Positions 1-64,000 of a stretch of DNA of 64,000 nt are shown here, in pieces. Within the stretch, counting starts at the first letter, position 1. Every line of letters begins with the position of its first letter. The notes below the pieces were generated by a model. It saw only the letters and a program-made list of their open reading frames with translations. It was not told the origin of the DNA and searched no databases. The DNA lies in the IMG/VR virus record IMGVR_UViG_3300028376_000003, positions 62,001 through 126,000 of that record. One strand, given 5' to 3'. This stretch comes from a virus. A program made the translations under genes and the position numbers.

Positions 1-1284
1 ACTCGGACCAGATATTCTAACTACCCACTTTATATCAGAAAATGTTTTTACAGAAAATAACACATCGTGCATCTCTCTCATATCATCATCATTCCTATAT
101 CCACTATTCCATACACCATTCTCCCATATTCCTGACTTAAAATAGGAATTTCCTATTTTAGATGTTAATTCACTCGGTATTAAATTGCTACCAGGAAGGG
201 TTTTTATGTTATCAGGATCTGTATTATTTCGTATTATTTTACCAGTTCCCACAATTGTTGAAAACAAACTATTTCCCAAGTCACTAACCACTATGTTTGG
301 TAATGTTACATCAAATAATTTATTATTATTATCTGAATATCCACCTCTTATTTCTATGTTAGATATTGCAATTACTACGTCTTTGTTGAGAGCTGCCGTG
401 TCGCCTACAAAAACCACATACTTATTACCAACTAAACCTATATAATCAGCACTGTAGCTACCTTCACCACTTAAATAAGCTATTAGTGTAGAACTATCTA
501 AGTATCTATCAAACCCATCCACTAGTGGTCTTTGTGGTGGTTCTATATCAGATAAATAAACTCTAATACCAGCATTTTCATCAGTTGTTATACCATTATC
601 AACTCCTTTAGTATATTGGAATGATAAATTAAAGTCTTGAAAGCCAATATATCTAGACAAGTGATTAACATAATTATATTCCCTTTTTTCCTCCTTGGGT
701 ATTCCTCCAGCTGGTGAAAACGCTTTATTAACATTGGCTTCCCTCTGATGATACCATATAAATGCAGAACTGTTATTATCATACCTCCATCCGTTACAAT
801 ATAAATTTTTATTACCTAATCCTCTGCTATTTAACAGACTAATATCTGGATTATCATTTATCCAAGATAAACCACACATAATCCACTCTAGTTCAAAGAG
901 TTCCAAATCTTTTATCCCAAAATCACTACCAAAGCTATTATTTGCAACTATATTTATATAATTATTAGTTGTTGCATTATTTATTGGTGAAGAGTTGAAA
1001 TATATATATCCATCTTGGTTACCAAAGCTAGACTGTCCATTTGTCTCATCGAATTTTAATCTAAAGCTATCCTCCCATAGAACACTCATTATTACATTTT
1101 GTGAAATAGACATATCTGTTAAGTTAGAAATGTGTATCTTGTAGTAGTAAGATTTGTTTTGCTTAAGTTCGCTGGGTTTGTTTAAGTATATTAAAGGACT
1201 AGCACCAGATACCTTAAATATCTTATCAGTATTAAAATCCCAACCTGGTCCAAACCATATAACATCTTGTTGCTGTATTGTCAT
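1..1284 (-). CDS. Large virion/fibre protein, partial (3' end outside window)
   Basis: The minus-strand frame stays open from ATG at 1284 to base 1 (428 codons) with no stop, so this is the N-terminal part of a longer protein. The sequence is Asn/Ser/Gly-rich, with many short beta-type stretches typical of phage tail or fibre proteins. Near the window edge is GIWENGVWNSGYRN, a copy of the WxNGxW/F-type motif that is repeated many times in the next gene upstream, so the two probably share a repeat fold and a structure. The start is supported by a TTAATATATA-type box 4 bases upstream. I do not recognise a named family. Confidence 0.8.
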   Translation of the reverse strand, partial: MTIQQQDVIWFGPGWDFNTDKIFKVSGASPLIYLNKPSELKQNKSYYYKIHISNLTDMSISQNVIMSVLWEDSFRLKFDETNGQSSFGNQDGYIYFNSSPINNATTNNYINIVANNSFGSDFGIKDLELFELEWIMCGLSWINDNPDISLLNSRGLGNKNLYCNGWRYDNNSSAFIWYHQREANVNKAFSPAGGIPKEEKREYNYVNHLSRYIGFQDFNLSFQYTKGVDNGITTDENAGIRVYLSDIEPPQRPLVDGFDRYLDSSTLIAYLSGEGSYSADYIGLVGNKYVVFVGDTAALNKDVVIAISNIEIRGGYSDNNNKLFDVTLPNIVVSDLGNSLFSTIVGTGKIIRNNTDPDNIKTLPGSNLIPSELTSKIGNSYFKSGIWENGVWNSGYRNDDDMREMHDVLFSVKTFSDIKWVVRISGPS

Positions 1285-1288
1285 GCTC

Positions 1289-1297
1289 TATATATTA
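1289..1297 (-). promoter_or_regulatory. Late-type box (TAATATATA)
   Basis: Minus-strand TAATATATA lies 4 bases before the ATG of the partial fibre gene. It is one of about 18 such boxes in front of late genes. Confidence 0.5.
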
Positions 1298-1333
1298 TTT
1301 ATCTACAGTTGGTTATCTATATTCTCAAATTAA

Positions 1334-4300
1334 TTATTGAGGGTTTGTTAAATCACATAGACCAGCTACACCATTGAATTGTCCGTCCACGACCCTTTTC
1401 CAATAAAATTCTTTAATGTAGATACCAGTTAGTGCAGGTGTGTTTCCAAATTCATCTGTAAATATTACATTACCAAATGTCCAAGTTTGATTATCTGTCC
1501 AAACATTAATAGTTGTTCCACCATTTCCAGCACAGGCGTTGTTAGATGTGTCATAACGACCCACTAAATGTGGGAACAGTTCTATATTATTACCACTCTC
1601 TTGTGTTAGTCTTTGTATTCTTTCTATATTTGTTCCAATTATATTAATATCAGTAAATCTTTCAGCACCACTATTAGACCCATACTCAACCAATATTGTA
1701 CCACTTCCATTACCATTAGTAGGTGATATATTTTCAACCCAACTACTACCAGCTGAAACATTCCAAGAAACATTACTTGTTAATACTAGATTATAACTAC
1801 CAGGGTTACTACCGACTGTCTTGTTACCTTCTATTAGTATGAAAGGTGGTTGTGTACCATTTTGATTCAAAGTAAATGTTCTTACAATACCAAAGCCACT
1901 TATCACTATCGTTGCTGTTCTAGGTGAACTTTGTGTGTTTCTTACAAATTCAATATTTACACTTTCATTCAATCTTCCAGATGATGGATTTGTACTAACC
2001 CAAGAAGATGACCCAGCAGATATGTTCCAAGATATGTTACTAGTTATGTTTAATATATAATTACCTGCCTCATTTTGTACAGTTTCCTCATCACTTCCAA
2101 TTTCTAGTTCTGGATCACCATCAATTGGTATAATCTCAACAATTGAGGGCAGTGGTAAGAAGTCATTCTCTCCAATATCAGCAGTATCAACAGGCTCTTT
2201 TGCATCTGCTATACCACCTTCACTTGCCATTATTTCTGGTTCTGCAAAGACATTCCATATATGACATTCGTTAGAAACAGTTATATCAATACCTCGTTTT
2301 ATCAACTCAGCATCAAAATTATCAGTTACGCTTCCATTATACTCTATGAATGAACCATACCAGTTACCATTTCTCCAAGTTCCATCTTCCCAAAATATAT
2401 TATAAGCATTCATATACAAGCACGTCCCATTTCTCCATACCATACCATATGCATTGCCTTTATCAAATATACCATTTTCCCATATTGATATATGAAAATC
2501 ACTACCTTTTAATTCACCATTTCTCCATATACAACTATCGTTTGTATTAAATGTTTTGTTTGGATCATCCTCAACATTTCTAAACTCTCTATCTACAAAT
2601 GGATTAAATGAACTATTTATAAATCTACCATTGCCAAACTCACCGTCTAACCAAACAGAATTTACCATATCAGCATTCCTATTATCAAATATTCCACCTT
2701 GCCATAATACACCATCTAATATAACTTTATTAACATTTGGTCTCTGATTACTTTTGGTTGCTTTTGTGAAGAATTTCTTATTATTAGTAACTGCACCATT
2801 TCTCCATAAACCATAAAAATCTCTATTGCTTCTTAAAAAAGAGTCAACAAATACACTTGCGTTTTCACTTTTATCCCCTTCATATATATCACTAGAAATT
2901 GTATCTAATGATTGCCCAGAACCTTTAAACATACCATTAGTAAAAATTCCATTATTCCAGACTTTTCCTTGAAATTCACCACCATTAAACTCCCCATCCC
3001 ACCATGACGGATTATTAACACTACTTGCGTTACCAAAAACACCACCATTAAATACACCACCTTGCCAAGCATAATCTAACCTATTATTAGAAGAATCTTC
3101 ACCAGCTGTTGATAAGAATACACCACCATTAAATTCACCACCTTTCCACTGCGTATTTCCATTTACTTCACCACCATTAAATCTACCATTATTCCATATT
3201 GTAATATTTTCAGACCCAAGAATACCACCATTAAATTCACCATTGTTCCAAGTTATTATAAATGTGTTATTTCTTGCACTAAAAAGATTTGGACTTTGTG
3301 ATATAAGAGCTGCATTATCAACAGTTGTATTTTTAATTGTACCAGAGTATATGCGAGTATCGCTAGTTCTTAGGGTTTTCTTCCCAAGGACACCACCATT
3401 TATAAAACCAGTATAGAACTTAGAATTATAGAAATTACCTCCTTGAAACTCACCTGACTGCCAATCACTTTTTCTAAATTCACCACTTCTAAAAATACCA
3501 TTTACCCATGCGTATATATTATTTTTTAACAAAGTAGTGCTTGTTCTAACGCCATCTGATGTAGTTATAAATGTCAAACCATTCCTGTAATAAGAAAGAA
3601 TTGAATTAGAATTATATTCAGGTGATTCAGGTGTTGCTATCCCATTGAAGCTTCTACTATCATAAAAGATACCATCATTGAAAATTCCATTTAACCAGGT
3701 AGATTGTTTAAAAACACCATTGTTAAAATCTCCACTTCCCCACACACTATTATATATTATCCCATTTTCAAAAACATCACTTCCTTCTGAAAAATTTGAA
3801 TTCATATATGTTGCTTTTGATAGTATATTATTTAAATTTTTAAATATACTATCCGATATAACTAGACTTTTTATAAGTGATAAGTTGCTGAAATCAATGT
3901 CTCTTACATCATAATCATTATTTTCTATTAATGAATCTTTTATATAAGACCTTCTAAAAATACCACCTTGTATTTTAGATTTAGATATTTTAAGCTTGTG
4001 TACATGTGTGTAATTATTATTTAAGTTCCCTTGTGTAAAAGCACCACCAGTATTAGTACTTATAGATGATAGTATGCTATTATTAGTAAAGACTTCCTTT
4101 AATAATAACTCACCAGTTGTATCAAAATCATTATTAACCACAGTATAAGTATCTGGTATTTCCAGTATGAGTGGTAATTTATTATATACAATCTGATTAA
4201 GATAAACCACATCACCCTCTTTGTAACTATCCTCAATAGATTCCAAGTTATTAGGTTCAGCAGTAGTTTTAATCAATAAAGTACTTTCTGATGGATTTAC

Positions 4301-6763
4301 AGTTATATCATAAAGATTAGACCCACTAACAGACAAATTAGATATGTTATTGTCGTTGTTAAGTTCTATATGATCACCACTAACCCAATCACTATTTTCT
4401 ATAAGACCACTATCGAAATCAGAATTGACAATAAATGCATTTTCTATATCTACATAATCTCTTATTTTATTAGTAAGGAATAAATTATCTATATTGTTAT
4501 TAAAAAATTGAGGTGTATTAGTATCGTTGTTAAAATCTAGACCATACCTAGGAACTTCACTAAATGGTATCTCTTGTGTAGATTCTATATCCCTTCTTGA
4601 CACATCTGATATAGATACTAATATATCTAATGAATATAGGTTTTTGTCATTCTGTGTAACTACTCCATTTTTATATATGTTTGCATCTCTATAAGCAGTG
4701 TGTAGGAACTCATTGTCCCCATTTGTTGATAAGAATGATGCCATTTCTATACCTCTTTTATAAAAATCCTTATCTCTCTCGTCAAAACTTTTGTTATAAA
4801 AATCTACATATTCTGTCCACGAAGATATTTTAAATCTCTTGTTAAAAAAGTTTAATGGATATTTTAGACTATCCTTTATCCTAAGTCCTTTTATATAAAA
4901 CTTATCTTTTGACTGTAATGTATTATACCCATCCTCATCTATGTAAAATTTATATAACTTATGACTTACTCTAGTATCTACTGAGTCAGTTAATACAAGT
5001 TCGTCATAGTCTAATATCTTTATTGAGTTATCACTCAAATAAACAGAATTTAACATCAGAGACCTATTAAATATTGAATTAATAGATGTTATATTATCAA
5101 ATTTAGTTTTATTAGAACGGCAATTATCAACCGATGAATTCAAGACCTTTCCTCCGTTAAATTGACAATTGTTATAATATCCACCATTCAATTCAAATAA
5201 AAATTCTCTATCATTTGATTTTAAATAGTCTTCTATAACAGAGTGATTTACATCACCACCAAATGAAGTGTCATATATGTTACCATTTTCTATAATTACA
5301 TCATTTAAATCAGATTTAAATAAGAAATTAAAACCAGATCCGTTATTATTTTCACCATTTATCTTTTCATATGGCTTATTTCCTTCACCAAACTGTGATA
5401 TAAAACTATCGGGTAGTGTAAATGTTGACTTAATAATACCTTTTAGCCACTTTACATTAAGCAAAGTACCCATATTCCACTCTCCATCCCCAGTCCATGG
5501 AATTTTTTTGTTCTTTGTACCATATAGACCACCATTAAACCTACCATTGAATAAACCCTTTCTAAAATTAGATTTGGTTATTATAGCATCATCAAAATCT
5601 TTATCAATAACCCATTCCCCATCTTCTACGCTCCACTGATATATACCATCCTCTGTAAACTCATATGCTTTATCTTCATACGATATTAATATATTTCCAT
5701 TATTAATCCTAACTCTATCATTAAAAGAAGATATAGAATTTGAAACTATATTTTCGTAGCTACTAGATATAAGTGTCTCTGTAACATCAACCCACTCACC
5801 CTCTATATTTCTTATATAAAATCCCTCTTTCTCTATACCACTATTAGAACCAAGTCCTTCAAACCCATCATAAGATTTATCAACATATAGTATATTATTC
5901 TTACCAGCAGAAAACTTATATTGAAACACGCCACTCCTTGTTGATATTTGTTTACTATATAGTCTAAAGTCTGATACATCTTTTGCCACATATATGTTAA
6001 GAAAATTATCCCTTTTATCTCTTTTGAAAGGAAGTTCTCCAGTGTAATTTATATCTAGAACAACTCTACACTTGTCTATGAATAGAATTTTATAACCATC
6101 TCTACCTTTCTTATATCTATTATTTATCTTAGTCAAATCTATATCATAAGGACCACCTATTATAAAAACCCTATCTCCTATCTTGTAATTTGTATTTACC
6201 TCTGTGTAAAACAATGTTTTAGGTATGTTATTTATATCATATGGTTCTACATAGCTCAAAAGTCTAGGTGATGAAACTCTTTCATTTTCTTGTTCCAAAT
6301 CTCCTATTCTTTGATTGCTTGTCTTACTTTCTGTCGAAATACTACTCCCAACTAGGTCTAAATTATTTTTATATTTAAATAAATCAACTGCACTTAGTAA
6401 AATAGGCTTTTTTGATATAACATCCTTTAATGTTGGTGTCTCTATAGGGACAAACTTTACATTTCCTATATTAACAGACATTTTTTTAATACTCGAAGTA
6501 TTGGTATTAACCACAGTCTTTAGATTTTTTAAGTCTAACCTTTGTTTATCATTCCTAGCTCTTTCTTCATTATAATTTTTAATATCATCAACTGTGATAT
6601 TAAAAACAGATGCTAACTTCCTCAAAAGTTCATCTGTTGGTCTTTTTATATTACTTTCTATATTCCTATAAGCCTTTTCGAAAACTTTTAACCTTTTGGA
6701 TATATCTTTAATACTAATGCTCTGGTTTTCTCGTATGTTTTTGATATTAGAACCTAATGACAT
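1334..6763 (-). CDS. Giant tail-fibre/adhesin-like protein with N-terminal XRE HTH and C-terminal BACON-type domains
   Basis: This 1809-residue protein has an unusual layout. Residues 1-70 read as a Cro/C1-type helix-turn-helix (GSNIKNIRENQSISIKDISK, then a second helix pair and LRKLASVFNITVDDI), the form normally found in transcription regulators. The middle is a long Asn/Ser-rich beta region. From about residue 1000 to 1470 it carries dozens of W-x-x-G-x-F-x-x-G repeats (FNGGVF, WNNGRFNGG, WQGGVFNGG), probably a repetitive beta-solenoid. Residues about 1560-1730 hold two domains with the LTSNVSWNVSAGSSWV pattern of BACON domains, which in Bacteroidetes are associated with carbohydrate or mucin binding. 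It is followed on the same strand by the partial fibre gene, which shares its WxNG motif. A receptor-binding or mucus-binding fibre is the best guess. The HTH is in one uninterrupted frame. Confidence 0.75.
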   Translation of the reverse strand: MSLGSNIKNIRENQSISIKDISKRLKVFEKAYRNIESNIKRPTDELLRKLASVFNITVDDIKNYNEERARNDKQRLDLKNLKTVVNTNTSSIKKMSVNIGNVKFVPIETPTLKDVISKKPILLSAVDLFKYKNNLDLVGSSISTESKTSNQRIGDLEQENERVSSPRLLSYVEPYDINNIPKTLFYTEVNTNYKIGDRVFIIGGPYDIDLTKINNRYKKGRDGYKILFIDKCRVVLDINYTGELPFKRDKRDNFLNIYVAKDVSDFRLYSKQISTRSGVFQYKFSAGKNNILYVDKSYDGFEGLGSNSGIEKEGFYIRNIEGEWVDVTETLISSSYENIVSNSISSFNDRVRINNGNILISYEDKAYEFTEDGIYQWSVEDGEWVIDKDFDDAIITKSNFRKGLFNGRFNGGLYGTKNKKIPWTGDGEWNMGTLLNVKWLKGIIKSTFTLPDSFISQFGEGNKPYEKINGENNNGSGFNFLFKSDLNDVIIENGNIYDTSFGGDVNHSVIEDYLKSNDREFLFELNGGYYNNCQFNGGKVLNSSVDNCRSNKTKFDNITSINSIFNRSLMLNSVYLSDNSIKILDYDELVLTDSVDTRVSHKLYKFYIDEDGYNTLQSKDKFYIKGLRIKDSLKYPLNFFNKRFKISSWTEYVDFYNKSFDERDKDFYKRGIEMASFLSTNGDNEFLHTAYRDANIYKNGVVTQNDKNLYSLDILVSISDVSRRDIESTQEIPFSEVPRYGLDFNNDTNTPQFFNNNIDNLFLTNKIRDYVDIENAFIVNSDFDSGLIENSDWVSGDHIELNNDNNISNLSVSGSNLYDITVNPSESTLLIKTTAEPNNLESIEDSYKEGDVVYLNQIVYNKLPLILEIPDTYTVVNNDFDTTGELLLKEVFTNNSILSSISTNTGGAFTQGNLNNNYTHVHKLKISKSKIQGGIFRRSYIKDSLIENNDYDVRDIDFSNLSLIKSLVISDSIFKNLNNILSKATYMNSNFSEGSDVFENGIIYNSVWGSGDFNNGVFKQSTWLNGIFNDGIFYDSRSFNGIATPESPEYNSNSILSYYRNGLTFITTSDGVRTSTTLLKNNIYAWVNGIFRSGEFRKSDWQSGEFQGGNFYNSKFYTGFINGGVLGKKTLRTSDTRIYSGTIKNTTVDNAALISQSPNLFSARNNTFIITWNNGEFNGGILGSENITIWNNGRFNGGEVNGNTQWKGGEFNGGVFLSTAGEDSSNNRLDYAWQGGVFNGGVFGNASSVNNPSWWDGEFNGGEFQGKVWNNGIFTNGMFKGSGQSLDTISSDIYEGDKSENASVFVDSFLRSNRDFYGLWRNGAVTNNKKFFTKATKSNQRPNVNKVILDGVLWQGGIFDNRNADMVNSVWLDGEFGNGRFINSSFNPFVDREFRNVEDDPNKTFNTNDSCIWRNGELKGSDFHISIWENGIFDKGNAYGMVWRNGTCLYMNAYNIFWEDGTWRNGNWYGSFIEYNGSVTDNFDAELIKRGIDITVSNECHIWNVFAEPEIMASEGGIADAKEPVDTADIGENDFLPLPSIVEIIPIDGDPELEIGSDEETVQNEAGNYILNITSNISWNISAGSSSWVSTNPSSGRLNESVNIEFVRNTQSSPRTATIVISGFGIVRTFTLNQNGTQPPFILIEGNKTVGSNPGSYNLVLTSNVSWNVSAGSSWVENISPTNGNGSGTILVEYGSNSGAERFTDINIIGTNIERIQRLTQESGNNIELFPHLVGRYDTSNNACAGNGGTTINVWTDNQTWTFGNVIFTDEFGNTPALTGIYIKEFYWKRVVDGQFNGVAGLCDLTNPQ

Positions 6764-6783
6764 TATGTGGGTAGTTATTTTTA

Positions 6784-6793
6784 TTATATATTA
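6784..6793 (-). promoter_or_regulatory. Late-type box (TAATATATAA)
   Basis: Minus-strand TAATATATAA lies 20 bases before the ATG of the 1809-aa fibre gene. One base differs from the exact TTAATATATA box. Confidence 0.5.
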
Positions 6794-6827
6794 TTTGATA
6801 CATGGTTTCTATCTAGTTTTAAATTAG

Positions 6828-6835
6828 TATATTTG
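6828..6835 (+). promoter_or_regulatory. Bacteroidetes-type -7 element TATATTTG
   Basis: TATATTTG lies 18 bases before the ATG at 6854. It matches the TAnnTTTG -7 element used by the primary sigma factor of Bacteroidetes. Confidence 0.6.
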
Positions 6836-6853
6836 TAATTATATTCAAAACAA

Positions 6854-7036
6854 ATGAAAAACATAGACATATATAAACAAATCGTGAACAGTCATTATGG
6901 TTCTTTTGGTGGTAATCTTACTAGTAATGAATACAAAATAATTAAAAAGGTAATTACAGATACTATAGAGAAAGAAAATAGGGAAAAGGTTCAAAAGGAA
7001 AGAACAGAAAAATTAAAAAAAAATACTAGGATATAA
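6854..7036 (+). CDS. Small hypothetical protein with basic/charged tail
   Basis: Sixty residues, unknown function. The C-terminal half is a strongly charged helix (KENREKVQKERTEKLKK). The last segment ERTEKLKK closely matches the end of the next gene (ERAEKLKKLLK), so the two are probably diverged tandem copies or share a tail signal. It has its own TATATTTG promoter and is divergent from the fibre gene. Confidence 0.6.
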   Translation: MKNIDIYKQIVNSHYGSFGGNLTSNEYKIIKKVITDTIEKENREKVQKERTEKLKKNTRI

Positions 7037-7057
7037 AAATAATTTAAATAACGAAAA

Positions 7058-7261
7058 ATGAGAGACGAAGGATATTACAAAAGCAATATATATAATAATC
7101 ATATTGAAAATTCAAAGTATTATAACAAATACGAAGAATACAAAGATTATGAACAATTAACTAAACTTTATGACCTTTATAATAAAATTAGCAAAACCAA
7201 AACACTAGAAGAAATGTTAAGAGAAGAACGTGCAGAAAAATTAAAAAAACTATTGAAATAA
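7058..7261 (+). CDS. Small hypothetical protein, Tyr/Asn-rich
   Basis: Sixty-seven residues, unknown. The N-terminal half is rich in Tyr and Asn; the C-terminus (LREERAEKLKKLLK) resembles that of the preceding small gene 21 bases upstream, so the pair is probably one transcript. The stop codon directly abuts the end of the convergent M16 peptidase gene. Confidence 0.6.
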   Translation: MRDEGYYKSNIYNNHIENSKYYNKYEEYKDYEQLTKLYDLYNKISKTKTLEEMLREERAEKLKKLLK

Positions 7262-8368
7262 TTATTCAAATTCTTTTCTATCATTTGATATGTAAAAATC
7301 ATCAAAGTTAAAGTATTCATTATAAACATCCTTAACCTTATCAATGGTTATATCATCTAATACATCATATATAGAATAACCCTCTGGTGATATCCATCTA
7401 CCTACATTACTATATCTTAATATTTCATCCTTTTTAGCTCTCACTACAAAATATTCTTTAATCAAATCAAATCTTTCTTGTGTTAAGAATTCTTCTGGCT
7501 TTCTCATTACATCCTCAATACTATCAACTAATGTGTTAAAATTCTTATTAGAAGTTTGTGTTGCAATATTAACAATAGCTTTATCATTTACTCTAGATAG
7601 ATAGCAATGTATATAATACACCAAACCTTTTTTCTCACGTATTTCTTGATACAGTGGAGATTTTAGCCCAAGGGATAACATAGCATTTATGAAGTGTACA
7701 TATCCAAAATCTTTATCTATAACAGGTGATAGGATAACCAAGGAAGTCTTGTCTTTATAATTGTTATTCAATTCATAAGTTACATCATGCTTACTATATG
7801 ATAGTTCGTGGTCTATTTTTCTTTCTTTAAAATTTATTAAATTACTTTTAAAGTCACTTTTTTTAGATACGTTTATTATCTTAGATGGGTTGGCATACTG
7901 TAATTCGAAATAATTCAAACAATCCATAAACTTTAAATTCTCTAAATCTTCCTTAACACCTATCGGTCCATAGTTATTAAATAGCTTTCTATACAAATTC
8001 ATTTGATGTGATGCTGTTTGGTCATTAAATGAGTCCATGTATTCCTCTAATACAATATTTCTTTCATTTTCAAACTCACTCTTTTCAACATCAAAACCAC
8101 CTAATAAGTCCACAAATTTATACTTCCACTTATTTACCTTCTCATCTAACCCAGTTATGAAAAATACTACTTCATTAGAAGATGTGTATGCATTCCAGTC
8201 AATGCCATCTTTGTCAAAGCTTTCTTGTAAGTGATCGAAGTTTTTGGTCATTAAGTGTTCCATTAAATGTGTTATTCCATATATTCCTTTTTTCTCCAAA
8301 TTAGTAGAACCTTCATATACTACATAAAATCCAGATAAATCGGTTTGTGACTTTAAGTTTATTATCAT
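7262..8368 (-). CDS. M16-family (insulinase/pitrilysin-like) zinc peptidase
   Basis: 368 residues. The inverted zinc motif HxxEH is seen as H34-L-M-E37-H38 in GITHLMEHLM, and the third metal ligand is likely Glu in NIVLEEY (108/109), about 71 residues later as in M16 enzymes. The C-terminal half reads like the second M16 domain (SLGLKSPLYQEIREKKGLVYYI is the usual REKxGLxY segment). The length fits a half-size M16 enzyme that would work as a dimer. A TTAATATATA box 22 bases upstream suggests late expression, so a role in virion maturation or in cleaving host peptides is possible but inferred. M16 enzymes are not typical phage proheads' proteases. Confidence 0.85.
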   Translation of the reverse strand: MIINLKSQTDLSGFYVVYEGSTNLEKKGIYGITHLMEHLMTKNFDHLQESFDKDGIDWNAYTSSNEVVFFITGLDEKVNKWKYKFVDLLGGFDVEKSEFENERNIVLEEYMDSFNDQTASHQMNLYRKLFNNYGPIGVKEDLENLKFMDCLNYFELQYANPSKIINVSKKSDFKSNLINFKERKIDHELSYSKHDVTYELNNNYKDKTSLVILSPVIDKDFGYVHFINAMLSLGLKSPLYQEIREKKGLVYYIHCYLSRVNDKAIVNIATQTSNKNFNTLVDSIEDVMRKPEEFLTQERFDLIKEYFVVRAKKDEILRYSNVGRWISPEGYSIYDVLDDITIDKVKDVYNEYFNFDDFYISNDRKEFE

Positions 8369-8390
8369 AATTTATTTATTTTTTATATCT

Positions 8391-8400
8391 TATATATTAA
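8391..8400 (-). promoter_or_regulatory. Late-type box TTAATATATA
   Basis: Exact box on the minus strand, 22 bases before the start of the M16 peptidase gene. Confidence 0.6.
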
Positions 8401-8407
8401 TTTGTTG

Positions 8408-8415
8408 TATATTTG
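8408..8415 (+). promoter_or_regulatory. Bacteroidetes-type -7 element TATATTTG
   Basis: TATATTTG lies 28 bases before ATG 8444. The upstream ATG-like frame start at 8402 lies inside this promoter and cannot be the real start. Confidence 0.6.
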
Positions 8416-8443
8416 TTTTTATAGAAAATATAAATTTAAAAAA

Positions 8444-8608
8444 ATGGAAGTAAAATTAATACTGAATGGTCATTTGTTAAATAAACTTATGTGTGTTAAG
8501 ATTATTAGGAACCATACTAAAAAGGGACTCATTGAATCTAAGAAATTAATGGAGGTATTAGTCTCTAGTGGTAAAGTTTTTTCCACCTTCACAAAGATAG
8601 TAATGTAA
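8444..8608 (+). CDS. Ribosomal protein L7/L12 C-terminal-domain-like protein, possibly frame-shifted
   Basis: From ATG 8444 the product is 54 residues. The segment CVKIIRNHTKKGLIESKKLM matches the pattern of the L7/L12 C-terminal domain (VIKxVRExTGLGLKEAKxLVE), the part of the ribosomal stalk that recruits translation GTPases. The frame then stops. The -1 frame, entered at a run of six T (8577-8582), continues as FFHLHKDSNVINFTSDVREN directly into the next gene. So this is either the N-terminal half of a broken gene of about 129 codons, or a product joined by frameshifting. The start at 8444 is chosen because the promoter -7 box lies at 8408-8415. Confidence 0.5.
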   Translation: MEVKLILNGHLLNKLMCVKIIRNHTKKGLIESKKLMEVLVSSGKVFSTFTKIVM

Positions 8609-8625
8609 TTAATTTTACGTCCGAT

Positions 8626-8850
8626 GTGAGAGAAAATTTAGAGGATGTTGTTGTTGATATAAAAAGTTTCAATAGAAAAAAGAAGTTAATACAGTTAGGT
8701 ATTGGAAATGAAGACACATATAAAGACTTTATTCTAGGAACAATGGATTTCGGAGATTGTGAGACGGAAAGGATATTCGGTATAGCACTGGGACTTATGA
8801 CAATAGAACAACTTAAAAAAATGGTAGAAGCATATGAAAGTAATATCTAA
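8626..8850 (+). CDS. Hypothetical protein; probable downstream half of the L7/L12-like gene
   Basis: Seventy-four residues if the GTG at 8626 is used, but the frame is open from 8575 with no ATG. That fits a continuation of the upstream L7/L12-like frame after a one-base shift at the T6 run. The sequence (DCETERIFGIALGLMTIEQL) has no family I recognise. It overlaps the next gene by 17 bases, which suggests translational coupling. Confidence 0.45.
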   Translation: MRENLEDVVVDIKSFNRKKKLIQLGIGNEDTYKDFILGTMDFGDCETERIFGIALGLMTIEQLKKMVEAYESNI

Positions 8851-9490
8851 AATAGACACAAGAATTTTGGTCAAAGGAGGGGAATATGAGGTTAGCACGA
8901 TGTTCAATAGTGGTAACCAATGGTCTGAAAAAATATATCTAAAAGGTGTTAGTAATTACTATAAACCTAGTGATTTTACTTGCTTAAACAAAAAATCCTT
9001 ACCAAAAATATATTACCAAGCAGAAAAAGAAAAAATTAATGAAATTAGAAAAGGGTCTTTACTTGAGTGTATTGGTGTTTTTAAATCTCTATTTAAAAAT
9101 AGAATTTATGTAGTAGAGTCTGTTTTTTATTCGACTACTATCAATACAGATGTGTCTATTAAATTTAAGGGAATTGATAGAGTGTTCAAGTTTTCTAAAA
9201 ACAATTTCAGAGTATTATCAAAATCAGAATCAAGGACAACTAATATTAATATAATCAATGATAACGATAATAGAGTGATAACTAGTAATGGTGTTAATTA
9301 TTCTAAAATTGCCGACACAAGCGAAGTATTAACGAGTATATTTCAATCAGTATGTGACAAGAATAGAAATAATCTATCGATTGAAAAATGGGCAGTTTCT
9401 AAAATAAATAACAGATTAAATATCGAAGATTTGGAAAAATATAAAAATATGACATTGGACGAAATATTAAAAATATTAAATGAAAAATAG
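8834..9490 (+). CDS. Hypothetical protein, 218 aa
   Basis: Unknown function. The first 130 residues look like compact beta-rich segments (RILVKGGEYEVSTMF, GSLLECIGVFKSLFKNRIYVV), possibly SH3-like or KOW-like folds. The C-terminal third is helical and charged (NIEDLEKYKNMTLDEILKIL). It overlaps the upstream gene by 17 bases and the downstream gene by 11, so this is a tightly packed operon ending with the M28 peptidase. Confidence 0.65.
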   Translation: MKVISKIDTRILVKGGEYEVSTMFNSGNQWSEKIYLKGVSNYYKPSDFTCLNKKSLPKIYYQAEKEKINEIRKGSLLECIGVFKSLFKNRIYVVESVFYSTTINTDVSIKFKGIDRVFKFSKNNFRVLSKSESRTTNINIINDNDNRVITSNGVNYSKIADTSEVLTSIFQSVCDKNRNNLSIEKWAVSKINNRLNIEDLEKYKNMTLDEILKILNEK

Positions 9491-9788
9491 AAACATTATA
9501 TACGATAAGCTTCAACCACTTTTTGAAAGATTTGTATTTATAGAAAGTGTGAGTTGGGAGCAATATACACCATATGATTTAGAGTCTAATTTTTATTTAA
9601 ATAAAGAAAGTATAAAAATAAATAACAACAACATAACTCCACTATTTAATTTAACTCTTAGAAAAATGATAGAGAGTACGTTTGATAAAAATACGGAGTT
9701 TAAATCTAAAAAAGTATTTGGAGACCATGTAAGTGTAATAATTAAGAGAGATAAAAGTATAACAGTAAAAGATTTACATCATGTGTGA
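9480..9788 (+). CDS. Hypothetical protein, 102 aa
   Basis: Unknown function. The mixed alpha/beta sequence has no motif I recognise. The start overlaps the end of the previous gene and the end overlaps the M28 peptidase start by 8 bases, so it is almost certainly co-translated with them. Confidence 0.6.
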   Translation: MKNRNIIYDKLQPLFERFVFIESVSWEQYTPYDLESNFYLNKESIKINNNNITPLFNLTLRKMIESTFDKNTEFKSKKVFGDHVSVIIKRDKSITVKDLHHV

Positions 9789-10530
9789 TATATATAATGA
9801 AATTTATAACCTTTGTAAAGTAAGGAATAAAGGAAATGTTTATAGAAACACCAAAGAATTGACACCTAGATTAAAATTCATAACAGAGTTACTATCGAGA
9901 GAAGGAATCAAATATGAGGTAGATAGTAATAAATCTTCTGATACTTATGTACATAACTTAATTCTAAGAGGTAGTTCTGATAAAATGGTAGTGGCACACC
10001 ACGATGTACAAAATTATTCAACAGACAATGCTAATGACAACTCTGCATCTGTTATTAATGCAATAGCACTCAAAAAGATAATACCAAGTGTTAATGTTGT
10101 TTTATTAGATGGTGAGGAAGTTGGTGGATTAGGATCTAAGCAGTTAGCACAACAGATTAATAACAATTACTTTGGGGATATAAAATGGGTTCTTAATTTA
10201 GAACTTACTGGACTAGGTGGTAAAAACTTTTTCATAGGAAATTACAAAGGAGAATTATACAATCATATTAAAGGATTGTTCGATTGTCCCGTATACAATA
10301 CAATATTCAATGACTCTGTCATATTTAGACAATATGGGATAGATTCAACTGTCATAAATCCGCTTCCTAGCCTACCAAGTGGATTAATTTCCAACATAAT
10401 ACATAATGGTGTATATCTAGATGATAGTATTCTTTTTGACTGTCATACTAAAAGAGATACTATTGATAAAATTAGCACATCCGATATGAAAGTATTCGTT
10501 GAAGATATATTGGTACAAATATTAAAATAA
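9781..10530 (+). CDS. M28-family zinc aminopeptidase-like protein
   Basis: 249 residues with the ordered metal-ligand pattern of M28 co-catalytic zinc aminopeptidases: HHD (73-75), the bridging Asp in NANDNSAS (about 86), the catalytic GEEVGGLGS (Glu112/113), ELT (about 141) and a final His in DCHTKRDT (about 222). The core is therefore complete. There is no signal peptide, so it should act in the host cytoplasm, perhaps recycling peptides for amino acids; that role is inferred. It is the last gene of a plus-strand operon and ends in a strong terminator hairpin. Confidence 0.88.
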   Translation: MCDIYNEIYNLCKVRNKGNVYRNTKELTPRLKFITELLSREGIKYEVDSNKSSDTYVHNLILRGSSDKMVVAHHDVQNYSTDNANDNSASVINAIALKKIIPSVNVVLLDGEEVGGLGSKQLAQQINNNYFGDIKWVLNLELTGLGGKNFFIGNYKGELYNHIKGLFDCPVYNTIFNDSVIFRQYGIDSTVINPLPSLPSGLISNIIHNGVYLDDSILFDCHTKRDTIDKISTSDMKVFVEDILVQILK

Positions 10531-10568
10531 TCAAAAGGCTTCTAAATTTTAGAAGCCTTTTGATTATT
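10526..10568. terminator. Bidirectional rho-independent terminator
   Basis: Perfect inverted repeat with 21-base arms (core AAAAGGCTTCTAAA) separated by one base, flanked by A and T runs. It sits between two convergent genes and can end transcription from both sides. Confidence 0.9.
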
Positions 10569-10583
10569 CATAATTACTAATTC

Positions 10584-11675
10584 TTAATTTGGTGATATTA
10601 AGAATATTTTTCTAGATGACCTATCAACATGCAACACTTTAACATCTAAATCTTTTCCTTCTTTAAATTCTTGCGTAAATTTAGCCATTTCGCTAGAGTG
10701 TACTAGTCCTACTGTTTCTGAATCTAAGCTTATTAATGCACCAAACTCTTTAATAGCTTTAACACTACCTGTTAAGACTTGGCCAGGTTCTATGGTACTC
10801 CAGATATCTTCTGTAACCATTTGTGTCAAGATTATTTTAAATCTTTTCCCCTTTTCTTTGATTACCTCTTTTATATAGAAATCAACTTCAAACCCAGGTT
10901 TTATATCACTTATTCTATTCTGCCAGTCCTCATTTAAATTATCCTTGTGAATCATACCAGTAAGACATTTATTAAATTCAACAAAAACTCCAAAAGGTGC
11001 AGTTCCTGTCACATGTCCAGTATAAACCTCATCATAGTCTAATGTTTCAACTACCTCTGGGATTAACGTCTGTAAGTACTTTTTTCTACTTACTATATAA
11101 GTTCCTTCATGTTCTGAATATGATTCTACTGTTACTTCAAATTCATCACCTATGATAGACTTTGGATTTACTAATTTATTTATACCTGCTAGTGTATTGG
11201 GCATAAACGCATCCAAAACAACACCACCTTCTAAAATCTGAACACTATATCCTGCTGGGTTGATGTCCTTTATATAAGCGGTTACTGACTGATTTTTTTC
11301 TAAATTCTTGATATTAAGGTGTGCTCTACCCTCAAACAATTGTGCTATACTTCCCTTTATAAAAAAGTTCATAGTATCAACATCGATAATTATAAAATCT
11401 ATATTATCCTCTATTTCCAAATTATCAATGTGTTTATTCTCACCACTCTTATTTTCTATCCTAACATCATCTTTATAACCCCCAACGCTAAATACGTGTT
11501 GATCCGAGGATATACCTTTATAAGTACCATTTACAACATCTCCTTTTTTCGGTGATATCATTTCATAGGAATTATAAAGCTCTTCGAGTTCTTTGTATTC
11601 TTTAGGACTCATTTTTAAATCTGCTGGATCTTCAAATAGCAAATCTAATTTTTCTTGTGTTACTGTTTCTATCAT
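10584..11675 (-). CDS. Ribosomal protein S1-like multi-S1-domain RNA-binding protein
   Basis: 363 residues made of about four S1 (OB-fold) repeats at roughly 44-105, 125-195, 215-285 and 295-363. The third (VYTGHVTGTAPFGVFVEF, then LTGMIHKDNL) and fourth (VLTGSVKAIKEFGALISL, then VGLVHSSEM) are textbook S1 motifs; the first two are more diverged. Host S1 has six domains, so this is a shortened form. S1 recruits mRNA to the 30S subunit, which matters in Bacteroidetes because their mRNAs lack Shine-Dalgarno sites. A phage copy could steer ribosomes toward phage transcripts (inference). The first 40 residues are acidic and unique. It is convergent to the M28 gene. Confidence 0.85.
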   Translation of the reverse strand: MIETVTQEKLDLLFEDPADLKMSPKEYKELEELYNSYEMISPKKGDVVNGTYKGISSDQHVFSVGGYKDDVRIENKSGENKHIDNLEIEDNIDFIIIDVDTMNFFIKGSIAQLFEGRAHLNIKNLEKNQSVTAYIKDINPAGYSVQILEGGVVLDAFMPNTLAGINKLVNPKSIIGDEFEVTVESYSEHEGTYIVSRKKYLQTLIPEVVETLDYDEVYTGHVTGTAPFGVFVEFNKCLTGMIHKDNLNEDWQNRISDIKPGFEVDFYIKEVIKEKGKRFKIILTQMVTEDIWSTIEPGQVLTGSVKAIKEFGALISLDSETVGLVHSSEMAKFTQEFKEGKDLDVKVLHVDRSSRKIFLISPN

Positions 11676-11721
11676 ATTATTTTTGTTTTATAGGTATTAT
11701 ACTAATTAATACCACAAAAGT

Positions 11722-12099
11722 TTAAAATATATCAAATTTTTTAATATTATTATTCTTCATATAATCTCTTATCTTAGCAGCTTCTTCATATTTTTCATTA
11801 AGAATAGCAATATTTAGTTTATTATTTAACTCATTTGACAACTGACTCTTGCTTTTACCACTAGTCTCTATTAACGAATTGTAATAATCTTGTATTTCAG
11901 AAATAGTACCAAACTTAATATCTTCCACTTTTTCTTGACTTTCAAATACTTCATCTATTTTCTTATTCTGTAATACTTTTTCAATAAATTTATCATCAAA
12001 TGCAGAATTTTCTAGCAAATACCTAGTCAATAGATGTGGTCTATTGTTGAACATTTTTATTAGTAACAGTATTTTATCGTATCTACCTGAGTTATCCAT
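11722..12099 (-). CDS. UVR-motif protein, 125 aa
   Basis: The C-terminus carries a UVR motif (LNIAILNEKYEEAAKIRDYM, about 92-112), the short helical hairpin found in UvrB, UvrC, ClpC and the ClpC adaptor McsA. The N-terminal 75 residues are helical and unfamiliar. The window's ClpC-like unfoldase also has a UVR-type segment (KYEQAARLRDVEKEL), so an adaptor role is possible, though not shown by the sequence. It lies 2 bases from the next minus-strand gene, so it is part of the virion operon. Confidence 0.6.
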   Translation of the reverse strand: MDNSGRYDKILLLIKMFNNRPHLLTRYLLENSAFDDKFIEKVLQNKKIDEVFESQEKVEDIKFGTISEIQDYYNSLIETSGKSKSQLSNELNNKLNIAILNEKYEEAAKIRDYMKNNNIKKFDIF

Positions 12100-12101
12100 A
12101 T

Positions 12102-12767
12102 CTATATTTTTTTAAATCTAATATTAAAATAATATTCAAAACTATATTTATCACTGTCCAATTGATTGAATGTTATCTTTAGTTCATTGCCAATCCCATT
12201 AAGGTTACTCTCAAATTTATTATACACATCTTTTACATTTGGGTTCCATGTGTTGTTTAATTTTAAACTAATACTATTATCTATCCTTCTGTGTCTTAAA
12301 AACAAATCTATTCTATCAAACTTATATCTATCTAGTACATTTGAGATAATATATGCATTAATACTATCATCAACACTGTCAAAGATAGTTCTGTTATTCT
12401 TAATACCTTCAAATGTTCTATACTTTTTTAAATTAGCGTATAAAAAATTCATAAGTATTTTCTCAATTTTTATATCTATAAACCATTTTGAATCACTTCT
12501 AGATTTGGATTTGTCCATATAAATACTATGGTTAAGTAATTTATCATCAGATGGTGAAAAAAACAAGGCTTGTGTTGATGACTCTATCGATAAGTTTAAT
12601 TGCTCTCCAATACTATTTTCGTACCAGATTATGTCATCTTCCCCAACCAATATATTGTCTTCTATCTCTAGCATTTTAGAACCGAAAAATGTACTATCTT
12701 CGTCCATATTATAAGATCCATTTATATGATTATTGTGAAATTCTGGTGTTATGTAACTTCTTCTCAT
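12102..12767 (-). CDS. Hypothetical virion-operon protein, 221 aa
   Basis: Not recognised. It is rich in Asn, Asp, Ser and Ile, with beta-type ends (ELKITFNQLDSDKYSFEYYF). Its start overlaps the stop of the 1339-aa structural gene by one base, and the UVR gene follows 2 bases later, so it belongs to the same late operon. It is probably a baseplate or tail accessory protein. Confidence 0.6.
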   Translation of the reverse strand: MRRSYITPEFHNNHINGSYNMDEDSTFFGSKMLEIEDNILVGEDDIIWYENSIGEQLNLSIESSTQALFFSPSDDKLLNHSIYMDKSKSRSDSKWFIDIKIEKILMNFLYANLKKYRTFEGIKNNRTIFDSVDDSINAYIISNVLDRYKFDRIDLFLRHRRIDNSISLKLNNTWNPNVKDVYNKFESNLNGIGNELKITFNQLDSDKYSFEYYFNIRFKKI

Positions 12768-15700
12768 TATAATCTATATTTTTTTTCATTTTCTATCTTA
12801 ACACCCAAAGGTTGTCCTATATTTTGAACAGATATATCTTTTCTTCTATCTATCTTAAGCCTATCCACGTTACTAACACTTTCTATATGAAACTCTTTGT
12901 CCCATGTTGATTTAAAAATATTAAAATCTTTAAATGCATAACCATATTCATCAATCATAGGATAAATAGACTCATTATCCTTAGAGTCTCTTAATTTCAA
13001 AACAGATCCACCTCTGTTTACTTTTCTAAACTTTCTTTCTCTCATATATCCAAAATTTGTTAATGTAGTATCAAATTTGTAATTACCACCATTAAATCTT
13101 ATATTAGACTTATCGAATAAGTCTATGTCGTAAAATATAGGCATATAATAACCACTGTACCTATATATAGTATTATTCTGTATATTACTCAATCCGTTGT
13201 AATTTTTATAAACTTTTGATTCTGTTTCATTATTGGTTATGCTATATGCAAGAGGTGTCCCATTGTACCAATTTATCATGTCTACACTTCTTATACTACC
13301 ACCTTCAAGTGCTAGTCTTACTTTTATATTTGGATAGCTAAGTGGTTTATTTATTAATGAATCCGTTTTTATTTGTAACTCATCTGGTAGTTCACAAGTT
13401 AATAAATATGGTAGTCTAGTAATATTGTTATCAAAATCATAATCTCTAACAGTTCCTTGTTCATCTATAACAGTATACCTTAAATAATTAATAAATCCAT
13501 TTTTATCTGATATATTATTTATAGAATTTGATAAATTATTAGCAGTCAATACATTATATAAGTCTTTATAAATATCGTCTCTGTTAACATTGTTTATGTC
13601 TGTCAAAGTTGCATCATTTATATAAATATTTACTAATATATTTTTCCATTTTTTGTTTATGTAAACATTTATACCATTTGATAATAAGTCACTTGAATTC
13701 ACACCATTATCAGACTTAATTTTATAATAGTTATCATTTAATAAGAAAATATCATAGTTATCATCCATGTTGTTAGAAGAATCAAACGTATATAACTCTA
13801 ACCATAATATAGAAACACCAGGCTCATCACCTATGTCTGTTGTTTCGTCTTCTGATGAAATATACAACTTGTTATTATGTACAACTATGCTATTTATATC
13901 ATAAGGAAGGCTTGTGTTCCATAGTTCTGCTTGCTTCCATTTTACTGCACTATCAGAAGATAAATTAATCACCTCCCAATACTTTTTATTATCTGGTCTA
14001 TATTTATTTTCTTTTATTTTGGATCTATAGTATTTGCCTTTGAAAATAACTATGGTAGACAAATCATAACCATTCCCAGTACCTTGTGCACCAAATACAA
14101 CTCCTGGTTTCCCTAGGGGATTCCAAAAATCAACCAATGTTGAGTTAACATTAAATGTATAATAGAACCTATCTGAATTATAAACAATGTTAAGATTATT
14201 TCTTGTAACAAGTAATGGTTCAGAAATAATACTACCAAGAAATGGGGATCCATTTATAGCACCAATAGAAGACGAAGAACCACCAGGAGTATCAAATATT
14301 GGAGTATTAAGTGGTGTAAACCCACCAAATCCATATACTGGATTCCAAAATATCGTATTATCTTCAAGTGCTTCCCAGTCTGATAAATTATTATAAGGTG
14401 CAGACCTTGTACCATTCTCTAGTAAAGGATTTATTATTATGTTGTCTCTTAGTGCCTTATAAACGATATCATCGAATAAGACTATATTTCCTTCTTTATA
14501 CTCTTTATCCATTTCCCAATTTGTTATGATATCCCATACTTGACTACTATTGCCATTTGATAATAGTATAGAAAACTTATAATCTTCAAAAGAGTTTGAG
14601 TTTGTGGTATTTATAGTTTTTATTTGCTCTTGTCCATTTCTAATAACACTATCAACATCATACATTCTAAATTCCAAACCTCTGAATACTGTGGAGTTAG
14701 GTATAACATCATCACCTGCATTCATGTGGGAGTATTTTCTGACATTCCTAACTATATTTTTATTATCAAAAAACTGTTTTCTTTCAAATATATCACTGAA
14801 GTAATCTATGTCTGGATTTAAATATGTTGAACTTATAAATCGAAATTCTTTCTCAATATTATTGTTAGAGTTGAATCCTTCCACATGCAAGCTATGGTGT
14901 GTGTACATATTACTGTTAGAGTTTATTGTGTAAAAATAATCTAAGTTTCTATTTTCTCTACTTTGATTCTTCATAAATGGATTAGCCGTCCTATTATGGT
15001 CTTCAAATAGTAGAGAGTTATTTAATAAATAAGGTCTATCGTTTGCACCTATTGAATTTTGATATCCCCATCTACAATACACAGGATTAATTCTCCATAT
15101 ATCAGAAAGTTCATTATTAGTAACTTTGAAAGTTTCATAATTGGCTGTGTATTCAGAAGAAACTGGTATACTTTCTACATTATTCTTATATATAAACTCT
15201 TCATTATTTTTGGGATTATTAAGACTCAATGGATCTTCGAAATACATCTTACTTTCTTCTGTTCTAGTTATCTCATCTCTAAGTTCATATTCGTACTTGG
15301 AATAGTCAGTATCTACAATATTAGTATCGAAGTCTTTAATATCAGTAAAGTTAAGTTTGAATATACCAAAACTAAGTGGTGGTTTGTCAAATGTAACATC
15401 GGTATTCAGTCTCTTTGTCTCACCACGTACTTTATAATCAAAGAAATTATCATTTATCTCAAATGAATAGTCTGTATTTATCTTGAGAACAGAACTTGTT
15501 TTTATAATGTTATGATATACTTCCCCAATCTTTATAACCCAAACATCTGAACTATCAAAGTTATCAATAACAAATTCTTCATTATTATATGATAATATTT
15601 TATTATCTTTATCTATTATCCCATAGTTTTTATTTATACTATCTTCTTTACCACTTAAGTCAATGTCAGATACTATTTTATAATTATAAATTATTTTATC

Positions 15701-16786
15701 TTGATAAAGTTCATCCACGAATCCAACAGCTTGCACTTGTCTTATTTCATCATCTTGTTGTATTGTATACTTAGATATCAAATAATAATCACCACCATAC
15801 TCAACATAGAAAGGTGTTTCTTCAGACCAATTTTCTATAAATGGATTTTCTGGATTAGAAGCAGAAAATAATATATTCCCCTCTTTTATTATAACATCCT
15901 CCCTAATAATAGGCGTTGAGTAAGGTGATAAGCTAGAGGCTCTATCCATAGAGTCTAAATAAAATCCATAATAAGTGTTTAATGACCATTTTCTTTTAAT
16001 CGTAGAAGTTGATGGTGTGTCATCAAACAAAAAAGACATGTTTAATATATTTGGAAAAACCACACCATTGTCTTTGTAGCTATCATAAATATATTTTTCT
16101 AACTCATATATCTCCTTTTCTTCCTCAAAATAATCCCCCATAAATTTAGATTTAGAAACATATCCACCTCTTTTATAATCTATACCATTCCATTTGCTAA
16201 ACTCAGTATTTCTAAAGTCTATTTCTAATGGTGATTTTGGAAAATATTCGTTCTCAACAAAATTTTTATTCATCCATTTGCCCAATGGTGTTTCTGAGGA
16301 GAAATCATACACCTTAACTGCTTTTAATTTGTTTATGATTTCTCCTTTAAAGTTATCTTTTGCTAATATTTTCACACCAGGATTATCACATCTGAATATT
16401 ATAAAGTTAGATGGTAAACTTCTTGGATTTATATAAAGTGGTGCAAAGTATTCATACTCTTCTGAATAATTTTTATTATTTATTATATTTCTAGCACCAT
16501 AATTATAAATACTATCATATTGTGTATTTAACTCACTTGACATAGCATCAGAGTCATCTCTGTACTTAACATCAAAGGCTATTTCACTTGGTGTGTCCTT
16601 GAAGTATAATGGTAAAACTTCATCATATAAAGAATCTTCTTTTAGTTTAAAATATTTGTACCTCCCTGATGATAAAGTATCATTACTATCAATACTATCA
16701 ATACTGATACCATATTCGTTATTCACCATTATTTTAGAATTGGTAGTTAATCCAACATTTGTTCTTAGTATTGAAAAGCTTTTCAT
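12767..16786 (-). CDS. Large virion structural protein with carbohydrate-binding-like modules, 1339 aa
   Basis: A long Asn/Asp/Tyr-rich structural protein. Around residues 755-985 it has three modules of the CBM5/12 (chitin-binding type 3) pattern, W...YxxGxIVxFxxxxYxA: EYKEGNIVLFDDIVYKAL, TIVIFKGKYYRSK and DINSIVVHNNKLYISSED. Two are followed by a spaced Pro/Trp, as in those modules. Such modules bind polysaccharide, so surface adsorption is likely. The rest has no motif I can name. It sits 5 bases downstream of the 1054-aa gene in one operon driven by the box at 19976-19985. Confidence 0.7.
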   Translation of the reverse strand: MKSFSILRTNVGLTTNSKIMVNNEYGISIDSIDSNDTLSSGRYKYFKLKEDSLYDEVLPLYFKDTPSEIAFDVKYRDDSDAMSSELNTQYDSIYNYGARNIINNKNYSEEYEYFAPLYINPRSLPSNFIIFRCDNPGVKILAKDNFKGEIINKLKAVKVYDFSSETPLGKWMNKNFVENEYFPKSPLEIDFRNTEFSKWNGIDYKRGGYVSKSKFMGDYFEEEKEIYELEKYIYDSYKDNGVVFPNILNMSFLFDDTPSTSTIKRKWSLNTYYGFYLDSMDRASSLSPYSTPIIREDVIIKEGNILFSASNPENPFIENWSEETPFYVEYGGDYYLISKYTIQQDDEIRQVQAVGFVDELYQDKIIYNYKIVSDIDLSGKEDSINKNYGIIDKDNKILSYNNEEFVIDNFDSSDVWVIKIGEVYHNIIKTSSVLKINTDYSFEINDNFFDYKVRGETKRLNTDVTFDKPPLSFGIFKLNFTDIKDFDTNIVDTDYSKYEYELRDEITRTEESKMYFEDPLSLNNPKNNEEFIYKNNVESIPVSSEYTANYETFKVTNNELSDIWRINPVYCRWGYQNSIGANDRPYLLNNSLLFEDHNRTANPFMKNQSRENRNLDYFYTINSNSNMYTHHSLHVEGFNSNNNIEKEFRFISSTYLNPDIDYFSDIFERKQFFDNKNIVRNVRKYSHMNAGDDVIPNSTVFRGLEFRMYDVDSVIRNGQEQIKTINTTNSNSFEDYKFSILLSNGNSSQVWDIITNWEMDKEYKEGNIVLFDDIVYKALRDNIIINPLLENGTRSAPYNNLSDWEALEDNTIFWNPVYGFGGFTPLNTPIFDTPGGSSSSIGAINGSPFLGSIISEPLLVTRNNLNIVYNSDRFYYTFNVNSTLVDFWNPLGKPGVVFGAQGTGNGYDLSTIVIFKGKYYRSKIKENKYRPDNKKYWEVINLSSDSAVKWKQAELWNTSLPYDINSIVVHNNKLYISSEDETTDIGDEPGVSILWLELYTFDSSNNMDDNYDIFLLNDNYYKIKSDNGVNSSDLLSNGINVYINKKWKNILVNIYINDATLTDINNVNRDDIYKDLYNVLTANNLSNSINNISDKNGFINYLRYTVIDEQGTVRDYDFDNNITRLPYLLTCELPDELQIKTDSLINKPLSYPNIKVRLALEGGSIRSVDMINWYNGTPLAYSITNNETESKVYKNYNGLSNIQNNTIYRYSGYYMPIFYDIDLFDKSNIRFNGGNYKFDTTLTNFGYMRERKFRKVNRGGSVLKLRDSKDNESIYPMIDEYGYAFKDFNIFKSTWDKEFHIESVSNVDRLKIDRRKDISVQNIGQPLGVKIENEKKYRL

Positions 16787-16791
16787 TTAAA

Positions 16792-19700
16792 TTATGTTAT
16801 ATTTGAATTTATTGGTCTTGATGATTTCTTAAATATAAGTTTGTTTCTGTTCATATTAAATTTAAGAGTAAATGCAAAAGGTCTATTTTCTGATTCGTTT
16901 TCAAATAAAAATTTTACCTTTTTAATATGGCTTACTGTATTCTTTGATTTAGTTAAATCAATATATTCAAAGTTCACACCTGATTGGTTGCTATCTAAAG
17001 CATTCATCTTGAAATAAATGTTTAATGGTATAATAATATCATTTTCACCACCTGGTTTTATATTTTTAATCTTCTCAGAATTGTTTTCTTGTATAGATTC
17101 TAAATCTTTTATAACAGGATGTATAGATGTTAATAGCTTATTAGTCGAGTCTACTGATGTTGTTGTATCAATCCACTTATTTTGCTCCATCAAGGAGTTG
17201 TTATTACCATTGAATGATAATATGCTATTACCAGAATAACCTAAATTATATTCAGGTGATGATAATACATTAGTCAAAGAATTTGAATTTGATATCCTAA
17301 AATCATTACCAACATTTTCTGATAATTTAGAATTTGTATTATCTGTTATAGAATCATAATTAACACACCATATAAACTGATTATTTAATTGGCTTCTGCT
17401 CACACCAGTATTATCATTTTTTAACAATTCATCTTGCTCATTTACGAAAAATACTTGAGGTGAGTTATTCCTATAAACATTGGAATTGCTAATATAACTT
17501 TTATCTGACAATAAGCCTAGTGGGGAATCAACAGCCTTGTTTCTTATTCTGACTACGAAATCTTTTATAACATATATGTTATTTTCGTAAACTCTACCAC
17601 TAGATATATTTGTACCACTAAAAGGTTCTAGATAATCTTCACAGTCTATATTGAATGATGTTTCGCTACCATTTGAAACTACAAATTCTTGATTATTTCT
17701 TAGTATAACAGCTTCCAACACACCCCTTGACCTAGATATTCTCTCTTCTAAGCCTTTAATCTTATCTTCTAACGCTTTCAAATATTGAAATAAATCTAAC
17801 GCAACTCCATTATCATCTTTAAATCCCGACAATATCTTATTTGAATCATGGTGATATGTGTTAGAATTAAGAGATACTTGTGTTGATAAGTGATCATCTA
17901 AGCCTCTTGACTCTAGAGTGCTGTCCATTTCTTGTAAAACATCTTCCTTTAAAGCATCTTTAGATATGTTTTCTCTCTCATTTAACTCATTATTTACTTC
18001 ACTAGGAAATTCAAATGAAATAATCTCAGACCATTCAGATTCTATTGGAGATTCTGGGTATCCAACTTCTGATATTGATTTTATTCTAAACTCAACTCTT
18101 TCATTGTTTTGTATAGGTATATCTAGACTATTTATATTTGGTACATCAGGATTAGACAAATCTTCATCTTTCCATAAATATTGACCAGTTTGTGTATCAA
18201 AAATTCTTTCCCTTATATCCGTTTTTGTAGTTTTCCAATTTGAAAAACTAGCTTTTGTACCTTCTATTTTATACTGTTCTATTGGGGTCTCCTCTCCATC
18301 AACACTAACATACCTATACTGTATTCTAAACTGTATAACTTCCTGTGGGAGTGTTCCACGCTTAGATATAGCAGTTGGGAATTCCCAGAATCCTCTTAGT
18401 CTATATTTGGGTTCTGATTTGGTATCCACACTTCTAGAAATATCAATTATCTCTTTTGTGACTGTGTTTAATAACCTACTTCTAGTTTCTTTCTTAGATG
18501 TGAGGTCTTTTAATTCTAAACTAGCTTGTTTCTTTTCTGATTCAGATTTGAATCTAGTTATTTTTATCTTTTTGTTTCTATCAGAAATAGCTTTCTCTAT
18601 TTGTCTGACTTCTGATTTAAGGCTAGATTGATAGTTACTCTTTTGTTTCAATTCAGAGTTATTAGACGTATTTGTCAAGTGCTTATTCACCTGAGCAACT
18701 TTAAAATTGTTTATATCTAATATAGGAGCAACTGGTGTAGCACCTAATTTATTTGGTATTTTCTTAGAAACTAAATCCTGTAAAACCACACCATAGTCAT
18801 TAACATATTCTGTATAAAATTGCTCCATTGTCAAACCATCAGTATCATCATCTGATGACATTCTTAAATCATTAGTAAAAAACCCAGTCCCTTTGCTCCA
18901 TTTTTTAGCAACTAGATTATTATCAGTATTTATTGGTTTTAGAAAAATAACATTCCTTTCATTATATCCTATGCTTACTCTTACAGATTTGTTATATACA
19001 ACTGGTGAATATATTTTAAGTGTTCCTTTGCCAATTGCAATAGGTTCTATACCCTCAACTCTTTCGAATCTAACACGTGGATTAGAATCACTCTTTGATA
19101 TTTCTAAAACTCGATATCTAGTGGATGATTTAGTAGTATTTATAATGACATCATCATCTATAGATAGTTCAAGAACTTCATCATTATTACTCATATCTAT
19201 GTAGTTTAGTGTGTTAAGTACATACCAAAGCTTTCTATTAAGCCTATCTTCATCAGTTTTAAGTACAGTAAACTCACCATCAAAGCGTATAGTATTAGGC
19301 TCTAGTTCAAATTTTTCTTCATCAAATCTAACATTTCTTGGATTAGATACACCTGGTGTGGTTTCTGTCCATTTATTAAACTCAATAATGGTTATATCAG
19401 TCTGTCCCCTAAATGTTTGATTAAAGCTATTTAAAGCAGACTGTCCTTTTGGTGTTAGGACATCGTCATTAGTTCTTTCAAACTCTATAATATACCTTCT
19501 GACTAAGCATTTACTAACATTGTTATCTATTTTAGAAGATAGATCAAATTCCACTTGTAACATAGGATCTATCATTGAATCAAAGAACCAATTAGCCTTT
19601 GTCTTGAAATCAATAACCACACCCAAATCAGATACTGGTATTGGATCTCTGTTTAAATCAACTGTTATTATTTTTTTAAATTTGTTGCTACCACTTTGTT

Positions 19701-19956
19701 GAATCATAGATCCATTAGCATCTATGCTGTATAGTGAATTTATGTTATTATTCAACCTGTCTATCTCACCCTTTAGGGATACAAAAGAAGGCAATGTATA
19801 ATTTCTCAGGACACCCTCTTCGTCAAATATCTGGATATCAACAGATGATGATGTTGTTGTTGTCAACGTGTTTATCTTTGATAAAGTATCTACCAAATTT
19901 TTGTTGAAACTTATAACTTGATCTGCTACTTTTGGAAAGCTACTATTTATAGACAT
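16792..19956 (-). CDS. Large virion/baseplate-type structural protein, 1054 aa
   Basis: First gene of a minus-strand late operon. The N-terminus is Ser/Thr-rich with a helical segment. The middle has a Lys/Glu-rich coiled coil (about 455-520). A fibronectin-III-like segment follows at about 540-650 (FRIQYRYVSVDGEETPIEQY, then RVEFRIKSISEVGYPES and SEWSEIISFEF). A second helical stretch (LEDKIKGLEERI) and a beta-rich tail complete it. This mixture is typical of T4-like baseplate or tail proteins, but I cannot assign a specific counterpart. Confidence 0.7.
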   Translation of the reverse strand: MSINSSFPKVADQVISFNKNLVDTLSKINTLTTTTSSSVDIQIFDEEGVLRNYTLPSFVSLKGEIDRLNNNINSLYSIDANGSMIQQSGSNKFKKIITVDLNRDPIPVSDLGVVIDFKTKANWFFDSMIDPMLQVEFDLSSKIDNNVSKCLVRRYIIEFERTNDDVLTPKGQSALNSFNQTFRGQTDITIIEFNKWTETTPGVSNPRNVRFDEEKFELEPNTIRFDGEFTVLKTDEDRLNRKLWYVLNTLNYIDMSNNDEVLELSIDDDVIINTTKSSTRYRVLEISKSDSNPRVRFERVEGIEPIAIGKGTLKIYSPVVYNKSVRVSIGYNERNVIFLKPINTDNNLVAKKWSKGTGFFTNDLRMSSDDDTDGLTMEQFYTEYVNDYGVVLQDLVSKKIPNKLGATPVAPILDINNFKVAQVNKHLTNTSNNSELKQKSNYQSSLKSEVRQIEKAISDRNKKIKITRFKSESEKKQASLELKDLTSKKETRSRLLNTVTKEIIDISRSVDTKSEPKYRLRGFWEFPTAISKRGTLPQEVIQFRIQYRYVSVDGEETPIEQYKIEGTKASFSNWKTTKTDIRERIFDTQTGQYLWKDEDLSNPDVPNINSLDIPIQNNERVEFRIKSISEVGYPESPIESEWSEIISFEFPSEVNNELNERENISKDALKEDVLQEMDSTLESRGLDDHLSTQVSLNSNTYHHDSNKILSGFKDDNGVALDLFQYLKALEDKIKGLEERISRSRGVLEAVILRNNQEFVVSNGSETSFNIDCEDYLEPFSGTNISSGRVYENNIYVIKDFVVRIRNKAVDSPLGLLSDKSYISNSNVYRNNSPQVFFVNEQDELLKNDNTGVSRSQLNNQFIWCVNYDSITDNTNSKLSENVGNDFRISNSNSLTNVLSSPEYNLGYSGNSILSFNGNNNSLMEQNKWIDTTTSVDSTNKLLTSIHPVIKDLESIQENNSEKIKNIKPGGENDIIIPLNIYFKMNALDSNQSGVNFEYIDLTKSKNTVSHIKKVKFLFENESENRPFAFTLKFNMNRNKLIFKKSSRPINSNIT

Positions 19957-19975
19957 ATTATAATTATATTTTATT

Positions 19976-19985
19976 TATATATTAA
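19976..19985 (-). promoter_or_regulatory. Late-type box TTAATATATA
   Basis: Exact box on the minus strand, 19 bases before the start of the 1054-aa virion gene; probable promoter of the 10.6-20 kb operon. Confidence 0.65.
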
Positions 19986-20079
19986 AACTATTCCATTTCA
20001 TATAATTAATGCAATGACAAAAACCTTATTAATATTTAAATATTTATATAATTCTTGTTATTGTATTAATTATTTTGCT

Positions 20080-20087
20080 TATATTTG
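20080..20087 (+). promoter_or_regulatory. Bacteroidetes-type -7 element TATATTTG
   Basis: TATATTTG lies 17 bases before the ligA ATG at 20105 and opens the ligA-sigma-trx-smpB block. Confidence 0.65.
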
Positions 20088-20104
20088 TTCAAAATAAAAA
20101 AAAT

Positions 20105-21943
20105 ATGATTAGTAATCTTAAAAAAAGAATTGTAGAAGCCAATGATGCTTATCGATTAGGTGTTCCTATTATGTCGGATAAAGTATATGATGGTTTAGTT
20201 GATGAATTAAGTAAACTATCACCAAGTGATGAATTACTTACAAAGATAGGACACGCAACAGAAGATGAAAGTCGAAAGCAAAAACTTCCTATTGTAATGG
20301 CATCTATGAATAAGATAAAAACAATAGAAGATATTGACGATTGGTCTAGACTTAGGGATGTCCCCAAATCTACATTGGTTATACTAACCCCTAAATATGA
20401 TGGTCTAGCACTTTGTGTTGACGAGAGTAATGGGGATGCATACACAAGAGGGGATGGTATTGTTGGTCAAAAGTCAAACGAACACTATGACCTCATAGGA
20501 AATAAGCTTATATCTAATGAAAGTTTATTTCAATATACTTATGGTGAGGTGATGATAGCCAAAAGAGTATTCACTGATAAGTACTCGACACAGTTTGCAA
20601 ATCCACGAAATCTAGTTGCTGGATTATTAAATTCTAAAACACCTACTGATAAATTAAAAGATTGTAAATATATAAAGTATGGGATATCTAATGAATTTAG
20701 ACCACACTTTCAAAGTAAAAAGCAAGTTATAGAATTCTTAAATAAAAACCAAGAATCAAAAGTTAAATATAAAATATGTAGGATATCCGACATAACAGAG
20801 GATTTAATGATTGAGTTATTCAAAGAATGGTCTGAAGAATTTGAAATTGATGGTATTATAATAGAGGTAAATGATTTGAACCACCAAAGAGTTTTGGGTA
20901 GAGAGACTTCTTCTAAAAATCCAGTCTTTGCTAGAGCATTTAAGCATAATAGTTTTGAACAGACTGCCACAACACAAGTATTAGACATGACTTGGAATGT
21001 TTCAAAACATGGCTTAGTAAAACCTATTGTAAATATAAACCCTGTTCAACTTGATGGTGTTAAAGTATCTAATGTAACTGGTAATAATGCAAGATTTGTA
21101 AAGGAAATGGGTATAGGCATAGGTGCAGTTATAACCATTAAAAGAAGTGGTATGGTTATACCTCTTATAGTTGATGTATTAGAAAGAGTTGATTTTGAAA
21201 TACCTCTAATAGAAGGCAGCGAACTTGAATGGGATGAAAACGGGATAGAACTTATTACGAAGACTGAAACTGATGAGCAAAAAATTAAAAAAATTATAGC
21301 ATTTTTTGAAATACTAGGTACTGATAATGTATCTGATGGTACTATTAGACAACTATGGGATGCTAATTATAGAAGTATTAAAGATGTTCTAAGCCTATCA
21401 ATAGATGATTTATTACAAATTGATAGATTTGGCAAGAAAAAAGCTGAAAAAGTATATAATTCTTTTAAAAAATCAGTTACTGATGTTAGGCTTAGCAAAT
21501 TGCAACATGCCACTGGTATATTCAAAGGCTTAGGGTCTAAGAAGCTAGCACTTCTAGAACATTTTAAACATAGACCAAGTGTTGAAGAAGTTAAAGCATT
21601 AGAAGGCTTTGCAGACACTAGTGCTAATGTATATGTAGATTCGTTTGATGTGTTTTTTGAATTTATTAAAGACCTACCAGTAACTATAAGTTATGAAGAT
21701 AAGAATATTGAATCTGAAAATCTTAAAGGAAAGTCATTTGTTTTTACTGGTGTAAGAAGAAAAGATTTAAATGAAATAATCGAATCTAATGGTGGTAAGG
21801 TAAGCACATCTGTCTCTAAGAACACTACATACTTAGTAGTGAAGGAATTAGGAAGCGGTTCTTCAAAGGAGGTGAAGGCTACTAGTTTAGGAATAGAGAT
21901 TTTGAGTGTAGAGGGATTGGAAAAAATCTTAAACGAAATATAA
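20105..21943 (+). CDS. ligA: NAD-dependent DNA ligase
   Basis: 612 residues from ATG 20105; a TTG start at 20075 is rejected because it overlaps the promoter. The order of domains is that of LigA: N-terminal Ia region, nucleotidyltransferase with the adenylated lysine in KYDG (97-100), OB fold (VGIGAVITIKRSGMVIPLI-type segment), helix-hairpin-helix repeats (LLQIDRFGKKKAEKVYNSF), and a BRCT domain (LKGKSFVFTGVRRKDL onward). It seals nicks using NAD+. The four-cysteine zinc finger normally between the OB fold and HhH is not seen: ELEWDENGIELITK has no Cys. That accounts for its being shorter than the usual 670 residues or so. Confidence 0.93.
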   Translation: MISNLKKRIVEANDAYRLGVPIMSDKVYDGLVDELSKLSPSDELLTKIGHATEDESRKQKLPIVMASMNKIKTIEDIDDWSRLRDVPKSTLVILTPKYDGLALCVDESNGDAYTRGDGIVGQKSNEHYDLIGNKLISNESLFQYTYGEVMIAKRVFTDKYSTQFANPRNLVAGLLNSKTPTDKLKDCKYIKYGISNEFRPHFQSKKQVIEFLNKNQESKVKYKICRISDITEDLMIELFKEWSEEFEIDGIIIEVNDLNHQRVLGRETSSKNPVFARAFKHNSFEQTATTQVLDMTWNVSKHGLVKPIVNINPVQLDGVKVSNVTGNNARFVKEMGIGIGAVITIKRSGMVIPLIVDVLERVDFEIPLIEGSELEWDENGIELITKTETDEQKIKKIIAFFEILGTDNVSDGTIRQLWDANYRSIKDVLSLSIDDLLQIDRFGKKKAEKVYNSFKKSVTDVRLSKLQHATGIFKGLGSKKLALLEHFKHRPSVEEVKALEGFADTSANVYVDSFDVFFEFIKDLPVTISYEDKNIESENLKGKSFVFTGVRRKDLNEIIESNGGKVSTSVSKNTTYLVVKELGSGSSKEVKATSLGIEILSVEGLEKILNEI

Positions 21944-21944
21944 T

Positions 21945-22358
21945 ATGGACATGATATCATTATTAATTGGGATAGGGATAGGGATGGGGATAATTTTTTT
22001 ATATAATTATGTTATGTCTTTTTTAAAAAAAAAGAAACTAGATCCTTATATTAACTCAAGACGTGGCATATATCAAAAAGAATTTACAATGGTTTATAGT
22101 CCTAATGATGAATATCATTTTGGTGTTGTTTTTGAAATAACAGAACTTAAGGTTGTTAAAAATAATTCAGGTACTATGATTTCTAAAATAAGAGTTGATG
22201 ATATTAATATTAACAATAGTAGAGCATCATCAAAGGAAAATATTTCTAAAATAATGGAAATGATAGATGGTTCTTGGGTAGAATCGGATGCTATAATATT
22301 TTTGGATGATGATATAAGGTTTCAACGAAGTGAAAAGCTAAAAACTGTATTAAAATAA
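21945..22358 (+). CDS. Small membrane-anchored hypothetical protein
   Basis: 137 residues. Residues 3-27 form one hydrophobic Gly/Ile-rich transmembrane helix (ISLLIGIGIGMGIIFLYNYV), followed by a positive KKKK stop, so the remaining beta-rich soluble domain should face the cytoplasm. It starts 1 base after the ligA stop, in the same transcript. Function unknown. Confidence 0.65.
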   Translation: MDMISLLIGIGIGMGIIFLYNYVMSFLKKKKLDPYINSRRGIYQKEFTMVYSPNDEYHFGVVFEITELKVVKNNSGTMISKIRVDDININNSRASSKENISKIMEMIDGSWVESDAIIFLDDDIRFQRSEKLKTVLK

Positions 22359-22361
22359 TAC

Positions 22362-22371
22362 TTAATATATA
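22362..22371 (+). promoter_or_regulatory. Late-type box TTAATATATA
   Basis: Exact box 65 bases before the sigma-factor gene, farther than usual. It could add a late or self-activated transcript of the sigma gene. Confidence 0.4.
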
Positions 22372-22436
22372 CACAACTTATTACAAATATAATATATAAC
22401 TATTAGTGTTTAATAACTAAAAATAAAAGGCAATAA

Positions 22437-23042
22437 ATGGAAATAAAACAAGAAAGCTATTTCTCGGAAAAAGAGAAATTATTTAAAGAAAGAACTGGTA
22501 AAGATTTTACATTTCTATATAAAAAGTATTATCCTAAACTAATATACTTCACATCTAAGATATGTAATGATAGAAAAAAGGCAGAGGATATATCTACTGA
22601 CTCTTTCATAGTAGCATTTAATAAAATAGAACTTTATGATAAATCAAAGGCACAATTTTCTACATGGTTATTTACAATAGCTAAAAATTTATCTTATCAA
22701 GATGTGAAAAAAAGCAAAAAGTCTATATCACTCGATGTTGAATATGACAATGATGGTACAACAATGAAAAGCTTCATATCAAATGATGAAGATGAAGATG
22801 AGTCTAAGTATATTGTTATTAATAAAAAGGCTAAGTTAATGAAAGATTCGATATATAAGTTAAAAGAGCCTTATAGAACAGTTATTGAAATGAGAGAGAT
22901 TAGAAAGATGTCTTATAAAGACATCTCTAGTGATCTTGGTAAAAACTTGTCCACTATAAAATCACAGATTAGAAATGGTCGTATGCTTTTAATTGACATA
23001 TGTGAAAACAATTTCGATAAAATAGATAAAATGTATTCTTAA
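22437..23042 (+). CDS. ECF-like RNA polymerase sigma factor
   Basis: 201 residues with the two domains of ECF sigma factors. Region 2 is at about 24-92 (FLYKKYYPKLIYFTSKICND, then AEDISTDSFIVAFNKIELYD and FSTWLFTIAKNLSYQD). Region 4 is at about 137-190 (LKEPYRTVIEMREIRKMSYK, then IKSQIRNGRMLL). It should bind host core RNA polymerase and direct it to a set of phage promoters. The repeated TTAATATATA box in front of virion genes is the obvious candidate, since no other sigma is seen in the window. The acidic linker DEDEDES is typical of the family. Confidence 0.9.
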   Translation: MEIKQESYFSEKEKLFKERTGKDFTFLYKKYYPKLIYFTSKICNDRKKAEDISTDSFIVAFNKIELYDKSKAQFSTWLFTIAKNLSYQDVKKSKKSISLDVEYDNDGTTMKSFISNDEDEDESKYIVINKKAKLMKDSIYKLKEPYRTVIEMREIRKMSYKDISSDLGKNLSTIKSQIRNGRMLLIDICENNFDKIDKMYS

Positions 23043-23055
23043 AAATAAATGAATT

Positions 23056-23376
23056 ATGGTAGCTTATATTACAGATTTAAAAGATAATACTTTTGATAAT
23101 TTTGTCAAGAAAGGGATAGTATTAATAGATTTATATGCTGATTGGTGTGCACCTTGCAAATCTTTATCACCAATAATAGATGAAATTTCTAGCGAATACC
23201 TCAACAAAATTAGAGTTGGTAAGCTAAATGTTGATAATAATAGCAAGATACCAGCACTATTAGGTATAAGGAGTATTCCTACTATACTAGTATACAAAGA
23301 TGGTGAAATAGTATCAAGAACATCAGCCGTGTTGTCTAAGAAAGATATAATCACCGAACTAGATAAGCACATATAA
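23056..23376 (+). CDS. trxA: Thioredoxin
   Basis: 106 residues, the usual thioredoxin length. The active site is W30-C31-A-P-C34, and the cis-proline is in IRSIPTILVYKDG. It is a cytoplasmic disulfide reductase; in phages such proteins serve ribonucleotide reductase or DNA polymerase. It lies 13 bases after the sigma gene in the same operon. Confidence 0.93.
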   Translation: MVAYITDLKDNTFDNFVKKGIVLIDLYADWCAPCKSLSPIIDEISSEYLNKIRVGKLNVDNNSKIPALLGIRSIPTILVYKDGEIVSRTSAVLSKKDIITELDKHI

Positions 23377-23384
23377 ATTAAGAT

Positions 23385-23873
23385 ATGAGAGATTCAATAT
23401 CAATAGAGGAAACTACTCGTTTTATGCGTATGTCGAAAATATCCTTTATAGAGTATGATACTCATAGCATAGATGTGTTCAAATATTTAACCACAAAAGA
23501 AACACACATCAAATACATTAATGAGTTCACTAAATATGGTATTAAATCATCAATCCGCAATCTTAGAATAAAAGAGTTATTAGGTAGTGAGAACATAAAT
23601 AATAGTAAAATACCCAGAGAGAAAGATGTAGACACCTTTGTAATTCATATAAATGAAATTCATGGATATTCATATTCTTCATTTGTTAAGAGAGGCAAGG
23701 ATTTGTTAGATATATTAAGGTATGTTAGAACAAGCAAATACAACTTAATATTCACAGTTCCTTTAAATAATAATAATATCACAAGTATAGATAGAAAAAT
23801 CTTATATAGTTCTAGTTTTGGATGTAATATAGAAAATAATATAATAACTAGTGTAAAAAATAGATACGTCTAA
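23385..23873 (+). CDS. Hypothetical protein, 162 aa
   Basis: Unknown function; no motif recognised. Alternating helices and strands with many Ile, Lys and Asn. It lies 8 bases after trxA and its stop is 1 base from the smpB start, so it is co-transcribed with them. Confidence 0.6.
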   Translation: MRDSISIEETTRFMRMSKISFIEYDTHSIDVFKYLTTKETHIKYINEFTKYGIKSSIRNLRIKELLGSENINNSKIPREKDVDTFVIHINEIHGYSYSSFVKRGKDLLDILRYVRTSKYNLIFTVPLNNNNITSIDRKILYSSSFGCNIENNIITSVKNRYV

Positions 23874-23874
23874 A

Positions 23875-24309
23875 ATGAAAACTATAAAAAATAAAAGAGC
23901 ATATTTTGATTTTAATATATTAGAGGAATTTGACTGTGGTATAATGTTAGAAGGTGGTGAGGTTAAAAGCATTAGGGATGGTAATGTGTCTATGAATGAT
24001 TCTTTTATATTCATATCTAACTCTGAGGTCTATATTAAAAGCTTTAGAGTAAGCAAATATAGCCATGCACACCCATCTGTTGTACATATAGAAGATAGGG
24101 ATAAAAAGCTACTTTTGACAAAAAAACAAATAGAGAAGATACAGAAATTTCTAAAAGATAAAGGAAATACGTGTGTGCCTTTAAAAGTGTTTATTAAATC
24201 TAATAAGATAAAAGTAAAGATAGGACTTGGCAAGGGTAAAAAACTGTATGATAAAAGAAAAGATTTAAAAGAAAAAGATTTAAAAAGAGAAATATCTAGA
24301 AATACATAA
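23875..24309 (+). CDS. smpB: SsrA-binding protein SmpB
   Basis: 144 residues matching SmpB along the whole length: NKRAYFDFNILEEFDCGIML, then LEGGEVKSIRDGNVSMNDSF, a histidine-containing HAHPSV segment, VPLKVFIKSNKIKVKIGL, GKGKKLYDKRKDLKEKDLKR and a short basic tail. SmpB binds tmRNA and takes its tRNA-like domain into stalled ribosomes for trans-translation. The conserved core and the C-terminal basic tail are both present. No tmRNA gene was found in the window, so the phage protein either uses host tmRNA or one encoded elsewhere in this genome. Confidence 0.93.
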   Translation: MKTIKNKRAYFDFNILEEFDCGIMLEGGEVKSIRDGNVSMNDSFIFISNSEVYIKSFRVSKYSHAHPSVVHIEDRDKKLLLTKKQIEKIQKFLKDKGNTCVPLKVFIKSNKIKVKIGLGKGKKLYDKRKDLKEKDLKREISRNT

Positions 24310-24330
24310 CTTTGTATTGTATTAAATAAG

Positions 24331-24338
24331 TATATTTG
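24331..24338 (+). promoter_or_regulatory. Bacteroidetes-type -7 element TATATTTG
   Basis: TATATTTG lies 16-22 bases before the two possible starts of the next gene. Confidence 0.6.
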
Positions 24339-24354
24339 CCAAAATATTTTAAAT

Positions 24355-24633
24355 ATGATTATGAACGAATTTTTACAAACAAAAAAAGCTAATTCAGTAT
24401 ATGATGTATTAGTAGAATTAGCAGGTGCGAATGAGTCTGACAGACAAGACTTTGTTTATAACCATTGTAGTGGTGAAAACGGTTGTTCTGAATGGAGATT
24501 TTGTGGACACTTTGGTTTTGGTGGAAAATATAGATCCCAAAGAAATATAATAAGCTATTATATTGAAGATACAACGGATTCTAGAGAAGCATTAAAAAAA
24601 GATATAAACAATAGATTGAGTGAAATATATTAA
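24355..24633 (+). CDS. Hypothetical protein with Cys/Gly-rich segment
   Basis: Up to 92 residues; a second ATG at 24361 is equally possible. The middle has CSGENGCSEWRFCGHFGFGG, with three cysteines, so it might bind a metal. The N-terminal NSVYDVLVELAGANESDRQD looks helical. No family recognised. It is followed 20 bases later by the methyltransferase and probably shares its promoter. Confidence 0.6.
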   Translation: MIMNEFLQTKKANSVYDVLVELAGANESDRQDFVYNHCSGENGCSEWRFCGHFGFGGKYRSQRNIISYYIEDTTDSREALKKDINNRLSEIY

Positions 24634-24653
24634 AAATAATCAAAAAAAAACAC

Positions 24654-25334
24654 ATGATACATTTAGAACCTTGTGAAGAAACAATGCCTAGGTTTGAAGA
24701 TGGTAGTTTTGACACTATTATAACATCACCACCTTACAATATTGGTAAAATGCATAGTAATAATTTACAGTTTGGCACTTATGCGAATAATGATATGAGC
24801 GAAGGTGCTTATCAAGAATGGCAAATAGAAATACTGAATGAATGTTATAGAATACTTGAGGATGGTGGGAGCATGTTCTACAATCATAAGGTTAGAATAA
24901 AAAATGGAGTTGCAACACATCCCCTATCTTGGATATTAAAAAGCAATTTTTTATTAAAACAAGAAATTGTCTGGGATATGGGTAAAAGTGCCAATTGTGA
25001 TAAGATTAGATTTTTTCCATTTTCAGAAAGAATCTATTGGTTGGTTAAAAATCCCAAAACAAAATTATACAATGAAAATAAATTGAGTGATGTTTGGCGA
25101 TGTGTCCCTACTCATAAAAGAAAAAAAGAAGGCCATATTGCTGTTATGCCAGATGAAATAGTTTCAAACATTTTAGAGAGCTTACCTAATGTAAGAAAGG
25201 TCTATGATCCATTTGGGGGAAGTGGTACTACTCTAAAAGTATGTAACGAAAAAAACATATATTGTGAAATATCAGAAATAGACATTAGTTTAGAAGAGAC
25301 AATTAACAAAAAAGTAATAAATAAAGTACGATGA
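24654..25334 (+). CDS. DNA methyltransferase, beta-class N4-cytosine/N6-adenine type
   Basis: 226 residues. The catalytic motif IV is at the N-terminus (TSPPYN, 24-29) and the SAM-binding motif I near the C-terminus (VYDPFGGSGTT, about 187-197), the motif order of beta-class amino-methyltransferases. There is no restriction gene beside it, so it is an orphan phage methylase that probably protects phage DNA from host restriction; the target site cannot be read from sequence. It overlaps the next small gene by 4 bases (ATGA). Confidence 0.92.
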   Translation: MIHLEPCEETMPRFEDGSFDTIITSPPYNIGKMHSNNLQFGTYANNDMSEGAYQEWQIEILNECYRILEDGGSMFYNHKVRIKNGVATHPLSWILKSNFLLKQEIVWDMGKSANCDKIRFFPFSERIYWLVKNPKTKLYNENKLSDVWRCVPTHKRKKEGHIAVMPDEIVSNILESLPNVRKVYDPFGGSGTTLKVCNEKNIYCEISEIDISLEETINKKVINKVR

Positions 25335-25546
25335 GGCTAATTAAAAAAGAAATTAATAAAAAAAATAACATAGTATTAACTTGTCAGGACTCTGTTCTTC
25401 TTGGATTGTTTAAACAACAGGTAAAATTCATAGCAACAGAGGAATACTCTTGTGGTTATTGGAATTGGAGAAAACTACCAGACAAGACATTAATTGATGA
25501 TGAACTTAGTTCTAAATTGGATATCTTGTGCAGAAATTCTAAATAA
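25331..25546 (+). CDS. Small hypothetical protein, 71 aa
   Basis: Start overlaps the methyltransferase stop (ATGA), so translation is coupled. The sequence (YSCGYWNWRKLPDKTLIDDE) is not recognised. It may assist the methylase, but only the position suggests that. Confidence 0.6.
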   Translation: MRLIKKEINKKNNIVLTCQDSVLLGLFKQQVKFIATEEYSCGYWNWRKLPDKTLIDDELSSKLDILCRNSK

Positions 25547-25873
25547 TATCAAATTGTTTATTTTAAATGTGATAAATTATGAGTAGATGTTTAATAAAAT
25601 GTTGTATATTTGTTTTCTGAATACTAAACTAATAAAATTATACACATAGATAATAACTTAAATCAAAGAGAAAAAGCTTTGAAAGAAATAGAAGATACTT
25701 TTAAACAAAGAGAAAAAGTTTTGGATTTAATGGATGAAAATCTTGAAACTAGAGAAATTTATAACCAATAAACACAACTATATCTATTTAAGCATAATAA
25801 GATATATTCCACAAGGAAACGGTGTGTTCGTAAGTCTTTAGATTTTTATGTTATAGCCACTTCTTTTTATTTT
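25547..25873. other. Non-coding gap with a promoter and a start-less open frame
   Basis: A TATATTTG element lies at 25605-25612. Downstream, a frame reads LNQREKALKEIEDTFKQREK and ends at TAA 25771. It repeats the coiled-coil pattern QREKxL, but has no ATG, GTG or TTG start after the previous stop. It may be a decayed small gene or one using a rare start (ATT). The rest shows nothing I can assign. Confidence 0.3.
25605..25612 (+). promoter_or_regulatory. Bacteroidetes-type -7 element TATATTTG
   Basis: Clear TATATTTG in the gap after the methylase operon; the downstream frame has no normal start codon. Confidence 0.5.
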
Positions 25874-26308
25874 TTAAAAATTTTGATCGATTTCGTATCT
25901 AACCCAATTGTCTGTTGATATACATTCGTAAATAAATAAGTCGTCTGAAGCTCTTTGTCCTTGAACACCCGAAGATGTACTGTTTGTTGGTATAGAAACA
26001 TATTCTAGTGGAGTAGCATCATCAACTGTTAAATATCTTGACCAAGTACTACTACTAGTGCCATTACTAGCGTTACTGTATAGTACACCTTCTTCATCAA
26101 ATGCTAATGCAAAGTACTCTGGTGTTGATGAAAATACTGATGATGATGTACCACTAAATCCTAAATAGTTATTTTCTGAATCATATATTAGATTAGAATA
26201 ACTTAGACCACTAGATTCCATTTTTATATCATCACTTCCTTGTGTTGATAATATACTACCACCATTCATATTTATTTTACCACCTCCTAAAATAATTATC
26301 TCGGTCAT
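25874..26308 (-). CDS. Ser/Gly-rich virion-like protein, 144 aa
   Basis: Ser, Thr, Gly and Asn dominate, with short strands (GGGKINMNGGSILSTQGSDD, then FALAFDEEGVLYSN). The pattern is common for phage fibre, collar or decoration proteins. It stands alone between plus-strand genes, with no TTAATATATA box; a TAG stop lies two codons before the ATG, which fixes the start. Precise role unknown. Confidence 0.65.
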   Translation of the reverse strand: MTEIIILGGGKINMNGGSILSTQGSDDIKMESSGLSYSNLIYDSENNYLGFSGTSSSVFSSTPEYFALAFDEEGVLYSNASNGTSSSTWSRYLTVDDATPLEYVSIPTNSTSSGVQGQRASDDLFIYECISTDNWVRYEIDQNF

Positions 26309-26458
26309 ATGCTATTACATAACCACCTAGCTCAGGAGCAATTGCTTAGTCTATTGTTATTTTTTTTTGAAAGTATACTAATACCATACGTTATAATATT
26401 TTTTATTATACTATATATATTTAATTTCACAATTGCTTTTAAACTTAATGTAGTAATT

Positions 26459-26468
26459 TTAATATATA
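26459..26468 (+). promoter_or_regulatory. Late-type box TTAATATATA
   Basis: Exact box 17 bases before the ATG at 26486. Confidence 0.6.
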
Positions 26469-26485
26469 AGTAAATATGCTTTCAT

Positions 26486-27007
26486 ATGACACGGAATTTT
26501 AAATCAGTTAAAGAAGTACGAGATTTCAAGAAAAAAACTCTTGATATTTATGAGAAAATAGATAATGGAAGAAAATTCACAAACCACTATAAAGAATATG
26601 ATATCTTCAATATGTCTAAGCACTTGGAGATTGGACAACATTTTTTATACGAGAAATATTTATACAAAAGAAGTAAAGGAAATAGTAGTCTTATATGTTA
26701 TCCAGAAATGGGTGTGTTTTTAAATACAATACCAATAGATCAGACCTTTGAGTTGGAATGGTATGATTATAGAAGAACATGGGAATATAATATAAGTGTA
26801 ACAAATGATGATAGTGAGATGTTAATGTATGATTTTCCTAGTGAGATTAGTACTCTTATATTATGGCAAGATAGTTTATTTGTTTATGACGTTTGGGACA
26901 AAAAACCTGACTGGAAACAAATGAGAAAAGCATATGATAAAACTTGGTGGTTCCATAAAACTAAAGAAAAGATAAGACATTTAAAGATAAATTCCATATT
27001 AAGATAA
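26486..27007 (+). CDS. Hypothetical protein, 173 aa
   Basis: Unknown. It is unusually rich in Trp and Tyr (FELEWYDYRRTWEYNISV, KTWWFHKTKEKIRHLK) and ends in a basic segment. A late-type box 17 bases upstream places it with the virion or late genes. It is convergent with the next gene, only 3 bases apart. Confidence 0.65.
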   Translation: MTRNFKSVKEVRDFKKKTLDIYEKIDNGRKFTNHYKEYDIFNMSKHLEIGQHFLYEKYLYKRSKGNSSLICYPEMGVFLNTIPIDQTFELEWYDYRRTWEYNISVTNDDSEMLMYDFPSEISTLILWQDSLFVYDVWDKKPDWKQMRKAYDKTWWFHKTKEKIRHLKINSILR

Positions 27008-27010
27008 TTG

Positions 27011-27343
27011 TTATTTAGGTAATTTCATATCACTTGTTACTTCAATCTTAAATCCAAGTCCTGTGCTTTCATCAGAACCATACTTAGTCTCAGAGTGATA
27101 TCCATTATCAGAATGAAATGTTATTGGTTTAGCACCATGCATCTTTTGCTTATCCTTTTCCTCTTTTTCTTTAAGCATTTCCTCAAATGTTAGATTATCT
27201 GATTTATTTACACTATTATCTCTTATAGTATCTTGTCTATCAGAGTAACCGTACTTTCTTAGTAGTTCCTCTGCCTCTTGTCCAGTTACTTCCCTTTCAC
27301 TTTCAACTCTTTGTCCTTCTATTTGTCTTGTAGTAGCTCTCAT
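27011..27343 (-). CDS. Hypothetical charged protein, 110 aa
   Basis: Very hydrophilic, with Arg/Glu-rich helices (REVTGQEAEELLRKYGYSDR, LTFEEMLKEKEEKDKQKMHG) and a Gly-rich tail, probably partly disordered. The start lies only 4 bases after a TTAATATATA box, so the mRNA may be leaderless. No family recognised. Confidence 0.6.
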   Translation of the reverse strand: MRATTRQIEGQRVESEREVTGQEAEELLRKYGYSDRQDTIRDNSVNKSDNLTFEEMLKEKEEKDKQKMHGAKPITFHSDNGYHSETKYGSDESTGLGFKIEVTSDMKLPK

Positions 27344-27347
27344 ATCA

Positions 27348-27357
27348 TATATATTAA
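27348..27357 (-). promoter_or_regulatory. Late-type box TTAATATATA
   Basis: Exact minus-strand box 4 bases before the ATG at 27343. Confidence 0.6.
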
Positions 27358-27413
27358 AATAATATCTTTGTTAATTATATCTTAAAAATAGTGTGTTAAA
27401 TTAATACATTTCA

Positions 27414-27421
27414 TATATTTG
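27414..27421 (+). promoter_or_regulatory. Bacteroidetes-type -7 element TATATTTG for the first tRNA operon
   Basis: TATATTTG lies 57 bases before tRNA-fMet. With the TTAATATATA box at 27453 it gives this operon an early and a late promoter. Confidence 0.6.
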
Positions 27422-27452
27422 TATAATAAATATCAAAAGAGACAAAACTTTT

Positions 27453-27462
27453 TTAATATATA
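27453..27462 (+). promoter_or_regulatory. Late-type box TTAATATATA before tRNA-fMet
   Basis: Exact box 16 bases before the tRNA, preceded by the GAGACAAAACTTT segment that recurs before other tRNA leaders. Confidence 0.6.
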
Positions 27463-27478
27463 GTATATAAACATAAAT

Positions 27479-27551
27479 CGCGGGGTAGAGCAGTAGGTAG
27501 CTCGCTAGGCTCATAACCTAGAGGTCGTTGGTTCGAGTCCAACTCCCGCTA
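27479..27551 (+). tRNA. tRNA-fMet (CAU), initiator
   Basis: Cloverleaf with anticodon loop CTCATAA (CAT) on the stem TAGG/CCTA, T arm TTGGTTCGAGTCCAA and acceptor GCGGG/CCCGC. The first base C does not pair with its partner, as in initiator tRNAs, and the D arm AGAGCAGTAGGTAGCTC is the fMet form. CCA is not encoded. It is the only tRNA here not preceded by a leader ORF and terminator. Confidence 0.9.
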
Positions 27552-27571
27552 CAAATAAATAAATAAATAAA

Positions 27572-27655
27572 ATGAATACTTTTACTAACATAGAATATTA
27601 TTATGAAGAATCTGAACGAAAACGCTCGGCTAGTCTTTTGATGTCTATAATGTAA
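27572..27655 (+). CDS. Attenuator leader peptide, Tyr/Glu-rich (27 aa)
   Basis: ATG 27572 to TAA 27655. The peptide contains EYYYEESE: three Tyr codons in a row (all TAT) and four Glu codons (all GAA). The tRNAs immediately behind the terminator are tRNA-Tyr and tRNA-Glu. The last codons (TCT ATA ATG TAA) contain GTCTATA (27643-27649), which is complementary to TATAGAC (27692-27698) in the 3' arm of the terminator. The ORF is too short to be found by length filters. By analogy with trp/his-type leaders it acts by being translated, not through its product (inference). Confidence 0.75.
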   Translation: MNTFTNIEYYYEESERKRSASLLMSIM

Positions 27656-27672
27656 ATTAAATTATAGTATAA

Positions 27673-27708
27673 AAAAAACCCAGTCTAGTAATATAGACTG
27701 GGTTTTTT
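27673..27708 (+). terminator. Rho-independent terminator upstream of tRNA-Tyr/Glu
   Basis: Hairpin AAAAAACCCAGTCTA / TAGACTGGGTTTTTT with a six-base loop. It lies between tRNA-fMet and tRNA-Tyr, so it would block the downstream tRNAs unless relieved. Confidence 0.9.
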
Positions 27709-27721
27709 GTTTTAAAAATAT

Positions 27722-27804
27722 GGGGGTAATATGGCACAGGTAGTCATGTCGGTCTGTAAAACCGATTCCGAAAGGTATTGTGGGTTCGAGTCCCACTACG
27801 CCCA
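27722..27804 (+). tRNA. tRNA-Tyr (GUA)
   Basis: Anticodon arm CGGTCTGTAAAACCG (GTA), long variable arm as expected for bacterial Tyr, T arm GTGGGTTCGAGTCCCAC. The acceptor GGGGGTA/TACGCCC has one G-G mismatch. CCA is not encoded. Confidence 0.85.
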
Positions 27805-27814
27805 CTTAGTACAT

Positions 27815-27887
27815 GCTCCGTTCGTCTAGTGGACTAGGACCCCAGGCTTTCAACTTGGTAACGGGAGTTCAATTCTCCCACGGAGTA
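27815..27887 (+). tRNA. tRNA-Glu (UUC)
   Basis: Acceptor GCTCCGT/ACGGAGT, anticodon arm CCAGGCTTTCAACTTGG (TTC), T arm GGGAGTTCAATTCTCCC. It lies 10 bases after tRNA-Tyr, in the same transcript. Confidence 0.9.
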
Positions 27888-27932
27888 CTAGTTTTAATAT
27901 TGTTTAAAATAGGATTATAATAATATAATGCT

Positions 27933-27940
27933 TATATTTG
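27933..27940 (+). promoter_or_regulatory. Bacteroidetes-type -7 element TATATTTG
   Basis: TATATTTG lies 29 bases before the small gene at 27970. Confidence 0.6.
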
Positions 27941-27969
27941 CCTATTATTTAATTTTAAAAAGCTTTTAA

Positions 27970-28134
27970 ATGGAAAAAAACACAATACAAGATTTTAAGT
28001 GTGTATATGTTTATAGAACTGGTAAAAAAATACATGAATGTGTATTTAAAGCCTACAATGTTGAGCAAGCTAAGACACATTTTTCGTTTTTTTATCCGAA
28101 AAGGATATTGAAAGAAATTGAATTACAAAAATAA
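27970..28134 (+). CDS. Small hypothetical protein, 54 aa
   Basis: ATG 27970 to TAA 28134. The product (begins MEKNTIQDFKCVYVYRTGKK) is basic and beta/alpha-mixed, not recognised. It has its own promoter and is followed 6 bases later by the next small gene, so the two form an operon between tRNA groups. Confidence 0.65.
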   Translation: MEKNTIQDFKCVYVYRTGKKIHECVFKAYNVEQAKTHFSFFYPKRILKEIELQK

Positions 28135-28140
28135 ATTATT

Positions 28141-28359
28141 ATGGTTTTAAAAATAGAGATAGAAGGAATTGGCGAATTCGACATAAAACATGATTTGTTA
28201 CATCGAGGTAATCGACCAAGACTGAAAACTTACCATAAAGGGATATTTAGAGAAGTATCTTTTAATAGTTTTGAAGACTATCTAAATCCTACCTATCAGA
28301 GAGGATTTGATTATGAAGGAACAGAAATACAGATTAAAATTTTAGAAAATACAGATTAA
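28141..28359 (+). CDS. Small hypothetical protein, 72 aa
   Basis: Unknown. It begins IEIEGIGEFDIKHDLL; a similar IxxEGIGxxxV opening occurs in the 112-aa gene at 49558, suggesting a small paralogous family. It is the second gene of a two-gene operon; transcription probably continues into the next leader and tRNA group. Confidence 0.6.
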   Translation: MVLKIEIEGIGEFDIKHDLLHRGNRPRLKTYHKGIFREVSFNSFEDYLNPTYQRGFDYEGTEIQIKILENTD

Positions 28360-28380
28360 TTTAAGAGGGAGAGTAAACTT

Positions 28381-28390
28381 TTAATATATA
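28381..28390 (+). promoter_or_regulatory. Late-type box TTAATATATA before second tRNA leader
   Basis: Exact box 16 bases before leader ATG 28407, preceded by GAGGGAGAGTAAACTTT, which resembles the segments before the other tRNA leaders. Confidence 0.6.
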
Positions 28391-28406
28391 GTGTAATATA
28401 ACAATT

Positions 28407-28481
28407 ATGAGAACAATTAATAACATAGCAATAATAGCGATAGGCAAAGGGAAAACTCATTGGCTGGGAATTGTTATGTAA
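28407..28481 (+). CDS. Attenuator leader peptide, Ile/Ala/Gly-rich (24 aa)
   Basis: ATG 28407 to TAA 28481. The peptide runs INNIAIIAIGKGK then HWLGIVM. It has six Ile (four ATA codons), two Ala (GCA, GCG) and three Gly (GGC, GGG, GGA). The tRNAs behind the terminator are Ile with anticodon UAU (which reads ATA), two Gly with UCC (GGA/GGG) and Ala with UGC (GCA/GCG). The codon-level match with ATA is especially telling. Near the end of the ORF, TTGGCTGGG (28460-28468) can pair with CCCAGTCAG (28508-28516) in the terminator. Confidence 0.8.
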   Translation: MRTINNIAIIAIGKGKTHWLGIVM

Positions 28482-28504
28482 TTAATTTAATTATAAATTA
28501 TCAT

Positions 28505-28534
28505 AAACCCAGTCAGAAATGACTGGGTTTTTTA
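28505..28534 (+). terminator. Rho-independent terminator upstream of tRNA-Ile
   Basis: AAACCCAGTC / GACTGGGTTT with loop AGAAAT and a T run; 14 bases before tRNA-Ile. Confidence 0.9.
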
Positions 28535-28547
28535 TTTTATTATAAAT

Positions 28548-28621
28548 TGGTATGTAGCTTAGATGGTAAAAGCACATGGCTTATATCCATGAGATAGTGG
28601 GTTCGATACCCATCATACCAA
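28548..28621 (+). tRNA. tRNA-Ile (UAU)
   Basis: Acceptor TGGTATG/CATACCA, anticodon arm CATGGCTTATATCCATG with TAT at the anticodon, T arm GTGGGTTCGATACCCAT. It reads ATA, a codon common in this AT-rich phage. Confidence 0.85.
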
Positions 28622-28629
28622 CAAAATAA

Positions 28630-28703
28630 GCAGGTAACGCATAAGTGATGGTGCACTAGCCTTCCAAGCTAGAATAGAATCGGTTTGATCCCGATTACCT
28701 GCT
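28630..28703 (+). tRNA. tRNA-Gly (UCC), copy 1
   Basis: Acceptor GCAGGTA/TACCTGC, anticodon arm CTAGCCTTCCAAGCTAG (TCC), T arm ATCGGTTTGATCCCGAT. Confidence 0.85.
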
Positions 28704-28714
28704 CGATATAAAAT

Positions 28715-28788
28715 GCAAATGTAGCTCAATTGGCTAGAGTGTCTGATTTCCATTCAGAAAGTTGTAGGTTCGAATCCTATCATTTGCT
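28715..28788 (+). tRNA. tRNA-Gly (UCC), copy 2
   Basis: Acceptor GCAAATG/CATTTGC, anticodon arm TCTGATTTCCATTCAGA; loop TTTCCAT gives TCC. It is strongly diverged from the first Gly tRNA (different stems throughout), so it is not a recent duplication. If the loop were shifted by one base it would read CCA (Trp), but the five-pair stem supports TCC. Confidence 0.75.
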
Positions 28789-28795
28789 CATTAAT

Positions 28796-28873
28796 GGGGG
28801 ATTAGCTCAGTCTGGTCGTAAGCGATAGCTTTGCAAGCTGTGTCATACATCGGTTCAAATCCGATATCCTCCA
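28796..28873 (+). tRNA. tRNA-Ala (UGC)
   Basis: Acceptor GGGGGAT/ATCCTCC, anticodon arm ATAGCTTTGCAAGCTGT (TGC), T arm ATCGGTTCAAATCCGAT. Last tRNA of the group. Confidence 0.85.
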
Positions 28874-28923
28874 CAGCTTAATTAAAAAAAACAATAATTA
28901 TAGAAGATTTGAGTGCGAGATAG

Positions 28924-29121
28924 ATAGAGAGAGGAGTAATTACTAAATTTGCATCAGATGAATTGGAGAAGTTGTCTAAAAATCATCAGGCTAGAAAATA
29001 TCAAAGCTTCACTATAGATAGGTGAGTTGTTGATATTGTGGACATGTCACCGATTTCTAAGCTAACAAATTCAGTAGATGTGATAGTTTATGGTGGTGAT
29101 TCATTAATGGAGATTTCTTAG
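28924..29121 (+). pseudogene. Decayed gene remnant with in-frame TGA
   Basis: One frame reads FASDELEKLSKNHQARKYQS then FTIDR, a TGA at 29023, and continues VVDIVDMSPISKLTNSVDVI to a TAG at 29121. No start codon precedes the first part. The amino-acid composition is protein-like on both sides of the TGA, so this is probably a truncated, dead gene. No family recognised. Confidence 0.45.
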
Positions 29122-29132
29122 AAACATATTAA

Positions 29133-29141
29133 TAATATATA
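29133..29141 (+). promoter_or_regulatory. Late-type box (TAATATATA)
   Basis: TAATATATA followed by TATAG, 24 bases before the endolysin start. Confidence 0.5.
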
Positions 29142-29165
29142 TATAGAGAAAATGTACATATTATT

Positions 29166-29921
29166 ATGATTATAAGATTTAGAAGTAGAGGAGAAAAAGT
29201 TAAGGATTTACAAAACTTGTTAGGACTAAAACCTGATGGTATATTTGGTCCTAACACTTTGAAAGCTTTGAAGAATTTTCAAAGAGATAATGGATTAAGC
29301 GTAGATGGTATAGTTGGTCCTAATACTTGGTCTGTTTTAGTAAAAAACGATAAGAATAGAATAAGACCAATTTACGATGTTGATCTAAACGAAGAAGATT
29401 CTGTATCTGATCCAGAGTGTATGTTCTGTGTAGAAGATATTGAGGAAACACAACCTTTGTCCCCTAGTACAAGGGAACTTATAAACCTAATAGAATCTAG
29501 TGATATTACTAGGAATATAAAAAGGCTTGTTTTCCATTGTACTGCAACATCTCAAAAAGCTACTGTATCTGCCATTGTGAATTATTGGAAGAATACACTT
29601 GGGTGGCGTTCACCAGGTTATCATATAATTGTTAGGCCAGATGGAACTTGGAATCAACTACTAGACTTTAACAGAGTCTCTAATGGTGTTCGTGGTATCA
29701 ATTCTACTACTATAAATATATCATATATTGGTGGTGTTGACCGAAATGGTAGAGCATTGGATAATAGAACTAAAAAGCAAAAGGATGTCTATGAAACCAT
29801 TTATAGAGCTTTTAAGCATAAATTACCTAGAATAACATTTCATGGACATAATGAATTTTCATCAAAAGCATGTCCATCTTTTAATGTTAAAAATTGGATA
29901 AAGTCTTTAAGAGTAATTTAA
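29166..29921 (+). CDS. Endolysin: peptidoglycan-binding domain + N-acetylmuramoyl-L-alanine amidase
   Basis: 251 residues. Residues 4-58 are a PG_binding_1 domain with two repeats of the DGIFGPNT/DGIVGPNTW type. Residues about 112-251 are an Amidase_2 (PGRP/T7 lysozyme-like) domain: first zinc His in LVFHCTATS, the GWRSPGYHIIV segment, second His in TFHGHNEF and the Cys ligand in KACPSF. It cuts the bond between MurNAc and L-Ala during lysis. There is no signal peptide, so a holin would be needed. A late-type box lies upstream. Confidence 0.92.
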   Translation: MIIRFRSRGEKVKDLQNLLGLKPDGIFGPNTLKALKNFQRDNGLSVDGIVGPNTWSVLVKNDKNRIRPIYDVDLNEEDSVSDPECMFCVEDIEETQPLSPSTRELINLIESSDITRNIKRLVFHCTATSQKATVSAIVNYWKNTLGWRSPGYHIIVRPDGTWNQLLDFNRVSNGVRGINSTTINISYIGGVDRNGRALDNRTKKQKDVYETIYRAFKHKLPRITFHGHNEFSSKACPSFNVKNWIKSLRVI

Positions 29922-29927
29922 TTAGTA

Positions 29928-29935
29928 TATATTTG
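29928..29935 (+). promoter_or_regulatory. Bacteroidetes-type -7 element TATATTTG
   Basis: TATATTTG, 114 bases before the gene at 30050; the long leader between them has no obvious fold. Confidence 0.5.
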
Positions 29936-30049
29936 CATAGTAAGAATTCTAAAAGAAAGAAAAATTATAATATTATTTTACTATATATCATGATGTTGCA
30001 TGTTTTTAGATGAATTAACAACACTAATCACTTAATAATACAAATCTAT

Positions 30050-30478
30050 ATGACCACAATTCAAACAAATAATATAATTAACTTTTATTTCAATATTAGC
30101 ACTGAATGTGGTATTGATATATTACATCTATCACCAAGCTATCTTAGAGAAAAGTGGATACTCCATATAGGAACTGATATTGAAAATAATAATATAACCA
30201 AAAGTGTTAAGTTGGATACTTGGACTAAAATATGGGGTGTTACTGATAAAAATACAACATCAATATATTATATAATTCTAGAATTAAATTCAGTTCCACT
30301 AAGGGAAGCTAATATAACGTCTGTAGTTAATAAAATTATTCCTTATATTGATGAAAATAAGATAAACAAAGAAGAATATAATGGTTTACACCCATCAATA
30401 AATAGTTGTAAGGATCAATGGATGATGAAGAAAGAAAACAAAAGATACTTAAATATTCAAATGTTATTGAATGACTGA
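30050..30478 (+). CDS. Hypothetical protein, 142 aa
   Basis: Unknown; alternates strands and short helices with many Asn and Ile. The C-terminus (CKDQWMMKKENKRYLN) is basic. It has a host-type promoter far upstream. No motif recognised. Confidence 0.6.
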   Translation: MTTIQTNNIINFYFNISTECGIDILHLSPSYLREKWILHIGTDIENNNITKSVKLDTWTKIWGVTDKNTTSIYYIILELNSVPLREANITSVVNKIIPYIDENKINKEEYNGLHPSINSCKDQWMMKKENKRYLNIQMLLND

Positions 30479-30501
30479 TATTTATATATAAGAGAAAAAC
30501 A

Positions 30502-30957
30502 ATGAAATTAAGAAAGACTATAGCAACCACAATGAGAGGATATCTTAATGAGAATAATAGTAATGAAAGTCATTTTTTATCTGAAAGTGAAAAATATGGC
30601 TCTTATGAAGGTATTATTCATTCTGATATAGAAAAAGTCAAGAATTAGTTCTCAAAACGAGGTATTGACTACAATTCATATCTTAATCAAATTGAACTAC
30701 CTGTAGCATTTTTAAACAATATAAATGTAGAATTAAAATATAGAGGAAAGGGATATGGTGATGAACTATATTTTGATTTTGAACAGAATTGTTATTATTA
30801 TAACACTAAATGCATAATATTAGAAAGTGATAGTGGCGAATCACAGAAGAAAGGTTTTAATTTGGACAATTGGTATGAAATCTTAGACTATGAGATAATT
30901 GGGGAAGAAAGTGGTAATTCAATTATGAAAAAAAAATTAATTAGTTCACAACGATGA
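30502..30957 (+). pseudogene. Broken GNAT-like acetyltransferase gene
   Basis: Starts MKLRKTIATTMRGYLNENN at 30502, meets TAG at 30646-30648, then continues in frame for 102 more codons (LPVAFLNNINVELKYRGKGY onward) to TGA 30955. The segment VELKYRGKGYG is the acetyl-CoA-binding motif A of GNAT enzymes and CIILESDSG the following strand. Near the end, after nine A, another frame continues LVHNDDGDNSALLNSDYEM, so there is a frameshift as well. Nonsense mutation plus frameshift mark it as dead. Its N-terminus resembles the capsid-targeting-like starts of other late genes here. Confidence 0.65.
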
Positions 30958-31018
30958 TGGTGATAATAGTGCTTTACTTAATTCTGATTATGAAATGATA
31001 ATTATTTAAAAATAAATT

Positions 31019-31240
31019 ATGGGACTATACGATACAGTAAAAGTACCTTGCCCTTCATGTGGTGAGAAGAAAGATTTTCAAAGTAAGAGTGGTGATGGTT
31101 TTTTAGAAGTAGTTGATTTAGAAAACTGCCCATATGATATACTAGTAGGCGTAAACAGACATTCACCCCATACTTGTAAGTGTGGAGAAATATTTAAAGT
31201 GGATTTAAATACTAGAAAAAGTGTAAAAACAGAAAAATAG
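31019..31240 (+). CDS. Zinc-ribbon protein, 73 aa
   Basis: Two cysteine pairs, CPSCGEKK near residue 10 and CKCGEIF near residue 57, form a typical zinc ribbon; a third Cys (NCPYD) lies between. Such small proteins often bind nucleic acid or another protein. No further identity. The following 257 bases contain only a weak GTCCC/GGGAC hairpin near 31253-31279 and no gene. Confidence 0.7.
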   Translation: MGLYDTVKVPCPSCGEKKDFQSKSGDGFLEVVDLENCPYDILVGVNRHSPHTCKCGEIFKVDLNTRKSVKTEK

Positions 31241-31497
31241 ACTATGATAATGTCCCAAATATCTATTAAATAAGGGACTTTAAAAATTAGGTAATTTTAT
31301 ACATTGTTGTGCAGAGTAGGTTATTAATTTAATTATGAGATGAGTAGTATTAATTATATAAAAAATACAACTTATTATCTGTTTGTAAGTATAAGTGTGT
31401 AAGTGCTACTTATGATAAACTTCTAATATCACAAACAATCAATTTTAATAAAAGCATATACTAGAAAATAGAAAATAAAAAATAATAAATTAAATAT

Positions 31498-32733
31498 ATG
31501 AATAACACATCAATTATAGATTCATTTACTGAGCTTAAGTCAGACAAAATGATTAATAAAATAGAGATAATGGAAATCCTAGACTCTGTTTTTAGATTTG
31601 AGTTTAGAAAAAAATATGATACAGATGAAAACTTTGATATAATTCTAAACCCAGATAACGGAGATTTAGAAATATGGCAAAACAAAATCGTTGTACAAGA
31701 TGGCGAGGTTGAAAACCACAATACTGAAATAGAAATTTCAGAAGTTCTTAAGGTGGAGTCAGATTTTGAAATAGGGGAAGAATATCCACAAGAATTCAAA
31801 ATATCAGAATTAGGAAGAAGATCTATATTAAGTTTAAGACAGAATCTAAAGGCTAGAATAAAAGACTACGAAAATAAATCAACAATAGAGAAGTTTGAAG
31901 ATATGATTGGATATATTTTCAATGCCGAAGTCCATCACATAAAAAGAAATATGGTTATATTACTAGATGATGAGGGTATTGAAATTTGTTTACCAAAAGA
32001 TAATCAGATACCTGGTGAGTTTTACAGAAAAGGTGATACAATATCATTTGTGGTAGAAGAAGCTGAAATTAGAAACAATAAGCCATACATTATTGCATCA
32101 AGAACATCAAGTAAGTTTCTAGAAAGAATAATGGAACAAGAAATACCTGAAATATTCGATGGTCTAATAAATATAAAGAACATAGTTAGAGTACCTGGTA
32201 TTAAAGCTAAGGTAGCAGTGGAAACATATGATGATAGAATTGATCCTGTTGGAACTTGTGTTGGTAGTAGAGGAAGTCGAATAATGGCAGTTACTAGAGA
32301 GCTAAATGGTGAGAGTATAGATATCATAAGCTACACAAATAATATGGATTTATATATAACTAGGTCGTTAAAACCAGCCGTTGTTAAATTTATAAAGGTA
32401 GAAGATGGTAAAGCTGACGTTCATTTAAATGGTGAAGATATTGGTAAGGCTATTGGTAAGAAAGGTTCTAATATAAGATTAACTAGCTTACTTACTGGTC
32501 TAGAAATAAATCTTATAAATGATGAGCAAGCTACAGAGGAAGATATAGATCTTATGGAATTTTCTGATGAAGTTGATTTATGGGTAATAAATGAATTTAA
32601 AAAAGCTGGTATAGATACTGCTAAATCATTACTATCTTATGGTTTTAGTGAACTTGTAAATATGACAGATTTAGAGGATGTGACTATTGAGAAGATAATA
32701 AAAATAATCAAACAAGAATTTGTTGATAGTTAA
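31498..32733 (+). CDS. nusA: Transcription termination/antitermination factor NusA
   Basis: 411 residues with the NusA order. The RNAP-binding N-terminal domain (1-130) has the usual ALR/SILSLRQNLKARIKDYEN helix. An S1 domain follows at about 140-205. KH1 holds the highly conserved DPVGTCVGSRGSRIMAVTRE (about 245-265) and KH2 the GKAIGKKGSNIRLTSLLTG segment. A short C-terminal helical repeat (AKSLLSYGFSEL) is like the acidic-repeat/HhH tail. NusA binds core RNA polymerase and modulates pausing, termination and antitermination. Encoding a full copy is unusual for a phage and fits the attenuators found in this window (link inferred). Confidence 0.95.
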   Translation: MNNTSIIDSFTELKSDKMINKIEIMEILDSVFRFEFRKKYDTDENFDIILNPDNGDLEIWQNKIVVQDGEVENHNTEIEISEVLKVESDFEIGEEYPQEFKISELGRRSILSLRQNLKARIKDYENKSTIEKFEDMIGYIFNAEVHHIKRNMVILLDDEGIEICLPKDNQIPGEFYRKGDTISFVVEEAEIRNNKPYIIASRTSSKFLERIMEQEIPEIFDGLINIKNIVRVPGIKAKVAVETYDDRIDPVGTCVGSRGSRIMAVTRELNGESIDIISYTNNMDLYITRSLKPAVVKFIKVEDGKADVHLNGEDIGKAIGKKGSNIRLTSLLTGLEINLINDEQATEEDIDLMEFSDEVDLWVINEFKKAGIDTAKSLLSYGFSELVNMTDLEDVTIEKIIKIIKQEFVDS

Positions 32734-32742
32734 AACAAAATA

Positions 32743-32970
32743 ATGTCAAATAGAAACTATAAAATAGATAAGGAAATCGAGGTAACACTTAAAGTTAAAG
32801 TAAAGATTAATTCTTGCAATGACTATAATAGGTTGAACGAATTACAAATAGAAAATAATGTATCTGATTTTAAAAATGATATTAAAGAACATCTGCTAGA
32901 TAAGCTAAGAAATAGCTATCAAGAAGAAGTTACAATAGGTATTGATTTTTGGGATTATGAAGTAGATTAA
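32743..32970 (+). CDS. Small hypothetical protein, 75 aa
   Basis: Unknown. Strand-rich N-terminus (KEIEVTLKVKVKINS) and acidic C-terminus. It lies 9 bases after nusA in the same transcript. Confidence 0.6.
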   Translation: MSNRNYKIDKEIEVTLKVKVKINSCNDYNRLNELQIENNVSDFKNDIKEHLLDKLRNSYQEEVTIGIDFWDYEVD

Positions 32971-33009
32971 TTAAATACCATAAAATACTTGTATAATATT
33001 TTTTATTTG

Positions 33010-33017
33010 TATATTTG
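33010..33017 (+). promoter_or_regulatory. Bacteroidetes-type -7 element TATATTTG
   Basis: TATATTTG lies 12 bases before ATG 33030; the mRNA leader would be very short. Confidence 0.6.
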
Positions 33018-33029
33018 TAAAAAAATAAT

Positions 33030-33299
33030 ATGAAAACTTTTAAGAAATCATTTATTATAATAGGACTTGGCGTACTTAACATACTACATGCTAGCCTTCA
33101 TATATTTCAATTTGTTCAATCTTTTATGCTTGTAAAGGCATCTATAGAACTACAAGACACATCAACAAATCACAGTGGTTTATTTTCAGATTTACTACAC
33201 AGTCCATATTTTACAATAGTTTGGGCATTAGTAGGCATCTTGACCTTATACATCGGTATCAAGGATTTTATTCATCATAAAAAATGTAAAAATGGGTAG
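33030..33299 (+). CDS. Small two-helix membrane protein
   Basis: 89 residues with two transmembrane helices (SFIIIGLGVLNILHASLHIF and YFTIVWALVGILTLYIGI) and basic ends, so both termini face the cytoplasm. Rich in His (seven, including HHKKC at the end). Size and topology would suit a holin or a superinfection factor, but there is no direct support. It overlaps the next gene by 8 bases. Confidence 0.65.
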   Translation: MKTFKKSFIIIGLGVLNILHASLHIFQFVQSFMLVKASIELQDTSTNHSGLFSDLLHSPYFTIVWALVGILTLYIGIKDFIHHKKCKNG

Positions 33300-34197
33300 T
33301 TTTAATATAATATGTTCAATATCTAATACAGTCATAAGTGACGGCGATAGAGCAAGTATTCAGATATTAGTCCCTGGTGGAAGTGAAAATTTCAATTCAC
33401 ATAAGAACATAATTGTATCAGAAAGTGGTACACAAGAGTTCTTCTCACCATTTGGGTTTCCAATAAATGGTCGATATGATAGCTATGGAAGATTAAGACA
33501 TATAGAAAATGACATAAATGTAGAAATGTTAGAAAAATTCTTTAACATAAATATATATGAATTACTTAATCTAATACATTCTAGTAGTAGAACTTATGAT
33601 GAAGAGGTTAAAAACACAGACATAATTGACAATTTGTTCATATCTTTTTTTAGAACAGAAGTCATTGACTACATAGACAATGGAAGCCTAGATATAAATA
33701 TTGACAACCCCGAAGAATATACTAGAGGTGCTTACATAAAAAGTATTTTAGATGGTATTGATGATTATAACATAACAAACATATCAGAAAGAATATCATA
33801 TATTGAAAGTATGGCAGAAGCTGATATTACAGAAGAAATTTCGAAAGAGTTTTTTGATTTAATAAGAAAACAAACTACAAGAAAAAAGACATATATTCAA
33901 TCATTATGGCAATATAATATGTTTGAATTGCTACCAATTGATTTAATATTTAAAGACTATATAATTAAACAATATAATCTTATTTCAACGATGACAAATG
34001 AATTGAAAGTATTATTGAGACCAAGCTTATATGGATCACAAGAAGGTGATGATTTATATAGATACAAATTTAATAAAGAAATAAATAATCTAATCATTAA
34101 TGATTTAGAATCAGAATCAGAATGGTTAGATGGTGAAGAAAAATCCATTATAAAGACACATAATCGATCTGTCAAACTAGACAAATTGTATTCATAG
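33292..34197 (+). CDS. Hypothetical protein, 301 aa
   Basis: Not recognised. The N-terminal 70 residues are strand-rich (FNIICSISNTVISDGDRASI, Gly/Pro-rich loops); the rest is long amphipathic helices. It overlaps the membrane-protein gene by 8 bases and abuts the next ATG directly, so it lies in a packed operon. Confidence 0.65.
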   Translation: MGSFNIICSISNTVISDGDRASIQILVPGGSENFNSHKNIIVSESGTQEFFSPFGFPINGRYDSYGRLRHIENDINVEMLEKFFNINIYELLNLIHSSSRTYDEEVKNTDIIDNLFISFFRTEVIDYIDNGSLDINIDNPEEYTRGAYIKSILDGIDDYNITNISERISYIESMAEADITEEISKEFFDLIRKQTTRKKTYIQSLWQYNMFELLPIDLIFKDYIIKQYNLISTMTNELKVLLRPSLYGSQEGDDLYRYKFNKEINNLIINDLESESEWLDGEEKSIIKTHNRSVKLDKLYS

Positions 34198-34461
34198 ATG
34201 AAATTTAATAAAGAAGATAGCCTTATTGGTATGCATTTTGTATACATGTCTGGATATGATAAGAATCCTAAATTTGATAAGATAATAAAACTCGTTGAAC
34301 CAGTAGGTTTAACTATACAAGAATTTATAAATAAAGCTTATTATCCTATAGATTCATATGTAATTTCACAAAATGGCATAAGGTACGAAATGAGAGAGAT
34401 AAAGCTAACTCCAATTAGTGAAATTAGAAAAAACAGATTAAAAAAATTAGGAATTAAATAG
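34198..34461 (+). CDS. Hypothetical protein, 87 aa
   Basis: Unknown; starts at the base after the previous stop. Basic C-terminus (EIRKNRLKKLGIK). No motif recognised. Confidence 0.6.
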   Translation: MKFNKEDSLIGMHFVYMSGYDKNPKFDKIIKLVEPVGLTIQEFINKAYYPIDSYVISQNGIRYEMREIKLTPISEIRKNRLKKLGIK

Positions 34462-34477
34462 ATATATGTAATTAGTT

Positions 34478-34915
34478 ATGGCAGAACTTAAAAAGAAAAG
34501 AAAACGTTATAGATTAAATACATTTTTCTACATTGAAGTATATGATATAGCAGCACTTAGGAGTAAAAAACTAAATAAAGTAATGGGATTAGATAATAAC
34601 ATAAGACCCACCTATTTTAGTACACTAAGTAGAAATACTTCTATAAAGAATATATATCTTTCTAGCTTTTGGAAGAAGAAACAAAGTGCTATCAACCAAA
34701 AGGCTGCTATGAAAGAAATGTGTGATAAAAAGAATCTAACTATGGAAATAATCGAAATTAATAGATTAGAGTTTATAAAATTAATACCGCTAAAAGTACC
34801 AGAGTGTTCAAAATGGGATATGGGATTATACATAATTAATATAGGCATTGTGCGTGATGAGAAAGCATATATGGAAACATTAAAGTGTAGGGAAATAGAC
34901 AACATTAATGAATAA
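34478..34915 (+). CDS. Hypothetical basic protein, 145 aa (tandem paralogue A)
   Basis: Strongly basic N-terminus (KKKRKRYRLN) followed by TFFYIEVYDIAALR. The next gene has the matching RIRYLYYIEMYTLVQYRRLR, a similar length and a similar middle (FWKKKQSAINQ against FFRSSESARKC), so the two are old tandem duplicates. Function unknown; a small nucleic-acid-binding host-takeover protein is conceivable. Confidence 0.6.
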   Translation: MAELKKKRKRYRLNTFFYIEVYDIAALRSKKLNKVMGLDNNIRPTYFSTLSRNTSIKNIYLSSFWKKKQSAINQKAAMKEMCDKKNLTMEIIEINRLEFIKLIPLKVPECSKWDMGLYIINIGIVRDEKAYMETLKCREIDNINE

Positions 34916-35324
34916 TCAAAATAAGACACGAATTAGATATCTATATTATATAGAAATGTACACACTTGTACAATATAGAAGATTAAGGATTGCTCAAGTG
35001 TTGTCTCATCAAACAGAAACATTAGAGACCCTTTACTATAATGGACCTAGGGGATATATCGAACCCCAAAATAATATATACTTTGCCTTATTTTTTAGAA
35101 GTTCAGAAAGTGCAAGGAAGTGTATAAACCTAGTTAGTGAGAATAACTACAAAAATTTTCAATTTATTATTAACAAAATTAGTTCGACTGACTTTGTTAA
35201 TATAATACCAACTACAAAACCATTTAGGATAAACACAAGTCTTACATCAAGATACTACTATAGAAATAACCTAGGGCTAAGAAATGTTGAACTAACTCAC
35301 TTAAAAGAATTAAATTTAAAATAA
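34908..35324 (+). CDS. Hypothetical basic protein, 138 aa (tandem paralogue B)
   Basis: Overlaps paralogue A by 8 bases. Shares the YYIEMY/FYIEVY opening, the SxxSAxK-type helix and the xNIIPTTKP/IKLIPLKVP segment with it. No known family seen. Confidence 0.6.
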   Translation: MNNQNKTRIRYLYYIEMYTLVQYRRLRIAQVLSHQTETLETLYYNGPRGYIEPQNNIYFALFFRSSESARKCINLVSENNYKNFQFIINKISSTDFVNIIPTTKPFRINTSLTSRYYYRNNLGLRNVELTHLKELNLK

Positions 35325-35334
35325 TTAATACACT

Positions 35335-35709
35335 ATGGAAAGCATGGATACAAATATTAAAGACATTATAAGAGGTATTAAAATTGATATAGTTAATAAT
35401 AGATATAAATGTATATCAGCATACAAAATACCAAAAGACGTTGAGCATTGGTTGAATTGTCCAATTTGTGATTTAAAGCCACTTATATGGGAATTTAATA
35501 ATGGATCTTCTACTGGTTGTGGCTGTGGTGAAAACCAATACAGAAACTTTAGTATTGTGACAGAATCTATAATGTCACATATAAGTAGAAATAATGGATC
35601 TGCACTTAATTATGACCATCGTAAATTGAAAAATAACTGGAATCATTGGGTATGTACTAGAGAAGAACTAGAAACACACAAAGGATTATTAGAAGAGGGT
35701 AAGTGGTAG
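35335..35709 (+). CDS. Zinc-binding hypothetical protein, 124 aa
   Basis: A CPIC pair (about 42-45) and a GCGCGE pair (about 62-66) form a likely zinc ribbon, followed by the conserved-looking segment HWVCTREEL. Similar short Cys-containing proteins are common in phage accessory regions. Its stop is one base from the end of the convergent gene. Confidence 0.6.
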   Translation: MESMDTNIKDIIRGIKIDIVNNRYKCISAYKIPKDVEHWLNCPICDLKPLIWEFNNGSSTGCGCGENQYRNFSIVTESIMSHISRNNGSALNYDHRKLKNNWNHWVCTREELETHKGLLEEGKW

Positions 35710-35710
35710 T

Positions 35711-36052
35711 TTATTCCACAATATCTTCTGCTGTTTCTGATAGTGCTATACAAGCCTTTGCAGTTTCTTCGTGTTTAAACTCTAAACACCTATCAGCACA
35801 ATAAACAGAACTTTCAAATACCAAATCCGATATATTAGAGAGATGGTGTGATTTATTCTCAAGTGCATACACAAAAGCTTCACATATCTTAATAAACTCT
35901 CCTAGGTCTACTGAAAAGGCTTTAACTTTAGTCTTTTCCATTGACTTATTTAGTAACTCTATACAGCTATTAACATCATCTATTAGCTGAGAGTTATCAT
36001 TTACCTCCTCTGTTTCTTCATTCTGTTCTAAAAACTTTTTAAGATGTATCAT
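35711..36052 (-). CDS. Helical hypothetical protein, 113 aa, with capsid-targeting-like N-terminus
   Basis: The N-terminus MIHLKKFLEQNEE resembles the capsid-targeting peptide of T4 internal proteins (MKTYxEFxxE). The C-terminal part (YCADRCLEFKHEETAKACIA) weakly recalls four-helix Cys-rich copper-binding proteins (DUF326 type), but most of their cysteines are missing. A late box lies 19 bases upstream. Candidate internal head protein (inference). Confidence 0.55.
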   Translation of the reverse strand: MIHLKKFLEQNEETEEVNDNSQLIDDVNSCIELLNKSMEKTKVKAFSVDLGEFIKICEAFVYALENKSHHLSNISDLVFESSVYCADRCLEFKHEETAKACIALSETAEDIVE

Positions 36053-36071
36053 TATAATTTATTTATTTACT

Positions 36072-36081
36072 TATATATTAA
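36072..36081 (-). promoter_or_regulatory. Late-type box TTAATATATA
   Basis: Exact minus-strand box 19 bases before the ATG at 36052. Confidence 0.6.
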
Positions 36082-36168
36082 ATATTTACATAGTAAACAG
36101 ATACAAATGTTAAAGTATCCTTTTTATATAAACTTTTCCATAGGTATGTATATATTAATAAAGAAACT

Positions 36169-36840
36169 ATGGTAGAGTTATTACATTTTGATATAGAAAC
36201 CACAAGTGAGTATGAAAACTTCGAATCATTTAAGGAAAACGATGAGAGGGGATCAGCTTTATTTGAAGCCAAATGCAAAAAAATGAATTGGATAGAAAAG
36301 TGTGGGAGTATAGAGCAAGCATACATTGAAAATGGTGGGATAATATCAACATATGGTAAGATAATATGTATATCATTTGGATTTACCGTTAACGGAGAAA
36401 AAAGAATAAAATCGTTATACTCTGATAATGAAAAGGATTTAGTCAATAAGTTCAATGAATCTCTAAAATACATAGAAAAAAAAGCTTTTCATTTATGTGG
36501 ATTCAGGATAAAACATTTTGATATTCCTTGGATATTACACAAATTACATAAATATGGTATAGAGCCAGTTGATATGATATATGTATATGATAAGAAACCA
36601 TGGGAGATGAGAGTAGCTGATATGTCTGATGATTGGAAAACTGGTTACTTATTATCACATACCTTTGATGAAATGTGTTATGAATTAGGTGTGGAATCCC
36701 CTAAGAATGAACTAGATGGTTCTAAAGTCCATAAAGCATACTGGTCTGGTAATTTAGATTCAGTTGTAAAATACTGCGAATCAGATGTTTCATCATCAAT
36801 TGATGCTGGGATTAAACTATATAAACATTATAAACATTAG
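36169..36840 (+). CDS. DnaQ/PolB-type 3'-5' exonuclease
   Basis: 223 residues with the DEDDy motifs of the RNase H-like exonuclease fold: HFDIETT (Asp8, Glu10), then CGFRIKHFDIPWIL (motif II Asp) and VKYCESDVSSS (motif III, Tyr...Asp). It resembles free-standing polymerase-B exonuclease domains. Probable role in DNA proofreading, repair or host-DNA degradation. A long insertion after motif I (about 14-60) is unusual. It is 2 bases upstream of the next gene. Confidence 0.85.
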   Translation: MVELLHFDIETTSEYENFESFKENDERGSALFEAKCKKMNWIEKCGSIEQAYIENGGIISTYGKIICISFGFTVNGEKRIKSLYSDNEKDLVNKFNESLKYIEKKAFHLCGFRIKHFDIPWILHKLHKYGIEPVDMIYVYDKKPWEMRVADMSDDWKTGYLLSHTFDEMCYELGVESPKNELDGSKVHKAYWSGNLDSVVKYCESDVSSSIDAGIKLYKHYKH

Positions 36841-36842
36841 AT

Positions 36843-37283
36843 ATGGGAGAAAAAATCACAAAAGGAGATTTATTTTTATTTACATCACATTATGATAATG
36901 GTCGTTCAGTCCATTACTATGGTTCACTTGTAGAAATAATTGGTATTGCAAGTAATAGCATAATGATGGTAACTGGTGAAGGAGATTTAAACACTAAAGA
37001 GAAATTGCTTATAAGAATAATAAAGGATAGTAACTTTAAAGACATTGATTCTAGTAAATTTTCTAAAACGCTTGTAAAAGATTTAAAAATTAAATTTAAA
37101 TTTAATCTAGAAAATGATACCATTGAAGCAGATTCACATGATGTGCACAAGATAAATATAGACTATGGATTAGTTGAAATTGATAAAAAAATAGATAGGC
37201 TTTTAAAAGAGAAAACTCTTTACAATGACTTTCATATCAGGACAAGAAAGCTAAGGAAATTATTAGATGATTCTAATGACTAG
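36843..37283 (+). CDS. Hypothetical protein, 146 aa
   Basis: Follows the exonuclease by 2 bases, so it is co-translated. Strand-rich first half, helical charged second half (LVEIDKKIDRLLKEKTLYND). Its end overlaps the convergent alarmone hydrolase gene by 4 bases. Not recognised. Confidence 0.6.
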   Translation: MGEKITKGDLFLFTSHYDNGRSVHYYGSLVEIIGIASNSIMMVTGEGDLNTKEKLLIRIIKDSNFKDIDSSKFSKTLVKDLKIKFKFNLENDTIEADSHDVHKINIDYGLVEIDKKIDRLLKEKTLYNDFHIRTRKLRKLLDDSND

Positions 37284-37822
37284 TTATTCTCAAATGGACT
37301 TATCTTAGAATCTATCAAAGACATCAATTCATTGTGTGTTTGTGATAGATTCCTTGATACTAAACCATCTAAAATAAATCTAGTTTCTGTCACATACTTG
37401 CTGACAAATTTATCACTACCTTGTTCTAAATCTGAGCAATTGTGTAATCTATCAGCTAACTTTATAACAAGAGCATAACTAGTCATATTTAGCATTTTAT
37501 CTAATAAATACTCTGATTTACCTACCTTCTCTATTTTGTTATTATCAGATGTAAGTTCTTCTACTATACTACTGACCATTTTTCCAAACTCTTCTTCTAT
37601 ATTACTAATAGTAACATCACAATCTTCAACAGTGTCGTGAAGTAATGCCGCAATACAAATTAGCTCCTTATTTTTACTCACCTTGACCTCCCTAACTATT
37701 TTGCTTACTGCAATTGGGTGCCATGCATATTCTTTGCCAGAAAATTTTCTAAACTGTCCATCGTGTGCCTCTATCATAAATAATAGAGCCTTTCTTAGCT
37801 TTGTTTCTTTTTTAGTTTTCAT
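37280..37822 (-). CDS. Small alarmone hydrolase-like HD protein (RelA/SpoT hydrolase domain)
   Basis: About 180 residues. Motifs of the SpoT/MESH1 hydrolase domain are in order: AHDGQFRKFSGKEYAWHPIA (first His), AALLHDTVED (HD pair, then ED), and VIKLADRLHNC (final Asp, Asn). There is no synthetase domain, so it should only degrade (p)ppGpp. This could block the stringent response during infection (inference). The ATG at 37822 is preferred to 37831 because the TTAATATATA box starts at 37831, leaving no room for an earlier start. Confidence 0.85.
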   Translation of the reverse strand: MKTKKETKLRKALLFMIEAHDGQFRKFSGKEYAWHPIAVSKIVREVKVSKNKELICIAALLHDTVEDCDVTISNIEEEFGKMVSSIVEELTSDNNKIEKVGKSEYLLDKMLNMTSYALVIKLADRLHNCSDLEQGSDKFVSKYVTETRFILDGLVSRNLSQTHNELMSLIDSKISPFENN

Positions 37823-37830
37823 AGTTGTCA

Positions 37831-37840
37831 TATATATTAA
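37831..37840 (-). promoter_or_regulatory. Late-type box TTAATATATA
   Basis: Exact minus-strand box 8 bases before ATG 37822; it overlaps the alternative upstream ATG. Confidence 0.6.
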
Positions 37841-37861
37841 ACAAATATAACCTTTTTATTT

Positions 37862-37888
37862 GATATATACAACAGGGGAGATATATAC
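37862..37888. repeat. Direct repeat GATATATAC x2, possible operator
   Basis: GATATATAC at 37862-37870 and again at 37880-37888, 18 bases apart, between the divergent alarmone hydrolase and ribbon-helix-helix genes. It is a plausible binding site for the RHH protein. Confidence 0.3.
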
Positions 37889-37918
37889 TTTTATATATAT
37901 AATAAAATATAAAAAATC

Positions 37919-38077
37919 ATGGGTACAAAGAATAAAATGTTTTCATTTAGAATACCACCAAAATTATTAGAAGAATATCACGAAATGTGTGATGAGAACT
38001 CAATAAACATATCAAAAAGGATTAGAAAGTTCATTGAGCGTGATTTAGAAGGATGGAGAAATAAGAAAAAGGAATAA
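37919..38077 (+). CDS. Ribbon-helix-helix (Arc/CopG-like) DNA-binding protein, 52 aa
   Basis: ATG 37919 to TAA 38077. The sequence KMFSFRIPPKLLEEYHEMCD then SINISKRIRKFIERDLE is the RHH pattern: one strand (FSFRIPP), helix, turn with NIS, second helix. It is the right size for a dimeric regulator. No toxin partner is seen next to it; the closest gene is the divergent alarmone hydrolase, which it might control. Confidence 0.7.
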   Translation: MGTKNKMFSFRIPPKLLEEYHEMCDENSINISKRIRKFIERDLEGWRNKKKE

Positions 38078-38126
38078 ATTTAATAAAATATTTCATAAAT
38101 ACTTTAATAATTCGAAATATATTCAG

Positions 38127-38134
38127 TATGTTTG
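38127..38134 (+). promoter_or_regulatory. Bacteroidetes-type -7 element TATGTTTG
   Basis: TATGTTTG fits TAnnTTTG; 53 bases before ATG 38188. It probably drives the run of small genes to 39.5 kb. Confidence 0.45.
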
Positions 38135-38187
38135 TATCATATAATTTACTACAGATAATAGTATTATGAACAAACAAAGAAGTTATT

Positions 38188-38424
38188 ATGAAAAATCTTA
38201 AAAAATGGTTTAGAAATTTATCAATTACTAACCTTGCTCACTACTACTGGCTAAAAATAAGAGAAGAATCAAAAGATAGACATGGTGAAAAATTATGTTA
38301 TTGTGGACACACTAATAAATGTAGTTGTGATGACCCAGATAAACAAACTTTTAAAGATTCTGTAAAAAGAGGAACTATAATTATATTTGATAAAAAGAAC
38401 GGTTGGAAAACTTCCAAAAAATAA
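38188..38424 (+). CDS. Cys-rich small protein, 78 aa
   Basis: Basic N-terminal helix (MKNLKKWFRNLS) and a CYCGHTNKCSCDDPD cluster with four cysteines and a His, likely metal-binding. Function unknown. Confidence 0.6.
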   Translation: MKNLKKWFRNLSITNLAHYYWLKIREESKDRHGEKLCYCGHTNKCSCDDPDKQTFKDSVKRGTIIIFDKKNGWKTSKK

Positions 38425-38443
38425 ATGTAATAAATATAAAACT

Positions 38444-38653
38444 ATGGAATCTAATAAAAAAGAAACTAATGGGATATTGTCAGTAGTTCTAAATGTTTTC
38501 CTAGTAGCTACAGAAAATAGGCTAATAAGCTTCGCTATCAAAAATAAAGAATTAAGCCCTGAGCAGACTAGTTATATAGAGTCTGAATACGGCAAAATAG
38601 AATCTATCGAAGATGGTAGTAGTGGGTTCACTAAAACTGTTATATACATTTAA
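38444..38653 (+). CDS. Small hypothetical protein, 69 aa
   Basis: The start at ATG 38444 (residue 20 of the longest frame) is preferred because it follows the previous stop and has an A-rich lead. A hydrophobic stretch (ILSVVLNVFLVATENRLISF) could be a short membrane or amphipathic helix. Unknown. Confidence 0.55.
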   Translation: MESNKKETNGILSVVLNVFLVATENRLISFAIKNKELSPEQTSYIESEYGKIESIEDGSSGFTKTVIYI

Positions 38654-38664
38654 TAAAATGAACT

Positions 38665-38859
38665 ATGTTAATTAGAAAAATGTATACCTTGTACATAAAT
38701 ACAACACTTAGAACTGCATACTTTGGTAATCTAAAGTTTGGATGTAGAATAGGTGGTGCAAAGTTTGGTAAAGTAATTGATTGTAATTTATCTGATTTGA
38801 AACACAACCTAAGAATACTAGCAGAAGAAAATTATTTAATTAATAAACGCACGTATTAA
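38665..38859 (+). CDS. Small hypothetical protein, 64 aa
   Basis: Basic beta-type sequence (MYTLYINTTLRTAYFGNLKF); 11 bases after the previous gene. Not recognised. Confidence 0.55.
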   Translation: MLIRKMYTLYINTTLRTAYFGNLKFGCRIGGAKFGKVIDCNLSDLKHNLRILAEENYLINKRTY

Positions 38860-38860
38860 A

Positions 38861-39208
38861 ATGAAAATAACAAAAGGAACATTCAAATATACTGGTATTA
38901 ACGATATAGATATTGACTTAGTCACAGACAAGTGGAATCATTTATGGATGCTTGCTGAGTGGAAAGTAGACAATTCTTGGAAAATAGTCAAATATATTAG
39001 AAAAGACTCTCAAAATACCGAGATAAAGCTAACGATATCATGTGAACAAGCAACTGAACTTATTAAAAACCTTGGCTTAATTAATATTAATACTGGGTTT
39101 CAAAGTGGTTACTCTTGGAGGACTAAAAAGGATATGGTGTATTTAGAGAACTGGAGATTGGCAAGACATAAGAAATTACAGACCAAATTAATAACAAACA
39201 ACTTTTAA
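38861..39208 (+). CDS. Hypothetical protein, 115 aa
   Basis: One base after the previous stop. Trp-rich strands (WNHLWMLAEWKVDNSWKIVK). Unknown. Confidence 0.6.
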   Translation: MKITKGTFKYTGINDIDIDLVTDKWNHLWMLAEWKVDNSWKIVKYIRKDSQNTEIKLTISCEQATELIKNLGLININTGFQSGYSWRTKKDMVYLENWRLARHKKLQTKLITNNF

Positions 39209-39211
39209 ATT

Positions 39212-39478
39212 ATGAAAGATACATTTAGATACTTCATCAGAAAGAACTTCTCTGAGATTGGCGAAATAAGCAATGAGGATATTGATGAAATCGGAATTGA
39301 ATTTCACAAGTACTTGGATAGCAAATTAAATGATGACCAAAAGGCTAAAATACTACCAAAAAGTGCGATTGATGTAATAATGAATAGCGACCACCCACTT
39401 AAAACAAACGGATTTGAGCCAGCATATATGCTACATTTTACACAATGGACAAAGGAACAAAGTGAATCGCAAGACTAG
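39212..39478 (+). CDS. Hypothetical acidic protein, 88 aa
   Basis: Three bases after the previous stop. Helical, acidic (EIGEISNEDIDEIGIEFHKY). Unknown; last gene of this small-gene run. Confidence 0.6.
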   Translation: MKDTFRYFIRKNFSEIGEISNEDIDEIGIEFHKYLDSKLNDDQKAKILPKSAIDVIMNSDHPLKTNGFEPAYMLHFTQWTKEQSESQD

Positions 39479-39514
39479 TTAAATGTTTTTATAAATTTTT
39501 TGGCTATTAGCTTC

Positions 39515-39522
39515 TATATTTA
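39515..39522 (+). promoter_or_regulatory. Bacteroidetes-type -7 element (TATATTTA)
   Basis: TATATTTA, one mismatch to TATATTTG, 21 bases before ATG 39544, with TTTTTTGG about 18 bases upstream as a possible -33 element. Confidence 0.45.
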
Positions 39523-39543
39523 CACAATAATAATAATAAAACA

Positions 39544-39765
39544 ATGAATAAAGACAATAATTCTATTATAGATACTAATGTACCTCTTTTTAAGTATATC
39601 GAGATTAAGGATTATGACAATGATAGTGTTGTTAAGCGACTAGATGTAAGCGATAAATCCGATAGGCGTATAGATACTATCGAAAGTGGGATTGATATAA
39701 ACTTAAACCATGACCAATACTATACGTTTAGTCATGATAGTGAAGTTGAATTAGAACTCATATGA
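39544..39765 (+). CDS. Small acidic hypothetical protein, 73 aa
   Basis: Asp-rich (DYDNDSVVKRLDVSDKSDRR). Unknown. Own promoter. It precedes the leader and large tRNA cluster. Confidence 0.6.
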   Translation: MNKDNNSIIDTNVPLFKYIEIKDYDNDSVVKRLDVSDKSDRRIDTIESGIDINLNHDQYYTFSHDSEVELELI

Positions 39766-39817
39766 AAATAAATTTAAATCTTTTTAAAAAACACTTGTGA
39801 GAAACAAATATTAGTTA

Positions 39818-39825
39818 TATATTTG
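39818..39825 (+). promoter_or_regulatory. Bacteroidetes-type -7 element TATATTTG for the large tRNA operon
   Basis: TATATTTGCA; the 80-base stretch from here to the leader ATG is closely similar to that before the second MKNLNLN leader at 44621. Confidence 0.6.
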
Positions 39826-39895
39826 CACAGAACCTAAAATAATTTAAACTTTTAGTAAAAAAAAGAATATAAATAACCAAAGGAAGAAATAAAAT

Positions 39896-39905
39896 TTAAT
39901 ATATA
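39896..39905 (+). promoter_or_regulatory. Late-type box TTAATATATA before tRNA leader
   Basis: Exact box 6 bases before the leader ATG. Confidence 0.6.
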
Positions 39906-39911
39906 ATAGTG

Positions 39912-40031
39912 ATGAAAAATTTAAACCTAAATACAAATAGAAACTTAACGCTCAATGTGGTGAATATTATGTTATGTAATAGACCATCTAGGGGTTCTAG
40001 TGTATTTAATAAATTTCATCTTATGACATAG
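39912..40031 (+). CDS. Attenuator leader peptide, Leu/Asn/Thr/Arg/Val-rich (39 aa)
   Basis: ATG 39912 to TAG 40031. The first 24 residues are M, K, then N, L, T, R, V, I, M and C only (NLNLNTNRNLTLNVVNIMLC). The tRNAs after the terminator are Leu x4, Asn, Ile-like, Arg-like, Val, Cys, Thr and a CAU tRNA: every one of these amino acids occurs in the leader, and only Lys does not match. Codons also agree (TTA/CTA for Leu UAA/UAG, AGA for Arg UCU, ACA for Thr UGU). The sequence TCTAGGGGTT (39987-39996) is a copy of the terminator 3' arm and so can pair with its 5' arm. Confidence 0.8.
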   Translation: MKNLNLNTNRNLTLNVVNIMLCNRPSRGSSVFNKFHLMT

Positions 40032-40054
40032 TGAAATAAAAAATACAAATAACT

Positions 40055-40090
40055 AAAACCCCTAGAAATGAAAATTCTAGGGGTTTTTTT
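40055..40090 (+). terminator. Rho-independent terminator upstream of tRNA-Leu
   Basis: AAAACCCCTAGAA / TTCTAGGGGTTTT with loop ATGAAAA and a T run; 8 bases before the first tRNA. Confidence 0.9.
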
Positions 40091-40097
40091 GTTTTAT

Positions 40098-40182
40098 GCT
40101 AGTGTGGTGGAATGGTAGACACGAGGGATTCAAAATCCTTTAATCAGAAATGATTATATGAGTTCAAATCTCATCATTAGTA
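40098..40182 (+). tRNA. tRNA-Leu (CAA)
   Basis: Acceptor GCTAGTG/CATTAGT, anticodon arm AGGGATTCAAAATCCTT (CAA), long variable arm, T arm ATGAGTTCAAATCTCAT. Confidence 0.85.
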
Positions 40183-40194
40183 CATATATTACAA

Positions 40195-40268
40195 TCCTCG
40201 TTAGCTCAGTGGTCAGAAGCTCTCGTCTGTTAAACGAAAGGTCGGTGGTTCGAATCCACCACGAGGAG
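40195..40268 (+). tRNA. tRNA-Asn (GUU)
   Basis: Acceptor TCCTCGT/ACGAGGA, anticodon arm TCGTCTGTTAAACGA (GTT), T arm GGTGGTTCGAATCCACC. Confidence 0.9.
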
Positions 40269-40276
40269 CAAATAAT

Positions 40277-40358
40277 CGGCATATACCAGCCCAAGCTGAT
40301 ACCTTGGAGAACTGTAGTTGGTAAGTTGAAAACGTAGGTTCGAGTCCTACTGTGCCGA
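40277..40358 (+). tRNA. tRNA-like, anticodon GAU (Ile), D and anticodon regions rearranged
   Basis: Acceptor CGGCATA/TGTGCCG and T arm GTAGGTTCGAGTCCTAC are normal. Only seven bases (TACCAGC) follow the acceptor, where a D arm should be. Then comes a perfect anticodon arm CCAAGCTGATACCTTGG (GAT). A D-arm-like hairpin AACT/AGTT with GG in its loop (40310-40327) lies after the anticodon arm, in the variable region. TACC (40284-40287) could also pair with GGTA (40320-40323). The leader peptide of this operon contains Ile, which supports a functional tRNA-Ile. Alternative: a D-armless tRNA with a long variable arm. Confidence 0.5.
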
Positions 40359-40372
40359 CTTTTATGACACTT

Positions 40373-40457
40373 GTCGGAGTGGTGGAATGGCAGACACGCT
40401 GGGTTTAAGCTCCAGTGGGCAGTGATGTCCGTGAGGGTTCGAGTCCCTTCTCCGATA
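40373..40457 (+). tRNA. tRNA-Leu (UAA), copy 1
   Basis: Acceptor GTCGGAG/CTCCGAT, anticodon arm CTGGGTTTAAGCTCCAG (TAA), long variable arm, T arm GAGGGTTCGAGTCCCTT. Confidence 0.85.
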
Positions 40458-40466
40458 CGAATAAAT

Positions 40467-40556
40467 GCCAGTGTGGTGAAATTGGATGAAACACGCTAGT
40501 CTTAGGAACTAGTACCCAAGAGGTAAACATTGTCGGTTCGAGTCCGACCACTGGTA
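40467..40556 (+). tRNA. tRNA-Leu (UAG)
   Basis: Acceptor GCCAGTG/CACTGGT, anticodon arm CTAGTCTTAGGAACTAG (TAG), long variable arm, T arm GTCGGTTCGAGTCCGAC. Confidence 0.88.
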
Positions 40557-40566
40557 CAAAATAAAT

Positions 40567-40647
40567 GCCTTAGTAGTCCCGATTGTCTTCTAAACAATTA
40601 AGGGTAATTGGAAGCTGAAAATATAGGTTCGAGTCCTATCTAGGGTA
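40567..40647 (+). tRNA. tRNA-like, anticodon UCU (Arg), lacking a normal D arm
   Basis: Acceptor GCCTTAG/CTAGGGT and T arm ATAGGTTCGAGTCCTAT are normal. Eight bases (TAGTCCCG) separate the acceptor from a perfect anticodon arm ATTGTCTTCTAAACAAT (TCT). A 24-base region containing GGGTAATTGG follows before the T arm; CCC (40578-40580) can pair with GGG (40602-40604). This is the same rearranged layout as the Ile-like gene two places upstream. AGA codons in the leader peptide support identity as tRNA-Arg. Confidence 0.5.
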
Positions 40648-40656
40648 CAAATAAAA

Positions 40657-40730
40657 AGTTCTGTAATTCAGGGGTTCAGAATGCTTCCCTTACAAGGAAG
40701 AAGTCGTTGGTTCGAATCCAACCAGAACTA
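40657..40730 (+). tRNA. tRNA-Val (UAC)
   Basis: Acceptor AGTTCTG/CAGAACT, anticodon arm CTTCCCTTACAAGGAAG (TAC), T arm GTTGGTTCGAATCCAAC. Confidence 0.9.
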
Positions 40731-40736
40731 CAAAAT

Positions 40737-40808
40737 GTACCTATGACCGAGTGATTTAGGTAGGTGGCTGCAACCCATCGTACGGGGGTTTGAATCCCTC
40801 TAGGTACT
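40737..40808 (+). tRNA. tRNA-Cys (GCA)
   Basis: Acceptor GTACCTA/TAGGTAC, anticodon arm GTGGCTGCAACCCAT (GCA), T arm GGGGGTTTGAATCCCTC. Confidence 0.85.
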
Positions 40809-40815
40809 CTAATAT

Positions 40816-40888
40816 GCTGACATAGCTCAATTGGTAGAGCATTTGATTTGTAATCAAAAGGTTGTGGGTTCGAAGCCCTCTGTCAGCT
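40816..40888 (+). tRNA. tRNA-Thr (UGU)
   Basis: Acceptor GCTGACA/TGTCAGC, D arm TAGCTCAATTGGTAGAGC, anticodon arm TTTGATTTGTAATCAAA (TGT), T arm GTGGGTTCGAAGCCCTC. Confidence 0.9.
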
Positions 40889-40898
40889 CTGAAAAAAT

Positions 40899-40988
40899 GC
40901 ACTAGTGGCGAAGTGGATGAAACGCATCAGACTTAAAATCTGATACCCTTTGAGGTGAACAACGTGGGTTCAAATCCCACCTGGTGTA
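40899..40988 (+). tRNA. tRNA-Leu (UAA), copy 2
   Basis: Acceptor GCACTAG/CTGGTGT, anticodon arm ATCAGACTTAAAATCTGAT (TAA), long variable arm, T arm GTGGGTTCAAATCCCAC. A second UAA Leu tRNA, diverged from copy 1. Confidence 0.85.
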
Positions 40989-40992
40989 CTAA

Positions 40993-41078
40993 ATCGCTAT
41001 GAACAGATGTGGTAATTGTGCTTGGCTCATATCCAAGTTAGAGAAATCTTATTGTTGGTTCAAGTCCAACTAGCGGTA
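40993..41078 (+). tRNA. tRNA with CAU anticodon and long variable arm
   Basis: Acceptor ATCGCTA/TAGCGGT, anticodon arm CTTGGCTCATATCCAAG (CAT), T arm GTTGGTTCAAGTCCAAC. The variable region is 16 bases (TTAGAGAAATCTTATT, able to form AGA/TCT), a class II size otherwise limited to Leu, Ser and Tyr in bacteria. It may be elongator Met or lysidine-modified Ile. The leader peptide has internal Met and Ile codons, so both are compatible. Confidence 0.6.
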
Positions 41079-41080
41079 CA

Positions 41081-41120
41081 AAAAAAGAGGGGATATAATT
41101 AATTATATCCCCTCTTTTTT
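41081..41120. terminator. Bidirectional terminator, perfect 40-base palindrome
   Basis: AAAAAAGAGGGGATATAATT followed directly by its exact reverse complement. Ends the tRNA operon and the convergent minus-strand gene. Confidence 0.92.
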
Positions 41121-41132
41121 ATATTATTTGTT

Positions 41133-41564
41133 TTATTTATTTTTAAGACTTTCTATATCATCCCTTATCTCATCTATATCATCTAAAGATATATCATCCA
41201 AATCTTTACCAGCATCACCAGTATTATCTGTTACTACAGGAATAACATCTTCTATCCCTTTATCTATTTCCTTAGCAATGTAATCATCCCCTGCAATACT
41301 CTCTCTTTCTATTTGTAAACAGAACTGTGCTAATACTGCTAAATCATCATTTTTCTGTGCTAAATCGAATACTTTGCTATTAAGTTCATATTTTGACATA
41401 CCTCTAAATTTCTTTCTAGTATAGTAGTCATAGAAATCTTGCTCTTCTCTAGACATAACATTAGATGGTTTTCTATCAATACCAAATATCTCTGTCTTTT
41501 TAGCTTTTGCAGTTACTGCTTCGCTCACTTTTTTATTGTTAAAGTCTTTATATTTTTTTATCAT
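41133..41564 (-). CDS. Late hypothetical protein with capsid-targeting-like N-terminus, 143 aa
   Basis: The N-terminus MIKKYKDFNNKKVSEA resembles T4 capsid-targeting peptides. The middle is helical and charged; the C-terminus is acidic (DDISLDDIDEIRDDIESL). A late box lies 5 bases upstream. Last of a three-gene late operon. Likely an internal head or scaffold-type protein (inference). Confidence 0.6.
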   Translation of the reverse strand: MIKKYKDFNNKKVSEAVTAKAKKTEIFGIDRKPSNVMSREEQDFYDYYTRKKFRGMSKYELNSKVFDLAQKNDDLAVLAQFCLQIERESIAGDDYIAKEIDKGIEDVIPVVTDNTGDAGKDLDDISLDDIDEIRDDIESLKNK

Positions 41565-41569
41565 ACTCT

Positions 41570-41579
41570 TATATATTAA
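41570..41579 (-). promoter_or_regulatory. Late-type box TTAATATATA
   Basis: Exact minus-strand box 5 bases before the ATG at 41564. Confidence 0.6.
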
Positions 41580-41582
41580 TTT

Positions 41583-42218
41583 TTATTTACCATTTATTTC
41601 TTCAAACTCTTTTTCTAAATAAAGATAAATGTATTTTTTATACCTTTTCTTAATATCATCACTCACCGCCCTTGATATTCCCATCCATAGACCAATACTT
41701 TTTAATTTAGAAAATGCATCTTTTATATCATTTGGATTTCTTTCCATTATTAGGTCTGTTATAGATTGTGAAAAAGCCATTACCTCATCTTTATTCGAAA
41801 AATAAGCCTTTTGATCTGAAATGTTTCCTAAAAATTCAAAATTTAAATCAGCTGGTCGTCTCAAACCTTGTTTTAAATGTATATTTTCATGCTTTAATAC
41901 GTGGATAGCAAAACTGATATCATTACTCTCAAGATATCTTACATTATTAGCAAGAACCAATCTAGGCTTTTTAGTAACTGGGTTTAATAAACCAAATACT
42001 TTCATACCATTTGGTGGTGCATCTTCCCTCATTTTATCAGTTGGTAATTCATCATAGAATGTTCTGTAATAAACAACCTCTATATCATTTTTTGCACCAA
42101 TTCTTTGTAATTCATCAACACTAATACTCCACTCAGCCTCGACCTCTTTTATAAACTTTTCTAAATTATCAGACTTCCAATCTATTATTGCCTCATTAAA
42201 CTTTTTTAAATGTTTCAT
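41583..42218 (-). CDS. Predicted HExxH zinc metalloprotease, late gene, 211 aa
   Basis: Contains VLKHENIHLKQG: HENIH (about 109-113) is an HExxH zinc-protease motif, and NKDEVMAFSQS about 30 residues later offers the third ligand Glu. The N-terminus MKHLKKFNEAIIDW is capsid-targeting-like. Together these suggest a protease packaged in or acting on the head (inference). It lies between two other late genes. Confidence 0.65.
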   Translation of the reverse strand: MKHLKKFNEAIIDWKSDNLEKFIKEVEAEWSISVDELQRIGAKNDIEVVYYRTFYDELPTDKMREDAPPNGMKVFGLLNPVTKKPRLVLANNVRYLESNDISFAIHVLKHENIHLKQGLRRPADLNFEFLGNISDQKAYFSNKDEVMAFSQSITDLIMERNPNDIKDAFSKLKSIGLWMGISRAVSDDIKKRYKKYIYLYLEKEFEEINGK

Positions 42219-42234
42219 TATTATTCTTTTTTTT

Positions 42235-44460
42235 TTAGAAATTTTCGTTTAATGGAAAATTCTTTAGATAAATTTTATCATTGGCATTATCACCAAATAT
42301 TAAATATTTAGAGTCATCACCCAATATATATTGATTCAATACTTTATTATGAGCTTCCTCTGGGATAACATCACTAAAAAGTCTTATGTTAGTAACCTTC
42401 ATATCAGATGCTAATATCTTAGGATTTTTATCAATATTATACTGAATAGGTTCTATGTCTTGTTTATTATAATACTCTTTTCTCAAAATTGTACTATTAA
42501 GCATTTTTGCATCATCTTCTATATCTACATTTCTCTTATATATATAATTTTCAATATACCTTTGACGTTGGTTTAAATTTAGCACATAACAATACCAAGT
42601 ATCTTCCTCTAATGCATCACTTTCCCCATCATTTAACTCAAATATATATTCTTCTTCATTCATAGTAACTGTAATGCTATCATTCTTTAGACTAGACTTC
42701 CATCCTTTATTAATCCCATTGTCATAAACGTCCATAAATTTATAAACTTCATCTTTTATGTAGTTATTTATACTAAACCAAACTTGTAATGATATGTTGT
42801 CAGATACATCAAGTATAGAATTAAAGTTCTTGTATTGAACTGCCAAACCATTATATTCTACTGTTGATAAATCATAACAATATTTAGATATTATGGTTGT
42901 TGAGTTTTCAATAAGTTCTTTATCAACTTCAGAAAAATACTCAAGTCTAATAGGATCTCTAGATAAAGGTTGTTGTTCCTTCTTATTAGCAATTGACTTC
43001 TTATCTTGTTCTATCTCCTTTCCAAATAGTTCATCAATAGTAGTATTCTTTGTTAACTCACTAATGCTATTAGAAATTTCTGGAATATCTGTCTGAACAT
43101 TTGATTTTTGAGAATATTTTTTGAGAATAAGTTTATAATAAACAGCCGCATTATTAAAATTTCTAAACTGTTGAGCATGGTCAACTTGATACATTCTATT
43201 AACTTGACAAAAATGTATAAAATCTTCTTTAGAAGGTCTTCTCTGGACACCAAACATTTCCTTAAATTGTTTCTTTGTTATATGTGCTTCCATTGAATCA
43301 AATAATCCTAAATCGAATATGTTCATCTTAATCTGTGAGTCTGGAAAATTATTACCATCAATAGATATTTTTAAATCTCCCTCACACACAACATTATATA
43401 ATTGATATTCATTAAGTGTGTGGTCTTGACCATTGGCATCTGGATCAGTTGCATAATAAGTTACTTTATGTCCTAGTACTTGTTCAGAGTCTGTACTTAA
43501 TTTTTCATATAGTTGAGTAGCTTGTGTTTGTTCATAAGGATTATATAACTGAGCCTTGTCTGTATCTGTCATTGGTTTAAATGCATCATTCTCACCTTCA
43601 CAGTTGTTACCTGTTGTGTTTAAATTATCATTCATTATATACTTACCTTCACTGTTTATATAGCCTATCTGGTTGGATTTACAACATTCTCTTATCCCAA
43701 ATAGATTACTCTTTTTATAATCTTCCTTAACATTTTGAAAATCTCCTACTAAATTTATGTCTTGAAACCTAGACACTGATCCCGATTTGTTATCAATAAG
43801 ATATTCTATTTCAAAGAAACGTATAGGGTTTATCCTTTTGGTTGTTATATTTTCTTTAGTCAATGGTTCCCATTCAGTCCAAGTTCTAGAGTTATCTTGT
43901 GAGAATCTATACTTTATACTTATGTCATCTAAACTAGTTATATTAATGATTTGTATATCTTCTAATTTAAAAACTTTATATATGAAAGGTGCTTTTACTA
44001 TCTTAGAATCACCTGGCTCTATATAAAATGCTTGTTCACCATTGAATTGTATTTCTTGTCTATCTATAATACCTTCTAATTTATATTCTAGTATTCTTAT
44101 ACTACCTATTTCAGAAGTTCCCTTTCTCACCCATTTAATTTCAAGGTACATACTATCTAGTGTATCAACAACTGGGAAGTTGGTTATATTAATATTTAAG
44201 TCTAACCACTCAGACCATGTGTTACCATCTCTGGAAACTCTATAATATTGTAAGAGAAATCTATCTTGTTTAAGACCTAAACTATCGTATGTAAATCTTT
44301 TGAACTTTTCCACATTATCTAACTTATCAAAAGATAATATGTATTCATCATTGATAGAATTTAGATAAGGAGTTTCATCTTCAACACCAGTTGCCATCAC
44401 GTCATATTCATCTGATATAGTTATTATTCCTTTCTCAAAATCTGAGTTTATATTTACCAT
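42235..44460 (-). CDS. Virion structural protein with LamG-like C-terminal region, 741 aa
   Basis: Beta-rich protein. The first 250 residues have repeated SWSEW/TWTEWEPL-type strands (YRVSRDGNTWSEWLDLN and YRFSQDNSRTWTEWEPL), suggesting two similar beta domains. A helical middle (about 330-500) follows. The C-terminus (ISLQVWFSINNYIKDEVYKF then TWYCYVLNLNQRQRYIENY) is like a concanavalin/LamG sandwich. A late box lies 5 bases upstream. Probable tail or baseplate component. Confidence 0.7.
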   Translation of the reverse strand: MVNINSDFEKGIITISDEYDVMATGVEDETPYLNSINDEYILSFDKLDNVEKFKRFTYDSLGLKQDRFLLQYYRVSRDGNTWSEWLDLNINITNFPVVDTLDSMYLEIKWVRKGTSEIGSIRILEYKLEGIIDRQEIQFNGEQAFYIEPGDSKIVKAPFIYKVFKLEDIQIINITSLDDISIKYRFSQDNSRTWTEWEPLTKENITTKRINPIRFFEIEYLIDNKSGSVSRFQDINLVGDFQNVKEDYKKSNLFGIRECCKSNQIGYINSEGKYIMNDNLNTTGNNCEGENDAFKPMTDTDKAQLYNPYEQTQATQLYEKLSTDSEQVLGHKVTYYATDPDANGQDHTLNEYQLYNVVCEGDLKISIDGNNFPDSQIKMNIFDLGLFDSMEAHITKKQFKEMFGVQRRPSKEDFIHFCQVNRMYQVDHAQQFRNFNNAAVYYKLILKKYSQKSNVQTDIPEISNSISELTKNTTIDELFGKEIEQDKKSIANKKEQQPLSRDPIRLEYFSEVDKELIENSTTIISKYCYDLSTVEYNGLAVQYKNFNSILDVSDNISLQVWFSINNYIKDEVYKFMDVYDNGINKGWKSSLKNDSITVTMNEEEYIFELNDGESDALEEDTWYCYVLNLNQRQRYIENYIYKRNVDIEDDAKMLNSTILRKEYYNKQDIEPIQYNIDKNPKILASDMKVTNIRLFSDVIPEEAHNKVLNQYILGDDSKYLIFGDNANDKIYLKNFPLNENF

Positions 44461-44465
44461 AACTC

Positions 44466-44475
44466 TATATATTAA
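44466..44475 (-). promoter_or_regulatory. Late-type box TTAATATATA
   Basis: Exact minus-strand box 5 bases before the ATG at 44460. Confidence 0.6.
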
Positions 44476-44526
44476 AAAAGATTATTTTAATTTAAAAAAA
44501 ACCTTGTATAAACCATTTATTTATAT

Positions 44527-44534
44527 TATATTTG
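44527..44534 (+). promoter_or_regulatory. Bacteroidetes-type -7 element TATATTTG for the Asp-Gln-Pro tRNA operon
   Basis: TATATTTGCATAG, 86 bases before the leader ATG; the downstream leader is homologous to that at 39826-39911. Confidence 0.6.
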
Positions 44535-44603
44535 CATAGAAATAATATAATTCTAAACTTTTATAAAAAAAAGTCTATAAATAACCATAGAGAGAAATAA
44601 AAG

Positions 44604-44613
44604 TTAATATATA
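44604..44613 (+). promoter_or_regulatory. Late-type box TTAATATATA before tRNA leader
   Basis: Exact box 7 bases before the leader ATG. Confidence 0.6.
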
Positions 44614-44620
44614 AAACATA

Positions 44621-44725
44621 ATGAAAAATTTAAACTTAAACATAGTAGTTAACCCTCAACCCCAAGTTGATATCGATCAGGATTCTGATACGAAAGGTGC
44701 TAACTATGTTTTAAATTTAAGTTGA
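44621..44725 (+). CDS. Attenuator leader peptide, Pro/Gln/Asp-rich (34 aa)
   Basis: ATG 44621 to TGA 44725. It begins MKNLNLN, as does the leader at 39912, but then reads NPQPQVDIDQDSD: two Pro, three Gln and four Asp within 13 residues. The six tRNAs behind the terminator are Asp, Gln, Pro, Asp, Gln, Pro. The shared opening with different specific codons suggests one ancestral leader retuned to its tRNAs. CTAACTATGTTTT (44700-44712) can pair, with a three-base internal loop, with AAAACTCGGTTAG (44745-44757) of the terminator. Confidence 0.8.
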   Translation: MKNLNLNIVVNPQPQVDIDQDSDTKGANYVLNLS

Positions 44726-44743
44726 TATTTAAATAATAAAAAC

Positions 44744-44784
44744 AAAAACTCGGTTAGTCTTTTAGATTAACCGAGTTTTTTTTG
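44744..44784 (+). terminator. Rho-independent terminator upstream of tRNA-Asp
   Basis: AAAACTCGGTTA / TAACCGAGTTTT with an 11-base loop and eight T; 8 bases before the first tRNA. Confidence 0.9.
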
Positions 44785-44791
44785 TTTATAT

Positions 44792-44864
44792 AGCTCTGAG
44801 GTCAAATGGTTAAGATGTACGTCTGTCTCACGTAACGGAGTGGGTTCGATTCCCATCAGAGCTG
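44792..44864 (+). tRNA. tRNA-Asp (GUC), copy 1
   Basis: Acceptor AGCTCTG/CAGAGCT, anticodon arm TACGTCTGTCTCACGTA (GTC), T arm GTGGGTTCGATTCCCAT. Confidence 0.88.
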
Positions 44865-44876
44865 CTAATATTAAAT

Positions 44877-44950
44877 TGCCCCATAGTGTAATTGGCTAAC
44901 ACATCTGGTTTTGGTCCAGAAGATTGCAGGTTCGAACCCTGCTGGGGTAA
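44877..44950 (+). tRNA. tRNA-Gln (UUG), copy 1
   Basis: Acceptor TGCCCCA/TGGGGTA, anticodon arm TCTGGTTTTGGTCCAGA (TTG), T arm GCAGGTTCGAACCCTGC. Confidence 0.9.
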
Positions 44951-44958
44951 CAAGTTAA

Positions 44959-45034
44959 TCGAGAAGTGACTAAGGTTATAAGCACGGGTGCATTGGAGGC
45001 ATCAGTTAGCAGGTTCGATTCCTGTCTTCTCGAC
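44959..45034 (+). tRNA. tRNA-Pro (UGG), copy 1
   Basis: Acceptor TCGAGAA/TTCTCGA, anticodon arm GGTGCATTGGAGGCATC (TGG), T arm GCAGGTTCGATTCCTGT. Confidence 0.85.
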
Positions 45035-45045
45035 AAATTTTTAAT

Positions 45046-45117
45046 AGTCCATTAGTGTAAAGGTTATCATTTCCGACTGTCTCTCGGAAGATAGGGGTTC
45101 GAATCCCCTATGGACTG
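45046..45117 (+). tRNA. tRNA-Asp (GUC), copy 2
   Basis: Acceptor AGTCCAT/ATGGACT, anticodon arm TTCCGACTGTCTCTCGGAA (GTC), T arm AGGGGTTCGAATCCCCT. Confidence 0.85.
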
Positions 45118-45123
45118 CAAAAA

Positions 45124-45197
45124 TGCTCTATAGTGTAATTGGTTAACACGTCTGGCTTTGGTCCAGGAGATTGTAGGTTCGAACCCTACTGGGGCAA
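45124..45197 (+). tRNA. tRNA-Gln (UUG), copy 2
   Basis: Acceptor TGCTCTA/TGGGGCA, anticodon arm TCTGGCTTTGGTCCAGG (TTG), T arm GTAGGTTCGAACCCTAC. Very similar to copy 1. Confidence 0.9.
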
Positions 45198-45206
45198 CAA
45201 GTATAG

Positions 45207-45279
45207 CGAGGGTGTAGTGTAATCTGGTAACACACGATGTTTGGGACATCGAATTGCTGTTCGAATCGGACATCTTCGA
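45207..45279 (+). tRNA. tRNA-Pro (UGG), copy 2, weak T stem
   Basis: Acceptor CGAGGGT/ATCTTCG, anticodon arm CGATGTTTGGGACATCG (TGG). The T stem TGCTG/CGGAC has two mismatches, so this copy may be losing function. Confidence 0.7.
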
Positions 45280-45298
45280 CAAAAATTATAGTTAAAAC

Positions 45299-45358
45299 TA
45301 AATGTTGTTAATAAGCAACATTTTAGCACTTTTTGTTGTTAATAAGCAACAAAAAAAA
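45299..45358. terminator. Two tandem hairpins with identical loops
   Basis: AATGTTG-TTAATAAG-CAACATT, then TTTTTGTTG-TTAATAAG-CAACAAAAA. The same eight-base loop occurs in both. They end the tRNA operon; the second has a T/A tract and can work in both directions. Confidence 0.7.
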
Positions 45359-45396
45359 TTAACACAAAAAACAACATATAATTCAAACTAAACTGT

Positions 45397-45404
45397 TATA
45401 TTTG
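45397..45404 (+). promoter_or_regulatory. Bacteroidetes-type -7 element TATATTTG
   Basis: TATATTTG, 12 bases before ATG 45417. Confidence 0.6.
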
Positions 45405-45416
45405 AATATATAGTAT

Positions 45417-45869
45417 ATGGATCGTATATATAAAATTAAGTTTGATGTTACTGATGAAGAGTTAGATGACCTATTTATGTATTTCTCTGATGAAGACCTA
45501 GATGATGTTGAAGAGTTAGAGGCTGAGGCATATTTCTATTTTCACGAAGAAGGTAACTATGTATGTTATTTAATAACTACTGAGGTAGAGATGAGAACTT
45601 ACGTGGGTGTTATGGATAAAAACAAAATAAATATATATGTTAAAGATTTTTCCGATAGAATATTAAATTCAACTGTTAATCTAGAAGATAACTTAAGACA
45701 TAACATCGATAAGGAAAATTGTGAAGACTTTGAAGACTTCATTATTTGCCTAAATGAATGGGTTCTTGGAAAATTAGATATAGACTTTGTATTAGATAGG
45801 ATATCTAGCGTAGGAATTGATAATCTAACAGAAAATGAAAAATACTTTTTAAACTCATATAAAATATGA
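45417..45869 (+). CDS. Hypothetical protein with DUF6576-like tail, 150 aa
   Basis: Acidic N-terminal half (DEELDDLFMYFSDEDLDDVE). The C-terminus DFVLDRISSVGIDNLTENEK followed by YFL matches a short helical motif (LDKISxxGxxSLTxxEKxFL) found at the ends of several Bacteroidetes proteins, including rhomboid proteases. This suggests gene exchange with such hosts. Overlaps the next gene by 4 bases. Confidence 0.6.
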   Translation: MDRIYKIKFDVTDEELDDLFMYFSDEDLDDVEELEAEAYFYFHEEGNYVCYLITTEVEMRTYVGVMDKNKINIYVKDFSDRILNSTVNLEDNLRHNIDKENCEDFEDFIICLNEWVLGKLDIDFVLDRISSVGIDNLTENEKYFLNSYKI

Positions 45870-46246
45870 ATATATTCTTAGATGATATAAGAGAACCAAA
45901 TATGTCACATAATAAAACTAAAGGATTAGGTAATGAATATTCTGATTCTAATAAATGGATTATAATAAGAGATTATTTTTCTTTCATTAAATTCTTAGAT
46001 GATAATATAGAAAATATAACACTTATATCATTTGATCACGACATAGCTTCATATAAAGATAGTAAAGAATACACTGGTAAAGATGCTGCCAATTATTTAA
46101 TAGAGATATGTTTAGATAATAGTTTAAAAATGCCTAAATGGTATGTACATTCTGACAACACAGTTGGTGCTCATAATATAAATAGCATACTACATAACTA
46201 TGTTAGGGTTGTTGAGCAGTTTAAAGGTCCAAATCACCACCTCTAG
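45866..46246 (+). CDS. Cyclic-phosphate-processing receiver-domain protein
   Basis: 126 residues. It opens MNIFLDDIREP, then W-I-I-I-RDYFSF, ISFDHDIA, TGKDAANYLIEICLDN, and ends PKWYVHSDNTVGAHNINSIL: the pattern of the cyclic-phosphate processing receiver (cpRec) family, predicted to act on RNA ends in RNA-repair operons. The kinase-like gene at 47297 may be its partner (inference). Its end overlaps the convergent gene by 26 bases. Confidence 0.75.
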   Translation: MNIFLDDIREPNMSHNKTKGLGNEYSDSNKWIIIRDYFSFIKFLDDNIENITLISFDHDIASYKDSKEYTGKDAANYLIEICLDNSLKMPKWYVHSDNTVGAHNINSILHNYVRVVEQFKGPNHHL

Positions 46247-47258
46247 TGTTATATCCACCACATGTGCTATCAAGTAGATAGTATCCCTCATATTCTACAT
46301 TATTGTTATATAAAATTTTTCTTTCCTTATCGTAATTTCTGAAAGTATCCATAAATGGATAAGCATTATAATCACCTTCTAACTTTATGTTCATATTAAC
46401 TCTATATGTCTTATCACCATAGTTCATTAAATCCATGTTTTTAATACTATTGTGAGTTCTGTAACCCCAACCATTATCCTTAGCATATTTAACTAACTTA
46501 TCACCATCTGAATCAGTGAAATAATATCTTCTATCCATATAATATTCTACATCCCCAAGTTCATCACTTATAGTATTAATACCATTTAGTTTAAATACTA
46601 AAGCTCTAGCTAATAACTTACCATCTTTAACTAATATTGCTAGGCTACAAACATCTTTATTATTTACAAACATTTTAAACAAATTAGAATCAACGCCTAC
46701 CATACAAGACTTCCCTAGTGTACCAGTTCGTTTTTTTATAAAGTGTTTGTCCGCGTCATACCACTCTGGTATTTCATCACCAGATACTATTTCAATGTGT
46801 GCTTCTGAATAATTTGAGTTTGATTTATATTTATTTACAAAATTTTCAACTTCTTCTTTACTAAATCGGCTCGGGAATGCTCTATTAATAAATTTGCCTA
46901 TTTTAAACTCACTTCTATTCCCTTTGTATATGCCACCAACATCATTATTGTGTATCTCATCTGCCAATTCTTCACTAAACTCATCAAATTTAGTTATGGG
47001 TACTCTGACATTATTATTAACTTTTCTAATAGCACTATTCATTGTTGTAAAACTAACATATCCTTCTTTTTTACCGTTATCAATAAAAGTTATATCTGGG
47101 TTTATATCCTCGCCTTCTAATGAAAGTAATGCATCTGATATATCACCACCAATTATTGATATAGTATTTCTAAAATTTGGTGAGTAATACACAACAGATT
47201 CTGTTATTAACTTTTCCATAATAGAATGGTTTTTAAAACTTAAATAATTTTTAATCAT
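46221..47258 (-). CDS. Late hypothetical protein, 345 aa, capsid-targeting-like N-terminus
   Basis: The N-terminus MIKNYLSFKNHSIMEKLITE resembles capsid-targeting peptides. The second half contains GTLGKSCMVGVDSNLFKMFV, LLARALVFKLNG and YYMDRRYYFTDSDGDKLVKY, then GWGYRTHNS, a pattern I recall from many T4-like phage proteins of unknown function. A late box lies 6 bases upstream. It overlaps the convergent cpRec gene by 26 bases at the 3' ends. Confidence 0.65.
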   Translation of the reverse strand: MIKNYLSFKNHSIMEKLITESVVYYSPNFRNTISIIGGDISDALLSLEGEDINPDITFIDNGKKEGYVSFTTMNSAIRKVNNNVRVPITKFDEFSEELADEIHNNDVGGIYKGNRSEFKIGKFINRAFPSRFSKEEVENFVNKYKSNSNYSEAHIEIVSGDEIPEWYDADKHFIKKRTGTLGKSCMVGVDSNLFKMFVNNKDVCSLAILVKDGKLLARALVFKLNGINTISDELGDVEYYMDRRYYFTDSDGDKLVKYAKDNGWGYRTHNSIKNMDLMNYGDKTYRVNMNIKLEGDYNAYPFMDTFRNYDKERKILYNNNVEYEGYYLLDSTCGGYNTRGGDLDL

Positions 47259-47264
47259 ATAAGG

Positions 47265-47274
47265 TATATATTAA
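47265..47274 (-). promoter_or_regulatory. Late-type box TTAATATATA
   Basis: Exact minus-strand box 6 bases before the ATG at 47258. Confidence 0.6.
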
Positions 47275-47284
47275 ATATAATTAC

Positions 47285-47292
47285 TACATTTG
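47285..47292 (+). promoter_or_regulatory. Bacteroidetes-type -7 element TACATTTG
   Basis: TACATTTG fits TAnnTTTG; only 4 bases before ATG 47297, so a leaderless mRNA would result. Confidence 0.5.
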
Positions 47293-47296
47293 CAAA

Positions 47297-47815
47297 ATGA
47301 AGCCAGCCTTAAACATATCCGAATTAAAGACACCATTTATCATAATGTTGATTGGATTACCACTATCTGGCAAAACCACTTGGATTAAAGAGAATATACT
47401 AAATATGAAAGGTTATGAAAATATTGATATTATATCTAGAGATGATATAATTATGGAGTTATCAAGTAGTGATGATTATAATAAGTCTTATTCAGAAGTT
47501 GATGAGAAAGAAGTAAATACACTATTAAGAGAAAGGCTCATAGAATCTAACAAAAATAGAAGATGTGCTATTGTTGATATGACTAATATGTCTAAAAAAA
47601 GAAAAAACACTCTTAACTATTTTAAAAAAGATTATACTAGAGTAGCTATTTTATTCCCTTTGTTAGATGATGAAAAGTATACTATTAGAAATGATAAAAG
47701 AAAACGAGAAGAAAAAAAGCATATCTCCTTAACAGTATTAAAGGATATGTTAGAAAAATACGCAATTATTAATGAGGAAGATAAATTTGATATAGTAGTT
47801 ACCGTTGAAAAATAA
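47297..47815 (+). CDS. Polynucleotide-kinase-like P-loop kinase
   Basis: 172 residues. Walker A is GLPLSGKTTW (20-29), followed by ISRDDII (about 45), VDMTNMSKKRKN (Walker B region) and an Arg-rich lid (RNDKRKREEKK). This is the layout of the T4 Pnk 5'-kinase domain/AAA_33 family. There is no phosphatase domain. T4 Pnk repairs tRNA cut by host anticodon nucleases; a similar role would suit this tRNA-rich phage (inference). Confidence 0.8.
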   Translation: MKPALNISELKTPFIIMLIGLPLSGKTTWIKENILNMKGYENIDIISRDDIIMELSSSDDYNKSYSEVDEKEVNTLLRERLIESNKNRRCAIVDMTNMSKKRKNTLNYFKKDYTRVAILFPLLDDEKYTIRNDKRKREEKKHISLTVLKDMLEKYAIINEEDKFDIVVTVEK

Positions 47816-47827
47816 ATAAAAATATAA

Positions 47828-48529
47828 ATGAAGTATTTAGGGAGTAAGAATAGAATATCTAAGTACATATTGCCAATTATACTAGAAGGTAGAACTAATG
47901 GACAATATTATGTCGAGCCTTTTGTGGGTGGTGGGAACACAATTGATAAAGTTGGTGGCAATAGAATTGGTTCTGATAGTAATAAATATATGATAGCACT
48001 ACACAAAGCTTTACAAAAAGGCTGGATACCACCAAAGAATGTGTCTAAGGAAGAATATCTACATTTGAAGGATAACAGAGATGATTATCCACTTGAAATG
48101 GTTGGTTACTTTGCTACACAACTAGTATTCGGTAGTGTGTGGTTCGGCTCTTATAGAAGAGATAACAAAGGAAATAGAGACTATGATATTGAAGCATATA
48201 ATAATGTTATGAAACAACAACCAAATCTAACAGATGTTGAATTTGTTTGTTGTAGCTATGAGTGTCTAGATATACCACCAAACAGTCTTATTTATTGCGA
48301 TCCACCTTATAGAGGTGCTAGACCTTATATTGGTGATAATAAAATTAATCATAATATGTTTTGGGACTGGTGTAGAAAGGCATCAAATGAAGGTCATCAA
48401 GTATTTATAAGTGAATATAATGCTCCTGATGATTTTGAATGTGTGTGGGAAAAAGAAATATCATCAAGTGGGAATGGGATAACAGATAAAAAGTTAAGAG
48501 CCACAGAAAAACTATTCACAATAAAATAA
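47828..48529 (+). CDS. Dam-like D12-class DNA adenine N6-methyltransferase
   Basis: 233 residues. It starts MKYLGSKNRISKYI (D12-class motif X), motif I is YVEPFVGGGNTI, motif IV is IYCDPPY. No restriction partner. It lies 12 bases after the kinase in the same operon. It would protect phage DNA or regulate; the target is not readable. Confidence 0.92.
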   Translation: MKYLGSKNRISKYILPIILEGRTNGQYYVEPFVGGGNTIDKVGGNRIGSDSNKYMIALHKALQKGWIPPKNVSKEEYLHLKDNRDDYPLEMVGYFATQLVFGSVWFGSYRRDNKGNRDYDIEAYNNVMKQQPNLTDVEFVCCSYECLDIPPNSLIYCDPPYRGARPYIGDNKINHNMFWDWCRKASNEGHQVFISEYNAPDDFECVWEKEISSSGNGITDKKLRATEKLFTIK

Positions 48530-48558
48530 AAAATATATACAAATCAATTATTTATTCG

Positions 48559-48566
48559 TATATTTG
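48559..48566 (+). promoter_or_regulatory. Bacteroidetes-type -7 element TATATTTG
   Basis: TATATTTG, 32 bases before ATG 48599. Confidence 0.6.
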
Positions 48567-48598
48567 TTTAAACAAAACCATAAACTAAAACTATAACC

Positions 48599-48838
48599 AT
48601 GGTAGACACATTTAAAAATCATAGATTTGAAAGAAATTTATTAGAGAAAAAAATGGTAGATGAGTTCTCAGAGGAAGTAAACTTAGCAGAAATAGAATCA
48701 AGAGTTTTTGGTGATTTTAATTCTAAGTATGAAATACTAACAAAAAGAGAATTAAAAATTGTAAATTCTACTGTACAATGGTTAGGTACAGAAGTTGGAC
48801 AAGACTATCTTAAAAGATGTGGATTTGAAAAAGTATAG
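48599..48838 (+). CDS. Small hypothetical protein, 79 aa
   Basis: Helical, charged protein (RNLLEKKMVDEFSEEVNLAE); unknown. Followed 5 bases later by tRNA-like sequences on the same transcript. Confidence 0.6.
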   Translation: MVDTFKNHRFERNLLEKKMVDEFSEEVNLAEIESRVFGDFNSKYEILTKRELKIVNSTVQWLGTEVGQDYLKRCGFEKV

Positions 48839-48843
48839 AATAT

Positions 48844-48931
48844 GAGAGAGTTCCAGAGTGGTCAAATGGGCTTATATAAAGTAATATGAGTGTCTTAACA
48901 GACTTCGGGGTTCGAATCCTATCCTCTCTCA
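48844..48931 (+). tRNA. tRNA-like sequence, class II (Ser-like), probably degenerate
   Basis: Acceptor GAGAGAG/CTCTCTC and a Ser-type D region (CCAGAGTGGTCAAATGG). The middle stem CTTATAT/ATATGAG has a six-base loop AAAGTA, so no normal anticodon can be named. The variable arm GTCT/AGAC is present, but the T stem (GGGG/CCTA) is mostly broken around TTCGAAT. Likely a tRNA pseudogene or an odd tRNA. Confidence 0.4.
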
Positions 48932-48937
48932 CTAATT

Positions 48938-49008
48938 GGGTGCTAGTATAATAGGCAAAGCTTAATTGTGATAAGCCCTTCCCATCTCGAAGGATAAAAT
49001 CATAGCCC
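48938..49008 (+). ncRNA. tRNA-like fragment or small RNA before a terminator
   Basis: A D-arm-like TAGTATAATAGGCAAAGC and an anticodon-arm-like GCTTAATTGTGATAAGC are followed by a CCTTC/GAAGG hairpin instead of a T arm. It ends just before a terminator. It could be a decayed tRNA or an unknown RNA. Confidence 0.3.
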
Positions 49009-49013
49009 TTTGT

Positions 49014-49045
49014 AAAAAAGTTTATCTTTTAAAGATAAACTTTTT
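49014..49045. terminator. Rho-independent terminator
   Basis: AAAAAAGTTTATCTTT / AAAGATAAACTTTTT palindrome, symmetrical and so usable in both directions. Confidence 0.85.
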
Positions 49046-49063
49046 AAATTTAATTAAAAAATT

Positions 49064-49561
49064 ATGAAAAAAGAAGAAAATCTAGAATTAAGAATGTATG
49101 GACTAGTCCCTTATAATATATCGGACATACAAAAGGGAATACAGTTTGGACACTCCGTAGTTAGATATGGAAGAAATGTTACTAAACTCAATTCCTTTAA
49201 TAAATATCATAAACAGTATATAGATTGGGCAGATAATCACGAAACTTTTGTTATATTAAATGGTGGTACTACTAACATCAGAAAAGGTATTGATGGTAAT
49301 TGTCTAGGTAGTCTCAATAATTATCACAAGATGTTAACTGATAGAGGTATCCTAACAAGTGATTTTTACGAACCAGATCTCGGAGATCAATTAACTGCCT
49401 TTTGTCTAATAATAGACGAGAGAGTTTTTAATAGGAAAAAATATCCTGAATATGACACTGACATTCTTGGTGGTCAATCTTATGAAGAATGGGTTGATAC
49501 AATAGGTGGTGAGGAAAATGTATTTATAAGAAATTTACTATATCCACTTAGACTAGCATGA
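49064..49561 (+). CDS. Conserved phage-type protein, possibly PTH2-like
   Basis: 165 residues. NISDIQKGIQFGHSVVRYGR and later FVILNGGTT, LTDRGILTSDFYEPDLGDQL and TAFCLIIDERVF loosely follow the pattern of PTH2-type peptidyl-tRNA hydrolases (KGKxAAQxxHA, then GL..xxVxDAGxTQ..xxxxTVLxI). The match is remote, so the function is only a suggestion; release of stuck peptidyl-tRNA would fit the SmpB gene. Overlaps the next gene by 4 bases. Confidence 0.5.
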   Translation: MKKEENLELRMYGLVPYNISDIQKGIQFGHSVVRYGRNVTKLNSFNKYHKQYIDWADNHETFVILNGGTTNIRKGIDGNCLGSLNNYHKMLTDRGILTSDFYEPDLGDQLTAFCLIIDERVFNRKKYPEYDTDILGGQSYEEWVDTIGGEENVFIRNLLYPLRLA

Positions 49562-49896
49562 TAACTGAAATTAATATAGAGGGGATAGGAATAATAGAAG
49601 TTACTGATTTTAACACTCTATCAAATTCATATACAACATACACTGATGTAATACCTTCTATAGATTGGTCAATTATTACAAATTTGGATTTGGATCTATT
49701 GAATAAACTAAAAAATATGTACAAATTTAATGTTAATAGCAATGTGTTTAATTTTTATAACACATTTGTTAAAAATGTTACGTATGGATATAATCCCAAT
49801 TCTAAATCAATGCATATTACTTTTTGCAGTGATCACTTTGTAAGATTAAGCAAACAAGAAATAAGAAGCTACAAATTAAAAAAAATACTTCATTAA
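49558..49896 (+). CDS. Hypothetical protein, 112 aa
   Basis: Translationally coupled to the previous gene (ATGA overlap). It begins ITEINIEGIGIIEVTDF, similar to the start of the 72-aa protein at 28141. Basic C-terminus. Unknown. Confidence 0.6.
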   Translation: MITEINIEGIGIIEVTDFNTLSNSYTTYTDVIPSIDWSIITNLDLDLLNKLKNMYKFNVNSNVFNFYNTFVKNVTYGYNPNSKSMHITFCSDHFVRLSKQEIRSYKLKKILH

Positions 49897-49973
49897 AACA
49901 CAATGAATCAGTTGGTTATAAAAACTAAAAAAATTATTGAGCAAATTATAACAATTTAATTAAAACTATTTTG

Positions 49974-49981
49974 TATATTTG
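49974..49981 (+). promoter_or_regulatory. Bacteroidetes-type -7 element TATATTTG
   Basis: TATATTTG, 44 bases before the clp gene start. Confidence 0.6.
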
Positions 49982-50025
49982 TCCATATTTAAGAAACAAA
50001 ATACTTATCAATCACTATAAACATT

Positions 50026-52167
50026 ATGAATAAAAATCAAATTATGCAAAAAGACAAAGAAGGGAAAGATTACTTAAGAAAAACTATCGATGTGAAAAAC
50101 TCTATTGCAGATGATGGACCACCAGATGAAGATTTTAAAGTCCCTGACAAGAAGAATGGTAAATCTAAGACTCCTGTCCTTGATACATATAGTAGAGATC
50201 TTACTAATATGGCAGAAGATGGTAAGCTAGATCTTATTGTTGGTAGAGATAAAGAAATAGAACGTGTTTCTCAAATTTTATCTAGGAGAAAAAAGAACAA
50301 TCCTATTCTCATTGGTGAAGCTGGTGTTGGTAAATCTTCTATTGCAGAAGGTCTAGCACTTAGAATTGTACAGAGAAAGGTAAGTAGAGTTCTTTTTGAT
50401 AAAAGAATTGTTATGTTAGACTTAGCATCTATGGTAGCTGGTACTAAATATAGGGGTCAATTTGAAGAAAGAGTTAAGGCTCTTATGAGTGAAATAGAAG
50501 ATGAACCAAATGTTATTCTTTTTATCGATGAAATTCATACTATGGTTGGTGCTGGTGGAGCATCTGGTAGCCTAGATGCCTCCAATATGTTCAAACCAGC
50601 ATTAGCACGTGGTGAAATTCAGATAATTGGTGCAACAACATTAGACGAATACAGAAAGCATGTTGAGAAAGATGCTGCTTTGGAAAGAAGATTTCAAAAA
50701 GTAATCGTAGAACCTGCCACACCAGAGGAAACTTTACAAATCATAGGAAACATCAAAGATAAATATGAGAAGCATCATAATGTGGTTTACTCACAAGAGG
50801 CAATTGAATCTTGTGTTGATCTTACAGTCAGATATATGAGTGATAGATTCTTACCAGACAAAGCAATTGATGCATTAGATGAGGCAGGATCAAGAGTTCA
50901 TATCTCAAATATAGTTGTTCCTAAAAGGATAACTGAAATCGAGAAAAAGATTGAGGATATTAAAGAAGAAAAGAAAAAAGTAATTAGGTCTCAAAAATAT
51001 GAACAAGCTGCTAGACTTAGAGATGTTGAGAAAGAACTTGATGCCGAATTAGAATTGGCTAGAGATAAGTGGGAAGAAGATACTAAAAATAACCCACAAG
51101 TTGTGTCACAAGAAGATGTTGCACAAGTAGTATCTATGATAACTGGAGTTCCTGTTAGTAAGGTTGGGCAAAAAGAAAATTCTAAATTAGCCAAAATGTT
51201 TGATGTTATTTCAAATAACGTTGTTGGTCAAGACAAAGCAGTTAAAAAAGTAGTACAAGCTATACAGAGAGGTAGAGTTGGTATGAAAGATCCTAACAAG
51301 CCAATTTTCTCAGGAATACTAATTGGTAATAGTGGAGTTGGTAAAACTGAATTGGCTAAACAAATTGCTAAGTATATGTTTGACTCAGAGGATTCTATTA
51401 TTCGTTTAGATATGTCTGAATACATGGAGAAAGTCTCCCTTACTAGAATCCAAGGTTCTGCACCTGGGTATGTTGGATATGAAGATAGTAATGTATTGGA
51501 TAAGGTAAGGAGAAAGCCTTACTCTGTTATTCTTTTTGATGAAATTGAGAAAGCCCACCCTGATGTTGTCAATCTATTTTTACAAATGTTAGATGATGGA
51601 GTTGTAACAGATTCACATGGAAGAAAAGTATCTTTTAAGAATTGTGTTATTCTGATGACATCAAACGTTGGTACTAGAAAGGTTAAGAGTTTTGGAACTG
51701 GACTAGGCTTCTCAACAAAAACATCAGTTGAGAAAGAACACAATAAAGTTAAAGCTATTTTACAAAAGGAATTAAGTGTGGCTTTTCCACCAGAGTTTAT
51801 CAATAGATTAGATGATATTATCTACTTCAAAGATTTGGACAGAGATGACATTATGAAGATTGTTGAACTTGAAATTACTAAGACACTTAAAAGAGGTTCT
51901 GATATTGGATATAATCTAATTGTAACAGATGAATTGAAGGAACACCTTCTAGATGTTGGTTATAACTTAGATAGTGGTGCTAGACCTCTTAAAAGAGCTT
52001 TACAGACTTGGATTGATGATTATGTAACAGAGTTTATCATCCAAGAAAGTCCTAAAGAGGGTTCTACACTAACAATTAGCTATGATAAAGATTTGGATGA
52101 GTCAGTAGTTAGTCTTGGTAAGAAAAGAAAGAAGAGAGTTTCTAAGCCCAGGGACGAAGAAATTTAG
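50026..52167 (+). CDS. ClpC-like double-AAA+ protein unfoldase without the Clp N-domain
   Basis: 713 residues. The first AAA+ module has GEAGVGKSS (about 97) and the FIDEIHTMVGAGG Walker B/sensor region. The middle helical region carries a UVR-type motif (KYEQAARLRDVEKEL). The second AAA+ module has GNSGVGKTE (about 433) and LFDEIEKAHPDV. GTGLGFSTK (about 558) looks like the LGF loop that docks to ClpP. The 140-residue N-terminal substrate/adaptor domain of ClpC is replaced by about 60 polar residues. It should unfold proteins for host ClpP, with altered substrate choice (inference). Confidence 0.92.
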   Translation: MNKNQIMQKDKEGKDYLRKTIDVKNSIADDGPPDEDFKVPDKKNGKSKTPVLDTYSRDLTNMAEDGKLDLIVGRDKEIERVSQILSRRKKNNPILIGEAGVGKSSIAEGLALRIVQRKVSRVLFDKRIVMLDLASMVAGTKYRGQFEERVKALMSEIEDEPNVILFIDEIHTMVGAGGASGSLDASNMFKPALARGEIQIIGATTLDEYRKHVEKDAALERRFQKVIVEPATPEETLQIIGNIKDKYEKHHNVVYSQEAIESCVDLTVRYMSDRFLPDKAIDALDEAGSRVHISNIVVPKRITEIEKKIEDIKEEKKKVIRSQKYEQAARLRDVEKELDAELELARDKWEEDTKNNPQVVSQEDVAQVVSMITGVPVSKVGQKENSKLAKMFDVISNNVVGQDKAVKKVVQAIQRGRVGMKDPNKPIFSGILIGNSGVGKTELAKQIAKYMFDSEDSIIRLDMSEYMEKVSLTRIQGSAPGYVGYEDSNVLDKVRRKPYSVILFDEIEKAHPDVVNLFLQMLDDGVVTDSHGRKVSFKNCVILMTSNVGTRKVKSFGTGLGFSTKTSVEKEHNKVKAILQKELSVAFPPEFINRLDDIIYFKDLDRDDIMKIVELEITKTLKRGSDIGYNLIVTDELKEHLLDVGYNLDSGARPLKRALQTWIDDYVTEFIIQESPKEGSTLTISYDKDLDESVVSLGKKRKKRVSKPRDEEI

Positions 52168-52442
52168 GCTTCGAAAGAATGCCCCCCTATATTCTGTAGA
52201 ATAGGCACATATTCAAGCGAGTTAGATTTCTGACTCGCTTTTCTTATGTTATCATTGCTTATAGAATGTACCATTTCATTTGGATACTTAGTAAAGTACT
52301 CAATCATAGAATCTACATTTTCATCCTCAGACAAACTCTTGTTCCATAAATCTGGTAGGTTGTACTTATTCATACTCACATACTCCTTTACTTTTAAATC
52401 TAATACAGGATTGAACTCTTTCCATTCTTTTAAATATTCCAT
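52164..52442 (-). CDS. Late-strand hypothetical protein, 92 aa
   Basis: The N-terminus MEYLKEWKEFNPVLDLKVKE is weakly similar to the capsid-targeting-like starts of other late genes. Helical. Overlaps the clp stop by 4 bases (convergent) and follows the tail-tube-like gene by 4 bases. Confidence 0.55.
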   Translation of the reverse strand: MEYLKEWKEFNPVLDLKVKEYVSMNKYNLPDLWNKSLSEDENVDSMIEYFTKYPNEMVHSISNDNIRKASQKSNSLEYVPILQNIGGHSFEA

Positions 52443-52446
52443 ATAA

Positions 52447-53046
52447 TTATATTTTTTGTATTATAGTAGTAATATTCTTTGTCTCTAATACCTTACTCTT
52501 ATCTAATAAAAATTCTATGTCATAGAAGTTGAAACTAAACGTTAGTGTAAATTCTTTACCAGTAACTCTTTGTTGGGAGTAATTGAAATTGACATCTGAT
52601 AAACTCCTAAGAATTATCTCACCAAATTTAATTATGTATATAGCATCTCTATGTATGTCCAATGATGTTATAGTAAATGGATCCAGAAAAGAATTCTCAA
52701 CATCTATATAATGCTTGTTTATAATATCAAATAATAGCCAATAATTAAGATAAGCATCAACTGATCTAAAAGTTATTTGAAGTTCTCTAGTAGATACTAT
52801 ATCTTGTGGATTCTTAGAAGGTTTGAAATTTCTTTTCTTACCCCTCATTCTTATCTGCTCTGGCATATCAAAAGATATACCTGGAAAATTCACTGACAAG
52901 ATTGTAGAATTTATATAGTCTATGACGTTTTCATACTGAACCCAGTTTTTTTCCAATATAGGTTGATAACTCTCTATCAATTCATTTGGAAGAAATGATT
53001 GTGGTAGGTTAAAGATGAACTGTGATGATTGCGAACTAAGTCTCAT
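52447..53046 (-). CDS. Tail-tube-like virion protein, 199 aa
   Basis: The pattern of T4 gp19-like tube proteins is seen: RELQITFRSVDAYLNYWLLF in the middle, then an ILRSLSDVNFNYS strand and a final long strand pair EFTLTFSFNFYDIEFL. About 200 residues is within the size range. The match is by pattern only. A late box lies 20 bases upstream. Confidence 0.5.
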   Translation of the reverse strand: MRLSSQSSQFIFNLPQSFLPNELIESYQPILEKNWVQYENVIDYINSTILSVNFPGISFDMPEQIRMRGKKRNFKPSKNPQDIVSTRELQITFRSVDAYLNYWLLFDIINKHYIDVENSFLDPFTITSLDIHRDAIYIIKFGEIILRSLSDVNFNYSQQRVTGKEFTLTFSFNFYDIEFLLDKSKVLETKNITTIIQKI

Positions 53047-53066
53047 TCAATTATATGTATTTATAG

Positions 53067-53076
53067 TATATATTAA
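53067..53076 (-). promoter_or_regulatory. Late-type box TTAATATATA
   Basis: Exact minus-strand box 20 bases before the ATG at 53046. Confidence 0.6.
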
Positions 53077-53090
53077 CTTATGAAAATCTC

Positions 53091-55040
53091 TTATTCATTG
53101 AATATATCATCACCAGAATCCCTAAATCTAACATCATTTGGTCTGCTATTAGTATTGGGTGTATTAGCAGAACTAGACTTTTTAATTGGTCTGTTGTCAT
53201 CACTAATAACTCTTCTAGTTACTATTGCAGTTTCCTTCTCTGGTTCAGTTACAACATCTTGTTCTACCCCACCATTTTCTATGTCATCATTTAATTCTCC
53301 AACATTGTTCATATCATCATATATTTTAAATAACCCAGTATAGACAACTGAAGTAGTTGATGAATTAGTACCAGTTATATAAAAAACGTTTATACCACTA
53401 GTAAATATTTGTTTTATTTGACTGAATTTACCTTGTGTTATTTTAAATACAACTATACCATTTGCTAGGTCTACTTCACCAGATTCTATAAAAGGAGAGA
53501 ATGATATTGATGTTTTGTCGTTCTTTATGGTAAATAGAATTTCAGAATAACCTGTTAAATCTAGGTATTTTGGTTTTTCATTAGTACCAGAAGCTATTGT
53601 GAATGATATTACATTATCAAACGGATATAAAAGTATTTGTATTTTACCAAATCCATAGAACCTACTTTCGTCCAATACTGAACTTTCTGATTTAGCCATT
53701 ATATTAAACCTATCTACCAAAACAGGGAATGGTACTTTAACTTGTTCTACAATAACGCCACCATTGCCACCATTATTACTATTGTTATTATTTGAATTTA
53801 ATTCATCTAGTGTTATTCTAGGTCTAATAGGTGATTTAGGAGTGTTGTTTATTGGTATAACACCAAAAGAGTTAGCAACTCCAACTAAATCTGGATTTAT
53901 TGAAGATTTTATATTATACACCTTTGGCTTGGATGCATTAGCTATATTTATTTTAGTCATTCTAAGAGAATACTTAGATACCTCATCTTGTAACATACCA
54001 TATGATGCCCTTCTTATTATATAAGACTGGTCAACAGAGTCTATAAGTCTAAGTTCTACATCTATAATAGCAGTTGTAGTTGAGTACTTTATAATAGGTC
54101 TATATTCAACAGTCTCATTGAAGTTATTAGTAAGTGTTATAGTAGTTGTTTTACCCCTTATATTTTGCTCATATATCGTTATATTGTATTGTACATAGTA
54201 TCTGTTACCCAATGGTATTGCATCATCTATAAACCTTTTAAATTCAGCTATATTACCATTGTATGTTCCATAAATCTCAAAAAAGTCACCATTAGGCGAG
54301 TTTTCTATTTTAAGACCTAGTTTTTCAAATTCTGGTGTCTGTGGAATTGTTGTAGTAATTGCACTTTCTAATAAATATGTCTTTATTTGATTTATTCTCT
54401 GAGTTTTATTTATAAAATGAAAATCTATAAATACTGGGGAATTTATATTTAGACCAAGACCATTAGTAAGAACAGAGTTAAGACTATTTTCAGTTGGTTC
54501 TTGATTTGTTAATTGTGTAGAAACCTCACTTAAAGCTGGTATATCTAATACAATATTCTTACCCCAAAGTTTCTCTTGGAATAGAAGTGGTGGTGATGAA
54601 AAATTAAGTAAATACTGTTGTTCAACATCTGTCATATCAAAATAGAAATTTGATAAATCATGTTGTGTTTGATTTAACCTATCAAATGCATATATTCTAA
54701 CATAAAATCCTAAGTATTGTCCAAATGTCCAATTTATAGGTAAATGTATTTTAACTGTATCATGTCTTAGTGGTGAGGATGCAGTATAGTTTTTTTCTTG
54801 TAAAAATGTATAATTACTTTCATCTACCTTACCCCATTTAGATTCTATTGGATCTAGTCTAAATAATTGATTTGTTTTTGTATTGCTAGTGGATGATGTA
54901 CTTGTTGAAAAATATCCAGTTGTCCTATCTTTTGAGTTAACCAATATGTTATATGGTTCACTCAGTAGGTTAGCATCATTATAAATATATTCTAATAATA
55001 TATCTTTATTTAATTTTACAAATTTAGAGATTTTAGCCAT
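53091..55040 (-). CDS. Virion structural protein, 649 aa
   Basis: Mostly beta-strand sequence with a low-complexity linker (NSNNNNSNNGGNGG, about 416-430) and a disordered, charged C-terminus ending DSGDDIFNE. The first 330 residues have several strand-loop repeats (VKIHLPINWTFGQYLGFYVR). Typical of a tail or baseplate component; exact part unknown. A late box lies 18 bases upstream. Confidence 0.65.
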   Translation of the reverse strand: MAKISKFVKLNKDILLEYIYNDANLLSEPYNILVNSKDRTTGYFSTSTSSTSNTKTNQLFRLDPIESKWGKVDESNYTFLQEKNYTASSPLRHDTVKIHLPINWTFGQYLGFYVRIYAFDRLNQTQHDLSNFYFDMTDVEQQYLLNFSSPPLLFQEKLWGKNIVLDIPALSEVSTQLTNQEPTENSLNSVLTNGLGLNINSPVFIDFHFINKTQRINQIKTYLLESAITTTIPQTPEFEKLGLKIENSPNGDFFEIYGTYNGNIAEFKRFIDDAIPLGNRYYVQYNITIYEQNIRGKTTTITLTNNFNETVEYRPIIKYSTTTAIIDVELRLIDSVDQSYIIRRASYGMLQDEVSKYSLRMTKINIANASKPKVYNIKSSINPDLVGVANSFGVIPINNTPKSPIRPRITLDELNSNNNNSNNGGNGGVIVEQVKVPFPVLVDRFNIMAKSESSVLDESRFYGFGKIQILLYPFDNVISFTIASGTNEKPKYLDLTGYSEILFTIKNDKTSISFSPFIESGEVDLANGIVVFKITQGKFSQIKQIFTSGINVFYITGTNSSTTSVVYTGLFKIYDDMNNVGELNDDIENGGVEQDVVTEPEKETAIVTRRVISDDNRPIKKSSSANTPNTNSRPNDVRFRDSGDDIFNE

Positions 55041-55058
55041 TAATGTAATTGTTTTACA

Positions 55059-55068
55059 TATATATTAA
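55059..55068 (-). promoter_or_regulatory. Late-type box TTAATATATA
   Basis: Exact minus-strand box 18 bases before the ATG at 55040. Confidence 0.6.
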
Positions 55069-55097
55069 ATGGTAGTTGCTCTAATTAAGTTGTTTTA

Positions 55098-55156
55098 AAG
55101 TGTTCATTATTTTAAAGTGTTCAGTGTCACTGAACAGGATAAAATAATGAACACTT
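55098..55156. terminator. Nested palindrome downstream of cas3
   Basis: Outer arms AAGTGTTCATTATTTTA / TAAAATAATGAACACTT (17 bases) enclose an inner palindrome TGTTCAGTG-T-CACTGAACA. It directly follows the cas3 stop codon. It may end the cas3 transcript, but there is no clear T run, so it might also be a protein-binding cruciform site. Confidence 0.65.
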
Positions 55157-55157
55157 A

Positions 55158-57407
55158 TTAAATAATCTTTTTAATTATCCCTAGCCTATAGTCGTAAGAG
55201 AAATTAATAGCTATATAGGGTGATTTATCTAACCTAGCTTTTCTTCTAAGATCGTCTATTTTAATATTTTTATAATGTTTATTACTATTTATACCATAAT
55301 TATATTTATACCCAGAAGTAGGTGATGATATATTTTTTATTATTTTTATCATCTTACCTACCGAAATGGCGGTACCACCTTCATTAAAATCTTTATCAAA
55401 ACTATCGTACATGCTCTTGGTGAATGGACCAACCCATTTGCCTTTAACGTCCTGTACTATAAAAAATACTTCTGAACCGTTGCTTCTAAGTGGGTTAGAA
55501 TTTGCCGACATATAACTTGGTGGTGTTGTGTTATAATGCTTGACTGGGTATATATTGTTACTCGAACTTTCATTACTTTGATGAAGACTGTCATCTATGT
55601 AATCTACTATTTCAGTATTATTTGTAATATTAAAATCATTATAATGTACATATATCTCGTCAAGTGTTAAGGAACTACCACTCAATAATTTTAAATGATC
55701 AACCCAAAGTTTTCTTAAACTCTCATTATATTTTATATCAACGACATAGCCATTTGATGTGGTGGGACAAGTGTCTATAATATTTATAGTAGCAGTTTTA
55801 TTCCGACCCCATCTGTTACATCTTCCTATCCGTTGTAATGTGGATTCTGGGGATAATGGTATCTCATATAGATTATTAAAAGATATATCAAGAGCCGCTT
55901 GTAAAATAAGTGTTGATATGTAAGGCTTTCTGTTAGTTGTTTTAGAATCCTTACCATAATCCTTTAATAATTTATCAAACATCTTTAATTTATCACCTTC
56001 TATGAAATTAGAGTGTATTAATATAGCATCTGTTAACTCCTTTGCAATTTCTTGGGATTCTTTTATTGAGTTAACAAATAATATCTCATCGTTTGATATT
56101 GTACTAGGTATCTTATTTATAATATTAACTTTATATTCTTTCTTATGTATAGAAGGTAAGTGGTTTTTTCCATTAGGTATAATCTTAGTTTTGTTTGAAT
56201 TAGTAGTCCACAAATGGCTTATATCGATGGGTGTAGCACTTAATAACAAAGTTCTAGAATCTGTCTTTATGTTTCTAACTCTCATAAGGTTTATAAAGAG
56301 GCTAAATATAGGTAAATCAGTTACATTTTCATGATACTCATCAAATATAACATCACTATGTATTATAAAATACATAAGAGACATGTCTTTACCAGCATTA
56401 CTATATGGTCTTAGATAATAATCAATGTTTGTAATAATGATATCTGCTTCTTTTCCTTCTCCATTAAAGCTTGACTTTTGAACCTTCCCAGCATACCTTA
56501 GTTCTATATTTACTTTCTTTTCAGAGTCTTCTAATTCTTTTACAATAGAATAGTATGTTGATATTGCTATATTATTTCTAGGACATACCCACAATAACTT
56601 TTTATCTGACTTCTCACTCCACATAAGACCTAACATAGTTTTACCAAATCCTGTAGGTGCTTTAATTATTGTAGTTTTATCCTCATCCTTAATATCATTT
56701 ATAATCTTTTTTTGCTCTTTGAATCTTTTGTCGTCAGGGAAGTGACAAACTTCAAATAAGAACTTGTTTGCTTTTTTAAGATTTATATCATCAGCACCAG
56801 ATATAGTTCTATCAGAATAAACTAATATCATTCTAATTAATGTTATATCTCGGTTGAGGTTGTCTGTTTTTTCTTTCCTATCTTTGTTAAATAAAAAGTA
56901 ATCAGGTCTAGTATTGTTATTTTTTTTAGGATTATTAATGATATACTTACTGTCAATTAGTTTACCAAGCTCTTTCTTCATGGTATCTATATCACTAGAT
57001 GGTATACTACCTAAAACATCTTTGGCACAAATCCCCTCATTGTCCAAGATACCATGATGCCAATATATTAGATTGGGTATTATGTTTTTACCAACACAAT
57101 TCTTTATTTCGTTGTCTTTGAAATAATTTACATAATCGAAATAAGTATCTACAAAAGCCCATGAAACTTGTTGATGTAAGTACTTGTTTTTATGTTTCTT
57201 ATCTACTTTCTCTCCATTTATATGTTTTTGGAAAGAGTCTGTTGACTTCCCAATATCGTGTAATAGAGAAGCTACCTTTATGTTTACCATTAAGTGTTCT
57301 TTCACATTTGGTAATTTTTTTAATTCTTTCACAGCCTTATCACTGACTTCCTTTGAATGTTCCTCTAATGATATATTATTACCATTATTCGACTTTGCTA
57401 CTATCAT
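55158..57407 (-). CDS. cas3: Cas3: HD nuclease-helicase of a type I CRISPR system
   Basis: 749 residues. The HD domain is at the N-terminus (His17; SLLHDIGKSTDSFQKH with H50-D51; WHHGIL later). The superfamily 2 helicase follows: Walker A APTGFGKT (about 249), DEYH box (about 355), LLLSATPIDISH (motif III) and QRIGRCNRWGR (motif VI, about 524). It unwinds and degrades DNA marked by the crRNA complex. It is not fused to Cas2, unlike type I-F Cas3. It lies on the far side of the array from the other cas genes and has its own promoter. Confidence 0.93.
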   Translation of the reverse strand: MIVAKSNNGNNISLEEHSKEVSDKAVKELKKLPNVKEHLMVNIKVASLLHDIGKSTDSFQKHINGEKVDKKHKNKYLHQQVSWAFVDTYFDYVNYFKDNEIKNCVGKNIIPNLIYWHHGILDNEGICAKDVLGSIPSSDIDTMKKELGKLIDSKYIINNPKKNNNTRPDYFLFNKDRKEKTDNLNRDITLIRMILVYSDRTISGADDINLKKANKFLFEVCHFPDDKRFKEQKKIINDIKDEDKTTIIKAPTGFGKTMLGLMWSEKSDKKLLWVCPRNNIAISTYYSIVKELEDSEKKVNIELRYAGKVQKSSFNGEGKEADIIITNIDYYLRPYSNAGKDMSLMYFIIHSDVIFDEYHENVTDLPIFSLFINLMRVRNIKTDSRTLLLSATPIDISHLWTTNSNKTKIIPNGKNHLPSIHKKEYKVNIINKIPSTISNDEILFVNSIKESQEIAKELTDAILIHSNFIEGDKLKMFDKLLKDYGKDSKTTNRKPYISTLILQAALDISFNNLYEIPLSPESTLQRIGRCNRWGRNKTATINIIDTCPTTSNGYVVDIKYNESLRKLWVDHLKLLSGSSLTLDEIYVHYNDFNITNNTEIVDYIDDSLHQSNESSSNNIYPVKHYNTTPPSYMSANSNPLRSNGSEVFFIVQDVKGKWVGPFTKSMYDSFDKDFNEGGTAISVGKMIKIIKNISSPTSGYKYNYGINSNKHYKNIKIDDLRRKARLDKSPYIAINFSYDYRLGIIKKII

Positions 57408-57424
57408 ATTAATATTTTAGACTG

Positions 57425-57432
57425 CGAATATA
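57425..57432 (-). promoter_or_regulatory. Bacteroidetes-type -7 element (TATATTCG) for cas3
   Basis: Minus-strand TATATTCG, one mismatch to TATATTTG, 17 bases before the cas3 ATG. Confidence 0.45.
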
Positions 57433-57460
57433 CTAATAAAAAAAACAATTGCTATATATA

Positions 57461-59000
57461 TTTATGATTACCTTATGTATTAATATGATTACTACTAATA
57501 ATTAGCTTCGATTGTTGCGAAGGTCGGTTTTGATTACCTTATGTATTAATATGGTTACTATCTCCAAAAAGGGGTGTTAAGTCTACTTCGTAGTTGTGAT
57601 TACCTTACGTATTAATATGATTACTATCTACATAACTTTTACTCCTGGGAGAAGAGTAGTTGTGATTACCTTGCGTATTAATATGATTACTATCATCACG
57701 TTTACAATGATTAAAGGGGTGATGGTTGTGATTACCTTGCGTATTAATACGATTAGTACAAACCGCTAGCATTCATGTTGTGATTACCTTGTGTATTAAT
57801 ATGATTATTATCTCCTTTAACTGAAAATTAGACCATTTCATGTTGTGATTACCTTGCGTATTAATATGATTAATATTTCATATTCAGACAGTTTAAACGT
57901 GTATTTAGTTGTGATTACCTTATGTATTAATATGATTACTATCTAAAGTAGGAGGCAGAACATCATCTATATTGTTGTGATTACCTTACGTGTTAATATG
58001 ATTACTATCATGCTACCATGCTTTATAAAATAATTACCAGTTGAGATTACCTTACGTATTAATATGATTACTATCTTAAAATCAAAACAGCCAATATAGA
58101 CGAGTGTTGTGATTACCCTATGTATTAATATGATTACTATTTTTTGTATAATCCTAGCCATAATGGCGTTGTTGTGATTACCTTATGTATTAATATGATT
58201 ATTATCACTTTTCAAAAAGAGTCCTATTAAGTATTTGTTGTGATTACCTTGCGTATTAATATGATTACTATCAAAAATAACACTAAGATATTCAGGTTCT
58301 ATGTTATGATTACCTTACGTATTAATATGATCACTATCTAAGCCTTTTGGTAGATATTTGTGTTAAGGTTGTGATTACCCTATGTATTAATATGATTTCT
58401 ATATAGTGCTATTAAAGCATATGTCAATAAAGTGTTGTAATTACTACATTTAATTATTTAGTGGTTTGTTTTAAAATGTCAAAGAACTATTTTTATCTAT
58501 GTAGATAATTACCTTACGTATTAATATGATTACTATCAAAGAATGATGAAGCTACTTATTAAGCTACCGTTGTGATTACCTTACGTATTAATATGATTAC
58601 TATCTAGGAGGTCTTTTGCTACAAATTTTTATGGGTTGTGATTACCTTGCGTATTAATATGATTACTATCATAATCGAGTTGTTGGAACTTTGATTTGTG
58701 GTTGTGATTACCTTGTGTATTAATATGATTACTATCTTGCAAGATTTTCTAGCTTGCGTTGTAAGTGTTGTGATTACCTTGCGTATTAATATGATTACTA
58801 TCATGCTGTAATTAAGATGATGGTAGGTCCATGTTGTGATTACCTTGCGTATTAATATGATTACTATCTATCACGTACCAATTCATTTTTACCCTTATGT
58901 TGTGATTACCTTGCGTATTAATATGATTACTATCAGAAAATTTATCCAAAGGAATACTTATCCCGTTGTGATTACCTTGCGTATTAATATGATTACTATC
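57461..59000 (-). CRISPR. CRISPR array, 36-base repeats, 30-base spacers, 24 repeat units
   Basis: 23 recognisable repeats plus one decayed unit (58434-58469). On the minus strand the repeat starts GATAGTAATC and ends GGTAATCACAAC. Nearly all spacers are 30 bases (29-31); one is 16 bases (57761-57776) and the spacer after the decayed unit is 32. Repeats at the 58.6-59.0 kb end are identical, while those near 57.5-58.5 kb carry many substitutions, so the leader and newest end are at 59,000, next to cas6, and transcription runs on the minus strand like the cas genes. The repeat contains TATTAATA but no strong hairpin. Confidence 0.97.
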
Positions 59001-59003
59001 CTA

Positions 59004-59038
59004 ACTTATATATCTAGCTGAAAGCTAGATATATAAGT
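59004..59038. repeat. Perfect 16-base inverted repeat at the leader edge of the CRISPR array
   Basis: ACTTATATATCTAGCT, loop GAA, then the exact reverse complement. It lies 3 bases from the first repeat and 22 bases from the cas6 stop. It may end or process the cas7-cas5-cas6 transcript, or be a leader-binding site. Confidence 0.85.
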
Positions 59039-59060
59039 GTCATTTAGGATATAAAAACTA

Positions 59061-59765
59061 CTAAAATAGCTCTTCTTTTGGATGGTATTTGCTAATATTA
59101 TCAGTTCTAATTAGAGTCCCAAACCCCGAACCAGTGCTATTACCCAATCCATAATTATATATATGTTCAATAAGACTTCTATCACCATATATAGTGAGTG
59201 GACAATAGCTAGATTTGTTTCTGATGTTATTTACATAAACATTTATAGTTCTGTTTGATTTGTTATTATGACCAATTTCAATTTTGAAGTCTTTGAAACT
59301 TAATCCTTTATTTATCTTAGAAAACTTGGATCTAGTTTGTTCTTCTAAAGCTTTTTCAAATCCACTATCTTTTAATGTTAAAAATCCTAATTTTGTCTTT
59401 AGAAGAATACCATTCCTAAGTGTTTTAAAATGATTATATCCACTATAAAAATTTCCAGATATGTAATCAATACCATTTACTTTCATACCCTTTCCTAGAT
59501 TACCATCTAAATGTAATCCATTTATGACTTTACCGATAAAATCTTCTTTCAACGAACTCACAACAATAAAGCCACCATTTGGAAAATTTACATCTCGTCC
59601 ACCATTTATAAACACACCACCTTCTAGGTTTGATATTGTATAATCTGATACAGAGTTATGATATTTGTTGTTCTTGCCTAGACATTTATGTATAAATCCA
59701 TTTACTATTTTCTGATTATTAATTAATGGTTCAGTGTTTGGAGTAAAACTAATTTTAATTCTCAT
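59061..59765 (-). CDS. cas6: Cas6 crRNA-processing endoribonuclease
   Basis: 234 residues. It starts MRIKISFTPN as Cas6 proteins do, has a likely catalytic His36 in KYHNSVSDYTISNL, and ends with the glycine-rich loop GLGNSTGSGFGTL (206-218) typical of the second RRM-like domain. It cuts the array transcript within repeats. It resembles general Cas6 more than Cas6f. It lies 10 bases after cas5. Confidence 0.88.
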   Translation of the reverse strand: MRIKISFTPNTEPLINNQKIVNGFIHKCLGKNNKYHNSVSDYTISNLEGGVFINGGRDVNFPNGGFIVVSSLKEDFIGKVINGLHLDGNLGKGMKVNGIDYISGNFYSGYNHFKTLRNGILLKTKLGFLTLKDSGFEKALEEQTRSKFSKINKGLSFKDFKIEIGHNNKSNRTINVYVNNIRNKSSYCPLTIYGDRSLIEHIYNYGLGNSTGSGFGTLIRTDNISKYHPKEELF

Positions 59766-59775
59766 GTTTTATGTT

Positions 59776-60645
59776 TTAATGGTTAATAATTTGATTTGAT
59801 ATATCAGATACTTTTTTGTATTTATCAAACTCTCTGCTACTTATATCTTCTTCATCAATGATGCCATCAATAAATACAATACCACCATCTAATATAGTTG
59901 AAAATGGCTTCATCACACTCTCCCTTTCTCGTAAAAAGTCATTTACTGGTATTAATATTTCACCATTGTATATTTCAAACTTCTCAATACCACTATTTAC
60001 CAATATAGGACTTCCATCTTGTATTGATGAAGTTACAGTATTTTTACCAGTCTGGATAGTTCTAACCAATGCTGTTTTACCAAGTCTAGAAATAGCTACA
60101 AAAACAGCTTTGACTTTTGTGTCATCTTTTATATTTCTTATCTCTGACTCTATGTCTTTGTAGTTATATTCTAGAATGTTCTTTTTAAGTATTTTTGAAA
60201 ACTCCTTTACAAAATACCCCCAGGCTAGACCTTTATTATAAGTCATATATTTTCTAACTAGTTCCCAATTCAATTTAATTGATGGATTAAATGAATTGTA
60301 GAAAGCTTTCTTAGTTGATATAGTCTCTAGATACTTATTGACCTTATTGTTTTTAAAAACAGGTTTAAACACAGTTTCTACACGAATAAGTGAATTTGAC
60401 ACCAAGTCATCAATTTCACTTATTCTCTTATAAAAGACTTTTCTATGAAGAGGAACAGGTCTCTCACCTAGAAGTACATGAATTGAATTAGACAATTGAT
60501 GATGTGTTATTGGCTCTACATAAGAAAATAAGTTATTTCTATTAACTCTATGAACTTTAGGCCCAGAATATATAGACTTGTCTTTAGTGCCTTTATTATA
60601 CCTAAATAATTTGGCATCTTTGAATATTAGTTTAAGATATTCCAT
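59776..60645 (-). CDS. cas5: Cas5-like protein of a minimal type I effector
   Basis: 289 residues. It is diverged; the N-terminal segment YVEPITHHQLSNSIHVLLGE (about 42-61) occupies the place of the Cas5 P-P-S-A-L-x-G-L-L-G motif, and the position between cas7 and cas6 is the usual one for cas5. No Cas8 or other large subunit is encoded, so this protein may also do target-DNA (PAM) recognition, as Cas5fv does in type I-F2. The remaining 200 residues are not recognised and could be a fused or expanded part. Confidence 0.65.
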   Translation of the reverse strand: MEYLKLIFKDAKLFRYNKGTKDKSIYSGPKVHRVNRNNLFSYVEPITHHQLSNSIHVLLGERPVPLHRKVFYKRISEIDDLVSNSLIRVETVFKPVFKNNKVNKYLETISTKKAFYNSFNPSIKLNWELVRKYMTYNKGLAWGYFVKEFSKILKKNILEYNYKDIESEIRNIKDDTKVKAVFVAISRLGKTALVRTIQTGKNTVTSSIQDGSPILVNSGIEKFEIYNGEILIPVNDFLRERESVMKPFSTILDGGIVFIDGIIDEEDISSREFDKYKKVSDISNQIINH

Positions 60646-60654
60646 AAATTATTT

Positions 60655-61740
60655 TTATTTCTTTTTAGACTTTAATGCTTTCTCTTCAGCCGCCTCTTTG
60701 ATTATAGCCTTTTCTTTTTCGATACCTTTATTAATTCTTTCTTCTGTTTTTTCAACTATATGACCACTAACTTCCTCATAAAAATCAAAGGGTTTAAACG
60801 AGATATTTTTAATATCTTTCATATTTTTTATATCATCCCAACCTTCTGGATTTCTCATAGTATCTACATAAGGATCTCTTACTAGCTTTATTCTAACGCT
60901 AATTACATCAGCACTAGCATTACTTCTTTTTATTTGTGTTTTTAACAAACGGTATATATATTCTTTTACCAAATATACAACATTATCATCATTCAGCTTA
61001 ATACCATATTCTGCAAGATCTAGACATGATGTTGATAATTTGTAATATGCCAACTTTGTATCAGTGCTATTAAGATTCATATTCAAAGACTTTATCAATA
61101 TCTCAGCATTATCTGGATTAAATCCATATCTATCGAAAGCTGCATCACAAGATAAAAATTGTAATTGTCCAATGTCTATAAAGGAAGTACCACTATATTT
61201 TATATCTCCTAAAGACTCATATTGAAACAAGCTTGTACTACCCTTTCCAGAGATTGGAGACTTTTTACTACCTGCTTTAACTGCTTGTGGTAAAGTAGGT
61301 AGTGCAGTACATGTCTGTTGGATATTGCCTGTGGTTATTGGACCTTTTCTTTTTAAACTTTCACCCTTTGTTGCTTTCAAATAACCCTTTAGGATTGCAT
61401 GTGTAGATCCTAGGTAGTTATAAAGAGTATTCTTATCATATAAAGCTCTTGGGTTATCTTCTACGTAATCTTCTTTAAACAGTGCCTTGTTAAAACATTC
61501 TGCTGATATCTTAACCTTAAAATCTAACTGACCTTTCTCGTTATAGAAGAAATTCTTTTTAGAATAGTTACAATTATCGTTAATCTGTGCCAATGCTTTT
61601 ACTTTTGGCATTCTATCATCATCTTTTTTATTAGCATCTTTGAAGAACATGAACTTCTGATCTGTTGAATCAAAGTTTACAATACCACTTCCTTCTAATT
61701 TAAAGTCTACTAGAATACCACTTACTGGTGAATTACTCAT
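60655..61740 (-). CDS. cas7: Cas7-like backbone protein, resembling type I-F2 (I-Fv) Cas7
   Basis: 361 residues. The opening VSGILVDFKLEGSGIVNFDS and the central block STSLFQYESLGDIKYSGTSF followed by IDIGQLQFLSCDAAFDRYG fit my memory of the minimal type I-Fv Cas7 (GSITIEELQFISLDKKFDR). The rest has Cas7-like helical and strand segments and a long Lys/Glu tail. Multiple copies would coat the crRNA. First gene of the cas7-cas5-cas6 operon, with its own host-type promoter. Confidence 0.8.
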   Translation of the reverse strand: MSNSPVSGILVDFKLEGSGIVNFDSTDQKFMFFKDANKKDDDRMPKVKALAQINDNCNYSKKNFFYNEKGQLDFKVKISAECFNKALFKEDYVEDNPRALYDKNTLYNYLGSTHAILKGYLKATKGESLKRKGPITTGNIQQTCTALPTLPQAVKAGSKKSPISGKGSTSLFQYESLGDIKYSGTSFIDIGQLQFLSCDAAFDRYGFNPDNAEILIKSLNMNLNSTDTKLAYYKLSTSCLDLAEYGIKLNDDNVVYLVKEYIYRLLKTQIKRSNASADVISVRIKLVRDPYVDTMRNPEGWDDIKNMKDIKNISFKPFDFYEEVSGHIVEKTEERINKGIEKEKAIIKEAAEEKALKSKKK

Positions 61741-61770
61741 AATTTATGTTTTAAGTTTATATTATTTTGA

Positions 61771-61778
61771 CAAATATA
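61771..61778 (-). promoter_or_regulatory. Bacteroidetes-type -7 element TATATTTG for the cas operon
   Basis: Minus-strand TATATTTGTC, 30 bases before the cas7 ATG; no late box is present, so the cas genes should be early or constitutive. Confidence 0.65.
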
Positions 61779-61859
61779 CAAAACATATTCTATTAAAATG
61801 TAGTTTTTTACTTTTATTATGAGATAATACAGTAATCGATTATTTTACATAGTCAGAAT

Positions 61860-62255
61860 TTATAAATTTTCTTGTCTAAGCCTATCCCCAACCTCTTTAA
61901 TTATCTGATCATCAGATAATTCTGGGTTTTTTTCTTTTAATGTTCTAAATAACTCATTTTCTTCCTTTTGTAGTTTCTCAATCTCTTTATTCATGGGTGC
62001 CATAAGTGTTTCTAGCTTATTTCCCTCTACCTCTACCTCTTTAATAACCTCCATTAGCTTAGATATTGACTTCTCTGGATCAGTTACCTTCTTACTCTTG
62101 ATGTCTTTTTGTAGCTTATCTAGACTCTCTATATTCTTATCTAGAATAGATACTATTTCTTTTGATCTTTTGTGATATAGTTCTATATTAGATGAAACCT
62201 TTAAATACTCTTGTCTTATAGTTACTGCTGATTGTAATAAATTTTCTTGAATCAT
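61860..62255 (-). CDS. Coiled-coil hypothetical protein, 131 aa
   Basis: Almost wholly helical with heptad-like Leu/Ile spacing and alternating Lys/Glu (LDKLQKDIKSKKVTDPEKSI, IEKLQKEENELFRTLKEKN). No enzyme motif. Follows the 324-aa gene by 7 bases. A structural or scaffold-type role is possible. Confidence 0.65.
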   Translation of the reverse strand: MIQENLLQSAVTIRQEYLKVSSNIELYHKRSKEIVSILDKNIESLDKLQKDIKSKKVTDPEKSISKLMEVIKEVEVEGNKLETLMAPMNKEIEKLQKEENELFRTLKEKNPELSDDQIIKEVGDRLRQENL

Positions 62256-62262
62256 ATTATAT

Positions 62263-63237
62263 CTATTTTTTTAGTTCACTAATTCTTTTCTTACCCGCTT
62301 TTTTTACAGTCTTAGCAGTCTCGCCTTTTAAAGCTACATCAATTTCTTCTACTGTTTCTAACTTAGATATCGATTTAACCCTATCACTTGCACTAGGCTT
62401 TTTACTAGATTTAGCTTTAGGTTTAGATTCTTTCTTATCAGATTCAGATTCACCATAGACTTTTATCTCAATTTCTCTCTTAATTCTATCTTTTACTAAG
62501 GATGGATTATGTAATAACTCTCTAGTGAATTCCTCAGCTAAAAAATCAATAATAGATACATTATATGAATCCTCCATCATCTCTATAAAATCTAGACGAG
62601 GTATTTTCCTATCTATCTCTAAATCAAAAGTAAACGGTACATTCTTCTTGACATTTTTAAACATTGCTATAATCGGATCTTCATCTATCCTCTGTGTTTG
62701 TTGTATAGGTTCTGCATTAGATTGTCTTGTTGTAGTTTCCCTAGTTTCGCTAGTTTGTTTAGTATCATAAGATATATCTTGTGATTTTCTAGCATTACTA
62801 GGATTTTCACTAGGGGTATCATCACCGTTTATGATTCTATTCATAGCTTCATTCTGCTTATTCACACTATCAGAAACATCAACCTCAGCACCATACTTTT
62901 TAGCTAATGCTGCTCTTTCTTCCTCTTCGCTAGATTGTATGATTGCACTCTCATTACTAGAAGGTTTAAAAGAGTCATCTCTATCAAAACTAACATTTTC
63001 ATCAATCATATCATCTGTTTTTAGATTTTTGATGTCATTAAGCACACTAGAAAAGGCACTAGATGTATCTAAAAAAGAACTAGGATCTATTTGTTCCGAG
63101 TATTTAGATGTATCTAATAATACACTCTTATCAATCTTAGTCTTGTTTTCTAAAACTACAGTATCCCCAAAATTATCTAAAACTCTTATAGTTTCTCCTG
63201 TCTTATTGTTTCTAAAAGTTTTGTTAGCTAAAGTCAT
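62263..63237 (-). CDS. Charged, partly disordered hypothetical protein, 324 aa
   Basis: The start is placed at ATG 63237 (TLANKTFRNNKTGETIRVLD). The 41-codon extension upstream is hydrophobic/Asn-rich, reads through an AT-rich leader and is probably not translated. The protein has a small folded start (residues 1-45), a Ser/Glu-rich disordered middle, a more ordered segment at about 190-275 (VPFTFDLEIDRKIPRLDFIE) and a Lys-rich tail. It sits between the gp32-like protein and the coiled-coil gene. Function unknown. Confidence 0.6.
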   Translation of the reverse strand: MTLANKTFRNNKTGETIRVLDNFGDTVVLENKTKIDKSVLLDTSKYSEQIDPSSFLDTSSAFSSVLNDIKNLKTDDMIDENVSFDRDDSFKPSSNESAIIQSSEEEERAALAKKYGAEVDVSDSVNKQNEAMNRIINGDDTPSENPSNARKSQDISYDTKQTSETRETTTRQSNAEPIQQTQRIDEDPIIAMFKNVKKNVPFTFDLEIDRKIPRLDFIEMMEDSYNVSIIDFLAEEFTRELLHNPSLVKDRIKREIEIKVYGESESDKKESKPKAKSSKKPSASDRVKSISKLETVEEIDVALKGETAKTVKKAGKKRISELKK

Positions 63238-63353
63238 GTTATTTATTTTATTTTTTATTGTTTTAATAATTTTGTTTAAATATTCTATCAAAACACTTTT
63301 ATTATTTATTATTATATACTTAAATATTAATTTGTTTAATAATACAACAAAAA

Positions 63354-63381
63354 AAAGCACACATTGTATAATGTGTGCTTT
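63354..63381 (-). terminator. Terminator after the gp32-like gene
   Basis: AAAGCACACAT / ATGTGTGCTTT with a six-base loop, followed on the minus strand by eight T. It separates the gp32-like gene from the next. Confidence 0.85.
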
Positions 63382-63399
63382 CTTAATATTAACTATCTA

Positions 63400-64000
63400 C
63401 TAGAGGTCGTCAAAAAAGTCATCTTCGTCAGTACTAACTGCTTCTTCTTTACCTTCCGTGAAGTTATTCTCGAAATCGAAGTCGCTTGATTCGGGCTTTT
63501 GTTCAGAAGCACTAGTTGAATTAGCACTATTAAAGCTATTAGACGACTTACCAAGTAATATATTCGTAATTTCTGAAATTTTCGAATGTTGTTCGTCAGT
63601 AAGTGGCTTAGGACCGAAGTCTTCTACATTATGATCTCTATCTAATAAAAATCCTTTAATCTTTCCTTGTGCCTTTTGACTTACTTTGTTATTTTCATCT
63701 AAAGGTACATTCTTAAACTCTTTAGTTTCTTTAAAGTAGATTGGTAGAGATGTAGTTTGTTGCTTAAACATACTCATTTTGTAATCAGGGTAAGTTGCAT
63801 CTCCTGTAGAGATTTCTTTTACGATTAATACAAAGTCCTTACCATCTGCTAGTTCAAACACATTACAAGGTTCACCAGAGATTTCTCCATTCTTTTCTGC
63901 CGAAATCTTGTCCTTAATTGTCTTACCATACTGCATAACCATAATCTTACCAACTAACTCTGGTTGTTGCTCATCTTCAAGTACTAATACATAAGAGTAG
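63400..64000 (-). CDS. T4 gp32-like single-stranded DNA-binding protein, partial (5' end outside window)
   Basis: The frame is open to the window edge (about 200 codons visible). SYVLVLEDEQQPELVGKI, then MQYGKTIKDKI, follows the T4 gp32 core (SYVLVLED...GKVFxxRFGKKIxDKI), and KDFVLIVKEISTGDATYPDY follows [20 protein letters not shown]. The C-terminus is Ser/Asn-rich and ends in the acidic tail DEDDFFDDL, the protein-interaction tail of gp32. It coats ssDNA in replication and recombination. A zinc-binding part would lie mostly outside the window. This is the strongest single marker of T4-like ancestry here. Confidence 0.85.
   Translation of the reverse strand, partial: YSYVLVLEDEQQPELVGKIMVMQYGKTIKDKISAEKNGEISGEPCNVFELADGKDFVLIVKEISTGDATYPDYKMSMFKQQTTSLPIYFKETKEFKNVPLDENNKVSQKAQGKIKGFLLDRDHNVEDFGPKPLTDEQHSKISEITNILLGKSSNSFNSANSTSASEQKPESSDFDFENNFTEGKEEAVSTDEDDFFDDL

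What the first reader, a model, noticed from the sequence alone, without database searches (positions are those of the whole stretch)
39912..40091. Attenuator 3: multi-amino-acid leader for an 11-tRNA operon with exact antiterminator copy
The first 24 leader residues contain only the amino acids of the downstream tRNAs, apart from one Lys. TCTAGGGGTT in the leader is an exact copy of the terminator 3' arm, so it forms a perfect ten-base antiterminator with the 5' arm.
Basis: seen in the sequence. Interest (0 to 1): 0.9.

Follow-up and report, generated by a model that had tools for sequence, protein, structure and literature searches.

The report
Attenuator switches controlling phage tRNA operons
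Some viruses of Bacteroidota bacteria appear to place before each batch of their own tRNA genes a tiny test gene built from exactly the codons those tRNAs read, so that slow reading of the test gene (a tRNA shortage) lets transcription run on into the replacement tRNAs; this use of attenuation for tRNA genes seems undescribed.

Summary
Confirmed, and much larger than reported. The 39-codon leader at 39912-40031 precedes an intrinsic terminator (40055-40087) and a tRNA operon (40098-41079). Of residues 2-24, 22 of 23 belong to the operon's amino acids (chance about 7e-6; best of 628 ATG-started 24-codon stretches in the window). TCTAGGGGTT (39987-39996) exactly repeats the terminator 3' arm (4 of 20,000 shuffles do as well). 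All four tRNA groups in the window carry such a unit. I found 62 units in 13 related huge phages, and others in Lak megaphage and in cultivated Cellulophaga and Tenacibaculum phages. Across 29 distinct leader types, 99% of each operon's amino acids occur in its leader (62% when permuted; 0 of 200,000). The match reaches anticodon level: AUA codons where the tRNA-Ile anticodon is UAU, AUU/AUC where it is GAU. Leader segment, terminator 5' arm and 3' arm change together between phages. Best explanation: ribosome-mediated transcription attenuation. A ribosome slowed on codons whose tRNA is scarce leaves the antiterminator free, so the tRNA operon is transcribed; a ribosome reaching the stop codon permits termination. 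No earlier report was found in the library searched. Stalling and antitermination are inferred, not shown.

The parts
39818..39825 (+). promoter-like element TATATTTG (Bacteroidota -7 type TAnnTTTG) with TTG about 20 nt upstream
   Evidence: TAnnTTTG lies within 150 nt upstream of 39 of 62 leaders, 4.1 expected in shuffles
39898..39905 (+). AATATATA motif 14 nt before the leader start codon
   Evidence: present before 41 of 62 leaders, 5.1 expected
39912..40031 (+). leader ORF of unit 3 (MKNLNLNTNRNLTLNVVNIMLCNRPSRGSSVFNKFHLMT), with the tRNA-cognate codons at 39915-39983
39987..39996 (+). antiterminator segment TCTAGGGGTT, exact copy of the terminator 3' arm
40001..40047 (+). apical hairpin inside the antiterminator, with the leader stop codon (40029-40031) near its tip
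40055..40087 (+). intrinsic terminator (13 pairs, T tract)
40098..41079 (+). tRNA operon of unit 3: Leu, Asn, (Ile candidate 40273), Leu, Leu, Arg (40567), Val, Cys, Thr, Leu, Met
41081..41120 (+). terminator after the tRNA operon
27572..27655 (+). leader ORF of unit 1 (MNTFTNIEYYYEESERKRSASLLMSIM); weak antiterminator
27674..27707 (+). terminator of unit 1, before tRNA-Tyr (27722) and tRNA-Glu (27815)
28407..28481 (+). leader ORF of unit 2 (MRTINNIAIIAIGKGKTHWLGIVM), Ile codons mostly ATA; antiterminator segment TTGGCTGGG 28460-28468
28505..28530 (+). terminator of unit 2, before tRNA-Ile(UAU), Gly, Gly, Ala
44621..44725 (+). leader ORF of unit 4 (MKNLNLNIVVNPQPQVDIDQDSDTKGANYVLNLS); antiterminator segment GCTAACT 44699-44705
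44746..44778 (+). terminator of unit 4, before tRNA-Asp, Gln, Pro (44960), Asp, Gln, Pro

Best explanation
Each tRNA operon of this phage is governed by a ribosome-mediated transcription attenuator. RNA polymerase starts at a promoter tens of bases upstream and transcribes a short leader ORF made of codons read by the tRNAs encoded downstream. If any of those tRNAs is scarce (uncharged, cleaved by host defence, or rare for the phage's codon use), the ribosome lags in the cognate stretch and leaves the segment just after it (TCTAGGGGTT) free; that segment pairs with the terminator 5' arm in a long hairpin with the stop codon near its tip, so the terminator cannot form and the tRNA operon is transcribed. 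If the tRNAs suffice, the ribosome follows closely, crosses the segment, reaches the stop codon and disrupts the antiterminator, so the terminator forms and transcription ends. The result is demand-driven negative feedback on groups of tRNAs. Shown here by sequence and comparison: the anatomy, cognate and anticodon-level codon choice, complementarity, co-variation of the three arms, and recurrence. Inferred: translation and stalling, antitermination in vivo, polarity, and the physiological trigger.
For: Composition and copy are non-random. 62 leader-terminator-tRNA units in 13 huge phages plus further units in LR756501, LR756504, Lak-B2, Cellulophaga and Tenacibaculum phages. Permutation over 29 types: 0.49 of leader residues match versus 0.23+-0.02, and 0.994 of operon amino acids are present versus 0.62+-0.05; 0 of 200,000 for both. 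Anticodon level: Ile codons ATA 23 of 33 with tRNA UAU versus 2 of 18 with GAU (p 8e-5); Arg AGR versus CGN follows UCU/CCU versus ACG/GCG (p 9e-4). Antiterminator complementarity significant in 46 of 62 units; fraction of 5' arm paired to leader RNA 0.68 versus 0.38 shuffled. Footprint model for unit 3: ribosome at codons 5-20 leaves a -25 to -30 kcal/mol antiterminator, at the stop codon none; terminator -17.4. Three-way co-change of arms, e.g. CTAGGGGTT/AACCCCTAG, CTGAGGGTT/AACCCTCAG, GAATCTGGGTT/AACCCAGATTC. Blind test: new contigs found only by a Gln-leader pattern have tRNA-Gln as the next tRNA in 3 of 3 testable cases.
Against: No transcript, ribosome-profiling or mutational data. Antiterminators of window units 1 and 4 are weak or not significant alone. 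In unit 3 the antiterminator segment ends 32 nt before the stop codon, so a ribosome at the stop no longer covers it and must act on the apical hairpin, whose support is modest (49 of 54 versus 36.9 expected, mean z -0.92). The footprint model excludes pairing of RNA behind the ribosome. No trp-type protector hairpin is evident, so ribosome-free RNA is predicted to antiterminate. Many of the 62 units are orthologues, so raw counts (including the codon tests) overstate independence.
Confidence: 0.87

Rival explanations
1. Chance: short AT-rich ORFs and an ordinary terminator that happen to lie before tRNA genes.
For: N, L, I, K are common in AT-rich ORFs; terminator-like sites are found at some rate in shuffles.
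Against: P about 7e-6 for unit 3; 0 of 200,000 permutations over 29 types; anticodon-level codon choice; absent before tRNA clusters of Bacillus, Vibrio, Synechococcus, Aeromonas, Vequintavirus and Mycobacterium phages.
Confidence: 0.01
2. The same attenuator anatomy, but the sensed signal is amino-acid starvation (charging level) rather than tRNA supply; raising tRNA gene expression is a general starvation response.
For: Classical attenuators respond to charged-tRNA levels; sequence alone cannot tell uncharged from missing tRNA.
Against: The operons encode only tRNAs, not biosynthesis enzymes; leaders combine up to ten or more unrelated amino acids; codon choice follows the anticodon of the encoded isoacceptor, not only the amino acid.
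Confidence: 0.2
3. Opposite polarity or another level: leader translation promotes tRNA expression, or the leader acts through RNA processing or translation rather than termination.
For: Polarity was inferred from geometry only; no experiment.
Against: The cognate stretch ends just before the antiterminator segment in unit 3, and blocking RNA up to the stop codon abolishes the antiterminator in the footprint model; strong T-tract terminators are present in each unit.
Confidence: 0.08
4. The ORFs encode functional microproteins, and the terminators only insulate the tRNA operons from upstream transcription.
For: Parts of orthologous leaders are conserved (for example NVVNITLCNIRP); one is annotated as a gene in Cellulophaga phages.
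Against: Compositions such as QQQQQQQ or TGTGTGT track the downstream tRNAs and change with them; does not explain the copy of the terminator arm.
Confidence: 0.03

Closest known systems
Ribosome-mediated transcription attenuators of amino-acid biosynthesis operons (trp, his, thr, ilv, leu leaders) and of pheST in enterobacteria
   Same: Short leader ORF rich in regulatory codons, intrinsic terminator, mutually exclusive antiterminator, stall gives read-through (from established knowledge).
   Different: The regulated genes are tRNA genes themselves; leaders carry codons for whole sets of up to ten or more amino acids chosen by anticodon; found in phage genomes; stop codon inside the antiterminator hairpin; no protector hairpin evident.
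T-box riboswitches
   Same: tRNA-dependent choice between terminator and antiterminator.
   Different: T-box RNA binds uncharged tRNA directly and has no leader ORF; no Rfam T-box match in the window.
Phage-encoded tRNA arrays that counter tRNA-cleaving host defences (e.g. PMC11555353, PMC12409363)
   Same: Phage tRNA genes that replace host tRNAs.
   Different: The abstracts seen there concern tRNA supply, not leader-controlled expression; I did not read those papers in full.
tRNA complement of huge phages described in 'Clades of huge phages' (PMC7162821)
   Same: The closest public relatives of the window are 634 to 735 kb uncultured phage genomes of the kind reported there.
   Different: A text search of that paper found 37 uses of 'tRNA' and none of 'attenuat'.

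Membership tests
[quoted passage not shown]
   29 types, 99% of operon amino acids present in the leader, 0 of 200,000 permutations
Ribosome-mediated transcription attenuator | intrinsic terminator between leader ORF and first gene | tested here: met
   strong stem plus T tract in each listed unit
Ribosome-mediated transcription attenuator | antiterminator competing for the terminator 5' arm | tested here: met
   strong in units 2 and 3 of the window, weak in 1 and 4
Ribosome-mediated transcription attenuator | protector hairpin sequestering the antiterminator segment (trp regions 1:2) | tested here: inconclusive
   in ribosome-free RNA on average 68% of the 5' arm pairs with the leader, so no dominant protector is seen; no specific search for one was made
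Ribosome-mediated transcription attenuator | ribosome stalling at regulatory codons changes read-through | not testable with these tools
   needs in vivo or in vitro assay
Classical amino-acid operon attenuators (subset) | regulated genes are biosynthesis or aminoacyl-tRNA synthetase genes | tested here: not met
   the downstream genes are tRNA genes
T-box riboswitch | Rfam T-box covariance model match | tested here: not met
   only tRNA matches at gathering threshold in the window
Known Rfam leader families (His, Trp, Thr and other leaders) | match to the family model | tested here: not met

The most novel reading that the evidence does not exclude
A phage-encoded tRNA-sufficiency sensor: batteries of attenuators split nearly the whole tRNA set into groups, detect loss of any isoacceptor during infection (for example through host anticodon nucleases) and switch on the matching replacement tRNAs, as a widespread counter-defence and translation-homeostasis strategy of Bacteroidota phages.
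Probability: 0.4. Interest if true: 0.96.

Novelty: new variant of a known kind. Interest (0 to 1): 0.93.

Why it matters
Why phages carry tRNAs, and when they express them, is an open question; host tRNA-cleaving defences have sharpened it. If true, these phages measure decoding capacity codon by codon and make tRNAs on demand, the first use of attenuation on tRNA genes known to me. It extends ribosome-mediated attenuation to Bacteroidota viruses, gives a built-in readout of tRNA shortage in infected cells, and is directly testable because cultivated phages (Cellulophaga phi4:1, phi17:2, phi38:1, phi10:1, Calle_1; Tenacibaculum Gundel_1) carry it.

Tried and rejected
Chance AT-rich composition: rejected. 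T-box or known Rfam leader: no match. The apical hairpin alone as strong evidence: downgraded, mean z only -0.92. Formal pair counting on the MAFFT alignment of type-3 leaders: not pursued, because the divergent G007 sequence was misaligned in the arms; co-variation was read from the per-unit pairings instead. Generality to all tRNA-rich phages: not supported by six phages of other host phyla. Loci L013-L015 (55% identical neighbour gene) have no tRNAs nearby. Two pipeline hits were dropped as false (unit 7, a lone Met tRNA; unit 23). Literature searches gave no precedent, but the library lacks most subscription papers and all preprints.

Full report
WHAT IS THERE. The window is bases 62001-126000 of a 141.5-kb IMG/VR virus record. 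Its closest named relatives are huge uncultured phages LR745206 (634 kb), LR756502 (642 kb), LR756501 (735 kb) and LR756504 (636 kb), with weaker similarity to Lak, Tenacibaculum, Sphingomonas, Chryseobacterium and Flavobacterium phages. Three regions of the window hold tRNA genes, and in them I count four leader-terminator units: unit 1 (leader 27572-27655, terminator 27674-27707, then Tyr, Glu), unit 2 (28407-28481, 28505-28530, then Ile-UAU, Gly, Gly, Ala), unit 3 (39912-40031, 40055-40087, the finding) and unit 4 (44621-44725, 44746-44778, then Asp, Gln, Pro, Asp, Gln, Pro).

Leader 3 reads MKNLNLNTNRNLTLNVVNIMLCNRPSRGSSVFNKFHLMT. Of residues 2-24, 22 of 23 are in {L,N,I,R,V,C,T,M} and all eight occur; random ORFs of the same base composition reach 22 of 23 with probability 7-8e-6, and no simulated ORF of 200,000 met both conditions. 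Among 628 real ATG-started 24-codon stretches in the window it ranks first. The Ile of the set rests on a candidate tRNA near 40273 that neither ARAGORN nor Rfam reports; without it the count is 21 of 23. The ten bases TCTAGGGGTT stand at 39987-39996 and 40076-40085, with the complementary 5' arm AACCCCTAGA at 40057-40066; 4 of 20,000 dinucleotide shuffles give as long a copy.

COMPARISON. A script that looks for tRNA genes, an upstream intrinsic terminator and a short ORF ending 8-46 nt before it was run on tRNA clusters from related phages. It gave 62 accepted units in 13 phages. Examples: MTTSFQQQQQQQINRTD before four tRNA-Gln; MTTNSTHKNFSKSHKWFSNQSFGTESVLSLN before His, Phe, His, Phe, Trp and four Lys; MKAMILSLCLSLSLSLQKLGVVGVCKVIS before Leu, Leu, Ser, Cys, Ser, Ser, Leu, Leu; MKTVNTNIAIVEIAVIGGAEEGVMG... 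before Glu, Ala, Ile, Val, Gly, Glu. Reading clusters the script had missed gave MLFNSNISVKFTPAPAVAFRRGTGTGTGTCVPAGCGFEGMNG before Arg, Thr, Val, Ala, Gly, Pro, and MKNMVRKYNDYCINDKLKMLIG before Ile, Cys, Asp, Asn, Tyr in the 735-kb phage. In LR756504 there is a tandem pair in which the first leader contains Asp codons and precedes tRNA-Asp, while the second, after tRNA-Asp, lacks Asp.

The kind is not confined to that group. Lak-B2 has MKTLNMTYCIHPVCGMVHMFPCGGGRPM... before His, Pro, Arg, Arg, Gly, Gly, Cys, Met. Cultivated Cellulophaga phage phi4:1 has three: MKIQRLHLQELEQPIISGGTGV before Pro, Glu, Gln, His, Leu, Leu, Arg; MQLTKTGITVIDKTKGARAYLGDTVIG (GTG start, annotated with a longer start as a hypothetical gene) before Ala, Lys, Ile, Gly, Met, Asp, Thr, Val, Arg, Met; and MKTNYCTYNNSNWSFSYDTGSV... 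before Tyr, Ser, Asn, Trp, Phe. Phages phi17:2, phi38:1, Calle_1, phi10:1 and Tenacibaculum phage Gundel_1 have counterparts. The same script found no cognate leader before tRNA clusters of Bacillus P59, Vibrio 1.081.O, Synechococcus DSL-LC02, Aeromonas P19, a Vequintavirus and Mycobacterium Pleione.

STATISTICS. Over 29 distinct leader types (some, as in phi4:1 and phi38:1, may be related), the mean fraction of leader residues that match the operon is 0.487, against 0.227+-0.022 when operons are permuted, and the fraction of operon amino acids present in the leader is 0.994 against 0.622+-0.046; no permutation of 200,000 reached either value. With one unit of each of 17 huge-phage types the result is the same. 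Codon choice follows the anticodon: Ile is ATA in 23 of 33 codons where the operon's tRNA-Ile is UAU, but ATA in only 2 of 18 where it is GAU (p 8e-5); Arg AGR versus CGN follows UCU/CCU versus ACG/GCG (p 9e-4). These counts include orthologues. As a blind test, a pattern for the Gln leader alone was searched in viral contigs; in the three new contigs with downstream sequence held, the next tRNA on that strand is Gln.

STRUCTURE. In 46 of 62 units the leader contains a segment significantly complementary to the terminator 5' arm. Before the 3' arm is made, 68% of the 5' arm is predicted to pair with leader RNA, against 38% for shuffled leaders. The segment, the 5' arm and the 3' arm change together between phages (CTAGGGGTT/AACCCCTAG; CTGAGGGTT/AACCCTCAG; GAATCTGGGTT/AACCCAGATTC), which is hard to explain unless both alternative pairings matter. 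A hairpin around the stop codon lies inside the antiterminator in 49 of 54 units (36.9 expected; mean z -0.92), moderate support. In unit 3 the antiterminator is predicted at -25 kcal/mol and the terminator at -17. With a simple footprint, a ribosome at codons 5 to 20 leaves the antiterminator intact, at codon 24 half, and at codon 28 or the stop codon none. Antiterminators of window units 1 and 4 are weaker.

A Bacteroidota-type promoter element TAnnTTTG lies within 150 nt upstream of 39 of 62 leaders (4.1 expected) and an AATATATA motif, mostly 12-16 nt before the start codon, of 41 (5.1 expected). This supports transcription from just upstream and use of these start codons, but does not prove it.

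MECHANISM. I conclude that these are ribosome-mediated transcription attenuators that regulate tRNA genes. Stalling on cognate codons should expose the antiterminator and turn the operon on; full translation should turn it off. The trigger is most likely insufficient decoding by the encoded isoacceptors; amino-acid starvation is a possible alternative signal. The link to host tRNA-cleaving defences is a hypothesis suggested by reports that phage tRNAs evade them (PMC11555353, PMC12409363).

NOVELTY. The mechanism class is known from amino-acid operons; its use on tRNA genes, with multi-amino-acid, anticodon-matched leaders, in phages, was not found in nine literature searches or by text search of the paper describing huge phages. 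The library is incomplete, so a prior report cannot be excluded.

Noticed in passing
window 55158-61740 and 57440-59000: Phage-borne type I-like CRISPR-Cas: Cas3 helicase/nuclease (Pfam), Cas6 (Pfam), two neighbouring ORFs without a Pfam match in the place of Cas5 and Cas7, and a repeat array of more than 20 copies spaced about 66 nt.
   Followed up: partly
window 39818-39931 and 44527-44640: The promoter-to-leader-start stretches of units 3 and 4 are 85% identical over 114 nt, including MKNLNLN: leaders seem to spread by duplication and then have their cognate stretch rewritten.
   Followed up: partly
window, upstream of many ORFs: AATATATA lies within 60 nt upstream of 15 of 59 ORFs of 100 aa or more and before most leaders; possibly a phage promoter or translation-start element.
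   Followed up: no
window 40273-40358 and 40567-40647: Two odd tRNAs (Ile-GAT candidate, Arg-TCT) with short D regions and long inserts between anticodon and T arms that resemble a D loop (AGTTGGTAAG, AATTGGAAGC); the Arg one is conserved in relatives at 76-84% identity.
   Followed up: partly
L041, L064, L065, L098, L101, L111: CUA-anticodon (amber suppressor-like) tRNAs, called Pyl by ARAGORN, in several related or Bacteroidota phages, apart from the attenuated operons.
   Followed up: no
window 22437-23039: Phage-encoded sigma factor (Sigma70_r2 and r4 by Pfam), a candidate reader of the phage's own promoters.
   Followed up: no
L011 versus L012: A near-identical relative has about 700 extra bases between tRNA-Asn and the next tRNAs of operon 3: the cluster tolerates insertions.
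   Followed up: no
window 27479-27552: tRNA-Met lies upstream of the unit 1 leader, outside attenuator control; some related phages keep a Met tRNA in that place.
   Followed up: no
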